Shown here one piece after another: positions 1 to 42,558 of a stretch of DNA of 42,558 nt. Origin of the DNA: an uncultured SAR116 cluster alpha proteobacterium (GTDB taxonomy: Bacteria; Pseudomonadota; Alphaproteobacteria; Puniceispirillales; Marisalimonadaceae); NCBI GenBank assembly GCA_902630555.1, contig CACOVB010000006.1, forward strand, positions 1 through 42,558. Reading direction: 5' to 3'. The first letter of the stretch is position 1; each line of letters opens with the position of its first letter. The notes under the pieces were generated by a model that worked only from the letters and a program-made list of their open reading frames with translations, did no database searches and was not told the origin of the DNA. A program made the position numbers and the translations under genes.

Positions 1-288
1 AACAGACTTGTTGAACAAGAAAATTTGATGGAAGAAGCTCACTCAATGGCGAAACATTTACTTTCACTTCCCCCAGCATCAAGGGTTAATACTTTATACA
101 TGATGAAGCATATGGCACCTAAATTACCATCAAACATAACAAATTTAGCAGAAAAACTTCATCTTCATGGCGATACCGAAGATCGTATGGAAAGCAGAAG
201 AGCTTTTGCAGAAAAAAGAGAACCAAATTATAAAGGATGGTTAAACCCAGATGATAGATATAATATGCCAAAGTTAGAAGAAGAGTAG
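1..288 (+). CDS. Enoyl-CoA hydratase/isomerase (crotonase), C-terminal part
   Basis: The reading frame is open to the left edge, so only the last 95 codons are present; the ATG/TTG near base 25 is internal. The C-terminal stretch EDRMESRRAFAEKREP followed by a Y-K-G-W motif is typical of the last helices of crotonase-fold enoyl-CoA hydratases, which hydrate or isomerise acyl-CoA thioesters in the cytoplasm. The catalytic glutamates and the oxyanion hole lie outside the window. It sits 13 nt upstream of a CaiB-type CoA-transferase gene on the same strand, a common pairing for CoA-dependent acid degradation. The substrate cannot be inferred. Confidence 0.8.
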   Translation, partial: NRLVEQENLMEEAHSMAKHLLSLPPASRVNTLYMMKHMAPKLPSNITNLAEKLHLHGDTEDRMESRRAFAEKREPNYKGWLNPDDRYNMPKLEEE

Positions 289-301
289 AAAAGGTTATAA
301 G

Positions 302-1515
302 ATGAATGAAATTAAAGGGGCTTTGTCAGGATTAAAAATAGTGGCTTGTTCTACAGCCCAAGCTGGAACGGTGCCTTATATGCTCATGGCAGATTTAGGT
401 GCAGATGTAATAAAAATTGAAACACCTGGTAAAGGTGACAATAATCGAAAATCTGGTTATCTATTTGGAGAAACTGGTTCTTTTTTTGAAACTAATAATC
501 GTGGAGTTAAGAGTTTAACTTTAAATCTGAAATCTGAAAAAGGTCAAAAAATTTTGCACGAACTTGTTAAAGAAGCCGATATCTTTGGACAAAATTTTAG
601 ACCAGGTGTTGCTGAAAAACTTAATTTTGATTATGAAACTTTAGAAAAAATTAACCCCAAAATCATTTATGCGTCTGTTTCAGCCTACGGACCTGACGCA
701 CCAGATGGTCATTTGCCAGGCACTGATGCTGTTGGTCAAGCACTTAGTGGAATTGCTGAAGCTTATTCTATACCAGGAAATAATTTAAGGACTGGAGTTG
801 CATCCGTAGCTGATGAGACTTGTGCTATTTTAACTTTTGGAGGAATACTCGCTGCATATATTAATGCACAAAAAACAGGTAAAGGACAAAAAACTAGAAA
901 CTTCACTAGTTGGTAGTGCATTCAGGTTACTTGGTTGGACTATGACAACTGCCATGTGGAGTAATAAACCTCCAATTACTGGTGCAAGGATAAACGGAAC
1001 AAGAGAACGTCCTGGTATTGCTGCTTGCTTTAATGACAAAAAATGGAAAACCTTTTGCTCTTCAGCTAGAACCTAATAGCTGGTTAGATGCTATGAAAGT
1101 CTTGGACTTTAAAGACACCTTAGAAGCAGAAGGACTGTTAGACTTAGGCTTGGCATTTGAATCAGAGAATAAGAAAGCAGAAATTTTAAATAAACTAGCT
1201 GAACTCTTTTCAACTAATGAAAGAGATCACTGGATTTCAATATTGAGAAAAGCGGATAAAATTTCAACCCATGTGAATACAATGTTGGAAGCTTCATCTG
1301 ATCCAAACATAGTAAACAATAATTATGTGACGGAGGTTTGGTATCCTGAATTAAATAAAAATTTAAAAGTACATGGAACTCCATGGAAGTTTTCTAAAAC
1401 TCCAGCAAATATTAAAAGAGCCCCTAAACTTGGTGAACACAACTCAGAAATTCTTAAAAAGTTAGGGTACTCAACTGATGAAATTGAAAATTTAACAAAA
1501 GAAAATATTATTTAG
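302..1515 (+). pseudogene. CaiB/BaiF family CoA-transferase, interrupted by two +1 frameshifts
   Basis: Three overlapping frames together encode one type III CoA-transferase of about 403 residues, the usual family length. The first frame (302-916) has the N-terminal GLKIVACSTAQAG region and the catalytic-Asp region (PGTDAVGQALSG). The frame moves at the A6 run 888-893: GKGQK should continue as LETSLVG, which lies in the next frame. It moves again at the A6 run 1038-1043: FNDK should continue as NGKPFALQLEP. Removing one A from each run restores a full protein ending at 1515. No other disruption is visible, so the lesion is recent, or the two runs were misread. An 11-A run in the Baeyer-Villiger gene of this window is in frame, which argues against general homopolymer error. 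The gene follows a crotonase and overlaps the carbonic-anhydrase-like gene tail to tail by 8 nt. Confidence 0.85.
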
Positions 1516-2038
1516 TTTCTTCAAGCTCTTTAATAAACTTTTTAAAATTAGCTACATAGTGCTTAGATGATCGTGTCATATCTTTTATCATTTCTAGGCT
1601 TAACTCTCTTACCGCTTTAGCCGGAGATCCTATAATTAACATGCCATCAGGAAATTCCTTATTTTCAGTCACCAAAGCCCCTGCACCAACAAGACAATTA
1701 TTTCCAATTTTTGCGTTATTAAGAATAGTAGCCCCCATTCCAACAAGTGAATTATTTCCAATAGTGCAACCATGTATTATTGCATTATGGCCAATAGTAC
1801 AATTATCACCAATTGTGACAGGAGTATTTGGATCAACATGAATAATTGTATTTTCTTGAATATTTGTTTCGTTACCTATTTTTATAATATCATTATCACC
1901 TCTCAAAACTGAACCGAACCAAATTCCAACATCTTGTCCTAAAATAACATTGCCTATGACATGAGCATCTGGCGCTACCCAATATGAACCTTCAGATGGT
2001 AATTGAGGCTTTTTGTCTCCTAAATTATAAATTGGCAT
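1508..2038 (-). CDS. Gamma-carbonic anhydrase / hexapeptide-repeat protein
   Basis: A left-handed beta-helix protein of 176 aa with repeated hexapeptides (VIGNVILGQDVGIWFGSVLRGD, then ENTIIHVDPNTPVTIGDNCTIGHNAIIHGC). The histidines in IIHVD, IGHNAIIHGC and nearby positions match the zinc-binding pattern of gamma-class carbonic anhydrase-like proteins (YrdA/PaaY/CaiE group). Members bind a metal; some hydrate CO2, others act as thioesterases or have unknown roles. The ORF track begins 20 codons earlier, but the start MPIYNLGDKKPQL at 2038 is chosen because AAGGAG lies 5 nt upstream (2044-2049) and family proteins begin this way. A PaaY-like role with the adjacent CoA genes is possible but not shown. 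Confidence 0.85.
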   Translation of the reverse strand: MPIYNLGDKKPQLPSEGSYWVAPDAHVIGNVILGQDVGIWFGSVLRGDNDIIKIGNETNIQENTIIHVDPNTPVTIGDNCTIGHNAIIHGCTIGNNSLVGMGATILNNAKIGNNCLVGAGALVTENKEFPDGMLIIGSPAKAVRELSLEMIKDMTRSSKHYVANFKKFIKELEETK

Positions 2039-2199
2039 TTTCACTCCTTGATAAATTTTTTTAACACTAGTTATGAACCCATTAATTAATTCCATCAATA
2101 AGAATAATTATTGTCAAGGAAAGAAAATATTTTACTCATAATTGGATTGATTTTTATATAAATTTAAATGTAAATTTTTTTAATAATTATTAAAATTAG

Positions 2200-3369
2200 T
2201 TAAAAAGGCAATCCAACATAATTTTCTGCAAATGACTTTTGAGCGACTTCTGAATTTTCTAAATACTCAATTTCTGTTTCTTGCATTTTTTGATCAAAAT
2301 CAGACTGATTAGGAAATTTGTGAAAAGTCACTGTCATCCACCAACTAAATCTAATGGCTTTCCAAACTCTATTTAATGCTCGTTTTGAATATTTAGATAA
2401 TACCGTTTTATTTTTTTCTTGGTAATATTCTTCTAAGGTCTCAACTAAATAGTTTACATCTGAAAAAGCTAAATTTAACCCCTTTGCACCTGTAGGTGGA
2501 ACTATATGAGCAGCATCTCCAACTAAAAATAGATTTCCATAACTCATTGGTTCAACCACAAATGATCTTAGAGGAGCTAGTGACTTCTCTATAGATGGAC
2601 CTGTTACGAGATTTTCTAAAGATTCTTCTGGTAATCTTTTTTTTATTTCATTCCAAAAACGATCATCACTCCATTCAGTAGTTTTTTCTTCAATTGAAGT
2701 TTGGATATAATATCTACTTAAATTTTCATTCCGCATAGAAGCCAGAGCAAAACCTGTTTTATGGTTTGCATAAATTAATTCTTCGCTAATTGGAGGTGTT
2801 TCAGATAAGATTCCCAACCATGCAAAAGGGTAGACTCTCTCAAAGGTTTTAATTTTTTCTTTAGGAATTGTATTTCTTGAAACACCATGAAATCCATCAC
2901 AACCTATTATAAAATCCGCATTAATTTTTGTTTCTTTATCAACGATCTTGCATGTAACGTATGGGCTACTTGTTTCAATTTCATGAATTTTTACATCTTT
3001 AACTGAATTAAAAACTTTACCATTATTTTTTTCTCTAAGCTCATATAGATCTTTTGTCACTTCTGTTTGACCATAAACAGTAACTTTTTGATTAATCAAT
3101 TTGTTAAAATCCATTCTAAATCCACGATTTTTTAAAGACAAAAAAATGCCATCATGAGAAAAACCTTCTTCCTTTATCCTTTTGAAAATTCCAGCCTTTT
3201 TTAGTAATTTTATGGTTCCTTCTTCTAAAACACCTGCTCTTATTCTGGATAACACATGTTCTTTGGTGTGTTTTTCCAAAACTAAACAATCAATATTAAT
3301 ATCACTTAAAAGTTGCGACAATAGTAATCCTGAAGGCCCTCCTCCAATGATAAGAACTTGAGTTCTCAT
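2200..3369 (-). CDS. pobA: 4-hydroxybenzoate 3-monooxygenase
   Basis: A class A flavoprotein monooxygenase that adds a hydroxyl group to 4-hydroxybenzoate using NAD(P)H and O2, giving protocatechuate. The protein follows PobA from end to end: an FAD-binding GGGPSG motif near residue 9, SRIRAGVLEEGT, VYGQTEVTKDL, the GCDGFHGVSR motif, SYAPLR-like SLAPLRSFVVEPM, and the GDAAHIVPPTGAKGLNLA signature, ending in ENYVGLPF. Its 389 aa match the roughly 390-aa family. It lies on the same strand downstream of a TRAP transporter, 122 nt after dctM, suggesting that the transporter may bring in the substrate or a related aromatic acid. PcaHG, which cleaves its product, is encoded 15 kb away at 18.5-19.7 kb. 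No adjacent pobR-type regulator is present. Confidence 0.95.
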   Translation of the reverse strand: MRTQVLIIGGGPSGLLLSQLLSDINIDCLVLEKHTKEHVLSRIRAGVLEEGTIKLLKKAGIFKRIKEEGFSHDGIFLSLKNRGFRMDFNKLINQKVTVYGQTEVTKDLYELREKNNGKVFNSVKDVKIHEIETSSPYVTCKIVDKETKINADFIIGCDGFHGVSRNTIPKEKIKTFERVYPFAWLGILSETPPISEELIYANHKTGFALASMRNENLSRYYIQTSIEEKTTEWSDDRFWNEIKKRLPEESLENLVTGPSIEKSLAPLRSFVVEPMSYGNLFLVGDAAHIVPPTGAKGLNLAFSDVNYLVETLEEYYQEKNKTVLSKYSKRALNRVWKAIRFSWWMTVTFHKFPNQSDFDQKMQETEIEYLENSEVAQKSFAENYVGLPF

Positions 3370-3418
3370 AAAAATATCCAGTGAATCTTATTTTTTAATA
3401 ACAAAAACATATATAAGA

Positions 3419-3424
3419 ATTATA
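3419..3424 (-). promoter_or_regulatory. Possible -10 box (TATAAT) upstream of pobA
   Basis: The minus strand reads TATAAT about 50 nt before the pobA start, inside the 122-nt dctM-pobA gap. No convincing -35 box at 16-18 nt is visible, and the gap is very AT-rich, so this could be chance. If real it would let pobA be transcribed separately from dctPQM. Confidence 0.25.
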
Positions 3425-3491
3425 ATAAATGAATGTTTTATTAAAAATCAAATTGAATTAAAAAATTAATTTTAAATTGTTGTTACGTCTT

Positions 3492-4811
3492 TTAATAAAA
3501 AGCCCATAACATTATTAGAGTAATACTTGGGAAAGAAAATAATAATATTATTCTGATTATATCACTTAACAAAAAGGGTATAACGCCTTTAAAAGTATCA
3601 ATTATAGGTACATCCTTAGCCATTTTATTAATTATAAATACATTTAGTCCAACAGGTGGAGTTATTAAACCAACTTCAACAACAACTAAAGTTAATATCC
3701 CAAACCAAATTGCTGTTTCTTCTGGAGACAATCCAAAATCAAGTGACATCACTAAAGGAAAAAAAACAGGGATTGTTAACAATATCATTGCTAAGCTATC
3801 CATTAAACATCCTAAGAACAGATATAAAATCATAATGCATGCAACAACTATTAAAGGTTCTAAATTATTTTCCTTAGAAAATTCAGTTAATAAATTTGGA
3901 AGCTGAGTTAAAGCAATAAAAGAATTAAAAAATTCCGCACCTAATAAAACAAAAAATATCATTCCAGTTGTAACCGCTGTGTTTTCAATAACCTCAATAA
4001 ATGACTTTATGTTAAATGATTTATTTGTGATAGCTATAATACCAGTTCCTGCAGCACCAATTGCAGCACCTTCAGTAGGTGTAAAAAAACCTAGATAAAT
4101 TCCACCAATCATGACAACAAAGATCAAGATTATATGCCAAATATTTTTAAATAAATACATACGTTCTTTCCAAGGAACTCTATCTTTAATTGGTCCAGAA
4201 TCTTGGTTTAATCTGACATATAGACTAATTGCAACTATATAACCTATGGCAGCAAGTAAACCAGGTATGAAAGCGCATAAAAACATTTTAGCTATGTTTT
4301 GTTCGGTCAGAATAGAATAAATTATTAATATAACTGAAGGGGGAATTAAAATGCCTAGAGTTCCTCCTGCAGCTAATGCACCAGTACTTAATGCTCCTGA
4401 ATACCCTAATCTTCTTAACTCTGGCAAGGCTACTTTCCCCATAGTTGCTGCAGTCGCTAACGATGATCCACAAATTGCGCCAAACCCAGCACATGCTCCA
4501 ACGGCAGCCATAGCAACTCCACCTTTTTTATGACCTAAACATGCACCAGCAAACTTAAACAATGCTTCACTCATGCCAGCTTTAGATGCGAAATTACCCA
4601 TGAGTAAAAAAAGTGGAATAACTGAAAGAGAGTAATTTGAAAATAAATGCCATGCACTTGTTTTAGCTAGAGACATAATAGGAAGCCATCCTGTAATTAA
4701 AATTGTACCGGAACATCCAACTAACAACATGGCTAAACCAATAGGAACTCTGAATGCTAAAAGTGAAAACAGAATTGGGAAAGCTAGAATGCCAAGAATA
4801 TATTTGTCCAT
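3492..4811 (-). CDS. dctM: TRAP transporter large membrane subunit
   Basis: A 439-aa polytopic protein with about twelve hydrophobic segments and the DctM signature regions GSSLATAATMGKVALPELRR, GALAAGGTLGILIPPS, GFFTPTEGAAIGA and VGLITPPVGLNVFII. DctM is the sodium-driven transport channel of TRAP systems in the inner membrane and works with DctQ and the periplasmic DctP. It starts 2 nt after dctQ ends, so the two are translated together. The gene order dctP-dctQ-dctM is standard. Substrate cannot be read from DctM, but the downstream pobA suggests an aromatic or other organic acid. Confidence 0.96.
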   Translation of the reverse strand: MDKYILGILAFPILFSLLAFRVPIGLAMLLVGCSGTILITGWLPIMSLAKTSAWHLFSNYSLSVIPLFLLMGNFASKAGMSEALFKFAGACLGHKKGGVAMAAVGACAGFGAICGSSLATAATMGKVALPELRRLGYSGALSTGALAAGGTLGILIPPSVILIIYSILTEQNIAKMFLCAFIPGLLAAIGYIVAISLYVRLNQDSGPIKDRVPWKERMYLFKNIWHIILIFVVMIGGIYLGFFTPTEGAAIGAAGTGIIAITNKSFNIKSFIEVIENTAVTTGMIFFVLLGAEFFNSFIALTQLPNLLTEFSKENNLEPLIVVACIMILYLFLGCLMDSLAMILLTIPVFFPLVMSLDFGLSPEETAIWFGILTLVVVEVGLITPPVGLNVFIINKMAKDVPIIDTFKGVIPFLLSDIIRIILLFSFPSITLIMLWAFY

Positions 4812-4813
4812 GA

Positions 4814-5344
4814 TTAACTTCTCGATAGAACTAATTCACGATAAAATGTGTATAAACAACATATAGATAGCAGTCCAAATGAAAATGTTACTGGCAAAAA
4901 GGGTATCCAAATTGGAAATTGTAGTAACATAGTTTCTTCTTGATAATTATACATGTCTTTTGCTCCGAAAAACATCCTCCAAGTAAAAAACAAGGCTATA
5001 AGTCCATAAAAAACTGAGCTAACACAATCTAAAAAAGCAATCTTTTTGAAATTTAATTTTGCAGTTATGAAATCTACAATAACATTACCTTTTTTTAAAT
5101 GGCACAAAGGTAAAAAGGAAGAGATAGCAATTGCACTACCAATTTCAACCAATTCAAAATCACCCACTAGAGGATTTAAGAATATAATTCTACTTAATAT
5201 TGAAACAAAGTTAATTAAAATAACAATGACAAGAATTATACCTCCTAAAATAGCTAAAATATAAGCTAAGTCATATAAAAAACGACCAAATTTATCATTT
5301 GGTCGTTCTGTAAGTTCATCAATAGGATTGGTTGATGAACTCAT
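4814..5344 (-). CDS. dctQ: TRAP transporter small membrane subunit
   Basis: A 176-aa protein with four predicted membrane spans, the typical size and topology of DctQ, including the region VDFITAKL after the second span. It forms the membrane complex with DctM. It begins 4 nt after the dctP stop. An intrinsic-terminator-like hairpin with a U-rich tail lies inside its first 65 nt (5281-5307), so readthrough from dctP into dctQM may be limited; see the separate entry. Family assignment is firm from context; sequence conservation of DctQ is always low. Confidence 0.92.
   Translation of the reverse strand: MSSSTNPIDELTERPNDKFGRFLYDLAYILAILGGIILVIVILINFVSILSRIIFLNPLVGDFELVEIGSAIAISSFLPLCHLKKGNVIVDFITAKLNFKKIAFLDCVSSVFYGLIALFFTWRMFFGAKDMYNYQEETMLLQFPIWIPFLPVTFSFGLLSICCLYTFYRELVLSRS
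5281..5307 (-). terminator. Intragenic terminator-like hairpin at the start of dctQ
   Basis: On the minus strand AACGACCAAAT and ATTTGGTCGTT form a perfect 11-bp stem around a 5-nt loop (GATAA on that strand), followed at once by TTTTAT, giving a run of six T. It spans nucleotides 38-64 of dctQ, just after the binding-protein gene dctP. The dctP-dctQ gap is only 4 nt, so the hairpin must lie in coding sequence. It could attenuate transcription or protect the dctP mRNA 3' end. tctB has a similar structure at the same offset. Confidence 0.6.
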
Positions 5345-5348
5345 TTAA

Positions 5349-6377
5349 TTATAATGATTTTTCATATTTTGAAATTAAGCTTTTTGCTGTATCTAAAAGT
5401 TTTTGAGCGTCTAAACCTTTTTTATTAGTACTCTTAATCCAATCTTCAGTTACTTTTTTTCCTGCAGCTTTCATTTTGGCTAGTTCTTCGCCTTGCAAAG
5501 TAAAAAACTGTCCACCAGCATTTACAGCTAATTTTCTTGCAGGAACTTCAAAGCCGTCCCAAAGTTTACCTGCCTCTTTTGCTAAAGATAAGCCTGAATT
5601 ATTATCAATAACTTTTTTTTGCGATGGTGATAAACTCTCATACTTTGCTTTATTCATTATGAATAAAAAAGGTGTTGTATATAGACCTCTATTACCTGCA
5701 ACATTAGTATGTGCTTTTGTTAATTCTTGCAATTTAAATGAAGGCATAATTTCCCAAGGCACAACCATTCCATCAATTACTCCTTTTGACAATGACGGGG
5801 CAACTTTTGGAACTGGCATCCCGACTGGAGTGGCACCCATACTTTTAAGCATAGTTGTAATTACTCTTGTAGGACCTCTCATCTTCATCCCTTGAAAATC
5901 ACCAATAGACTTAATCAGCTTATTTTTTGTATGTATCATACCAGGAGCGTGCACATGAACTGTTAAGATTTTATAATCTTTTAGATCTTCTGCTCCTATG
6001 GTTTCTACATACTCCTGAACCGCTTGTGATGTTATTACTGATTTTGTTGGCAAAAATGGTAATTCAAAAGCTTCAAGTCTTGGAAATCTTCCTGGTGTAT
6101 AACCCGCAACTGTCCAAACTATGTCTACTACCCCTTCTCTGACTTGATCAACAAGCTGGGGTGGCTTTCCTCCAAGTTGCATAGAATAATACATCTCGGT
6201 TACAATTTCACCATTTGATTCTTTTTTAACTTTTTCTGCCCACGGCAAAACAAATTTTGCATTAGAGTTAGCTGGTGCAGGAACAAATGTATGAAATTTT
6301 AAAGTTACCTTATCAGCTAGTGCAGAAAATGAAAAAAAGGTTAATGATAAAATAATCATTTTTATAAGCATTTTCAT
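5349..6377 (-). CDS. dctP: TRAP transporter periplasmic substrate-binding protein
   Basis: A 342-aa DctP-family protein with a signal peptide (MKMLIKMIILSLTFFSFSALA, cleavage expected before DKVTL). The mature protein starts with the usual beta strand VTLKFHTF and contains the MKMRGPTRVITTMLKSMGAT segment that carries the conserved Arg contacting substrate carboxylates, followed by VDGMVVPWE-like GVIDGMVVPW. It captures an organic acid in the periplasm for DctQM. It leads the operon, with AGGAGG 5 nt before the ATG, one of the strongest ribosome sites in the window, in line with high expression of binding proteins. It is divergent from the extradiol cluster. The ligand is unknown; 4-hydroxybenzoate or a related aromatic acid is an inference from pobA. 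Confidence 0.95.
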   Translation of the reverse strand: MKMLIKMIILSLTFFSFSALADKVTLKFHTFVPAPANSNAKFVLPWAEKVKKESNGEIVTEMYYSMQLGGKPPQLVDQVREGVVDIVWTVAGYTPGRFPRLEAFELPFLPTKSVITSQAVQEYVETIGAEDLKDYKILTVHVHAPGMIHTKNKLIKSIGDFQGMKMRGPTRVITTMLKSMGATPVGMPVPKVAPSLSKGVIDGMVVPWEIMPSFKLQELTKAHTNVAGNRGLYTTPFLFIMNKAKYESLSPSQKKVIDNNSGLSLAKEAGKLWDGFEVPARKLAVNAGGQFFTLQGEELAKMKAAGKKVTEDWIKSTNKKGLDAQKLLDTAKSLISKYEKSL

Positions 6378-6444
6378 TGTTTCCTCCTAAATTAAGAAAA
6401 TTAAATCACAAAAAAAAATAAGTTACTAATATAAATTTAAAAAA

Positions 6445-6472
6445 TTGATTTTAAGAAATCGATTGATAAAAT
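6445..6472 (+). promoter_or_regulatory. Probable promoter of the extradiol/TTT cluster
   Basis: TTGATT and TAAAAT are separated by 16 nt, with the -10 box ending 17 nt before the ATG at 6490. The hexamer ATTGAT occurs twice (6444-6449 and 6462-6467), 18 nt apart and overlapping both promoter elements, so it might be a regulator half-site. The 112-nt divergent gap also has to hold the dctP promoter. Confidence 0.4.
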
Positions 6473-6489
6473 TTAATTAGGTAATTTAT

Positions 6490-7470
6490 ATGGCAATAAA
6501 AGCTCTTTCATATTTAGGTATTACATCAGAAAAAATCCAAGATTGGTCAGATTATGCAACAAAAAATCTTGGCATGCAGGAAATTGATAAAACAAAAAAC
6601 TCTTTAATGCTAAGAATGGATGATCAAAAACAAAGGTTTTCCATTTCGAATGATGGTGGTGAGGGTTTATCATTTTTAGGGTGGGAAGTAGAAAAAAAAA
6701 GTGACTTAGATAATTTTGCATCAAAATTAAATGAAAATAATGTAAAAGTTTTTAGAGGACAAAAGTTTCTTTGTGACAAAAGGTTTGTTGAAGACTTAAT
6801 TTATTTTAAAGATCCAGCTGGAAACCAAATTGAATTAATATTTAATCCATTTAAAACTGACGACGAGTTTAAGCCTGGGAGAGCTATATCAGGTTTTAAA
6901 ACAGGTATCTGCGGACTGGGTCATGCGGTGCTACATACAAACAATATTGAACCACTAGTAACATTTTATAGAGATATCTTAAAATTCAAAGTAAGTGATT
7001 ATAGCTTCGAACCAATTAGACTTCATTTTTTTCATGTAAACGAAAGACATCATAGCTTTGCTCTTGTAGAAACAGGGAAAGTAGGCTTCCATCATTTTAT
7101 GGTAGAATATAAAAATTTAGATGATGTTGGACAAGGCTATGACTTGTTACAATTTGAAAAAAATAAAATTGCATATACTATCGGTAGACACACAAATGAT
7201 TATATGACATCTTTTTATTCTTATTCACCTTCAGGTTTTTTTGTTGAAAATGGTTGGGGTGGCAGACTTATAAATCCAGATACATGGACTCCGGAATTAA
7301 CAGATATTGGACCAAGTTTTTGGGGCCATGAAAGACTTCATCTTCCAGAAGATGAAAGACTTAAATTTAGAAATAAAAGAATGGAGATAGCTGCTAATGG
7401 AATTCAAGCTCCTTTAGTTATCGATTGTCCTTGGTTGTATCAAAATCAATTAAATAAAAATGCAAAATAA
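6490..7470 (+). CDS. Two-domain type I extradiol ring-cleavage dioxygenase (BphC-like)
   Basis: A 326-aa VOC-superfamily protein with two glyoxalase-fold domains, as in 2,3-dihydroxybiphenyl 1,2-dioxygenases. The C-terminal domain has the full iron site: His145 (GLGHAVL), His202 (GFHHFMVE) and Glu253 (GFFVENGWG). The acid-base residues of the family are also matched: His in NERHHS (187/188), His234 (GRHTNDY) and a Tyr in SFYSYSPSG. The enzyme should therefore open a catechol ring next to the diol (meta cleavage) using Fe(II) and O2. It heads a plus-strand operon and overlaps the next hydroxylase gene by 11 nt, so that enzyme probably makes its catechol. The exact diol is unknown. Confidence 0.88.
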   Translation: MAIKALSYLGITSEKIQDWSDYATKNLGMQEIDKTKNSLMLRMDDQKQRFSISNDGGEGLSFLGWEVEKKSDLDNFASKLNENNVKVFRGQKFLCDKRFVEDLIYFKDPAGNQIELIFNPFKTDDEFKPGRAISGFKTGICGLGHAVLHTNNIEPLVTFYRDILKFKVSDYSFEPIRLHFFHVNERHHSFALVETGKVGFHHFMVEYKNLDDVGQGYDLLQFEKNKIAYTIGRHTNDYMTSFYSYSPSGFFVENGWGGRLINPDTWTPELTDIGPSFWGHERLHLPEDERLKFRNKRMEIAANGIQAPLVIDCPWLYQNQLNKNAK

Positions 7471-8923
7471 AAACTGTAATGTTTTAATTGTAGGCTTTGG
7501 ACCAACCGGTGCCGTCCTCGCAAATTTATTATCAAAATATAATCTTTCAATTCATGTTTTGGAAAAAGAAAGCAAAGTTTATAATTTACCAAGAGCAGTT
7601 CATTTTGATGATGAAATCATGAGAATATTTAAAAGTATCGGTATTTATGAAAAACTAATAAAAAAAACTATTATTAATAAAGGAACTAAGTTTGTTGATG
7701 AAAATGATAATTTAATCTTAGACTGGCCTAGACCTAGACAAATTACTGATAATGGTTTTTATCCAAGTTATAGGTTCCATCAACCTGACTTGGAAAAAAT
7801 TTTAAGAAAAAATTTAGCTTTAAATAATAATTTGAAAATTTACTACAATACTGAACTAATAGAATTAGAAAACAAAGGCAAGGTTGTAAAAGCAAAATGT
7901 ATTAACAAATCAACGAACACTTCTCAAACTATATACGCAGATTATGTTGTAGGGTGTGACGGTGCTAATTCTTTTGTTAAAAAAATTATTGGGCAAGAAA
8001 CAATTGATTTTGGATTTCAAGAAAAATGGGCAGTTCTTGATTTAATCATGAAAAAAAATAAAAAAAATTTGCCTGATAGAACTATACAATATTGTAGTCA
8101 AAATACACCTACAACTTATTGCAGAAATGTTGGAAGAAGAAGAAGATGGGAAATATCATTAAACAAAAATTTTACAGAAAAAGATATTCTTAATGAAAAT
8201 AAGATTTGGAATTTCTTATCTAAATGGGTAACTCAAAATGATGCTATAATTGAAAGAAAAACTATTTATAATTTTAAATCTTTAATAGCAAAAAAATGGC
8301 GAAAAGGAAGAATATTCATTGCTGGAGATGCTGCTCATTTATCTCCTCCTTTCATGGGTCAAGGGATGTGTTCAGGACTAAGAGATGTATCTAATCTTTT
8401 TTGGAAATTAGCTCACTGCTGTTACTTTGGTCATAAAGAAAAAATCCTTGAAACTTATGAGAGTGAAAGATTGGAAAACGTAAAAGAATATATAATTACT
8501 ACAATAAATATGGGAAAATTGTTAAACTCTATTGGAGATCCTAATGTTTCAAATACTGTAAAAGAGAATCAAGATGGATCTAGAGTCATGACTTCAATAA
8601 AACCTCCATTAGGCCCAGGATTAGGAAGTAAAAGTGATAAATTAAGAGGTCATGTATTCCCTTTTATAAATTTACAAAAATCAAAAATTCAAAATTTTGA
8701 TGAACAATTTGACAAAGAATTAATCTTACTTTCAAAACAAGAATTAAATTGTACCGATATTAAACATATTAATGTGAATAAATATAAAGAGTTACTTAAA
8801 ACATTTAATAACCTAAATATAAAAGCTTTAATTTTAAGACCTGACAGATTTATTTTAAGTTCATTAGAAAATAATTCTGACATTAATGAATTTATAAACA
8901 AATCGATATTACAAATGAGTTAG
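7460..8923 (+). CDS. FAD-dependent aromatic hydroxylase (MhpA-like class A monooxygenase)
   Basis: A 487-aa flavoprotein with the Rossmann motif GFGPTG near residue 12, RAVHFDDEIMRIF typical of the 3-(3-hydroxyphenyl)propionate and resorcinol hydroxylase branch, a DG motif in VVGCDGANSFVKK, and GDAAHLSPPFMGQGMCSGLRD closing the FAD domain. A shorter thioredoxin-like C-terminal region follows. It should add a hydroxyl group ortho to an existing phenol, making a catechol for the extradiol enzyme just upstream. Its ATG lies inside the 3' end of that gene (11-nt overlap), indicating tight co-translation. MhpA is the closest family known to me; substrate unassigned. Confidence 0.87.
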   Translation: MQNKNCNVLIVGFGPTGAVLANLLSKYNLSIHVLEKESKVYNLPRAVHFDDEIMRIFKSIGIYEKLIKKTIINKGTKFVDENDNLILDWPRPRQITDNGFYPSYRFHQPDLEKILRKNLALNNNLKIYYNTELIELENKGKVVKAKCINKSTNTSQTIYADYVVGCDGANSFVKKIIGQETIDFGFQEKWAVLDLIMKKNKKNLPDRTIQYCSQNTPTTYCRNVGRRRRWEISLNKNFTEKDILNENKIWNFLSKWVTQNDAIIERKTIYNFKSLIAKKWRKGRIFIAGDAAHLSPPFMGQGMCSGLRDVSNLFWKLAHCCYFGHKEKILETYESERLENVKEYIITTINMGKLLNSIGDPNVSNTVKENQDGSRVMTSIKPPLGPGLGSKSDKLRGHVFPFINLQKSKIQNFDEQFDKELILLSKQELNCTDIKHINVNKYKELLKTFNNLNIKALILRPDRFILSSLENNSDINEFINKSILQMS

Positions 8924-8929
8924 ATAATC

Positions 8930-9772
8930 ATGAAGTTAAACGCATTACAAGCTGGATTTAATTTAGATCATATCGTTTTAGAGAGTCCAAACCCATATAA
9001 TTTAGCTAAATTTTATAAAGAAATAATCATGATGGAATTTGTTAAAAAAAATAATAATGAATTAATTTGTGAAGGGAAAAATCGAAAAATTATACTAATA
9101 AAAGGTAAAAAAAATAAACTTTCATATGCAGGTTTTTCTTGCAGAAGCAAAGAAAGTTTAAACAAATTTAAAAATTTTATAATTTCCAATAATGTTAATT
9201 TAAAAAAATTTGAAAATAATCATCTAAAAAAAGGTTCATTTTCAATTATTGATCCAGATAAAAATATTTTATCTTTTGGAATTAGAAAAAACAGCAAGAA
9301 AATATTTAAAAATGAACTTTGTATGCCCTTACAACATTTAACTTTATCAAGTAAAAATGTAGAAAAATTTCAAAGTTTTTATTGTGGTTTATTAGGTTTC
9401 AAAATTACAGACAACGTTGTACATGAAAATGGATCCTTAGCTACTTCTTTTTTAACTTCAAACCATGAACATCACACAATTGCTTGTTTCAAATCAGACA
9501 AAATAGGAATTGATCATCATTCCTATGAAGTTGGCAAATGGGAAAATATAAAAATATTGTGTGATTATTTTTCAAAAAAAAATGTGAAAATAATTTGGGG
9601 ACCTGGAAGACACGGCCCAGGTAATAATTTATTTATATTTATTGAAGATTTAGACAAAAATTGGATAGAGTTCTCTGCAGAGTTAGAAATAATTCATGAT
9701 AGAAAATATAAAAAATGGCCTCAATCTGAAAATACCTTAAATTTGTGGGGTAAAGCAATATTAAGGTCATAA
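8930..9772 (+). CDS. Second VOC protein, catechol 2,3-dioxygenase-like
   Basis: A 280-aa protein made of two VOC modules. The C-terminal module keeps the extradiol metal triad pattern: His136 (PLQHLTL), His196/197 (GIDHHSYEV) and Glu247 (NWIEFSAEL), plus His228 in GPGRHGPG, so it may be a second ring-cleavage enzyme or a related metal-dependent isomerase or lyase. The N-terminal module is poorly conserved and lysine-rich. It starts 6 nt after the hydroxylase stop. Two extradiol-like proteins flanking one hydroxylase is unusual; each may act at a different step, or one may be structural. Activity as a dioxygenase is plausible, not proven. Confidence 0.75.
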   Translation: MKLNALQAGFNLDHIVLESPNPYNLAKFYKEIIMMEFVKKNNNELICEGKNRKIILIKGKKNKLSYAGFSCRSKESLNKFKNFIISNNVNLKKFENNHLKKGSFSIIDPDKNILSFGIRKNSKKIFKNELCMPLQHLTLSSKNVEKFQSFYCGLLGFKITDNVVHENGSLATSFLTSNHEHHTIACFKSDKIGIDHHSYEVGKWENIKILCDYFSKKNVKIIWGPGRHGPGNNLFIFIEDLDKNWIEFSAELEIIHDRKYKKWPQSENTLNLWGKAILRS

Positions 9773-9813
9773 TAAATAATATTGTTTAATATAATGCATT
9801 GAAGGAAATATCT

Positions 9814-10665
9814 ATGGAATTTGTTAAATATAATGCTCCTTTATCAGGAGAGATTAAAGGTATAGACTTAAATAATTTTCTATCAATAGAAGCAAAAAAA
9901 GATATTAAAAAATTTGTTGATGATAATTTAGTTGCGCTTATAAGAAACCAAAATATTAACGATCACAAACTTAAGGATTTTAGTAAATTATTTGGTGAAT
10001 TAGACCCTCCAGCACCAAACCCTTATGGTATAAGTTTTCTGCCTGAACATCCAGAAATTAATGTTATTTCAAATGTAAAAGACACTAAAGGTACTCCAAT
10101 TGGAAACCTTGGTGATGGAGAGGCAACTTGGCATGCAGATATGACTTATCTTGAAGAACCTCCAAAATATGGAATTCTTTATGCATTAGAAGTGCCTAAA
10201 AATGAAGGTAATACTCATTTTGCAAATATGTATAAAGCATATGAAAGACTCCCAACAAAATTAAAAGAAAAAATTGAAGATAAAATCATTATACATGATA
10301 GTTCACACAACAGCGCAGGGATGCTAAGAAAAGGTTATAAGGAAGTGAAAAGCCCAGAGCAAACTCCGGGAGCAAGACATCCAGCAATTATAACTAATCC
10401 AAAAAATAATACTAAACGTCTATTTTTAGGAAGAAGACCACACGCATATATTTTAGGAATGTCAATAAGTGAAAGTGAAAAATTGTTAGATGAAATTTGG
10501 TATTTCGCTACACTTGATGAAATTACATGGACTCAAAATTGGAAAGTTGGAGATTTATTAATTTGGAAAAATTTATATGTGCTTCATAAAAGAGATGCAT
10601 TTAATCCCCATTCAAGAAGAATTATGCACAGAACACAAATTAAAGGTGATAAGAATTTAAATTGA
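9814..10665 (+). CDS. TauD/TfdA-family Fe(II)/2-oxoglutarate dioxygenase
   Basis: A 283-aa jelly-roll dioxygenase with the HxD motif at His107-Asp109 (TWHADMTY), the distal metal His272 and the following Arg in RRIMHRTQIKGD that binds 2-oxoglutarate. The family hydroxylates substrates at carbon next to a sulfonate, ether oxygen or carboxylate, often releasing a small acid. The ORF track starts at a TTG at 9799; the ATG at 9814 is preferred since AAGGA lies 7 nt upstream and the family start E-F-V/I...SGEI is kept. Sitting between the extradiol genes and a TTT transporter, it may process a side chain of the imported aromatic. Confidence 0.9.
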   Translation: MEFVKYNAPLSGEIKGIDLNNFLSIEAKKDIKKFVDDNLVALIRNQNINDHKLKDFSKLFGELDPPAPNPYGISFLPEHPEINVISNVKDTKGTPIGNLGDGEATWHADMTYLEEPPKYGILYALEVPKNEGNTHFANMYKAYERLPTKLKEKIEDKIIIHDSSHNSAGMLRKGYKEVKSPEQTPGARHPAIITNPKNNTKRLFLGRRPHAYILGMSISESEKLLDEIWYFATLDEITWTQNWKVGDLLIWKNLYVLHKRDAFNPHSRRIMHRTQIKGDKNLN

Positions 10666-10751
10666 TTTGATTTATTTAATTTTAAAAAACCCTTGTTCAC
10701 AACTTTCTTAAATGTAAAGATTAATTAATTAAAATATTAATGGAGGATTTA

Positions 10752-11741
10752 GTGAGAGTAATTTTTCAAAAGCTTAACATATTTGTTATTGGATTATTTG
10801 GTTCAATAGCTTTTATTTGTTCATCTCTTTTCCTTGGATTTTCGGCAAACGCTGATGAATATCCAAATAAACCGATTGAGATAGTAATACATGCTAAATA
10901 TGGTGGTGGAACTGATACAACCGCTAGAATGGCATCAATAAGATCAAGAAGAATATTAAAAACAGACATTAGAATCGTTTCAAAAAGGGGCGGAGCTGGT
11001 GCTAAAGCTCAAAATTATGTGCTTACAAGACCCGCAGACGGTTACACTGTAATGGCTTTAACCCAAACTCATCTTTATACTATGGCTAGAGGTAAGTCCA
11101 ACATGAAAATTGACGACATAGTTGGAGTTGCTAGAGCAATGGATGATCCGACCTTTATTACTGTATCTGGAAAGAGTAAATATAAAACTTTAAAAGATTT
11201 AATTAGTGCTTCAAAAAAAGCACCATTAAATTGGGGAGTAGCAAATATTGGTGGAACTGAACACATAGGTCTTGTTCAATTTGCTAAAGAAGCCGGTATA
11301 AAAGTTAAGGTAGTTCCTTTTGGTTCTGGTGCTCAAATGGTTCAAGCTTTAATGGCTGGTAAAATTGATGCAACATTGCCAAATGTAAGTGAAGCTACAA
11401 ACCAAGTTGCAGATGGAACTTTTAGAGCATTAGTTGTTTTGGCTGAAAAAAGGTTAAAAGATTATCCTGATGTTCCATCTTCATATGAGTTAGGTATTAA
11501 AGCTAAATGTTCAACTACTCGAGGTTATGCTGTTTTAGCTTCAACTCCAAAACCAATTATAGAAAAAATTTCTAAAGGATTGGTTAAGGCTATGAAACAT
11601 AAAGTGTTTGCTAATTATCTAGCAAGTGCAGGATTGACTGTTGAAGGTAGTGTTGCAGGAACAGCAGTTTGGGACAAGCATCTGAAAGAAGAATATAAAG
11701 TTGCCCAAAGTGCATTAAAAGATTTAGGATTATTGAAATAA
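10752..11741 (+). CDS. tctC: TTT transporter periplasmic substrate-binding protein
   Basis: A TctC/Bug-family receptor of about 329 aa, with EYPNKPIEIVIHAKYGGGTDTTARM at the start of the mature protein and the PADGYT, NIGGTEHI and ALMAGKIDAT segments typical of the family. It binds a carboxylated ligand for the TctAB permease. The track uses ATG 10740, but GTG 10752 is preferred: GGAGGA lies just upstream, and it gives a classic signal peptide (MRVIFQKLNIF, then a hydrophobic core ending in SANA) instead of an acidic N terminus. It leads the tctC-tctB-tctA operon, with 12 nt to tctB. The ligand is unknown. Confidence 0.93.
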   Translation: MRVIFQKLNIFVIGLFGSIAFICSSLFLGFSANADEYPNKPIEIVIHAKYGGGTDTTARMASIRSRRILKTDIRIVSKRGGAGAKAQNYVLTRPADGYTVMALTQTHLYTMARGKSNMKIDDIVGVARAMDDPTFITVSGKSKYKTLKDLISASKKAPLNWGVANIGGTEHIGLVQFAKEAGIKVKVVPFGSGAQMVQALMAGKIDATLPNVSEATNQVADGTFRALVVLAEKRLKDYPDVPSSYELGIKAKCSTTRGYAVLASTPKPIIEKISKGLVKAMKHKVFANYLASAGLTVEGSVAGTAVWDKHLKEEYKVAQSALKDLGLLK

Positions 11742-11753
11742 ATTATTTCATTT

Positions 11754-12251
11754 ATGAACAATTCTTTTAAAAATTTGTTTAATAAAACAGATACTATCAT
11801 AGCAATTATCATATATGCTATGATAGTATTTTTATGGAATGCTGCAGATAACTTTGATAGCGTTTCAGATTTGTTTGCGCAAAACATTCCACCTCAATTG
11901 TTTCCTCAAATTTTATTAATTACAATTGGTTTATTAACAGCATTAATTCCGTTTGAACACATTTTACTAAAAAAATCAGGAAAAGATATTGATTCTGGCA
12001 GAAAGAAAAAAATTAATTTTGCGACTTACGGTACTATGACAATTTTATTAACAATAATTGTTTTCTCAGAATTTTTAGGTGCGTACGTTACAATTTTTTT
12101 AGCCTGTTTTGTTCTTCCTATTTTCTGGGGTGAAAAAAATCTAAAATTACTTGTACCGTACGTAGTACTATTTCCACTATTTATAATTTTAATATTTAAT
12201 ATTATCCTTGGTGTTTATTTTGAACCAGGGATCTTAGAGGGTTTTATATAA
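11754..12251 (+). CDS. tctB: TTT transporter small membrane subunit
   Basis: A 165-aa membrane protein with four hydrophobic segments, the size and topology of TctB, placed between tctC and tctA as usual. TctB is poorly conserved and supports the TctA permease. A perfect 14-bp inverted repeat followed by T5 lies within its first 76 nt (11791-11829), where it encodes part of the first membrane span; it may act as an attenuator (separate entry). Confidence 0.88.
   Translation: MNNSFKNLFNKTDTIIAIIIYAMIVFLWNAADNFDSVSDLFAQNIPPQLFPQILLITIGLLTALIPFEHILLKKSGKDIDSGRKKKINFATYGTMTILLTIIVFSEFLGAYVTIFLACFVLPIFWGEKNLKLLVPYVVLFPLFIILIFNIILGVYFEPGILEGFI
11791..11829 (+). terminator. Intragenic terminator-like hairpin at the start of tctB
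   Basis: ATACTATCATAGCA and its exact complement TGCTATGATAGTAT form a 14-bp perfect stem around an 11-nt loop, followed by TTTTA (five T counting the last stem base). It covers nucleotides 38-76 of tctB, just after the tctC binding-protein gene. A perfect 14-bp repeat in coding DNA is unlikely by chance. It could terminate part of the transcripts after tctC or block 3' exonucleases, raising TctC over TctAB. Confidence 0.6.
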
Positions 12252-12263
12252 TTAGGGTTTTTT

Positions 12264-13736
12264 ATGGAAGATATTGTTAAAGGCTTATCCTTAATTTTAG
12301 AATTTGAAAATATAATTTTAATTTTAGGTGGAGTGTTAATTGGTGTTTTAGTTGGTGCTTTACCTGGTTTAAGCTCACCAATGGCTATAGCTTTATTAAT
12401 ACCATTTACTATAACATTAGATCCCGTAGCCGCTATTGCAATGATGGCTGCTTTATATTGTGCAGGCACTTTTGGTGGATCAATTACCGCTATATTAATT
12501 AATGCACCTGGTGCACCACCTGCAGTTGCTACAGCTCTTGATGGGTATCCAATGGCAAAAAACGGGGAGCCTGGAAGAGCACTAGGACTTGCTGCTGTTT
12601 CTAGTGTTTTAGGTGGTATATTTAGTTTGATAGTATTTATTTTTGCTGCACCATTGCTAGCGCAAGTAGCACTTGAATTTGGTCCCCAAGAATACTTTGG
12701 TTTAGCTATTTTTGCATTGTCTATGCTTGCAACAATGAGCGGTAAATCTTCAATAAGAAACCTAATCTCAGGTTGTATAGGGGTATTAATTGGTACAATT
12801 GGTATTCATTTAACAACTGGAGTAGAAAGATTTACTTTTGATGTGCCAGAGTTAGAAGAAGGTATAAGTTTTGTTCCTGTTTTAATTGGTTTATTTGCAG
12901 TAAGCGAATTGTTTAAACAATCTGAAACTTTAAACTCTGTCGTTGATAGAATTCATGCTAAGGCCTTAAGATTGCCCACAATTGCAGAATTAAAAAAATT
13001 GAAATATACAATTTTAAGATCCTCAGGTATAGGAACATTTATCGGAATACTTCCTGCGGAAGGATCTACAGTAGCTGCAATTATGGGATATAATGAAGCT
13101 AGAAGATGGTCAAAAAATAAAGACCAATTTGGAAAAGGTTCGCCTGAAGGTATTGTTGGGCCAGAAGCCGCGAATAATTCTGCTGCTGGTGGCGCAATGG
13201 TACCAACATTGGCCTTAGGAATTCCTGGAAGTGGATCTACTGCTCTAATTCTTGCAGCTTTAATAATGCATGGATTTCGCCCTGGGCCTTATTTGATAAA
13301 TGAAACTCCTGAATTCGTTTATGCTATTTTTGGTGCAATGTTAATTGCAAATTTTGGTTTCCTTATTATTGGTTTAATTGGAGCTAAGTTTTTTTCACTG
13401 GTAGCATTCATACCTAAAAAGCTTTTATGGCCGGCTGTTTTTATATTTGCCATGATTGGTTCTTATTCATTTAGTTCTTCAATGTTTGATGTTTGGGTAA
13501 TGTTAACATTTGGCGTGATTGGATATTTTATGAGTAGACACGGGTTTTCTGCTGCTCCATTAGTAATGGGTTTAATTCTTGGAAAATTAGTTGAAGAAAG
13601 TTTTTCTCAATCAATGATAATTCATGATAATAATTTCTTTGCATTGCTAGACAAGCCAATAGTAGTTTTCTTTTTCATACTAACTTTCTTAAGTTTAACA
13701 ACTCCTCTTTGGACAAAAGTTTTTAAGAAAAATTAA
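12264..13736 (+). CDS. tctA: TTT transporter large membrane subunit
   Basis: A 490-aa permease with about twelve membrane spans and the TctA signatures GALPGLSSPMAIALLIPFT, GSITAILINAPGAP, a second-half repeat around GILPAEGSTVAAIMGYNEARRWSK, and ALGIPGSGSTALILAALIMHG. The paired glycine/proline-rich loops are thought to form the substrate path. It uses an ion gradient to move the TctC ligand across the inner membrane. It starts 12 nt after tctB and abuts the MmgE/PrpD gene with no gap, tying that enzyme to transport. Confidence 0.96.
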   Translation: MEDIVKGLSLILEFENIILILGGVLIGVLVGALPGLSSPMAIALLIPFTITLDPVAAIAMMAALYCAGTFGGSITAILINAPGAPPAVATALDGYPMAKNGEPGRALGLAAVSSVLGGIFSLIVFIFAAPLLAQVALEFGPQEYFGLAIFALSMLATMSGKSSIRNLISGCIGVLIGTIGIHLTTGVERFTFDVPELEEGISFVPVLIGLFAVSELFKQSETLNSVVDRIHAKALRLPTIAELKKLKYTILRSSGIGTFIGILPAEGSTVAAIMGYNEARRWSKNKDQFGKGSPEGIVGPEAANNSAAGGAMVPTLALGIPGSGSTALILAALIMHGFRPGPYLINETPEFVYAIFGAMLIANFGFLIIGLIGAKFFSLVAFIPKKLLWPAVFIFAMIGSYSFSSSMFDVWVMLTFGVIGYFMSRHGFSAAPLVMGLILGKLVEESFSQSMIIHDNNFFALLDKPIVVFFFILTFLSLTTPLWTKVFKKN

Positions 13737-15107
13737 ATGTCCAATAAATTTGATGATCTTGGAAATGCAGAAATTTTTTCTACATGGTGTTTTAATTTAG
13801 AATATAAAGAAATCCCAAATGAAGTTGTTGATAAAATAAAATTAACATTCATGGATAGCTTAGGTTTAATCTTTGCAAGCAGAAATGAAGATTACATTAA
13901 AGCAATAAAACAATCTTTTACTGATAGTGGTAATTGTACTGTTCCTGGACATTTAGAAAAATTATGTCCATCAGATGCCATCGTGTTAAATGGTACAGCA
14001 ATACATGGAGAAGATTTTGATGATACTTTTGAAGGAACACCTGTTCATGTAGGTTCGGTAATGTGTTCTTCATTATTAACTGCAGCAGAATACTATAAAT
14101 TAAAACCAAAAGAAATTTTGAAAGGGTTAGCAGTAGGTTCTGAATTAATGTGTAGACTTGCTTTGGTATCACCTATGGCGATACATAAACAAGGATTCCA
14201 TCCAACTGCAATACTTGGTGCATTTGGAGCATCTATTGGCATTTCAAAAATATTAAAAAATAGTGTATTACAAACAACCTCATCCCTAGGAATAGTTGGT
14301 AGCATGGCTTCAGGTATTATTGAATATCTAGCTGAAGGCACCTGGACCAAAAGATTACACCCAGGTTGGGCTGGTGCTTCAGGTTGGAAATCTGCTCACC
14401 TAGGAAAAAATAATTTTAAAGGTCCTAGAACTGTTTTTGAGGGAAAAAACGGTATTTTTAATTCTTTCGCTGATAGTAAGATAATTCCTGACTTTAAAAA
14501 ATTAACTGATGATTTAGGATCATATTGGCATACAAATAACCTTGCTATAAAACCTTTCGCATGTGGAACAATGACACAACCATTTATTGACTGTGCAATC
14601 AAGGCTAGAGAAAAAATAAATGATTTAAACGAAATTAAATCAATTATATGTAAAGTAGGAGAAGGAACTGTTCATAGATTATGGGAGCCTTTATCAGAAA
14701 AAAGGAAACCTACGACCCCATATAGTGCAAAATTCTCAGTACCTTTCTGTATTGCTGTAGGCCTTTATTTTGGTAAAGCAGGACTCTTAGAATTTACAGA
14801 AGAGCAAATAAAAAATCGTGAAATTTTAAATATTTGTTCAAAAATTTCTTATGAAATTGACCCACAAAATGAGTATCCAAAAAATTATAGTGGTGAAATT
14901 AATATTATTCTTAAAAATTCTCAAGTTATTCAAGAGACCCAACCTGGTTTACGAGGAGGAAAATTATTTCCCCTAGATGAAAAAGAAGTTGAAGAAAAAT
15001 TTTTTAATAACTTGAAATTTGGTAATCTTTCTTCGAGAGAAGTTAATAATGTAAAAAAATTTTTTGCAACTTTCTTTACTGATCCAGATTTTTCCTTATT
15101 ACACTAA
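13737..15107 (+). CDS. MmgE/PrpD family protein
   Basis: A 456-aa protein of the MmgE/PrpD superfamily, which includes 2-methylcitrate dehydratase, cis-aconitate decarboxylase and iminodisuccinate epimerase. Family features include DSLGLIFASR near the N terminus, NGTAIHGEDFDDTFEGTPVHVGS, MASGIIEYLAEGTWTKRLHPGWAG and KPFACGTMTQPFIDCA. The start codon directly follows the tctA stop, so both are co-expressed, and the enzyme probably acts on the imported compound or on a polycarboxylic breakdown product by dehydration, decarboxylation or epimerisation. No citrate synthase or lyase partner (prpB, prpC) is nearby, so 2-methylcitrate is not supported. It overlaps the next minus-strand gene tail to tail by 4 nt. 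Confidence 0.9.
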   Translation: MSNKFDDLGNAEIFSTWCFNLEYKEIPNEVVDKIKLTFMDSLGLIFASRNEDYIKAIKQSFTDSGNCTVPGHLEKLCPSDAIVLNGTAIHGEDFDDTFEGTPVHVGSVMCSSLLTAAEYYKLKPKEILKGLAVGSELMCRLALVSPMAIHKQGFHPTAILGAFGASIGISKILKNSVLQTTSSLGIVGSMASGIIEYLAEGTWTKRLHPGWAGASGWKSAHLGKNNFKGPRTVFEGKNGIFNSFADSKIIPDFKKLTDDLGSYWHTNNLAIKPFACGTMTQPFIDCAIKAREKINDLNEIKSIICKVGEGTVHRLWEPLSEKRKPTTPYSAKFSVPFCIAVGLYFGKAGLLEFTEEQIKNREILNICSKISYEIDPQNEYPKNYSGEINIILKNSQVIQETQPGLRGGKLFPLDEKEVEEKFFNNLKFGNLSSREVNNVKKFFATFFTDPDFSLLH

Positions 15108-16114
15108 ATTTCTTTATTACAAAAATCACCAAATAACATTGCTTTGAATTTTGGTCCTTTCTCAAAAAAGTTTCCCCTATTAACTACCCATTTTACATGG
15201 CCTTTATAATTTGGATCTGAATTAATTTTTATTCCCCATAGACCTTCAGCCTCATTAGGAATTGCAGAATATCTTACATCAATTATTAAATCTTTGTCTT
15301 TGTCATACGCAAGGTACTCTTGTGAAAACCAGCTAAACCTTAAAATATCATTGAATTGCTTACTATCTTTATTTAAATTTTTATAATGAATATTAGTATC
15401 AAATTTTTCAATAGTTTCTCCAAAGCAAAACTTAGTCTTTCCAATCAGATTTACAGAATCTACATAATATTTACCCTCATATAAATATACTATTTTCCAC
15501 AAAAAAAGATTTCCCAAACTCGGTTTAACAGTAATTTTTTTAAAGTCATGATTTCTGTATTTAGCAAGATTTTTTGCTTCTTTTAAGGCTACTGAACTTT
15601 GAAAAAACCCAAATCCCAAATACAAAAAGATCCAAAAAAAGCCGATTATATTTAAGAACTTTTTTTTCAAAATAACAGCTAAAATCATTAAGATTAATAT
15701 CGGTACAGTCAAAAGAGGATCAATTATTGAAATACTATTCCAAGCAAATCGATAATCTGAAAATGGCCAAAATAATTGAGTTCCATAACTCGTGCATGCA
15801 TCTAGTAAAGCATGAGTAGAATATGCAACAAAAGCAAAAATGTAGTTTTCAAAAAAAGTTACATATTTTTTAACAAAATTATAAGTAAATAAAGTAACAA
15901 TTAGTGCTCCAAAAGGTATAAATATAAAAGAATGAGTGAATTGTCTGTGATATTCTAAGCTTAGCAATGGATCATAAGAAGATTTAATAAATACATCAAG
16001 ATCTGGAGCTAACCCACTTATAATTCCAATGGCTGTCGCAACAGTTAATTTTTTTTTAGATGAAAAAAACTGTGAGAATACTCCACCAAAAGTACCTTGA
16101 GATATTGGATCCAT
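15104..16114 (-). CDS. YdjM/YbcI-like membrane-bound metal-dependent hydrolase
   Basis: A 336-aa membrane protein starting with MDPISQGTFGG and containing SGLAPDLDVF, HRQFTHSF and HALLDACTSYGTQLFWPF, the conserved Asp/His pattern of the YdjM/YbcI (formerly DUF457) family. About four to five spans occupy the first 180 residues; the last 150 residues form a soluble domain. In E. coli YdjM is LexA-regulated; biochemical function is not established. No LexA-like site was recognised here. It is divergent from the Baeyer-Villiger gene across a 77-nt gap. Confidence 0.8.
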   Translation of the reverse strand: MDPISQGTFGGVFSQFFSSKKKLTVATAIGIISGLAPDLDVFIKSSYDPLLSLEYHRQFTHSFIFIPFGALIVTLFTYNFVKKYVTFFENYIFAFVAYSTHALLDACTSYGTQLFWPFSDYRFAWNSISIIDPLLTVPILILMILAVILKKKFLNIIGFFWIFLYLGFGFFQSSVALKEAKNLAKYRNHDFKKITVKPSLGNLFLWKIVYLYEGKYYVDSVNLIGKTKFCFGETIEKFDTNIHYKNLNKDSKQFNDILRFSWFSQEYLAYDKDKDLIIDVRYSAIPNEAEGLWGIKINSDPNYKGHVKWVVNRGNFFEKGPKFKAMLFGDFCNKEI

Positions 16115-16164
16115 ACAATTATATTTTTGTTATTAAATTATTGACGATATCTATTCTTATACAC

Positions 16165-16181
16165 TACCTTATATAAAGGTA
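16165..16181. promoter_or_regulatory. Operator-like palindrome upstream of the Baeyer-Villiger gene
   Basis: TACCTT-ATATA-AAGGTA is a 17-bp inverted repeat with perfect 6-bp arms, ending 10 nt before the ATG at 16192, in the 77-nt divergent gap. A TTGACG hexamer (16141-16146) lies upstream but has no well-spaced -10 partner. A repressor site is possible; no regulator gene is adjacent. Confidence 0.3.
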
Positions 16182-16191
16182 CAGTAGTAAA

Positions 16192-17793
16192 ATGTCTAAA
16201 ATTTCTTATGATGCAATTATAATTGGAGCAGGCTTTTCAGGTTTATATCAACTTTATAAGTTGAGAGATAAATTGAAACTAAACTGTAGAGTGTTAGAAA
16301 AAGGTTCTGGCATAGGTGGAACATGGTACTGGAACAGATACCCAGGTGCTAGATGTGACACTGAAAGCCACGCTTATACATATTTTTTTTCTGAAGAAAT
16401 TTTCAAAGAATGGGAATGGAGCGAACGCTATCCAGGCCATGCAGAAATTCGTAAATATTTAAACTACGTTTCAAACAAATATTCATTAAAAGATGATATT
16501 CAACTTGATACTGAAGTCATTTCAGCGACATTTGACGAAGAAAATAATTCATGGATTTTAAAAACAAAGAATGATGAACTATTCAAATGTAAATTTTTAA
16601 TAACGGCAGTTGGATGTATTTCAACAACAAACATACCAAACATAAAAGGTTTAAATAAGTTTAATGGGGATTACTACCATACTGGGAATTGGCCTAAAAA
16701 CAATGTAGATTTTTCTGGCAAACGAGTTGGACAAATCGGTACTGGGTCAACTGGAATTCAAGCTGCACCTGTAATTGCTGAAACGGCAAAACACCTGACA
16801 GTTTTTCAAAGAACTCCTAACTTTAGTGTGCCAGCCAGAAATAAACCTCTTTCAAAAGAATTCAAAGAGTATGTTAAAAATAATTATGATGAACTAAAGT
16901 CAATTGTAAAAGAAACACCTAATGGACATGCTTTTCGGATTAGTGAAAAACTTACTTTTGATGTTCCCCAAAAAGAAAGAGAAAAAAAATATGAAGAATA
17001 TTGGGAAAAAGGTGGACTTCAATTTAGAGGTGTTTTTAAAGATATAATTACAGACAAAAAGGCAAATGATTCTGCATCAATTTTTTTAAAAAAAAAAATT
17101 AGCCAAGTTGTTAAAAATAAAGAGTTTGCAAAAATATTAACAAACTTTGATCACCCATATGGATGCAAAAGACCTCCAATAGATACCAACTATTTTGAAA
17201 CCTACAATAAAGACAATGTTCATCTAGTTGATATTAAAAATGATCCTATAATTGAAATAGATAAAAAAGGCATTAAAACAAAAAATAATTACTTTAAATT
17301 AGATACAATTGTTTTTGCAACTGGTTATGATGCAATGACAGGTACACTTATAAATTTAAATATAACTGGCGAAAATAATTTAAATTTAAAAGATTATTGG
17401 AATGAAGGTCCAAAAACTTACCTTGGATTACAGATCCCTGGCTTCCCAAATATGTTTACGATTACTGGACCAGGAAGTCCTTCGGTATTAACAAATATGC
17501 CCACTGCAATTGAACAACATGTTGAATGGGTTACAGATTGTATATCATACATGATTGAAAATAATTTTAATAAAGTCTCTACTTCTGAAAAAAATTCACT
17601 TGAATGGGGAAAGCAAGTTAAAGAAGCTGCAGATAAAACATTACTCCCTACTGTTAAACATTCATGGTATTTGGGAGCTAATATTCCAAATAAGCCTCGA
17701 GTTTTTATGCCATATGCCGGTGGACTACCTACTTATACAAAAATTTGTGAAAATATAAAAAATAATAATTACGAGGGCTTTGCCTTTAGTTAA
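16192..17793 (+). CDS. Baeyer-Villiger flavin monooxygenase
   Basis: A 533-aa type I Baeyer-Villiger monooxygenase of the cyclohexanone/phenylacetone monooxygenase group. It has the FAD-binding GAGFSG motif near residue 12, GGTWYWNRYPGARCDTES, the family fingerprint FNGDYYHTGNWP (FxGxxxHxxxWP), and the NADP-binding GTGSTGIQAAP. Such enzymes insert oxygen next to a ketone carbonyl, making esters or lactones, in the cytoplasm. The gene stands alone on the plus strand. Its partner steps (alcohol dehydrogenase, esterase) are not adjacent, although a zinc alcohol dehydrogenase and an epoxide-hydrolase-like enzyme occur elsewhere in the window. It contains an in-frame run of 11 A near 17088, showing that long homopolymers are read correctly here. 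Confidence 0.93.
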   Translation: MSKISYDAIIIGAGFSGLYQLYKLRDKLKLNCRVLEKGSGIGGTWYWNRYPGARCDTESHAYTYFFSEEIFKEWEWSERYPGHAEIRKYLNYVSNKYSLKDDIQLDTEVISATFDEENNSWILKTKNDELFKCKFLITAVGCISTTNIPNIKGLNKFNGDYYHTGNWPKNNVDFSGKRVGQIGTGSTGIQAAPVIAETAKHLTVFQRTPNFSVPARNKPLSKEFKEYVKNNYDELKSIVKETPNGHAFRISEKLTFDVPQKEREKKYEEYWEKGGLQFRGVFKDIITDKKANDSASIFLKKKISQVVKNKEFAKILTNFDHPYGCKRPPIDTNYFETYNKDNVHLVDIKNDPIIEIDKKGIKTKNNYFKLDTIVFATGYDAMTGTLINLNITGENNLNLKDYWNEGPKTYLGLQIPGFPNMFTITGPGSPSVLTNMPTAIEQHVEWVTDCISYMIENNFNKVSTSEKNSLEWGKQVKEAADKTLLPTVKHSWYLGANIPNKPRVFMPYAGGLPTYTKICENIKNNNYEGFAFS

Positions 17794-17794
17794 T

Positions 17795-18268
17795 CTAATC
17801 ATTCGCTATATTATTGATTTCAGAAATTTTTTTCCTGAGGTTTGATATTCTATTTGACAACTCACCATCAACCTTTGAATCACCTTTTAAAGATGATAAT
17901 AATTCAGATACTTCATTTGCAAGTTGATTGATTTTTTCATTAGCATCCATTAACCGAACTTGAGTCTTCCTAATCAATGCACTTAAAACTACATCATTAT
18001 TCTTTAACTTCACAAAATAATCTTTTGGGATAATATTAGCTACAACTTTATGAGAATCTGCTCTTGCTGTAACTGTTCTTTTAGTACCTAAAAGCAAAGA
18101 ACTTTCTCCAAAAACTTCGCCTTTACCTAAGGTGTTTAGTTTAAACTGGTCTTTCGTTTCTATATTTACATATCCCTCTAAAATTAAATAAGCTTCTTCT
18201 GGGATGCTACCAATTTCATAAATAAGTTCACCAGGGTTCCAGATAATTGAATTGTTATTTCGTTGCAT
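17795..18268 (-). CDS. Stand-alone cyclic-nucleotide-binding domain protein with coiled coil
   Basis: The protein is a CNB domain (NPGELIYEIGSIPEEAYLILEGYV, then GKGEVFGESSLLLGTKRTVTARA) whose GE-x5/6-R-T segment matches the phosphate-binding cassette that holds cAMP or cGMP. No DNA-binding helix-turn-helix follows; instead a charged heptad-like helix of about 60 residues ends the protein. It may relay cAMP to a partner rather than regulate transcription. The track starts at TTG 18316, which would overlap the small membrane ORF by 37 nt; the ATG at 18268 (157 aa) is preferred, though its AGGA is about 14 nt away. It is the last gene of the pcaHG operon. A GAF-cyclase is encoded at 26.8-28.3 kb. 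Confidence 0.75.
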   Translation of the reverse strand: MQRNNNSIIWNPGELIYEIGSIPEEAYLILEGYVNIETKDQFKLNTLGKGEVFGESSLLLGTKRTVTARADSHKVVANIIPKDYFVKLKNNDVVLSALIRKTQVRLMDANEKINQLANEVSELLSSLKGDSKVDGELSNRISNLRKKISEINNIAND

Positions 18269-18279
18269 AAATTTTTTAA

Positions 18280-18450
18280 CTATCCTAATGGAGGCATCCA
18301 AAAAACATAACCCCAAAAGACAATATAACAGAAAAAAAGAAAATATGCGAAAAGGCCCATTGGCTTGTTATTTTTCGTTCTCTCGTTTTCTTCTAGAGTT
18401 TCCTTTATATAGGATTGATAATGTCGAATAATCAAATTTGATCTAGGCAT
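18280..18450 (-). CDS. Small single-span membrane protein (56 aa), not in the ORF track
   Basis: The frame reads MPRSNLIIRHYQSYIKETLE, a charged stretch ending in NNKPMG, then a strongly hydrophobic, aromatic-rich span (LFAYFLFFCYIVFWGYVFW) and a short MPPLG tail. It starts 14 nt after the pcaG stop and ends 11 nt before the preferred start of the CNB gene, filling the gap exactly as an operon member would. No Shine-Dalgarno site is visible, which is common in this window. I do not recognise a family. It may anchor or escort a neighbour at the inner membrane, but that is conjecture. Confidence 0.55.
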   Translation of the reverse strand: MPRSNLIIRHYQSYIKETLEENERTKNNKPMGLFAYFLFFCYIVFWGYVFWMPPLG

Positions 18451-18464
18451 ATTTTAATTATAAC

Positions 18465-19037
18465 TTAAAATTCAAAAAAAATCGTCTCTTTTTTCCCTTG
18501 AAGATGAATATCAAAAACAAAATTTTTTTTGTCCTCTGTGTAAGGAATTAAAGTTTTTAATCTATCTTGAATACTTAAATTTTTAAACATTACATCACTT
18601 TTAATCTCATTTTCATCAAAATACATTCTAGTAATTAATGGCCTATTCATACCCCTAGCTACAATCCAGAATAAAATATATGATGGAGAAATGGTGCCAT
18701 TTTCATTTATTTGATTACCAGGTCTAATTGTTTTGAGTTGATATTCTCCAGTTTTAAAATCAGTAACTCTCCTAGAAAATCCTTGATAATTAAAATATTT
18801 TCCATTTTCATCACATTGCCATGTTTCTATCATCGCATCAATTATTGGATCATTGTTTCCATCATATATTTTACCTTTAATATTTATTTCTTCATTTAAA
18901 GAGATGTTTTTAAAAGGTGTTGATCCTAATTCATCTTTAAAAATGTTAATTCCTGTAATACTTGGTGTGCAACCTATATGTAAAAAAGGGCCAGCTGTTT
19001 GAGATGGTGTGTCGATAAAATTTTTAATCTTAACCAT
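18465..19037 (-). CDS. pcaG: Protocatechuate 3,4-dioxygenase alpha subunit
   Basis: A 190-aa intradiol dioxygenase subunit. The start region TPSQTAGPFLHIGCTP is diagnostic of PcaG, and the body has the beta-sandwich pattern IKGKIYDGNNDPIIDAMIETWQCDENGKYF and later SYILFWIVARGMNRPLITRMYFD. The alpha subunit lacks the full iron ligand set and pairs with PcaH to shape the active site that opens protocatechuate to 3-carboxy-cis,cis-muconate. It follows pcaH after 4 nt. With PobA at the left of the window it forms the upper 4-hydroxybenzoate branch of the beta-ketoadipate pathway. Confidence 0.92.
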   Translation of the reverse strand: MVKIKNFIDTPSQTAGPFLHIGCTPSITGINIFKDELGSTPFKNISLNEEINIKGKIYDGNNDPIIDAMIETWQCDENGKYFNYQGFSRRVTDFKTGEYQLKTIRPGNQINENGTISPSYILFWIVARGMNRPLITRMYFDENEIKSDVMFKNLSIQDRLKTLIPYTEDKKNFVFDIHLQGKKETIFFEF

Positions 19038-19041
19038 GAAA

Positions 19042-19743
19042 TTATGACCCTTCTATTTTATTCTCAAAATATGTTTGCTGTTTGCCTCTTAAAATTATAT
19101 CAAATCTATAACCAAGTATTTTTTCCTTATCTGTTTTTGAAAGATCTAATTTCCCAACAAGTAATTTCCTAGCATTTATATCAGGTATAGAATTTACCAT
19201 TGGACAAGATTTTATTAATGGATCACCCTCAAAATACATTTGAGTAATTAATCTTTGAAGGAACATTGAACCAAACAAAGAGAAATGAATATGTTTTGGT
19301 CTCCATTCAATACCTCTATTTGGATATGGATAGGCCCCAGGTTCAATAGTTTTAAATATATAATAACCATCAGAAGAGGTTATAAACCTTCCACAGCCTC
19401 CAAAATTTTCATCTAACTTAGTATTGCTAGGGTCATTTTGATGTCTATATTTCCCTCCTGCATTAGCTTGCCATATTTCAATTAAAACATCTTTCAAGGG
19501 ATTTCCATTTTCATCTTTAACAAAACCATGAACAAAGATTTCTTGTCCTAGTGCTTTTTCACCATTTTTAGAAAAGTTTAAAATTAAATTATTATCATTT
19601 TCATTTAAAATATTTTTGTTAAACAATGGCCCAGTTATTTCAGAATTTGAAAAATTTATTAATAAAGGTTCATTTTCAGGTGACCTAACTATACTTGATT
19701 TATAGTCAGGAAATCTTCTAAGAGGTTGATGTTTTTTAATCAT
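19042..19743 (-). CDS. pcaH: Protocatechuate 3,4-dioxygenase beta subunit
   Basis: A 233-aa intradiol dioxygenase catalytic subunit. The four Fe(III) ligands are visible: Tyr99 (GGKYRHQND), Tyr138 (GAYPYPNR) and His151/His153 (WRPKHIHFSL). The segments VLIEIWQANAGG and LITQMYFEGDPL are standard for PcaH. It cleaves protocatechuate between the two hydroxylated carbons in the cytoplasm. It is followed by pcaG, a small membrane ORF and the CNB gene, and preceded by a DUF4149-like gene 7 nt upstream. No pcaB, pcaC, pcaD or pcaQ gene is adjacent, unlike most alphaproteobacterial pca operons. Confidence 0.95.
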   Translation of the reverse strand: MIKKHQPLRRFPDYKSSIVRSPENEPLLINFSNSEITGPLFNKNILNENDNNLILNFSKNGEKALGQEIFVHGFVKDENGNPLKDVLIEIWQANAGGKYRHQNDPSNTKLDENFGGCGRFITSSDGYYIFKTIEPGAYPYPNRGIEWRPKHIHFSLFGSMFLQRLITQMYFEGDPLIKSCPMVNSIPDINARKLLVGKLDLSKTDKEKILGYRFDIILRGKQQTYFENKIEGS

Positions 19744-19750
19744 ATTTATA

Positions 19751-20170
19751 TTAAAACATTATTATGTAACATAAAATTATAATACAAATCACTATTTGTA
19801 AAATATTGATTAATACTGAATACCTATGAAGTTTTTCAAATTTAACTTTAGACAAATTATCACTTTTATTTATTTCGTCTTTAGCTTTATTAATTAATGG
19901 AGTTAGATATTGTCTTGAAAAAAGAAACCCAACAAAAATCAAAACAAAACTTGAAATAATAATTAAATCATTCTCTAGATATGAAACTATTAAACCGATT
20001 AAACTAATAATTATGCCAAACAAATAATATTTAGGGAAAAAAGACCTTAAAAATAGGCTAGATTGTTTTTCATTTAAATTTTTAAAAATGCTTGGGGCAA
20101 CAACTATAGGAAAAAAAACCATAAAACCTAAAATCATTCCAAGAATTAATGTAATCAAATTTGTCTCCAA
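19751..20170 (-). CDS. DUF4149/TMEM205-like membrane protein
   Basis: A 139-aa integral membrane protein with four hydrophobic segments. The pattern GFMVFFPIVVAPSIFKNL followed by FLRSFFPKYYLFG resembles the DUF4149 (TMEM205-like) family, whose function is unknown. A basic loop with heptad-like residues (INKAKDEINKS) lies between spans three and four. It is the first gene of the minus-strand run leading to pcaHG, with only 7 nt before pcaH, so it is probably co-transcribed; whether it helps aromatic degradation is unknown. Confidence 0.65.
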   Translation of the reverse strand: METNLITLILGMILGFMVFFPIVVAPSIFKNLNEKQSSLFLRSFFPKYYLFGIIISLIGLIVSYLENDLIIISSFVLIFVGFLFSRQYLTPLINKAKDEINKSDNLSKVKFEKLHRYSVLINILQIVICIIILCYIIMF

Positions 20171-20217
20171 AAAAATACTTTAAATATTGAACATATTATT
20201 ATTTAATATCTTATATT

Positions 20218-20754
20218 ATGACTAAAAATTATGACGTCCAAGTTTTAATCGACGAATTAAAAATTAAAAATAGAATAAAAGATTTAAGTAGCGAAATAAA
20301 TCAATTTTATAAAAATACAAACAAACTTTTAGTAGTTGGTCTGTTAAGAGGTTCTTTTGTCTTTATAGCTGATTTAGCGAGAGAAATTAAAGTACCAGTA
20401 GAAATAGACTTTATGACAGTTTCTAGCTATGGAAACTCTATGGTAAGCTCTCATAATGTTCGCATATTGAGTGATTTAAATACAGATATAAAAAATACTG
20501 ACGTGCTTCTTGTAGAAGATATTATAGACACTGGACATACTCTCAACCAAGTAATTAAAATGCTTAATGAAAGAGAGCCAAAATCCTTAGAAGTTTGTTG
20601 CCTTTTAAATAAATCATCAAGACGAGAAACGGATATAAATGTTAACTGGGTAGGTTTTGACATACCTGACGAGTTTGTAGTTGGCTATGGAATTGATTAT
20701 GCGCAAAATAATAGAAATCTACCTTACATTGGTAAAGTAGTTCAAGCAAATTAA
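20218..20754 (+). CDS. hpt: Hypoxanthine phosphoribosyltransferase
   Basis: A 178-aa purine salvage enzyme with the PRPP-binding motif LLVEDIIDTGHTL, the upstream LLRGSFVFIADLAREI loop and DFMTVSSYG, all standard for Hpt. It converts hypoxanthine and guanine to IMP and GMP with PRPP in the cytoplasm. The C-terminal VGFDIPDEFVVGYGIDY matches the purine-binding loop of the family. Single gene; it overlaps cutA tail to tail by 4 nt. Confidence 0.95.
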   Translation: MTKNYDVQVLIDELKIKNRIKDLSSEINQFYKNTNKLLVVGLLRGSFVFIADLAREIKVPVEIDFMTVSSYGNSMVSSHNVRILSDLNTDIKNTDVLLVEDIIDTGHTLNQVIKMLNEREPKSLEVCCLLNKSSRRETDINVNWVGFDIPDEFVVGYGIDYAQNNRNLPYIGKVVQAN

Positions 20755-21077
20755 ATCAAGCTATTGTCAATCCATTTCAAGTATTCTTTATTTCCATTAT
20801 CAATGGGTATTTTTAAAATACATGGAACTTCATAAGAATGTTTTTCTAAAATTAGTTTTTTAAGTAAAGGATATTTACTTGAATTAGTTTTTAAAATTAA
20901 AAGAGTTTCATCATCATTTTGAAGTTTTTTGTTCCATTTATAAACAGATTTCATTTTGGGAAAAATATTACCACAAGCTGCAAGATTTTTTTCTACTGCT
21001 GAATTTGCTAAAGTAAGAGCTTCCTCTTCATTCTTAGTAGTAATGTAGGCAAGAAAAAAGTTTGTAGTTTTAGACAT
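20751..21077 (-). CDS. cutA: CutA-family divalent cation tolerance protein
   Basis: A 108-aa protein with the CutA1 pattern: TTKNEEEALTLANSAVEKNLAACGNIFP, the SVYKWNKKLQNDDE segment with the invariant aromatic, and KTNSSKYPLLKKLILEKHSYEVPCI. CutA forms a trimer of ferredoxin-like folds; a role in copper tolerance was proposed but is uncertain. It lies 1 nt downstream of the alcohol dehydrogenase gene, so they share a transcript. Confidence 0.93.
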   Translation of the reverse strand: MSKTTNFFLAYITTKNEEEALTLANSAVEKNLAACGNIFPKMKSVYKWNKKLQNDDETLLILKTNSSKYPLLKKLILEKHSYEVPCILKIPIDNGNKEYLKWIDNSLI

Positions 21078-21078
21078 C

Positions 21079-22209
21079 TTATTCCCATGGTTTTATAACT
21101 ACTTTAATTGCACCATCAATTCTTTCCCTTGCATATTTTAAAGCAGTTGGCAATTCATTCATTTTAAATGTGTGTGTATGTACAAGTTTAGCATTAAACC
21201 TTTTTTGTTTCATAAAAGCCATTGCTCTATGCGTTGCACTTTTACCTTCACCTCTTATGCCATACATATAAATATTATTTATTACCATGTAAGGAATATT
21301 AACTTTTATTGGATCATGGGGGAAAGCTGCCAAACAAATTTTTCCACCTCTATTAGTCATCATAATTGCATCATCTAAAGCTTTTTCTGTTCCAGCACAT
21401 TCAACAACATAATCTACACCTAAATTTCCAACTAAAGATTTAACCGAATCAACAATGTCATTTTCTTCTTTTACATTTAAAACAAAATCAGCTCCAAGTT
21501 TTTTTCCTATTTCAAGTCTATCGTTTCTTGTGCCAATTAATATAACTGGATCTGCACCAAGAGCTTTTGCTACCGCCACTCCTAACAAACCAATAGGACC
21601 AGGACCAATTACAACTAGACTTTCACCTGCTACTAAACCACCTAATTCAGTTAAACCATACATCGTCGTACCTGCGGTTACAACGAGTGTTGCTTCTTCA
21701 TCCGTCATATCATCAGGTACTTTGATTAGCGTATTGATATGATTAATTGCATATTGTTTAAATCCACCATCAGAAGTGAAACCATTTGCTCTATGACCTT
21801 TATTCTTTTTTCCATAATTCAGTCCATAATTATGACATGATGTATACATCCCCATTCTACATCTTTTACATTGTCCACATCCTGAATGTATTTCTACTGT
21901 AACTCTATCTCCAATTTGAAACTCGTCAACTGAAGGACCTAGTGCAACAACTGTACCCATATATTCATGACCTGGAGTAAACTCTTTATTAAAAGGCTTC
22001 TCTCCTTCAATCAATGCTGGAGGACCATAACTTATAACATCCAAATCTGTAGCACATATAGCAACTGCATCTATTTTTACCAAAACTTCTGAGTACCCAG
22101 GATTGGGTATCGCTTTTGTTTTTAATTCCAAGTCATTGGGACTTTTTAAAACCCAAGCTTTCATATCTTTTGGTAATGAATATTTTTTTGAAACTTTTAT
22201 ATCATCCAT
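21079..22209 (-). CDS. Zinc-dependent medium-chain alcohol dehydrogenase
   Basis: A 376-aa MDR-family dehydrogenase. Catalytic-zinc residues appear in ICATDLD and FTPGHEYMGTV (Cys, His, Glu), the structural-zinc cysteines in CGQCKRCRMGMYTSC, and the NAD(P) fold in VVIGPGPIGLLGVAVAKALG. It oxidises an alcohol or polyol. The branch (threonine/sorbitol dehydrogenase-like) does not reveal substrate. It is followed by cutA after 1 nt and preceded by a hairpin terminator, so it probably has its own promoter in the 118-nt gap. Confidence 0.9.
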   Translation of the reverse strand: MDDIKVSKKYSLPKDMKAWVLKSPNDLELKTKAIPNPGYSEVLVKIDAVAICATDLDVISYGPPALIEGEKPFNKEFTPGHEYMGTVVALGPSVDEFQIGDRVTVEIHSGCGQCKRCRMGMYTSCHNYGLNYGKKNKGHRANGFTSDGGFKQYAINHINTLIKVPDDMTDEEATLVVTAGTTMYGLTELGGLVAGESLVVIGPGPIGLLGVAVAKALGADPVILIGTRNDRLEIGKKLGADFVLNVKEENDIVDSVKSLVGNLGVDYVVECAGTEKALDDAIMMTNRGGKICLAAFPHDPIKVNIPYMVINNIYMYGIRGEGKSATHRAMAFMKQKRFNAKLVHTHTFKMNELPTALKYARERIDGAIKVVIKPWE

Positions 22210-22262
22210 ATTATCTAAATATTATATGAGTTTTAAAAACTTAAAAAGTTTTTTATAAAACA

Positions 22263-22285
22263 AGTGGACACATTAAGTGTCCACT
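22263..22285. terminator. Rho-independent-type hairpin between two minus-strand genes
   Basis: AGTGGACAC and GTGTCCACT form a perfect 9-bp, fairly GC-rich stem around ATTAA. On the minus strand it follows the DapA-like gene by about 42 nt and is followed by TGTTTTATAAAA. On the plus strand it is followed by ATAA and nine T, so that side is the better terminator. It probably ends the bactofilin-csaA-DapA-like transcript and may stop antisense reading too. Confidence 0.7.
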
Positions 22286-22327
22286 ATAATTTTTTTTTGG
22301 AGGATATCGTTATACTTTAACTTACGA

Positions 22328-23260
22328 CTATTTATTATTTTTGTTTAATAACTCTTTTTGTAAGTTTAAAATATTATCAATATGAAATTCTGCTTCATAT
22401 CTTTGAGCTTCATCAAATTCTTGAATATTACCTCTACATACATCTGTAGAAAATATTTCTTCAGCAACTCTTAACATTTTATAAAACTTAATTGATATAT
22501 CTATATGCTGATGCGCAAAAGAAATAGCTGGTAGAATTCTATAAAAAAGTTTTCTTGCCTCTTTTTCTTCGTTATTTATCATCAAATTATAAACAGAATT
22601 ATAAATTGTTTCCATGGTAGAAGGTATAAATCCATGAACGCCTCTTCTCATAGCCTCTATAAAACCAGTTGCAGCCCACCCTCCAGTAAGATGTAATTTA
22701 TTTTTTGTTAAATTTATAATATTTGAATATTTTTTTCCTGAGTTTACAACTTCTACTTTTAAGGATTTAAAATTTGAAACCTCATTAATAAGATTTTGAA
22801 TTATTGCATCTGAAAGACCATATCCATCCCAAGACAAATCTTGTATCATCAAATGAGATGGTCCAATTTCATTTATTTTTTTGTAAAAGGCTATCAAATC
22901 ACCTTCACTTAAATTGAGTGGAGCTTGAATTAAAACCCATTTAATTTTTTTTTGTCTTGCAAGATCAACTAAAGAATAAATTTCTTCTATTTTTTGTGAA
23001 CTACATCCAAAAATAATTGGAATTATATTTCTGCTTATATCTAATACAAATTCCATCATTTCTGCTTTTTCATTAAATGTTAAATTTTGAGTTTCACCTG
23101 CAACAGCTGACAAAAGCATACCAGCACAATTCGTGTCTATCGTATGTAAAACTAACTTTTCAAGACTTTTATAATCTATAGATTTATTATTTTTAAATGG
23201 TGTATGTAAACTAGGTATGATTCCATTTAAATCATTAATAGGAGAAAGTTTGGCATTCAT
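22328..23260 (-). CDS. DapA-superfamily aldolase/lyase lacking the catalytic tyrosines
   Basis: A 310-aa TIM-barrel protein of the dihydrodipicolinate synthase/N-acetylneuraminate lyase superfamily. The N-terminal GIIPSLHTPF and SAVAGETQNLT correspond to the family TPF and G-T-T-G-E regions, and Lys168 (SLKVEVVNSG) is at the Schiff-base position. However, the Y-N-x-P tyrosine is replaced (MIQDLSWDG) and the second tyrosine region reads IQAPLNLSEGD, so the usual proton relay is missing. It is therefore not DapA, and may cleave or condense a different 2-oxo acid, or be non-enzymatic. Its ATG overlaps the csaA stop (ATGA). Confidence 0.8.
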   Translation of the reverse strand: MNAKLSPINDLNGIIPSLHTPFKNNKSIDYKSLEKLVLHTIDTNCAGMLLSAVAGETQNLTFNEKAEMMEFVLDISRNIIPIIFGCSSQKIEEIYSLVDLARQKKIKWVLIQAPLNLSEGDLIAFYKKINEIGPSHLMIQDLSWDGYGLSDAIIQNLINEVSNFKSLKVEVVNSGKKYSNIINLTKNKLHLTGGWAATGFIEAMRRGVHGFIPSTMETIYNSVYNLMINNEEKEARKLFYRILPAISFAHQHIDISIKFYKMLRVAEEIFSTDVCRGNIQEFDEAQRYEAEFHIDNILNLQKELLNKNNK

Positions 23261-23586
23261 CCTATTTTTGTGCCATTTTCAACATTAGGATTTACTCCAA
23301 GCAATTTGACTTCTTTATCTGTAATTGCCCCTAAAATTAAGACTTCAGATAAAACGCCAGCAATATTTTTTTGTGGAAAATTAGTTACAGCTATAATTTT
23401 TCTATTTAATAATTCATTTTTTGAATAGTTTGTAATTTGAGCAGATGATTTTTTTATTCCATCTTTTTCTCCAAAATCTATATCTATTACATAAGCTGGC
23501 TTTCTTGCTTTTTTATTTTCTTTAACATCAACAATTGTTCCTACTTGAATATTAAATTTAATGAAATTTTCAAAATTAATTTCCAT
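23257..23586 (-). CDS. csaA: CsaA-type tRNA-binding domain protein
   Basis: A 109-aa single OB-fold protein of the CsaA/Trbp111 class: FIKFNIQVGTIVDVKENKKARKPAYVIDIDFG, then KKSSAQITNYS and the VTNFPQKNIAGVLSEVLILGA core. Members bind tRNA as dimers and have been reported to have chaperone or secretion-related activity in Bacillus. It directly follows the bactofilin gene with no spacer and overlaps the DapA-like gene by 4 nt, forming a three-gene operon with no clear shared theme. Confidence 0.93.
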   Translation of the reverse strand: MEINFENFIKFNIQVGTIVDVKENKKARKPAYVIDIDFGEKDGIKKSSAQITNYSKNELLNRKIIAVTNFPQKNIAGVLSEVLILGAITDKEVKLLGVNPNVENGTKIG

Positions 23587-23937
23587 TTAACTTTTTAAAA
23601 CTTTACTTTTTAAAGTCTTTTGATCAGACATCTTTACAACTTTTGATGAATTTAAATACCCACCTTCATCAATCTTTAAAGTTCTATAAAGCAAGTCACC
23701 TTCAACTTTCCCAGTCGACATGACATGTAATTTTTCCACAGATATATCAGCTTTAATTTGTCCTTCTACGATAATTTCTTGAGCCGTAATATTCCCAATA
23801 AAGAATGCATTTTCATTAATAATAAGTTTATCAATTTTTATTGTTCCTTTAAAAGTTCCACTCAAATTTAAATTACCTGATCCAAAGTAGTTTCCTTCAA
23901 AATTATCATCAAATCTAATTTTCGAATCATATTTCAT
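23587..23937 (-). CDS. Bactofilin (polymer-forming cytoskeletal protein)
   Basis: A 116-aa protein with the short right-handed beta-helix repeats of bactofilins: GSGNLNLSGTFKGTIKIDKLIINENA, then NITAQEIIVEGQIKADISVEKL and the VEGDLLYRTLKIDEGGYL turn. Bactofilins polymerise without nucleotide and organise cell shape or envelope sites. The length fits a minimal bactofilin; the N terminus is short, and there is no M23 peptidase partner next to it. First gene of the operon with csaA and the DapA-like gene. Confidence 0.9.
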   Translation of the reverse strand: MKYDSKIRFDDNFEGNYFGSGNLNLSGTFKGTIKIDKLIINENAFFIGNITAQEIIVEGQIKADISVEKLHVMSTGKVEGDLLYRTLKIDEGGYLNSSKVVKMSDQKTLKSKVLKS

Positions 23938-23990
23938 ATTTTTTCACTAATAATACCATTTACTTTATAATTTTATAAATCTAGATAAAG

Positions 23991-23999
23991 TGCTATAAT
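23991..23999 (+). promoter_or_regulatory. Extended -10 element (TGCTATAAT)
   Basis: TGCTATAAT is a perfect extended -10 box (TGnTATAAT). It ends 5 nt before the ATG at 24005, so transcription would begin at about that ATG, giving a leaderless message or a small RNA across 24005-24239. No good -35 box is evident, as is usual for extended -10 promoters. Confidence 0.45.
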
Positions 24000-24004
24000 A
24001 TATC

Positions 24005-24139
24005 ATGTTTATTACAATAATAAATAAATTAAAACTTTCTTTTTTTATTTTCCTAATAATATCAATAATTATATCGCTACCTATTGTTGCCAAAAATAAT
24101 CAGCTACTTCAAAATGTTTTATCTTTTTGTGGCTTTTAA
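24005..24139 (+). CDS. Possible 44-aa secreted or membrane peptide
   Basis: A short frame reading MFITIINKLKLSFFIFLIIS, more hydrophobic residues ending in LPIVAKNN, then QLLQNVLSFCGF. It looks like a signal peptide or membrane span with a short tail. It starts just past an extended -10 box and has no Shine-Dalgarno site, so it would be translated as a leaderless mRNA. The 302-nt gap (23938-24239) is long for this window and holds no other gene. I do not recognise a family; chance is a real alternative. Confidence 0.3.
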   Translation: MFITIINKLKLSFFIFLIISIIISLPIVAKNNQLLQNVLSFCGF

Positions 24140-24183
24140 AAATTCCTCTTTTTTAATCTAATAATTATATTTCAATTAATAAA

Positions 24184-24211
24184 TTGACATAACTTAGCAT
24201 CTCATTATTTT
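24184..24211 (+). promoter_or_regulatory. Probable promoter of the SCO1 gene
   Basis: A consensus TTGACA -35 hexamer is followed after 16 nt by TATTTT. The -10 box ends 28 nt before the SCO1 ATG at 24240. This is the best-matched -35 box noticed in the window. Confidence 0.45.
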
Positions 24212-24239
24212 AATAAAAAATTTAAATAGCAATTTAACT

Positions 24240-24833
24240 ATGAACATAAAAAGACAACTAATAATTCCTTGTACTTTAATTGGTCTATTAATTTTAATAC
24301 CTATTTATTCACTTGTGGTAAGTTATTTTAAGTCAGCTTCGTCTTTATCATTAAAATCTACTTTAACTGAAGTGAATCTCTTTTCACATCATGGAAAAAT
24401 AGTTAATATTAAAGATTTTAAAGATACACCTACTTTGCTTTTTTTTGGATTTACTCATTGTCCTGAAGTTTGCCCTACAACTCTGTCTAATTTGTTAAAT
24501 AATATTGAATTGCTAGAGAAAAATAAAAAAAATTATAGAGTTTTATTTGTAACTTTAGACCCAGAAAGAGATACTATAAATATTTTAAATGATTATCTAC
24601 AAAACTTTAATTCATCTGTGATTGGTTTAACTGGTGAATTAAATGAAATAAATAAATTTGCTAAAAATTGGAATATTTATTGGGAAAAAGTTTCCGAAGG
24701 AGATGACTATACAATTAATCACACAACCACAGTATTTATGATTAATAAAAATGGAAATTTTGCTGGAACAATAGCCTGGGGAGAAAGTGATAAATCTATA
24801 AAATTAAAACTACAAAAACTTCTTAATTTGTAA
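24240..24833 (+). CDS. SCO1/SenC family copper chaperone
   Basis: A 197-aa thioredoxin-fold protein with an N-terminal membrane anchor (residues 8-30) and the copper-binding CPEVC (Cys74, Cys78) in GFTHCPEVCPTTL, plus the distal conserved His in TINHTTTVFMI. SCO proteins deliver copper to the CuA centre of cytochrome c oxidase or act as thiol reductants at the periplasmic face. Length is typical. No cox genes are adjacent, but a pseudoazurin gene lies 5 kb away. It overlaps modA tail to tail by 11 nt. Confidence 0.94.
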   Translation: MNIKRQLIIPCTLIGLLILIPIYSLVVSYFKSASSLSLKSTLTEVNLFSHHGKIVNIKDFKDTPTLLFFGFTHCPEVCPTTLSNLLNNIELLEKNKKNYRVLFVTLDPERDTINILNDYLQNFNSSVIGLTGELNEINKFAKNWNIYWEKVSEGDDYTINHTTTVFMINKNGNFAGTIAWGESDKSIKLKLQKLLNL

Positions 24834-25575
24834 TTCTATAACCAAATGATCTGATAATTTTTTTAGTATCTTTAGATTTTAAAAAATTAAAAAATAACTT
24901 TGCCTTATTATTATTTTTTGCATTTTCTAAAAGAATAACATCTTGTTTAATTGGTGAATAAAGATTTTGTGGTATTTCTTTGAAATATCCCAATTCATAT
25001 TTTTTAAGTTTAAGCTTATCTGAATTAGAAATGATGCCTAAATCAACATTACCTGAATAAATAAATGATGAAACTTGGTTAATATTTGAAGCAAGAATTA
25101 TCTTATTTTCAAATATAGACAACATACCTAAACTTTCTAAAACCTGCTTAGAAGCACGCCCATATGGTGAAAATTTAGGATTAGCTATAACAATTTTATT
25201 TGATAATCTTTTTAAAAGTATATTTTCAAATTTAATTTGGTTATCTATTTTTGTTTTGGAAAAAATTATAAGACTTCCAATAGCGTAAGTGAATTTAGAA
25301 ACTTTAATTTTTTTATTATCTGGTATCTTTTGAATTGTTAACCGATCTGCAGATAAAAATATATCAATTGGTGCTTTATTTAAAATTTGAGCAAAAAGTT
25401 TAGCTGTTGATCCCGTAGATATTTTAAAAGATGTTTTATTGTTTTTTAAAAATTCTTTTTTTATTAAATTTAATGGTTCTATAAAATTTGATGCAACGGC
25501 AACATGAATTTTTTCGTATCCAAAAGAATTAAAGCTATAAAAAAGAAAAAAAATAAAAAGAATGAATTTTATCAT
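24823..25575 (-). CDS. modA: ModA-like molybdate/oxyanion-binding periplasmic protein
   Basis: A 250-aa binding protein with a signal peptide (ending near SFG) and ModA features: HVAVASNFIEPL, TGSTAKLFAQILNKAPIDIFLSAD and later ANPKFSPYGRASKQVLESLG. The serines in ASNF and GSTA match oxyanion-contacting positions. It should bind molybdate or tungstate for an ABC importer, but modB and modC are not adjacent. It abuts the 106-aa gene upstream and shares the strand with a MOSC protein, giving a molybdenum theme. Specificity among oxyanions is not provable here. Confidence 0.85.
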   Translation of the reverse strand: MIKFILFIFFLFYSFNSFGYEKIHVAVASNFIEPLNLIKKEFLKNNKTSFKISTGSTAKLFAQILNKAPIDIFLSADRLTIQKIPDNKKIKVSKFTYAIGSLIIFSKTKIDNQIKFENILLKRLSNKIVIANPKFSPYGRASKQVLESLGMLSIFENKIILASNINQVSSFIYSGNVDLGIISNSDKLKLKKYELGYFKEIPQNLYSPIKQDVILLENAKNNNKAKLFFNFLKSKDTKKIIRSFGYRITN

Positions 25576-25896
25576 TTATTTAAATTTTAAATCTAAATCC
25601 TGCAACCCTCTTGAAACTTCAAGTTCACAATCTCCTTCAAATCTAGTAACTTGACCACCCATTTCTTTTATTTGATCCCAAAATTTATTTGATTTAGTTG
25701 TTCTAACTTCCTCCATTTCTTGCTTTGTTCTAAATACATGAAATATTTCTACTTGATTTTCTGTTCTATCAACAAAACATCTCAACATTAATCCATTATT
25801 TTGAAATAAATCATTACTCCAATCTTTTAAAGCAAGAATAATTGCCTTTTTTGCTAATTCATTTTGTACTTTAATTGTTACATTAACTGCATACAT
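25576..25896 (-). CDS. Small ABM-like alpha/beta-barrel protein
   Basis: A 106-aa protein (MYAVNVTIKVQNELAKKAI ... CFVDRTENQVEIFHVFRTKQEM) with the strand-helix-strand pattern and the late EIFHVFRT strand resembling antibiotic-biosynthesis-monooxygenase-type ferredoxin-like folds. Conserved catalytic residues cannot be named, so function is open. It lies 20 nt after the MOSC gene and directly abuts modA, so it should be co-expressed with both. Alternatives include a small dimeric stress-responsive barrel protein. Confidence 0.6.
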   Translation of the reverse strand: MYAVNVTIKVQNELAKKAIILALKDWSNDLFQNNGLMLRCFVDRTENQVEIFHVFRTKQEMEEVRTTKSNKFWDQIKEMGGQVTRFEGDCELEVSRGLQDLDLKFK

Positions 25897-25916
25897 AAAT
25901 CCCTCTTATGTCTAAA

Positions 25917-26690
25917 TTAAAATTTAATCTCATCATTTATTTTTATAGTACCCTTGTTCAAAACTCTTCCATATACACCTAGATCATAATGACCATAAAT
26001 TTTTTGAAGTTGATTGGGTATATTCAAATCCCTTAAACCAGTTTTGGGATTCACATTAGTAGCAGCACACCTTTTTGTTTTTCTAAATATTTCAAATTTA
26101 ACACCTCCAATGGTAATAATTTTTCCTAACCAATTAAATTCTTCCCATGCTTTTATTCCTGAAAAAATTACATTACCTCTAAATCTATTGTAATTAACTT
26201 CTTTTTTAATCTTTACTTCAAAATCATTTATAGTATCCAAATTTATAAATGATAAAGCCTTATCAGGTATATCTGAAAAAGAATGTTTATTGTTGTTTTT
26301 AACATCAGATTTGTCTGTAATTAATCTTGGTTGTTTCTTTAAATTAATGTTGAGAAAATTTGCTAAGCATAAATTTAATGTTTTTATATCATTATTATTG
26401 TTTAAGAAACCATTGAAAATTTCTTTATCTTTATAATTCAATGTCAAAAATTTAGTTTTTAAATTGATTTGAGGCTCCAATAAAGATAGTTTTTCTTCCT
26501 TAACTAACGCAAGAAAATTTGTTTTTTTCATATGAATTAAAGATTTTTCACAAATATCATTTTCAAATTTTGCAAAAGCATATTTCCTATCACCTGAGAT
26601 TGTTGACCCTGGATATAGGTTTGCTGTATTCATGAATTCCCCATTAAGACCTTTTATAGGATAACGGATAATATATTTTACAAATGTCAT
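25917..26690 (-). CDS. MOSC-domain protein (YcbX-like)
   Basis: A 257-aa protein with an N-terminal MOSC-associated beta-barrel (YIIRYPIKGLNGEFMNTANL, then GDRKYAFAKF) and a C-terminal MOSC domain with RFRGNVIFSG and the conserved Cys in FRKTKRCAATNVNPKTG, followed by YGHYDLGVYGRV. MOSC proteins bind or use molybdenum cofactor; YcbX and mARC-type members reduce N-hydroxylated compounds. It lacks the C-terminal [2Fe-2S] domain of E. coli YcbX, so it would need a separate electron donor. It starts an operon with a small protein and ModA. Confidence 0.85.
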   Translation of the reverse strand: MTFVKYIIRYPIKGLNGEFMNTANLYPGSTISGDRKYAFAKFENDICEKSLIHMKKTNFLALVKEEKLSLLEPQINLKTKFLTLNYKDKEIFNGFLNNNNDIKTLNLCLANFLNINLKKQPRLITDKSDVKNNNKHSFSDIPDKALSFINLDTINDFEVKIKKEVNYNRFRGNVIFSGIKAWEEFNWLGKIITIGGVKFEIFRKTKRCAATNVNPKTGLRDLNIPNQLQKIYGHYDLGVYGRVLNKGTIKINDEIKF

Positions 26691-26758
26691 AGTTTATAAT
26701 AATTGATATAAATAAAATATAAATATATTTAACTAATATAATTTATAGTGAATTATTA

Positions 26759-28255
26759 TTATTTATTACTAGATTTTAGTTTTTTAAGTACATCTGACAA
26801 TAATTTGATAGCAGTCTCATTATCTTCAATTTCTGTCTTATCTATAGATAAAGATAAGCCAGGTATATTTTTTTCAAATAAATTTTTATTTAAATTTAAA
26901 AAGCCAGTTACTTCATAAGTTTGTATTGGATAGGAGATACCCTTAACTTTTATTGATTTTTTTTTCTTACAAGCAATTTTATTTCTTACAAGAAGATACG
27001 TATCCTCTGATAAGAGAATTTTATTTACTTCTGAATTCGTTTCAAGTCGAGATGCTAAATTCACTCCATTTCCTATAATTGTATAATCTAGTCTGTCTTC
27101 TGAACCAAAATTACCAACAGTACATACGCCTGTGTGTATACCAATTCTAGCATTTAGTGGTTTTGCCAATCCTTTTTTTCTCCAAGTGTTTCTCAAGCTA
27201 TTTAATTTTTCTAACATTTCAATTGCCATAGATACACAGGATATAGCATCTTTTTCTTTTCCTTTTGTTTTGGGGTCGCCAAAAAATACTAAAATTGCAT
27301 CTCCAATAAATTTATCTATTGTTCCACCCCATTTTATGGCGATATTAGACATTTCAGTTAAATATTGTGTTAATAATTCGGTTAATACTTCAGGTTCTAA
27401 TCTTTCTGTAAGTTCAGTAAAACCTTGTAAATCAGAGAAAAAAACACTTAAGTGCTTTCTCTTGGTTTGAACCTTAACATCTAGTTTGCCAGAAAAAATA
27501 GACTCATACACTTGAGGAGAAAAATACTTAGCTAGCTTCTCTGAAAGTGCACGCAATTCAGAAGTTCTCTCTTCAACTTTTTTTTCAAGATTTAAGTTTA
27601 AATTTTCTAGCTGAAGGTGAGCATTATTCAATTCATTTAATCTTTTTTGTTCTAACTGGTAAAGTCTCGCATTTTGCAATGCGTTAGCTGTTTGATTTGC
27701 TAAAATTCCTATCAAAATCTCATCATCTTTATCAAATATATTTAACTTTACACTTTCAACTGAAAATACTCCCACTAACTCATCATCAATAAGCATTGGG
27801 ATAGCTACTTGACTTTCAGAATTTTTAAGCCCGGGCAACTCAATTTCATCTTGCAATTTTTTGTTATCTGAAACACTTACTTGCTTTCGAATAGCTTGCA
27901 TATAACTTCTCTGCATCCCTAAATTTGCCATTCTCATTAATTTTTTCTTCTGAGCTACAATACCAATTACGCCAATACCAAAATTGACCTTAGCACCTAT
28001 GCCTTTATTTTCGTAACCATACGTCTCTAATACATTAAGACTTTTTTTATCCTCGGAAACTAGAAGAATCATTGAGTGCTTAAAACCAAAATATTCATCC
28101 ATTAAAGAAAGCATTGTTGAAGCTATAACAGAAAGATTAAGTGATTTATTTATTTGACCAGAAATTTGTTTAATTATCTCAACTTCTTTAGTTCTTCTTT
28201 CCAAAAGATCAGTAATTTTTTTGGTTTCTATTTCAGATTGATTTTGCTTATTCAT
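26759..28255 (-). CDS. GAF-domain class III adenylate cyclase
   Basis: A 498-aa soluble signalling protein. Residues 25-200 form a GAF domain (NLSVIASTMLSLMDEYFGF ... ESQVAIPMLIDDELVGVFSVES), residues 200-250 a coiled-coil linker, and 268-460 a class III cyclase: metal-binding Asp275 (FFSDLQGFTELTERL) and Asp319 (DKFIGDAILVFFG), then IGIHTGVCTVGNFG, DYTIIGNGVNLASRLE. The Lys in DKFIGD and the Asp-Tyr-Thr stretch favour ATP over GTP. It should make cAMP in response to a small molecule or redox signal sensed by GAF. A cAMP-binding protein without a DNA-binding domain is encoded at 17.8-18.3 kb. Confidence 0.92.
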   Translation of the reverse strand: MNKQNQSEIETKKITDLLERRTKEVEIIKQISGQINKSLNLSVIASTMLSLMDEYFGFKHSMILLVSEDKKSLNVLETYGYENKGIGAKVNFGIGVIGIVAQKKKLMRMANLGMQRSYMQAIRKQVSVSDNKKLQDEIELPGLKNSESQVAIPMLIDDELVGVFSVESVKLNIFDKDDEILIGILANQTANALQNARLYQLEQKRLNELNNAHLQLENLNLNLEKKVEERTSELRALSEKLAKYFSPQVYESIFSGKLDVKVQTKRKHLSVFFSDLQGFTELTERLEPEVLTELLTQYLTEMSNIAIKWGGTIDKFIGDAILVFFGDPKTKGKEKDAISCVSMAIEMLEKLNSLRNTWRKKGLAKPLNARIGIHTGVCTVGNFGSEDRLDYTIIGNGVNLASRLETNSEVNKILLSEDTYLLVRNKIACKKKKSIKVKGISYPIQTYEVTGFLNLNKNLFEKNIPGLSLSIDKTEIEDNETAIKLLSDVLKKLKSSNK

Positions 28256-28307
28256 TTTAAATTATTTTATTTAAAAGAGATGTAGAGACATATTTTTAAA
28301 AATGATA

Positions 28308-28691
28308 TTAATCTGTGATTGAAAGAACCTCATACACGTCAGCTGCTTGCAGCTTAAAAATACCAGTCATTCCAGTCATAGATGCAATTGCTTGTAATTT
28401 CATGTCCATTTCCTCAAATAAATCACCTTCAGTTTCAGCATGGTCAAATTTCAGCTCTAAATTATATTGTTTTAGAGTTGACGGGTCTGAAATTGTTGCA
28501 TATGCGTAAGGGTTTTCAGATATATTTTTTTTTGTTTTATTAAAAAATTGAAATGATAATGCTACATGTTTTTCATCTACATACCATATTTGAGAGATAA
28601 CTGTTGTATTTGGTTCTCCATCTTTTGAACAACTCGTTATCCAACTTGGAAACATGCCCTGAAGCGAAGGTAAATGAATTTCCTTTATCAT
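28308..28691 (-). CDS. Pyridoxamine 5'-phosphate oxidase-like FMN-binding protein
   Basis: A 127-aa split-barrel protein with the PNPOx-type start SLQGMFPSWITSCSKDGEPNTTVISQIWYVDEKHVALSFQFFNKT. The A-T-I-S-D-P segment continues the barrel. Members bind FMN or F420, or are degraded relatives. It lies 9 nt after another PNPOx-like gene, so the two may form a heteromer or a flavin transfer pair. Substrate unknown. Confidence 0.75.
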   Translation of the reverse strand: MIKEIHLPSLQGMFPSWITSCSKDGEPNTTVISQIWYVDEKHVALSFQFFNKTKKNISENPYAYATISDPSTLKQYNLELKFDHAETEGDLFEEMDMKLQAIASMTGMTGIFKLQAADVYEVLSITD

Positions 28692-28700
28692 ACTTTTGAA

Positions 28701-29159
28701 CTATTCTCCAATTTCTTTTCCAGCGTCAGGTCCAGGAGTTTGAACGAAAACTTTATCAACTTTAAATTTTATACCTATATCTGGTATTATTCCATATTTT
28801 GACAAAGCTCCATCTTTGGAAATGCCTATACTTGTAATTGTATCTATAATTTTATTTCTGTAAATATTTGAGGCTTCTAGATCATCTTTTGATAAATCAA
28901 TCACTTCGACAAATTGACCTTTGAAATTGTAGGCTTCATGAGTTATCATTCCTACAAAAAAGCTTATTCTTCCGCACTCATTAAGAAATTCTAAAACTTC
29001 TTTAGTTTCATCATTCCTTACGTAACAAGTTAATGTTGAATTTTTACTGTCAACATCTACTCCCAATGTGTCCACATGACGAGTTTTGTTATTTTTAGAT
29101 GAAACACCGAAATGGCCAAATCCATTTTTTAATGCACTTAATGTTAAATCAGGTATCAA
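28701..29159 (-). CDS. PNPOx-like protein, TTG start
   Basis: A 152-aa protein, apparently beginning with TTG (no in-frame ATG lies near the N terminus), with a beta-barrel pattern GHFGVSSKNNKTRHVDTLGVDV, VRNDETKEVLEFLNECGRISFFVGM and EAYNFKGQFVEV that resembles the pyridoxamine-phosphate-oxidase split barrel. The C-terminal FVQTPGPDAGKE is distinctive. It is only 15 nt downstream of the VOC gene. No Shine-Dalgarno site is visible. Flavin binding is inferred from fold only. Confidence 0.65.
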   Translation of the reverse strand: MIPDLTLSALKNGFGHFGVSSKNNKTRHVDTLGVDVDSKNSTLTCYVRNDETKEVLEFLNECGRISFFVGMITHEAYNFKGQFVEVIDLSKDDLEASNIYRNKIIDTITSIGISKDGALSKYGIIPDIGIKFKVDKVFVQTPGPDAGKEIGE

Positions 29160-29174
29160 GATTATACCACTAAT

Positions 29175-29597
29175 TTAATTGGTTACTTTGAAAAGAACCT
29201 CTGGGTTTGTCATAGTCTTAATCTCCAAAACATTACCATTTGGATCTTCAACAAAGAAGGTTTCTTGTTCAAATTCAGTACCTTTAAATCTTCTGTATGG
29301 TTTATCTAGATAATCAATATCACTAGCTTCAATTCTTTTTTTTACATTTTGAAATACGTCCTCATCAAGATGTACTCCAAAATGTGGCACACAAACATCT
29401 CCCATATCGACGTGATGTCTTTCTCTATTCTGTCTAGTCTCAGTTTGATGAAGAGTTAGTTCATTTCCCCAAAAATCAACATCAATCCAATGACCTTCTT
29501 CTTGATTCCCTGTTTTACATCCTAAAATATCTTTATAAAACTTTAAAGCTGTCGGGATATCTCCTGCAGGCACTGCCAAATGAAAAGTGTTAGCCAT
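29175..29597 (-). CDS. VOC family protein (single glyoxalase-like domain pair)
   Basis: A 140-aa protein with the two beta-alpha-beta3 modules of the VOC fold: FHLAVPAGDIPTALKFYKDILGC with a metal-type His at the start, WIDVDFWGNELTLHQ, then VPHFGVHLDEDVF and FFVEDPNGNVLEIKT with the closing Glu. The His, His, Glu pattern suggests a metal enzyme such as an isomerase, lyase or dioxygenase. It forms an operon with two PNPOx-like genes. The reaction cannot be assigned. Confidence 0.85.
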   Translation of the reverse strand: MANTFHLAVPAGDIPTALKFYKDILGCKTGNQEEGHWIDVDFWGNELTLHQTETRQNRERHHVDMGDVCVPHFGVHLDEDVFQNVKKRIEASDIDYLDKPYRRFKGTEFEQETFFVEDPNGNVLEIKTMTNPEVLFKVTN

Positions 29598-29627
29598 AAT
29601 ATAACTCCATTAATTTTATATATGATA

Positions 29628-30050
29628 TTATAGTTCTTTTAATAATTTCTTAAATATTTTTTTTGATTTTCCATAAAGTTTAACTTTTTTTATTTTTTCA
29701 AGATTACTTTTATCTCCACCAACAACTACAATTCCTATCATGCCCATAGCCTTATGTGGAGTACACTGGTAAAGATATATGCCAGGTTTTTTAAATTCAT
29801 ATTCTGCTTTTTTATTAATTTTTGTTTTAAACTTTTTAACGCCTTTTGGCATTCCAATGAATTCAACATTGTGACCCTTGGATACATGGTTCCAAATAAT
29901 TTTATCATTTAAATCAACCTTAGCTACTTTAATAGAATAAACCATTTTCTCTTTGCCAAGTTTATTCAACATATCTATTTTAATAGTTTTTGCGTAACTT
30001 ATTGATGAATAAAATAATATAAATAGTATAAAAATTAATTTCTTTAACAT
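29628..30050 (-). CDS. Pseudoazurin-like blue copper protein
   Basis: A 140-aa periplasmic cupredoxin with a signal peptide (cleaved after SYA, residue 20). The type 1 copper ligands are His60 (SKGHNVEF), Cys96, His99 and Met104 (YQCTPHKAMGMIG), in the spacing C-x2-H-x4-M of pseudoazurins. It shuttles electrons in the periplasm, typically to nitrite reductase or a peroxidase; no such acceptor is encoded in this window. The lysine-rich C terminus fits the basic docking face of the family. It shares the strand with the UMF1-type carrier, 44 nt downstream. Confidence 0.92.
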   Translation of the reverse strand: MLKKLIFILFILFYSSISYAKTIKIDMLNKLGKEKMVYSIKVAKVDLNDKIIWNHVSKGHNVEFIGMPKGVKKFKTKINKKAEYEFKKPGIYLYQCTPHKAMGMIGIVVVGGDKSNLEKIKKVKLYGKSKKIFKKLLKEL

Positions 30051-30094
30051 AAATCTACCTTCCGTTTATAATATTATAATTAATTATTAAATGT

Positions 30095-31348
30095 TTAATT
30101 AAAAGACCTATAGTTTTTTAATAATGGATTTTTTTGCCCAAGTATTAAAAAAGAAAAGATTAATAAAATAATTACAAAAGACATACCAATCCTATGATCA
30201 TCAAAAATAAGTATTAAAAAACCATACACTAAGGGACCTAAAAAACTTGTAATTTTTCCAGAAAAAATAGCAAAGCCAAAAAATTGGCCTCCTTTTTTTG
30301 AAGGGACTAGATCACTTATTAATACTCTACTTGAAGATTGTAGTGGACCAATAAAGAGACCTAAAAAAAAACTTACTATCCAAAAATATATTTCATCTTT
30401 AATTAAAATTAAAAATATACCAAAAACAATTAAAGATATTATACAACATTGAATAACTCTAAACGAAGAAATAATCCTATCATAAAAACCACCAATAGCA
30501 GCACCTAGAGCAGCAGATAAATTTATTAAAATTGCAAAATATAAAATTTCTTTTGTAGAGAAATCAAATACATTTGATGCATATATACCTCCAAACGCAA
30601 ATAACGTAGCTAAAGCATCAAAATAAAATAATCTTGATAAAAAAAATCTTAAAATTAATTTCTCTTTTAATATAAAAATACATCCTTGTTTCAAATATGC
30701 TAATGTACTTTTCTTTGTTTTATTTTTCTCTGGTTCAGAAATAATTATAAAAAGTGGGATTACAAAAATTAGCATCCATATAGAAATAAATAACATGCAG
30801 GCTCTAATATTTTCACCATTTTCTCTAGTTAAATCAAAAATTAATTTTTCAGGTAAAATAAAAAAAGTTAAGCATAATAATAAAGAAATAATTCCAGCTA
30901 AATATCCTGCTGCCCATGATAGGCCAGACAAAATGCCATAGTTTTTTTTGTCAGTCGAAGTTGACAGCAGCGAATTATATAAAACAAAAACAACCTCCAT
31001 TGTTAAAATACTTATGCAGGATAAAATACTTGCAAATAATAAGTACTCTACACTTGGTTTTGCAAACCACAATAACATAGTTGAAAATCCACCTAATATT
31101 GTGAGAATAAACAAAATTAATTTTCTTTTTCTTTTTTTATCAGCATAACTTCCTAAAGTTGGTCCAAAAAGAGCTGTTAATATTGATGCAATTGCAATGA
31201 TAACACCCCATAAAAAAGATCCATTCTCGACTGCAATTTTTTCTACAAAGTAGACTGAAAAAATAAAAGTTGTATGAATAGTTGTAATTGGTGATGTAGC
31301 CCAATCATATAAAATAAAAGCTAATGATTTTTTATTTAAACTAACCAT
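30095..31348 (-). CDS. MFS transporter of the UMF1/Atg22-like family
   Basis: A 417-aa protein with about twelve membrane spans, beginning with KSLAFILYDWATSPITTIHTTFIFSVYF, the N-terminal D-W-A pattern of the UMF1 branch of MFS, and carrying the A-loop SYADKKRKRKL. Eukaryotic relatives (Atg22) export amino acids from the vacuole; bacterial substrates are not established. It overlaps azlD by 8 nt, so it is translated with AzlCD, an exporter of branched-chain amino acids, which suggests amino acid traffic. Confidence 0.88.
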   Translation of the reverse strand: MVSLNKKSLAFILYDWATSPITTIHTTFIFSVYFVEKIAVENGSFLWGVIIAIASILTALFGPTLGSYADKKRKRKLILFILTILGGFSTMLLWFAKPSVEYLLFASILSCISILTMEVVFVLYNSLLSTSTDKKNYGILSGLSWAAGYLAGIISLLLCLTFFILPEKLIFDLTRENGENIRACMLFISIWMLIFVIPLFIIISEPEKNKTKKSTLAYLKQGCIFILKEKLILRFFLSRLFYFDALATLFAFGGIYASNVFDFSTKEILYFAILINLSAALGAAIGGFYDRIISSFRVIQCCIISLIVFGIFLILIKDEIYFWIVSFFLGLFIGPLQSSSRVLISDLVPSKKGGQFFGFAIFSGKITSFLGPLVYGFLILIFDDHRIGMSFVIILLIFSFLILGQKNPLLKNYRSFN

Positions 31349-31667
31349 TAAAGTAATGAATATTAGTTAAAATTAAAAAGATTAACATAGTCAGTAAAAT
31401 AGTTGTCATAACATTTTTAAATAAAATAGATATTAATATTGCTAAAAATCCACAAATAATTTCAAAATTAACAGATTCAATCAAATTATCATTTCTATCA
31501 AAAAATAAAGCTTGAACAATAATGGGAGTTAAAACAACTATTGGTATTAAATTAATTACCTTTAAATATAATTCTGAACCTTTAAATTTAATTAATCCCG
31601 AAAGTGGGATAAACCTAATTAAAAAAGTTAAAACTCCACACAAAAATATTAAATACCACACACTCAT
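31341..31667 (-). CDS. azlD: AzlD-family membrane protein
   Basis: A 108-aa protein with four spans and the AzlD motif LTFLIRFIPL followed by the VVLTPIIVQALFF segment. AzlD is the small partner of AzlC in an exporter of branched-chain amino acids. It overlaps azlC by 4 nt (ATGA) and the next MFS gene by 8 nt, so translation is coupled. Confidence 0.88.
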   Translation of the reverse strand: MSVWYLIFLCGVLTFLIRFIPLSGLIKFKGSELYLKVINLIPIVVLTPIIVQALFFDRNDNLIESVNFEIICGFLAILISILFKNVMTTILLTMLIFLILTNIHYFNG

Positions 31668-32353
31668 TGTGAATTATCTTTTTGAATAAAAGGTAAGGAA
31701 ATTAACAAGCTTAATAGAGCAGAAAAGATTATCCATAATTCGAAATTTAATTTATAAAATAAAATAGCTAAGATACCAGAAGCTAAACATGCAATTATCT
31801 CATACTTTTGTTTTATCATTGGTGTAATTATCGCTATAAAACTCAAAGGTATTATAAATGCTAAATTAATATTTTCGGGAATTAATCGTCCAAAAAAAAT
31901 ACCAAATAAAGTTGAAATTTGCCAAGTTAAAAATAATGTCAAACCAGATCCTAAAAGATGATAGTGCATAAATTTTTTATTTTTTTTTGTCGCAAAATAT
32001 TTAATTGAAATTGCATAAGCTTCATCCGTTAAAAGATAGGACAATATTATTCTCCATTTTAGAGAAAGTTCTTTTAAATATTCATTAATTGAAATGCCAT
32101 AAAGCAAATGTCTCAAGTTAATTGAAATTATTGAAGTAATTAGAGAAAAAGGAGAAACTACTAAATAAAACTGAGCAAAAACAATTTGGCTTGCTCCAGC
32201 AAAAATAATTGAAGACATTAAAAATGCTTGTAATAAAGATAATCCGCTTTCAATGGCTAATATTCCGTATATTAGTCCAAATGGAAACACACCTATTTGC
32301 AAAGGTAATTCCTGTATAACACCAGATTTAAAATGTTCTAATTTTGTTTCCAT
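31664..32353 (-). CDS. azlC: AzlC-family amino acid exporter subunit
   Basis: A 229-aa membrane protein with the AzlC signatures PLQIGVFPFGLIYGILAIESGLS, MSSIIFAGASQIVFAQF, INLRHLLYGISI and LLTDEAYAI. With AzlD it exports leucine-type or related amino acids. First gene of the azlC-azlD-UMF1 operon, divergent from the SDR gene over a 52-nt gap. No Lrp/LysR regulator is adjacent. Confidence 0.92.
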   Translation of the reverse strand: METKLEHFKSGVIQELPLQIGVFPFGLIYGILAIESGLSLLQAFLMSSIIFAGASQIVFAQFYLVVSPFSLITSIISINLRHLLYGISINEYLKELSLKWRIILSYLLTDEAYAISIKYFATKKNKKFMHYHLLGSGLTLFLTWQISTLFGIFFGRLIPENINLAFIIPLSFIAIITPMIKQKYEIIACLASGILAILFYKLNFELWIIFSALLSLLISLPFIQKDNSQ

Positions 32354-32405
32354 TTAAATTAAAGATTAGTTTAAATTTTCTTATAGATATTTTATATATT
32401 AAAGT

Positions 32406-33092
32406 ATGACAAATTTTAAAACTATTTTAATAACTGGTTCGAATAGAGGTATAGGCCTAGAATTAGTTAAAGAGAGTTTGGCTAAAAATTTTTCTGTATT
32501 AGGAACATTTAGAAACAAAAATAATGCTCAAGAACTTTTAAAATTAAAATCTAATAATCTCAAACTTTTTGAAATGGATGTTGTTAAAGAAAACTCTATT
32601 TTTAATGTGTCAAATAATATTGATGATACAATCGATTATTTGATATGCAATGCTGGCATAAATAATGGCTATGGCGGTATTTTTGATCAAGATCATAGTT
32701 ATGAGAAAATGTTAGAAGTATTGAACGTAAATGTATTAGGTTGTATTTTGACAATTAAGCATTTTACTAGAAATTTAAGAAAAAATGCAAAGATAATATT
32801 GATTTCATCAATTATGAGTGTTCAAAAACATAGTGGCTCTAATGCTCTTATTTATAGAGCATCTAAAGCGGCAGTTAACAATATAATGGTTTCGATTTCA
32901 CAAGAGTTTAAATCTAAATACATAACTGTGTCATCTTTTCATCCAGGTTGGGTTAGAACAGATATGGGAGGTCCAAATGCAACACTTTCAGCTAAAGAGA
33001 GTGCATCGTCATTGTTAAAAAGCTTTGAAAATTTAACATTTGAAGATACTGGAAAATTCTTTAATTATGATGGAAACGAAATGAATTTTTAA
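32406..33092 (+). CDS. Short-chain dehydrogenase/reductase
   Basis: A 228-aa classical SDR with the nucleotide motif TGSNRGIGLEL, the NNAG-type CNAGIN segment, catalytic Ser in ISSIMS and the Y-x3-K of YRASKAAVN. The C-terminal FHPGWVRTDMGG is usual for CsgA/sniffer-type SDRs. NAD(P)-dependent; substrate unknown. It leads a plus-strand run with DUF1330, an epoxide-hydrolase-like enzyme and a metallophosphoesterase. Confidence 0.92.
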   Translation: MTNFKTILITGSNRGIGLELVKESLAKNFSVLGTFRNKNNAQELLKLKSNNLKLFEMDVVKENSIFNVSNNIDDTIDYLICNAGINNGYGGIFDQDHSYEKMLEVLNVNVLGCILTIKHFTRNLRKNAKIILISSIMSVQKHSGSNALIYRASKAAVNNIMVSISQEFKSKYITVSSFHPGWVRTDMGGPNATLSAKESASSLLKSFENLTFEDTGKFFNYDGNEMNF

Positions 33093-33104
33093 GAAGGAGA
33101 TAAT

Positions 33105-33395
33105 ATGCCAAAAGGTTATTTTTTAAGTGCACATAGAAGTCCAGCAGATCCTGAGAAAAGAGCTGCATATTTAGAATTAGCTGGTCCAGCAATTTTAAAA
33201 GCTGGAGGTAAAGTTTTAGCTAGCACGAGTGATATTGTCATTCACGAAAAAGGAATTTCTCAACAAACGGTTTTAGTTGAGTTTGAAACATTCGAAAAAG
33301 CAGTTGCAGCATACGAAAGTGAAGATTATCAGAAAGCATTAAAAGCATTAGATAATGGAGCAGATAGAGAAATTAGAATTTTTGCTGGTGTTTAA
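33105..33395 (+). CDS. DUF1330 family protein
   Basis: A 96-aa protein with the DUF1330 pattern: KGYFLSAHRSPADPEKRAAYLELAGPAI, GGKVLA, VLVEFETFEKAVAAYESEDYQKAL. The fold is a dimeric ferredoxin-like alpha-beta barrel with no established activity. AAGGAGATAAT just upstream of its ATG is one of the stronger ribosome sites in the window, so it may be well expressed. It sits 12 nt after the SDR and 4 nt before the hydrolase gene. Confidence 0.88.
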   Translation: MPKGYFLSAHRSPADPEKRAAYLELAGPAILKAGGKVLASTSDIVIHEKGISQQTVLVEFETFEKAVAAYESEDYQKALKALDNGADREIRIFAGV

Positions 33396-33399
33396 ATAA

Positions 33400-34245
33400 A
33401 TGGAAGTGAAATATAGTTTTTTTGAATATAATCAAAATAAGCTGTATTATGGTATCGTTGGAGATGGTTTTCCAGTTTTATTGTTACATGGTTGGCCGCA
33501 AACTTCTTACATGTGGAGACATCTTTATCCATATTTAGTAAAAAATGGATTTAATGTAATTATGCCAGATTTACCTGGGTTTGGAAAATCCTCTGCTCCT
33601 AGATCTTTCGATAAAAAAACCATAGCTTCCTATATTCAAGTCTTTGTACACGATTTTCTTGGATTAGATAAAATTTTTATAATTGGTCATGACTGGGGAG
33701 GGCCAATTTCTTTTTCTTATGCGCAAACACGTCAAAATAAGGTTAAAAAAATTGTACTAATTGATGTTCCAATACCAGGAGATGGAAGTGCTGATTTTTC
33801 CGAAAATAGATGGCATCATCAATTTCATAAAATTATCGACTTACCTGAAGAACTTACATTAGACAGAGAAGAGATTTATTTAAATTATTTTTATAATAAT
33901 TGGAGTGGAAAAAATTTTGTTATGGATAGAGATGCCCAAAAAAAATATTTAGATGCATACGCAAACAGAAATTCTATGAAATCAGGATTTGAATATTATA
34001 GAGCTTTACCACAGGATATTAAAGATAATCTTAAGTTTTTAAAAAAAGGGAAATTAAACATACCTTTTCTTGGAATTGCAGGAAGAGAAGGTTATGGAAG
34101 GGGCATTAAAATCATTTTAAACTCATTGAAAAGAGTAACAAATAATTACGAAGGTTATGAAATCTCTAATTGTGGACATTGGGTTGCTGAAGAAGAACCG
34201 GAGTTAGTATCAAAATATATTATAAAGTTCTTTAATAAAAAATAA
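33400..34245 (+). CDS. Alpha/beta hydrolase, epoxide hydrolase/dehalogenase type
   Basis: A 281-aa alpha/beta-fold hydrolase with the oxyanion motif HGWPQ (30-34), nucleophile Asp98 in GHDWGG and catalytic His260 in SNCGHWVAEE. An Asp nucleophile with HGWP is typical of epoxide hydrolases and fluoroacetate dehalogenases, which form an alkyl-enzyme ester that water then releases. The acid residue is likely in the cap-adjacent segment. Epoxide versus halide substrate cannot be decided. Co-transcribed with the SDR and DUF1330 genes. Confidence 0.88.
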   Translation: MEVKYSFFEYNQNKLYYGIVGDGFPVLLLHGWPQTSYMWRHLYPYLVKNGFNVIMPDLPGFGKSSAPRSFDKKTIASYIQVFVHDFLGLDKIFIIGHDWGGPISFSYAQTRQNKVKKIVLIDVPIPGDGSADFSENRWHHQFHKIIDLPEELTLDREEIYLNYFYNNWSGKNFVMDRDAQKKYLDAYANRNSMKSGFEYYRALPQDIKDNLKFLKKGKLNIPFLGIAGREGYGRGIKIILNSLKRVTNNYEGYEISNCGHWVAEEEPELVSKYIIKFFNKK

Positions 34246-34252
34246 AAAATTC

Positions 34253-35299
34253 ATGACCTCTCTTTTTTACAAAATACTCTACTACGGTCTGTTATTTATT
34301 GTTACTTATTTACTATTCGTATATCCGTCAGAAGTTATAGAATTGTTAATATTAAATGGAGAAATTTTTAATTTAAAATCACTATTAACTACCCTGTTTA
34401 TAAATTTACTAATCTTAATATACTTTAGAACATTTAACACAAACAAGCTTTTGAAATTATTTGTCAATGAAGGAATAGGTATTGGATTTGTAAGTTTTTG
34501 GATAACAAGCTTATCGCTTATTTTTTCATTTTTAATAACACAATATCAAACCGAAAGTGGATATGCCTCTATTTTTTTAATTATTTTAATTACTATTCAC
34601 GCATATTCAAATGGCGCAAAAATCAATTTAAAATTTTTAACTTTTAATTCTAACTTAGTTAAAAATAAATCCAAAATTATCTTTATGAGTGATTTGCATC
34701 TTGGGACTAATTCAACAAAACATTTAAAAAAAATTTTAGATAAAATTAGTAAAATTGACTTTGATTTTATTTTGATTGGGGGTGATTTGATTGATTCAAG
34801 TCAATTTAAATTATCTGATTTAGAAATTTTTAAAAAAATCAAAAAACCAATTTTATTTTGTACTGGAAATCATGATTACTATATCAAAGGATCTAAAGAT
34901 AAATTAAATCAATTATCTAAATATAATATTACTTATTTAAATAATCGTTCTAAATTAATAAAAAATTTTAATATTATTGGTATCAATGATAATCAATCAA
35001 TCGAAGAACAGAAAAATGTTGCACTTAGATATTTTAATAAAAATAGATTTAATATTTATTTAACTCATAAACCTTCACTCTTTAATATACTAAATTTATC
35101 TGGATTAGTTTTGTCTGGACATACACATAATGGTCAAATATTTCCATTTAATTTAATTGTGAAAATAAAATTTCCTCATGTTTATGGATTTTTCAAAAAA
35201 GGGAATACAGATCTATACGTTTCTTCAGGATCAGGTTGTTGGGGACCAAGAATGAGATTAGGTTCTAATAATGAAATCATTATATTAGAATTTATTTAA
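34253..35299 (+). CDS. Membrane-anchored metallophosphoesterase (YkuE/YaeI-like)
   Basis: A 348-aa protein with about four N-terminal membrane spans (residues 5-125) and a calcineurin-like phosphoesterase domain: MSDLHLG, GGDLID, GNHDYY, LTHKP and SGHTHNGQ, all five metal-site motifs intact. Relatives cut UDP-diacylglucosamine or other envelope phosphoesters, or have unknown substrates. It ends the plus-strand run 7 nt after the hydrolase gene, and overlaps the next minus-strand gene tail to tail by 8 nt. Confidence 0.9.
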   Translation: MTSLFYKILYYGLLFIVTYLLFVYPSEVIELLILNGEIFNLKSLLTTLFINLLILIYFRTFNTNKLLKLFVNEGIGIGFVSFWITSLSLIFSFLITQYQTESGYASIFLIILITIHAYSNGAKINLKFLTFNSNLVKNKSKIIFMSDLHLGTNSTKHLKKILDKISKIDFDFILIGGDLIDSSQFKLSDLEIFKKIKKPILFCTGNHDYYIKGSKDKLNQLSKYNITYLNNRSKLIKNFNIIGINDNQSIEEQKNVALRYFNKNRFNIYLTHKPSLFNILNLSGLVLSGHTHNGQIFPFNLIVKIKFPHVYGFFKKGNTDLYVSSGSGCWGPRMRLGSNNEIIILEFI

Positions 35300-36260
35300 A
35301 GTATTTATTAATCAAAGTTTTTGAACATTCTATTCCTGACAAAAATGCATCTTCAACTCTCTGTCCATTTGCACAATAATCTCCATTTAACATAGGTGGA
35401 CACCAATCACCAGCAATACCAAGAGGCATTATTTTTGAAATTTTACTATGCTCTAATGGGAAGTAATTCTTAACTTTTGCGTATCTCCATCTATGAATAT
35501 TTTTATAAATTATATCACTATTTTTAACTTTATAAATTTTGGTAAATTCTCTTATTATTTTATCTAAAACAAATTCTTTATTTTTTTCTAAATGATCAAG
35601 TGAGAACTTTTCATTTGCATGTATAGTTATACAATTATCACTTAATGAATTTTTAATTTTATTATTTTCAGAAATAATCCAACTGAAAATGCTGTTTTCT
35701 TCAATTTCAAATTTTTTTATGTTCATATCTTTTATAGATATCATGACACACCAACAAGGAAAATATGTGACATTTTCTATTAATTTATAAATTTGGATAT
35801 CCAAGTTTTTTATTAATCCAGCAGTTTGAGATGCAGGAGCTGTAATTATTAACCCATCTGCGGTAAAATTTTTATTATTAGTAATAATAGTAAAAGTGTT
35901 ATTGTACTCAATATTTTCAACAAGAGTTTCTTGATATATTTCTAAATTTTTTGAAAACCAATATGAAAATTCTCTCATATCTGGATTTCCAATAAATCTG
36001 TCTTTTTTTGAGAGTGTATTCCAATTTATTAATACATTATCCTCAACTCCAAGCTGGCATATTTTTTTAAATTCTTTCGATTTAGCTGTAAAAAATTGAG
36101 CGCCATGATTAAATATAAATTCTTTATTTTTTCTTGTGCTAATTCTTCCTCCAGGATATTTTCCTTTATCTAGAACAGTTATTTTAAAATTTTTAGAATG
36201 AAAATGCTTTGCTGCAGCTAAACCTGCAATACCACTTCCTATTACAACTATTCTTTTCAT
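35292..36260 (-). CDS. Renalase-like FAD-dependent oxidoreductase
   Basis: A 322-aa flavoprotein with the FAD-binding GSGIAGLAAAKHF motif, the second nucleotide contact GKYPGGRISTRK and the FNHGAQFFTAKS segment typical of bacterial renalase-type proteins, closing with AGDWCPPMLNGDYCANGQRVEDAFLSG. Such enzymes oxidise isomeric forms of NAD(P)H or amines. It follows tauE-like by 4 nt. Substrate is inferred from family only. Confidence 0.85.
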   Translation of the reverse strand: MKRIVVIGSGIAGLAAAKHFHSKNFKITVLDKGKYPGGRISTRKNKEFIFNHGAQFFTAKSKEFKKICQLGVEDNVLINWNTLSKKDRFIGNPDMREFSYWFSKNLEIYQETLVENIEYNNTFTIITNNKNFTADGLIITAPASQTAGLIKNLDIQIYKLIENVTYFPCWCVMISIKDMNIKKFEIEENSIFSWIISENNKIKNSLSDNCITIHANEKFSLDHLEKNKEFVLDKIIREFTKIYKVKNSDIIYKNIHRWRYAKVKNYFPLEHSKISKIMPLGIAGDWCPPMLNGDYCANGQRVEDAFLSGIECSKTLINKYFK

Positions 36261-36264
36261 AATT

Positions 36265-36999
36265 TTAAAATAAAAGTCTCAGCGCAAGTAAAAATAAAAT
36301 AGAATCAAAAATAACCTTAAAAGTTTTCTCGTCAATTTTGAATAATAAAATTTGCCCTACCATGCTACCTAATATTGTACTAGGTATCATTAGTAAAATT
36401 AAAGTTAAATATTCATAAAATTCAAATCCTATAAACATAAATCCAAAAATTTTAATTAGGTTTCCTGTGAAACCAAAAAAACCTAAAGTACCAACTATTT
36501 CTTCTTTTTTAGTTAAATTATTTCTAATTATTATAGCCAATATTGGTGCTATGACACCAACTAACATATTCATAATTCCTGTAAAAAAACCTAAGATATA
36601 ATAAAAATTTTTAGGAATTCTAACTTTTTTATTTTTCTTCATATTTTGAAATACTATTGTTGAAATAATGAATGCACCAATTAAAAACTTAATTTTTTGT
36701 GAATCTAAATTTTGAAAAATAGTTAATCCTAAATAAACTCCAAATGGTAAAAACATACAAAAAGGAATTATTAATTTCCAAACCAAATACTTTCTAAATA
36801 AAAATACTCTTGCTATATTTGAGGTTAACTGGACAGTACCATGAATTGGTATTGCCACTAATGGATTTATAAACTGAAGCATGTAAGCTAATAAAATTGT
36901 ACCACCACCAGCGCCAGCAAGAGATGTGATCATAGCAGTAAAAAAACTTATAACTATTATAGAGATAGTAATTAAATAATTATCAAGTATAACGTCCAT
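36265..36999 (-). CDS. TauE/SafE family anion exporter
   Basis: A 244-aa membrane protein with seven to eight spans and the duplicated TauE/SafE motif: AMITSLAGAGGGTILLAYMLQF near the N terminus, and GIMNMLVGVIAPILAI in the second half. Members export sulfite, sulfoacetate or other anions. It is the first gene of a two-gene unit with the renalase-like gene (4-nt gap). A link to a TauD enzyme in the other cluster is conceivable but the two are 26 kb apart. Confidence 0.9.
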   Translation of the reverse strand: MDVILDNYLITISIIVISFFTAMITSLAGAGGGTILLAYMLQFINPLVAIPIHGTVQLTSNIARVFLFRKYLVWKLIIPFCMFLPFGVYLGLTIFQNLDSQKIKFLIGAFIISTIVFQNMKKNKKVRIPKNFYYILGFFTGIMNMLVGVIAPILAIIIRNNLTKKEEIVGTLGFFGFTGNLIKIFGFMFIGFEFYEYLTLILLMIPSTILGSMVGQILLFKIDEKTFKVIFDSILFLLALRLLF

Positions 37000-37060
37000 A
37001 AACTATTTTTAAATTTCTTTAAATTTTAAAAAATGAATTTGAAATCATATTTAAAAATTT

Positions 37061-38101
37061 CTAATATTTTAATTCTACCAATTTTTTTGTTTTTGAGGAA
37101 AGTTTAATAGCTTCAATAACCTCAATAGTGTCTTTAGCAATTGAGGCAGTAATTATTGGTTTTTCTTTTTTTTTAATCACATTACAAAAATGTTCAATTT
37201 GATTTACTAAAGGATCAGAAAATTTATAAGGATAATTTGTACTAGAAATTGGAGTGACCCAATGCCCATTTTTGGAATGTTGCCATAATTTCAAGTTTGG
37301 CAAAGACATGGAAGCTTTTGTTCCACCAATTAAATAACTTGATTCTTCTGTTGATGGATAAATCTCATTTTCTCTAGCTGTTAATTCCCAACTCCATGGT
37401 GAAACAACACTGTCAGATGAAAGAAAAGTAGCTATGATCCCACTTTTAAATTCTAAAACAGCTCCAGATACATCTTCATTTTTAAACCCTCTTAGTGAGT
37501 TTTGTGAAATTGAAAAAACCTTTATTATTCGTCCAAATAAAAAATTCATTAAGTCTAAATCATGAATTAGATTTACCAGAACAGGTCCAGCTCCATCCTT
37601 TTTTTTCCAAACAGCTTGTTTAAAGTAATTGTCAGGTTTATACATTTGGCAATTTATATTTATAGTCCTAACTTTTCCAAGCATATTGTTATCTATTAAC
37701 TCTTTAGCTTTTTGCATTAATGGATTATGCCTTCTATGATGTCCAACTAAAATCTCAACTTTCATCTTTTTTGCTACAGATATTAATTTCTCAGTGTCTT
37801 TGGAGTTTGTTGTGATTGGTTTTTCTATCAAAACTGTACATTTATGTTTAATAACTTCAAGACTATCCCTAAAATGTGATGCATTTGGAGTAGCAACAAT
37901 AACACCATCAATTTTTTCAAATTTAAACATATCTCTAATTGAGGTATAAAAATTTGAATTAATTTTTTTTATGAATGAATTTTCTTTTAAATCAACTACT
38001 GCTGATAATACCGCACCTTTAGTTTTTTTTATCGCATCAATATGTTTCAGCCCCATGTCTCCAACGCCAATAACAGCTAATTTAATTTTTTTATAATTCA
38101 T
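37061..38101 (-). CDS. Gfo/Idh/MocA family oxidoreductase
   Basis: A 346-aa dehydrogenase with the NAD(P)-binding GVGDMGLKH motif near residue 12, GVIVATPNASH, the EKPI motif (lysine used in catalysis) and a D-x-x-x-D/H-type LIHDLDLMNFLFG. It probably oxidises a sugar or inositol-like polyol. It stands alone after the longest gap of the window. No sugar transporter is adjacent, so substrate is open. Confidence 0.9.
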   Translation of the reverse strand: MNYKKIKLAVIGVGDMGLKHIDAIKKTKGAVLSAVVDLKENSFIKKINSNFYTSIRDMFKFEKIDGVIVATPNASHFRDSLEVIKHKCTVLIEKPITTNSKDTEKLISVAKKMKVEILVGHHRRHNPLMQKAKELIDNNMLGKVRTININCQMYKPDNYFKQAVWKKKDGAGPVLVNLIHDLDLMNFLFGRIIKVFSISQNSLRGFKNEDVSGAVLEFKSGIIATFLSSDSVVSPWSWELTARENEIYPSTEESSYLIGGTKASMSLPNLKLWQHSKNGHWVTPISSTNYPYKFSDPLVNQIEHFCNVIKKKEKPIITASIAKDTIEVIEAIKLSSKTKKLVELKY

Positions 38102-38520
38102 AAGTTTATGTAATAATTATTTCATATTTCATCAAATTTATAATTTTGAATGTATAGTTGTTTATAAAATAAACAGATCTACAAAATCAATCCGTTTTCT
38201 AATATAAGATTCATAAAATTTTAGGTGTTATACTTTTTTTGAAATTTCTAATTTCTATTTTTTGTCACTAATATAATTATTAAGCCAAACGAAACAAAAG
38301 CTAATTAAAGTTTCTCTAAAAGATTTCACTCAAAATTTGATCATTTTTGTAATGCTTTAATTGATAATATAGGAATTTTTTCAATAAGAAAAAAAATTTA
38401 TAAATCACAAACTAGCCATATTCATTTCTAAATTTTGTCATAATTACGGATTATTAAAAATATATTCATAAATCCTCCCAAAATTAGCATTAGTTTTTTA
38501 AAAACTAATGCTTATGAATT
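38102..38520. other. 419-nt intergenic region, longest gap in the window
   Basis: Very AT-rich. It holds a 27-nt palindrome (38486-38512) just past the DmdA-like stop, and on the minus strand a strong GGGAGG site 4 nt before an ATG (38469) that opens only a 13-codon frame (MNIFLIIRNYDKI, ending at 38428). The remaining sequence, which must include the promoter of the Gfo/Idh/MocA gene, shows no gene of family size. A leader peptide, small RNA or gene remnant are possible. Confidence 0.5.
38486..38512. terminator. Palindromic hairpin downstream of the DmdA-like gene
   Basis: AGCATTAGTTTTT and its exact complement AAAAACTAATGCT form 13-bp arms around a single T, 9 nt after the minus-strand stop at 38521. 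The A/T-rich inner part means the transcript carries U and A tracts in the hairpin itself, so it may act as a terminator or 3' end stabiliser despite low GC content. Confidence 0.5.
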
Positions 38521-39624
38521 TTAATTAAAATCATTTATCGTAGTTTCAATAAAACCATATTCAGTTTTTACATAATAATTTTTATTATTCTCCTTCAATA
38601 TATCATTTTCGTAAGCTATTATAAATCCCATGTTTTTTTTGTATTTTGGAGAAAAAATAATCGAGGTAATATCACCAATCTCTTTTTTTTCATGATAACA
38701 TTTAAGCTTACTTTTAATTTTTAAATCACTATCCCCAAAAAAAACACGATATATATTTCTTTTTTGTTTATTTTTTACATAATTAGTTAAAGCTACTTTA
38801 CCTATGAAATCATAAGACATGTCTATTGAACAATATTTTCCTAAAGAACAGTCATATGGAGTATCTTTTGAAGTCATATCATTTCCATAACTTAATAAAG
38901 AGTTTTCAACTCTTTCAATCATATTTGGGCATCCAACTTTTATATTAAATGTTTCACCTTCCTTCATTAAAAAATCCCAAAATTCACAAGCAATTTTTGC
39001 ATCATCAAAAAGAAATTCAAATCCTCCTTGCTTACTATATCCCGTTTTAGAAACTAGAACTCGAGTATTCTTAAAATCAAAAAAATCAAAGCTGAAAAAA
39101 GGTAAAGAAAGGAATTTCTTATCAATTAACTCTTCAGTCAATTTAATAGCCTTGGGACCTTGTAACGCTAATGTATAAATGTTTTTGTTTTTTACTTTAA
39201 CATTGAAATTCAAATTAACTAACAAACCACTAAACCACATGAACATGTCAGAGTCTGAAATTGACACCCAAACCGTTTCATCGTCGATGGAGTATATTAA
39301 AGTATCGTTTAGCAATCCTCCGTTAAAGTCAGTCATAGGTGTGTAGTAACATTTAAATTTATCAATTGTTTCAAAATTTCGACAAGATACATAACGAAGA
39401 AAATTTAATGCGTCAGGTCCTTTAATCTCTATAATTTTTTGACAAGATACATCCCACATTTGAACATGATTGATAAGATGATGATAATCTTCTTCATAAC
39501 TATTAAATATTGTAGGCAAAAGTGTCTTGTTATATATTGTATATGACGATACTCCAGCAAGAGCATTCCTTGATGTAAATGGTGTAGAGTCAATTCTATT
39601 GGATTGAGTTAATTTGTAATCCAT
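38521..39624 (-). CDS. dmdA: DmdA-like tetrahydrofolate-dependent demethylase (GcvT fold)
   Basis: A 367-aa GcvT-family protein whose segments match Pelagibacter DMSP demethylase as I remember it: VSSYTIYNKTLLPT, EEDYHHLINHVQMWDVS, VSISDSDMFMW, SKTGYSKQGGFEF and GCPNMIERVENSLLSYGND. DmdA moves a methyl group from dimethylsulfoniopropionate to tetrahydrofolate in the cytoplasm, giving methylmercaptopropionate and 5-methyl-THF. The head-to-head metF gene, which can reoxidise methyl-THF, supports a demethylase role. DmdA paralogues with other substrates exist, so the family call is firmer than DMSP specificity. dmdB, dmdC and dmdD are not in the window. Confidence 0.72.
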   Translation of the reverse strand: MDYKLTQSNRIDSTPFTSRNALAGVSSYTIYNKTLLPTIFNSYEEDYHHLINHVQMWDVSCQKIIEIKGPDALNFLRYVSCRNFETIDKFKCYYTPMTDFNGGLLNDTLIYSIDDETVWVSISDSDMFMWFSGLLVNLNFNVKVKNKNIYTLALQGPKAIKLTEELIDKKFLSLPFFSFDFFDFKNTRVLVSKTGYSKQGGFEFLFDDAKIACEFWDFLMKEGETFNIKVGCPNMIERVENSLLSYGNDMTSKDTPYDCSLGKYCSIDMSYDFIGKVALTNYVKNKQKRNIYRVFFGDSDLKIKSKLKCYHEKKEIGDITSIIFSPKYKKNMGFIIAYENDILKENNKNYYVKTEYGFIETTINDFN

Positions 39625-39651
39625 ATACAGAAAATATAAAAGGAATAAGAT

Positions 39652-40548
39652 TTGATCAACAACAATTTCGAAAAAAAATTAAAAAGTAAAGAGTTTGTAT
39701 TTACAGCTGAGACATCACCTCCTGATTCAACAGTTAGATCTGAAATAACTGATAGAGTTCTTTGTCTTAAGGATCTAGCAGATGCAATAAATGTAACAGA
39801 TGGTGCAAGTGCAAAATCACACCTTTCTTCACTTGTGGTTTCATCTATAATTAAAGATATTGAAATTGAGCCAATTCTTCAATTGACAACACGAGATAGA
39901 AATAGAATAGCTATTCAATCTGATTTACTTGGAGCCTGGACATTAAATATACAAAATATTTTATGTATTTATGGAGATCAAGTGGAAACAGGTGATCAAC
40001 CAGAAACAAAAGAAGTTCGTGACCTAGATACTTTAGGAGTTATAAATACTGCAAATTATTTCAAAAAAGAAAAAAAATTTCCATCTGGCAGATCTATAAA
40101 ATCAGCACCTGAGTTTTTTATAGGTGGTGCAGATACTCCATTTGAAATAGATGACAAATTTGATTGTGCAAATTTAATTAAAAAAATTGAACAAGGAGTT
40201 AATTTTTTTCAAACTCAGTATGCTTTTGATGCTCAAATTCTAAAAAAATATATGGATAGATTGAAAAAATTTAATATTACTAAAAAGGCCTATTACCTTG
40301 TTGGTTTAGGGGTCATCAAGTCTGCTAAAAGTGCTAAATGGATGAATAAAAATCTTTTTGGTATTAACATTCCAGATTCAATAATTCAAAGATTAGAAGA
40401 TTCTACAAATGAAAGCAAAGAAGGAATTAAGATTTGTATAGAATTAATAGAAAAATATCAAGAAATTGAAGGTGTTCATGGAATTCATTTGATGGGTTAT
40501 CATCAAGAAGAACAAATTGCAGAAGTAATTTCACATTTTAAAAAATAG
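39652..40548 (+). CDS. metF: Methylenetetrahydrofolate reductase-like protein (MetF family)
   Basis: A 298-aa TIM-barrel flavoprotein of the MTHFR family: the N-terminal FVFTAETSPPDS (catalytic-Glu region), ADAINVTDGASAKSHLSS, ILCIYGDQVETGD and FFQTQYAFDAQILKKYM. It interconverts methylene- and methyl-THF with an FAD cofactor. The start is a TTG with AGGA 7 nt upstream; no ATG lies near. It is divergent from the DmdA-like gene, 27 nt apart, consistent with recycling of methyl-THF made by demethylation. An 8-nt gap leads to a SAM methyltransferase. Confidence 0.88.
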   Translation: MINNNFEKKLKSKEFVFTAETSPPDSTVRSEITDRVLCLKDLADAINVTDGASAKSHLSSLVVSSIIKDIEIEPILQLTTRDRNRIAIQSDLLGAWTLNIQNILCIYGDQVETGDQPETKEVRDLDTLGVINTANYFKKEKKFPSGRSIKSAPEFFIGGADTPFEIDDKFDCANLIKKIEQGVNFFQTQYAFDAQILKKYMDRLKKFNITKKAYYLVGLGVIKSAKSAKWMNKNLFGINIPDSIIQRLEDSTNESKEGIKICIELIEKYQEIEGVHGIHLMGYHQEEQIAEVISHFKK

Positions 40549-40556
40549 AGGTTTTT

Positions 40557-41606
40557 ATGACTGATTTACAAAAAATAAGAGAACTTCAAGGTAAAGTTAT
40601 GAAAGACATAGCTGCAGGAGCTCTTATACCAATAATGATGATCGGAGATGAGTTAAATCTATTTGAAAAATTATATAAACTTGGCCCAATATCCTCTAAA
40701 GAGTTTTCAAAAAAAATTGAAATGGATCATAGGTATATTAGAGAATGGTTATTAGCTATAAGTGCATCTAATTATATCAACTACAATTCGAAAGAACAAA
40801 AATTTTATATGACTGAAGAACAATTTTCAGTTCTAGCTGATGAGGAAAGTTCATCTTTGATGATTGGTGGTTTTGAAAATTTAGTAGGAGCTGTTCATAA
40901 TTATAAAATTATAAAAGAAAATTTTAAAAATGGACAAGGAACTGAATGGGGATTACTTCACCCATGTTGCTTATCTGGATCTGCTCGTTTTTTCAAACCA
41001 GCCTATTCTATTTTTTTAATTAAAAAATGGCTTCCAAGTATTGATAATGCAGTTGAAACTCTAAGTAATGGTGGAAGCTTCGCTGATGTAGGATGTGGTT
41101 ACGGACACTCAACTGAAATAATCGCAAAAGAATTTCCAAATGCAAAGGTCGTAGGTATAGACCCACACGAACCATCAATTCAAGAAGCAAAAACAAATTC
41201 TGCCTCTAAAGGACTAAATAATCTAACATATCAAGTTGCTTCAGGAGAAGATTATCAAGGTAAGTTTGATATCATTTCTTTTTTTGATTGTCTTCATGAT
41301 ATGGGTGACCCAGTTAGCGCAATAGAATATGCAAAATCAAAACTAAATACTAATGGAACTTTAATGCTTATAGAGCCCTATGCGGATGATGAAGTTTCAA
41401 ATAATTTCAATTTAGTAGGTCAGATGTATTATTCATTTTCAACTATTGCCTGTGTTCCTGCATCAAAATCGCAAAAAGTTGGTTTAGCATTAGGAGCTCA
41501 AGCAGGTGCAAAAAAACTTTCTAAAATTTTAAAAGAAGGTGGCTTTAACCATATAACAGTAACTTATAAAACAGCAACGAATATGGTTATTCAAGCAAAA
41601 GTTTAA
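40557..41606 (+). CDS. Class I SAM-dependent methyltransferase with N-terminal winged helix (Rv2258c-like)
   Basis: A 349-aa protein. Residues 1-90 form a winged-helix dimerisation domain (GDELNLFEKLYKLGPISSKEF, DHRYIREWLLA), and the catalytic Rossmann domain has FADVGCGYGHSTE (motif I), VVGIDPHEPS with the acidic ribose contact, and DIISFFDCLHDMGDP. It methylates an unknown acceptor using S-adenosylmethionine. It follows metF after 8 nt, so it is probably part of the same one-carbon operon. The architecture is like Mycobacterium Rv2258c; acceptor unknown. Confidence 0.88.
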   Translation: MTDLQKIRELQGKVMKDIAAGALIPIMMIGDELNLFEKLYKLGPISSKEFSKKIEMDHRYIREWLLAISASNYINYNSKEQKFYMTEEQFSVLADEESSSLMIGGFENLVGAVHNYKIIKENFKNGQGTEWGLLHPCCLSGSARFFKPAYSIFLIKKWLPSIDNAVETLSNGGSFADVGCGYGHSTEIIAKEFPNAKVVGIDPHEPSIQEAKTNSASKGLNNLTYQVASGEDYQGKFDIISFFDCLHDMGDPVSAIEYAKSKLNTNGTLMLIEPYADDEVSNNFNLVGQMYYSFSTIACVPASKSQKVGLALGAQAGAKKLSKILKEGGFNHITVTYKTATNMVIQAKV

Positions 41607-41620
41607 TAATATCATCACAC

Positions 41621-42271
41621 ATGTTAAGAAAAGAAAAAGTTAATTTTATTTCGGAAGAACTTAATAAATTATACCCTAAAACGCCTACTCCTCTTACACA
41701 CCAAAATAAGTTTGAATTATTGATAGCAGTTCTATTAAGTGCGCAATGTACTGATGAAAGGGTTAATAAAATCAGTCCACTTTTATTTAAAGTTGCCAAT
41801 AATCCTTTTGAAATGGAAAAAATATCTAAAGAAAAAATCTACAGTATCATTAAACCTTGCGGTTTAGGGCCACAAAAATCAAAAGCTATTTCAGAATTGT
41901 CTAAAATTTTAGTTAAAGAGTTTAATGGTAATATCCCAAGAACTTTTAAAGAATTAGAAAAATTGCCTGGTGTAGGTCATAAGACTGCCAGTGTTGTAAT
42001 GTCTCAAGGATTTGGATTTCCTGCGTTTCCAGTAGACACCCATATTCACAGATTAGCTCAAAGATGGGGTTTAACTAATGGTCGTAGTGTTAATCAAACA
42101 GAAAAAGATTTGAAAAAGTTGTTCCCTAAAGAGAGCTGGAATAAATTACATCTTCAAATTATTTTTTATGGAAGAGAGTATTGTACTGCCAGAGGATGTC
42201 TGGGCGTTAAATGTAATATATGCAGGACATTGTATCCAAAAAGGATTAAACCCATAAAAACAAAGAAATAA
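41621..42271 (+). CDS. nth: Endonuclease III, with atypical Fe-S cysteine spacing
   Basis: A 216-aa base-excision repair glycosylase/AP lyase that removes oxidised pyrimidines. The helix-hairpin-helix LEKLPGVGHKTASVV carries catalytic Lys121, and Asp139 lies in FPVDTHIHR. The C-terminal cysteines are Cys188, 193, 198 and 201 (spacing C-x4-C-x4-C-x2-C), not the usual C-x6-C-x2-C-x5-C of the [4Fe-4S] loop, so the cluster may be absent or differently bound. It starts 14 nt after the methyltransferase stop. Confidence 0.93.
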   Translation: MLRKEKVNFISEELNKLYPKTPTPLTHQNKFELLIAVLLSAQCTDERVNKISPLLFKVANNPFEMEKISKEKIYSIIKPCGLGPQKSKAISELSKILVKEFNGNIPRTFKELEKLPGVGHKTASVVMSQGFGFPAFPVDTHIHRLAQRWGLTNGRSVNQTEKDLKKLFPKESWNKLHLQIIFYGREYCTARGCLGVKCNICRTLYPKRIKPIKTKK

Positions 42272-42275
42272 ATTT

Positions 42276-42558
42276 CTAAAAAGTTAATGCATAGTTTTTG
42301 TAAACTAGACTTATTTCTTTCATAATTTCATCATTTAAATCAACATCCAAACCTTTTATTACAACATCTAATTGTTCATCAGTTGTTGCACCAAATATAA
42401 CAGATCCCATAAATGGTCTTTTTGTACAAAAAGCCAAAGCCAAATGTACTGGGTGAATATTAAATTTTTTTGAAATTTTCATATATTCTTGAACAGCTTT
42501 CATGGCATTTTTATTTACCCTATCACCAATTGTTGACACTCTTGTTATTCTTGAATCA
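42276..42558 (-). CDS. Aldo/keto reductase, C-terminal part
   Basis: The frame stays open to the right edge, so only the last 93 codons are present; the GTG start in the track is internal. The stretch ISKKFNIHPVHLALAFCTKRPFMGSVIFGATTDEQLDVVIKG matches the C-terminal helices of aldo/keto reductases, whose cofactor-contacting G-A-T-T/N-D/E-Q-L motif is present. It ends 4 nt after the nth stop, convergent. The catalytic Tyr/Lys/His/Asp residues lie outside the window. Confidence 0.85.
   Translation of the reverse strand, partial: DSRITRVSTIGDRVNKNAMKAVQEYMKISKKFNIHPVHLALAFCTKRPFMGSVIFGATTDEQLDVVIKGLDVDLNDEIMKEISLVYKNYALTF

Follow-up and report, generated by a model that had tools for sequence, protein, structure and literature searches.

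The DNA analysed here (the window) is a stretch of 42.6 kb from an alphaproteobacterium of the SAR116 cluster, whose own assembly (G000) is 57% complete. It encodes the three components of a tripartite tricarboxylate transporter (TTT), and a perfect inverted repeat lies within the first codons of its small membrane subunit, TctB. In the following, g1 denotes the genus of the window, from which six operons were compared, and g4 denotes another genus of the family, represented by the genome G018, whose TctB is 70% identical. The features of this locus are:

10740..11741, plus strand: tctC, periplasmic binding protein of the TTT (open reading frame; PF03401, Pfam E=1.6e-28)
11754..12251, plus strand: tctB, small membrane subunit and host of the hairpin (PF07331, Pfam E=1.5e-11), conserved in the six g1 genomes and G018
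11791..11804, plus strand: left arm of the hairpin, ATACTATCATAGCA, tctB codons 13–17, invariant in g1 except for a GCG in G003
11805..11815, plus strand: loop of 11 nt; among the g1 operons, codons 18 and 19 take three synonymous forms each
11816..11829, plus strand: right arm of the hairpin, TGCTATGATAGTAT, tctB codons 21–26, invariant in g1
11830..11833, plus strand: TTTT behind the stem, a run that G010 and G018 do not share
11835..11867, plus strand: second, weaker hairpin predicted by RNA folding, immediately downstream and still within tctB
12264..13736, plus strand: tctA, large membrane subunit (PF01970, Pfam E=3.6e-156)

The transporter genes are part of a same-strand gene run (7460–15107), together with genes for an FAD monooxygenase, a glyoxalase-fold protein, a TauD dioxygenase and an MmgE/PrpD protein, which suggests a catabolic cluster. 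Elsewhere in the same assembly, contig C21 carries two equal-scoring TctB genes in opposite orientations (1672–2106, minus strand; 17010–17444, plus strand), perhaps a chimera from whole-genome amplification.

As originally predicted, the two arms are exact complements over 14 bases, separated by an 11-nt loop, and the repeat occupies nucleotides 38–76 of tctB, just past tctC, with a 12-nt gap between the tctC stop (11741) and the tctB start (11754). The stem is extended by one wobble pair between G11790 and T11830; only 4 of its 14 pairs are G-C, and its foot is A-U rich. The T run that had been described as a T5 tail is present, but just four of the T lie outside the arm, the fifth being its last base. 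Within the whole window, this is the only perfect inverted repeat of at least 13 bp (loop 3–20), and in a scan of all 50-nt segments on both strands (mean -4.4, sd 2.9), its RNA fold of -19.3 kcal/mol is the lowest in the 42.6 kb. Rfam returned no match above the gathering score in the entire window, and a known RNA family is thereby ruled out for this hairpin. Another, intergenic hairpin, GTGGACACATTAAGTGTCCAC, is found at 22239–22290; it is strong on both strands and possibly represents a bidirectional terminator.

How much of this pairing follows from the encoded protein? The arms are in a register that sets codon positions 1 and 2 against positions 2 and 1, with third positions facing each other. 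Because of this register and the amino acids on the two sides, Thr-Ile-Ile-Ala versus Ala-Met-Ile-Val (TIIA...AMIV), 9 of the 14 pairs are dictated by the protein, and the case that can be made from the single sequence is therefore weaker than had been claimed. Under synonymous resampling, 0.14% of the trials form 14/14 pairs at the stem site and 0.3% have a stem of 14 bp at any place in tctB, which is rare for one gene, but indecisive across ~45 genes. Likewise, a stem of at least 14 bp appears in 2 of 20 order-3 Markov copies of the window. Judged by its sequence, the single copy appears only moderately beyond chance, and it is the comparison with relatives that argues chance away. Codon constraint alone had been thought inadequate to explain the repeat; the comparison bears this out, although the constraint accounts for more of the pairing than was assumed.

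The stem is present in all six g1 operons and in G018, so that exactly this stem is common to only seven operons. All 14 pairs are formed in five of the six g1 genomes, while the GCG of G003 converts the innermost pair to G-U. G018 also retains 14/14 pairs, despite a compensatory double change from C-G to T-A (ATC..ATG to ATT..ATA) that is synonymous on one side (Ile), replaces Met with Ile on the other and preserves the pairing. The loop codons 18 and 19 vary among these relatives, whereas the eight stem codons are less variable than amino-acid-matched codons of the same operon, both within g1 (P ~0.01–0.02) and in the seven genomes of g1 and G018 combined (P=0.0007–0.003). Conserved wobble positions of this kind are a mark of in-gene protective structures. 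A covariation analysis of the g1/g4 stem agrees with a conserved structure, but involves few independent changes (five distinct rows and one compensatory pair), and its observed value was reached by shuffles in 110 of 500 cases. An artefact of single-cell DNA amplification is ruled out, because seven genomes share the stem and one of them is recorded as a MAG (MED585).

A different hairpin occupies the junction in the sister clade, formed by the two genera g2 and g3 (g2/g3). None of its 35 operons has the g1 stem; all carry (A)TGCACCCAA/TTGGGTGCA(T), with variants, at about nucleotides 17–40 of tctB instead, followed by TTATTTAATAAAA and lacking a U tract. A hairpin near the tctB start is thus found in 42 of the 42 operons examined (g1, G018 and g2/g3). 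At one stem pair of the g2/g3 hairpin, 13 rows have A-U and 7 have G-C, a difference possibly inherited from a single change, and G-U pairs are tolerated in these hairpins as they are in G003. In trees of TctB, g1+g4 and g2+g3 fall on opposite sides with full support. Given this split and the unrelated hairpins at the same site, the junction hairpin has persisted through at least one replacement of its sequence and precise position. Since neither hairpin type is found at more than one place in any genome, a dispersed palindromic repeat (REP-like) is ruled out.

The strength of the fold was compared across 40 distinct tctB starts. In every one of them, the first 45 codons form a stronger fold than their codon-shuffled versions, with a shuffle z below -1.5 (40/40; mean z -2.8), as opposed to 2/40 and 1/40 for the next two segments, which served as controls; the 40 rows are related and their counts not independent, but the control segments have identical relatedness. 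Fold energies at the start range from -13.8 to -20.6 kcal/mol in all 40 homologues. Furthermore, the tctC–tctB junction is more structured than the tctB–tctA junction in all 42 loci of this operon. These sequence comparisons indicate that the inverted repeat in tctB is a real, selected in-gene RNA hairpin at the tctC–tctB junction.

Similar structures are found at the junctions of other transporters. Structure is greater at the binding-protein junction than between small and large subunit in 25 of 30 other TTT loci and in 25 of 27 TRAP loci; for 11 of these 27 TRAP junctions, the rank does not exceed that of typical positions within their own locus, and among the other TTT loci, the region of the tctC start equals the junction in structure. 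Strong folds of -18 to -21 kcal/mol surround the tctC start in one paralogous TTT class (L069, L072, L077, L084, L086 and L094). In paralogous TTT operons of the family with a tctC–tctB gap of 38–59 nt, the hairpin is intergenic, for instance ATGCCCTCTG/CAGAGGGCAT in L002, AAAGGCCATTT/AAATGGCCTTT followed by T8 in the L065 type and GAAGAGATAA/TTATCTCTTC in the L069 type; its position inside the first tctB codons of the window is ascribed to the mere 12 nt between the genes. A strong junction hairpin is absent in the TTT class with overlapping tctC and tctB (TAATG; L067, L078, L081 and L088), which may use translational coupling instead. Among diverse alphaproteobacterial TctB loci, where gene starts were assigned mechanically, strong junction hairpins are frequent.

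The TRAP operon of the window, located on the minus strand, has a dctP–dctQ gap of 4 nt and features two tandem hairpins in the first 22 codons of dctQ:

5313..5341, minus strand: first tandem dctQ hairpin, AGTTCATCAA/TTGATGAACT, kept in same-genus copies
5281..5307, minus strand: second dctQ hairpin, AACGACCAAAT/ATTTGGTCGTT, with TTTTTT behind it in every same-genus copy read

In 8 of 8 same-genus copies read, the stems of these hairpins are kept, partly via G-U pairs, and the loops are variable.

A transporter requires more binding protein than channel. In E. coli, the surplus results from RNase cleavage and 3'–5' decay of the permease part, a decay that a hairpin behind the binding-protein gene brings to a halt; in five ABC operons, the stabilised gene was always that of the binding protein (PMC5927463). 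Of the 26 protective 3' structures mapped in differentially decaying operons of this organism, 17 are embedded in the following gene, 107 +/- 56 nt into it; their wobble positions are conserved, and they lack a U tract (PMC5927463). At tctB, too, a stable hairpin stands at the boundary behind the upstream gene. We therefore find it probable that the tctB element is an in-gene 3' protective hairpin that favours the binding protein over the permease through differential decay of the mRNA. An endonuclease such as RNase E would cleave downstream, in tctBA, and 3'–5' exonucleases would degrade the membrane-subunit part and stall at the hairpin; the latter would mark and protect a stable tctC mRNA segment at its 3' end, leaving TctC, the binding protein, in excess over the channel, TctBA. 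G000 encodes RNase E; PNPase is encoded in relatives, but was not found in G000 itself, at 57% completeness.

The SAR116 element matches the protective hairpins of E. coli in where it lies, how stable it is, its wobble conservation and the types of genes involved; with regard to a U tract, the picture is mixed, with TTTT in five genomes, a broken run in two and none in g2/g3. It differs in belonging to an alphaproteobacterial lineage and to TTT and TRAP transporters, and in being replaced by an unrelated hairpin between genera. An analogous junction between binding protein and permease is found in E. coli malEFG, where a malE–malF structure stabilises the binding-protein part (PMC5927463), but this structure is intercistronic, not in-gene as in tctB, and the transporter family is a different one. 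Literature on TTT/TRAP intergenic hairpins yielded nothing usable, and that on binding-protein mRNA stability or intergenic hairpins generally nothing relevant.

Within the alphaproteobacteria, an intercistronic stem-loop in the photosynthesis operon puf of Rhodobacter capsulatus acts as an mRNA decay barrier and brings about unequal expression along the operon. Unequal expression of this kind is what we propose for tctCBA, although the puf hairpins lie between genes and the tctB hairpin within one. Several points weigh against the protective reading: ribosomes translating tctB would melt the stem; there is one compensatory pair among the seven operons, with 9 of 14 pairs forced and only four G-C; and the overlapping-gene TTT class lacks a strong hairpin and 11 of 27 TRAP junctions are no better than typical positions of their locus.

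The main rival is a partial intrinsic terminator inside tctB, at whose stem and T run the polymerase would often stop, resulting in fewer tctBA transcripts. It owes this rank to the TTTT that follows a perfect or near-perfect stem in 5 of 7 genomes; moreover, the second dctQ hairpin has its TTTTTT in all same-genus copies, and some paralogous tctC–tctB hairpins have T8 tails. With its perfect stem and short T run, the copy in the window does resemble an intrinsic terminator, but such terminators have a G+C-rich foot and a conserved tract of ~6–8 U, whereas the tctB hairpin has an A-U-rich foot with 4/14 G-C pairs, four T and an in-gene location. G010 (TATTATGG) and G018 (TGTTATGG) have an interrupted T run although their stems are perfect, and the g2/g3 hairpins continue into TTATTTAATAAAA. 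A consensus terminator scan missed the site, but its loop limit of 8 would exclude the 11-nt loop anyway. Since the U tail is not conserved, the intrinsic terminator implicit in the original prediction is unlikely to be the conserved function, and we regard even a partial one as unlikely.

Alternatively, from its place 37 nt past the tctB start, the hairpin could control translation by slowing early elongation or blocking reinitiation coupling, with lower TctB levels or aided membrane targeting as the outcome and mRNA ends unchanged. Its proximity to the start codon in 42 of 42 operons accords with such a role, but the distance varies among genera (about 17 and 38 nt), and paralogous operons carry their hairpin before the tctB start, between the genes. 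An element acting on mRNA ends therefore fits better, and we deem translational control improbable. It is very unlikely that the repeat is a by-product of the palindromic-like TIIA...AMIV, its pairing completed by chance in AT-rich codons and its conservation reflecting shared ancestry: the nine forced pairs, a resampling frequency that is not extraordinary among ~45 genes and the Markov copies speak for it, but stem codons are conserved synonymously, G018 carries its compensatory double change, the shuffle contrast (40/40 versus 1–2/40) is confined to the start, and the sister clade has an independent hairpin in the same place. Finally, a DNA dyad serving as a regulator binding site inside tctB, with no RNA structure, would account for the perfect symmetry retained even in G018, but is most improbable, as it is absent elsewhere in these genomes, tolerates G-U pairs in G003 and g2/g3, and has at the same place in g2/g3 an unrelated sequence, so that a single regulator would not read both elements.

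Returning to the protective hairpin, we tentatively suggest, as one possible course of events, that SAR116 TTT operons and many TRAP operons carry, as a nearly obligatory part, a hairpin separating the binding-protein gene from the first membrane gene, and that its sequence is freely replaceable. As the gap shrank, the hairpin would have been absorbed into the gene for the membrane subunit, shaping the N-terminal residues of that protein, and would have been swapped between genera with its function persisting.

The principle is already known from E. coli (PMC5927463); new are the transporter class, the lineage and the instructive replacement of the hairpin. The range of the in-gene protective hairpin would thereby come to include uncultured marine bacteria as well as TTT and TRAP transporters, the element being exchangeable for an unrelated one at the same site. 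This offers a rule that can be applied to sequences alone, namely to inspect the junction between binding protein and permease and, when the gap is short, to look inside the second gene. For marine transporter operons, it provides a possible mechanism for the unequal expression of binding protein and permease.
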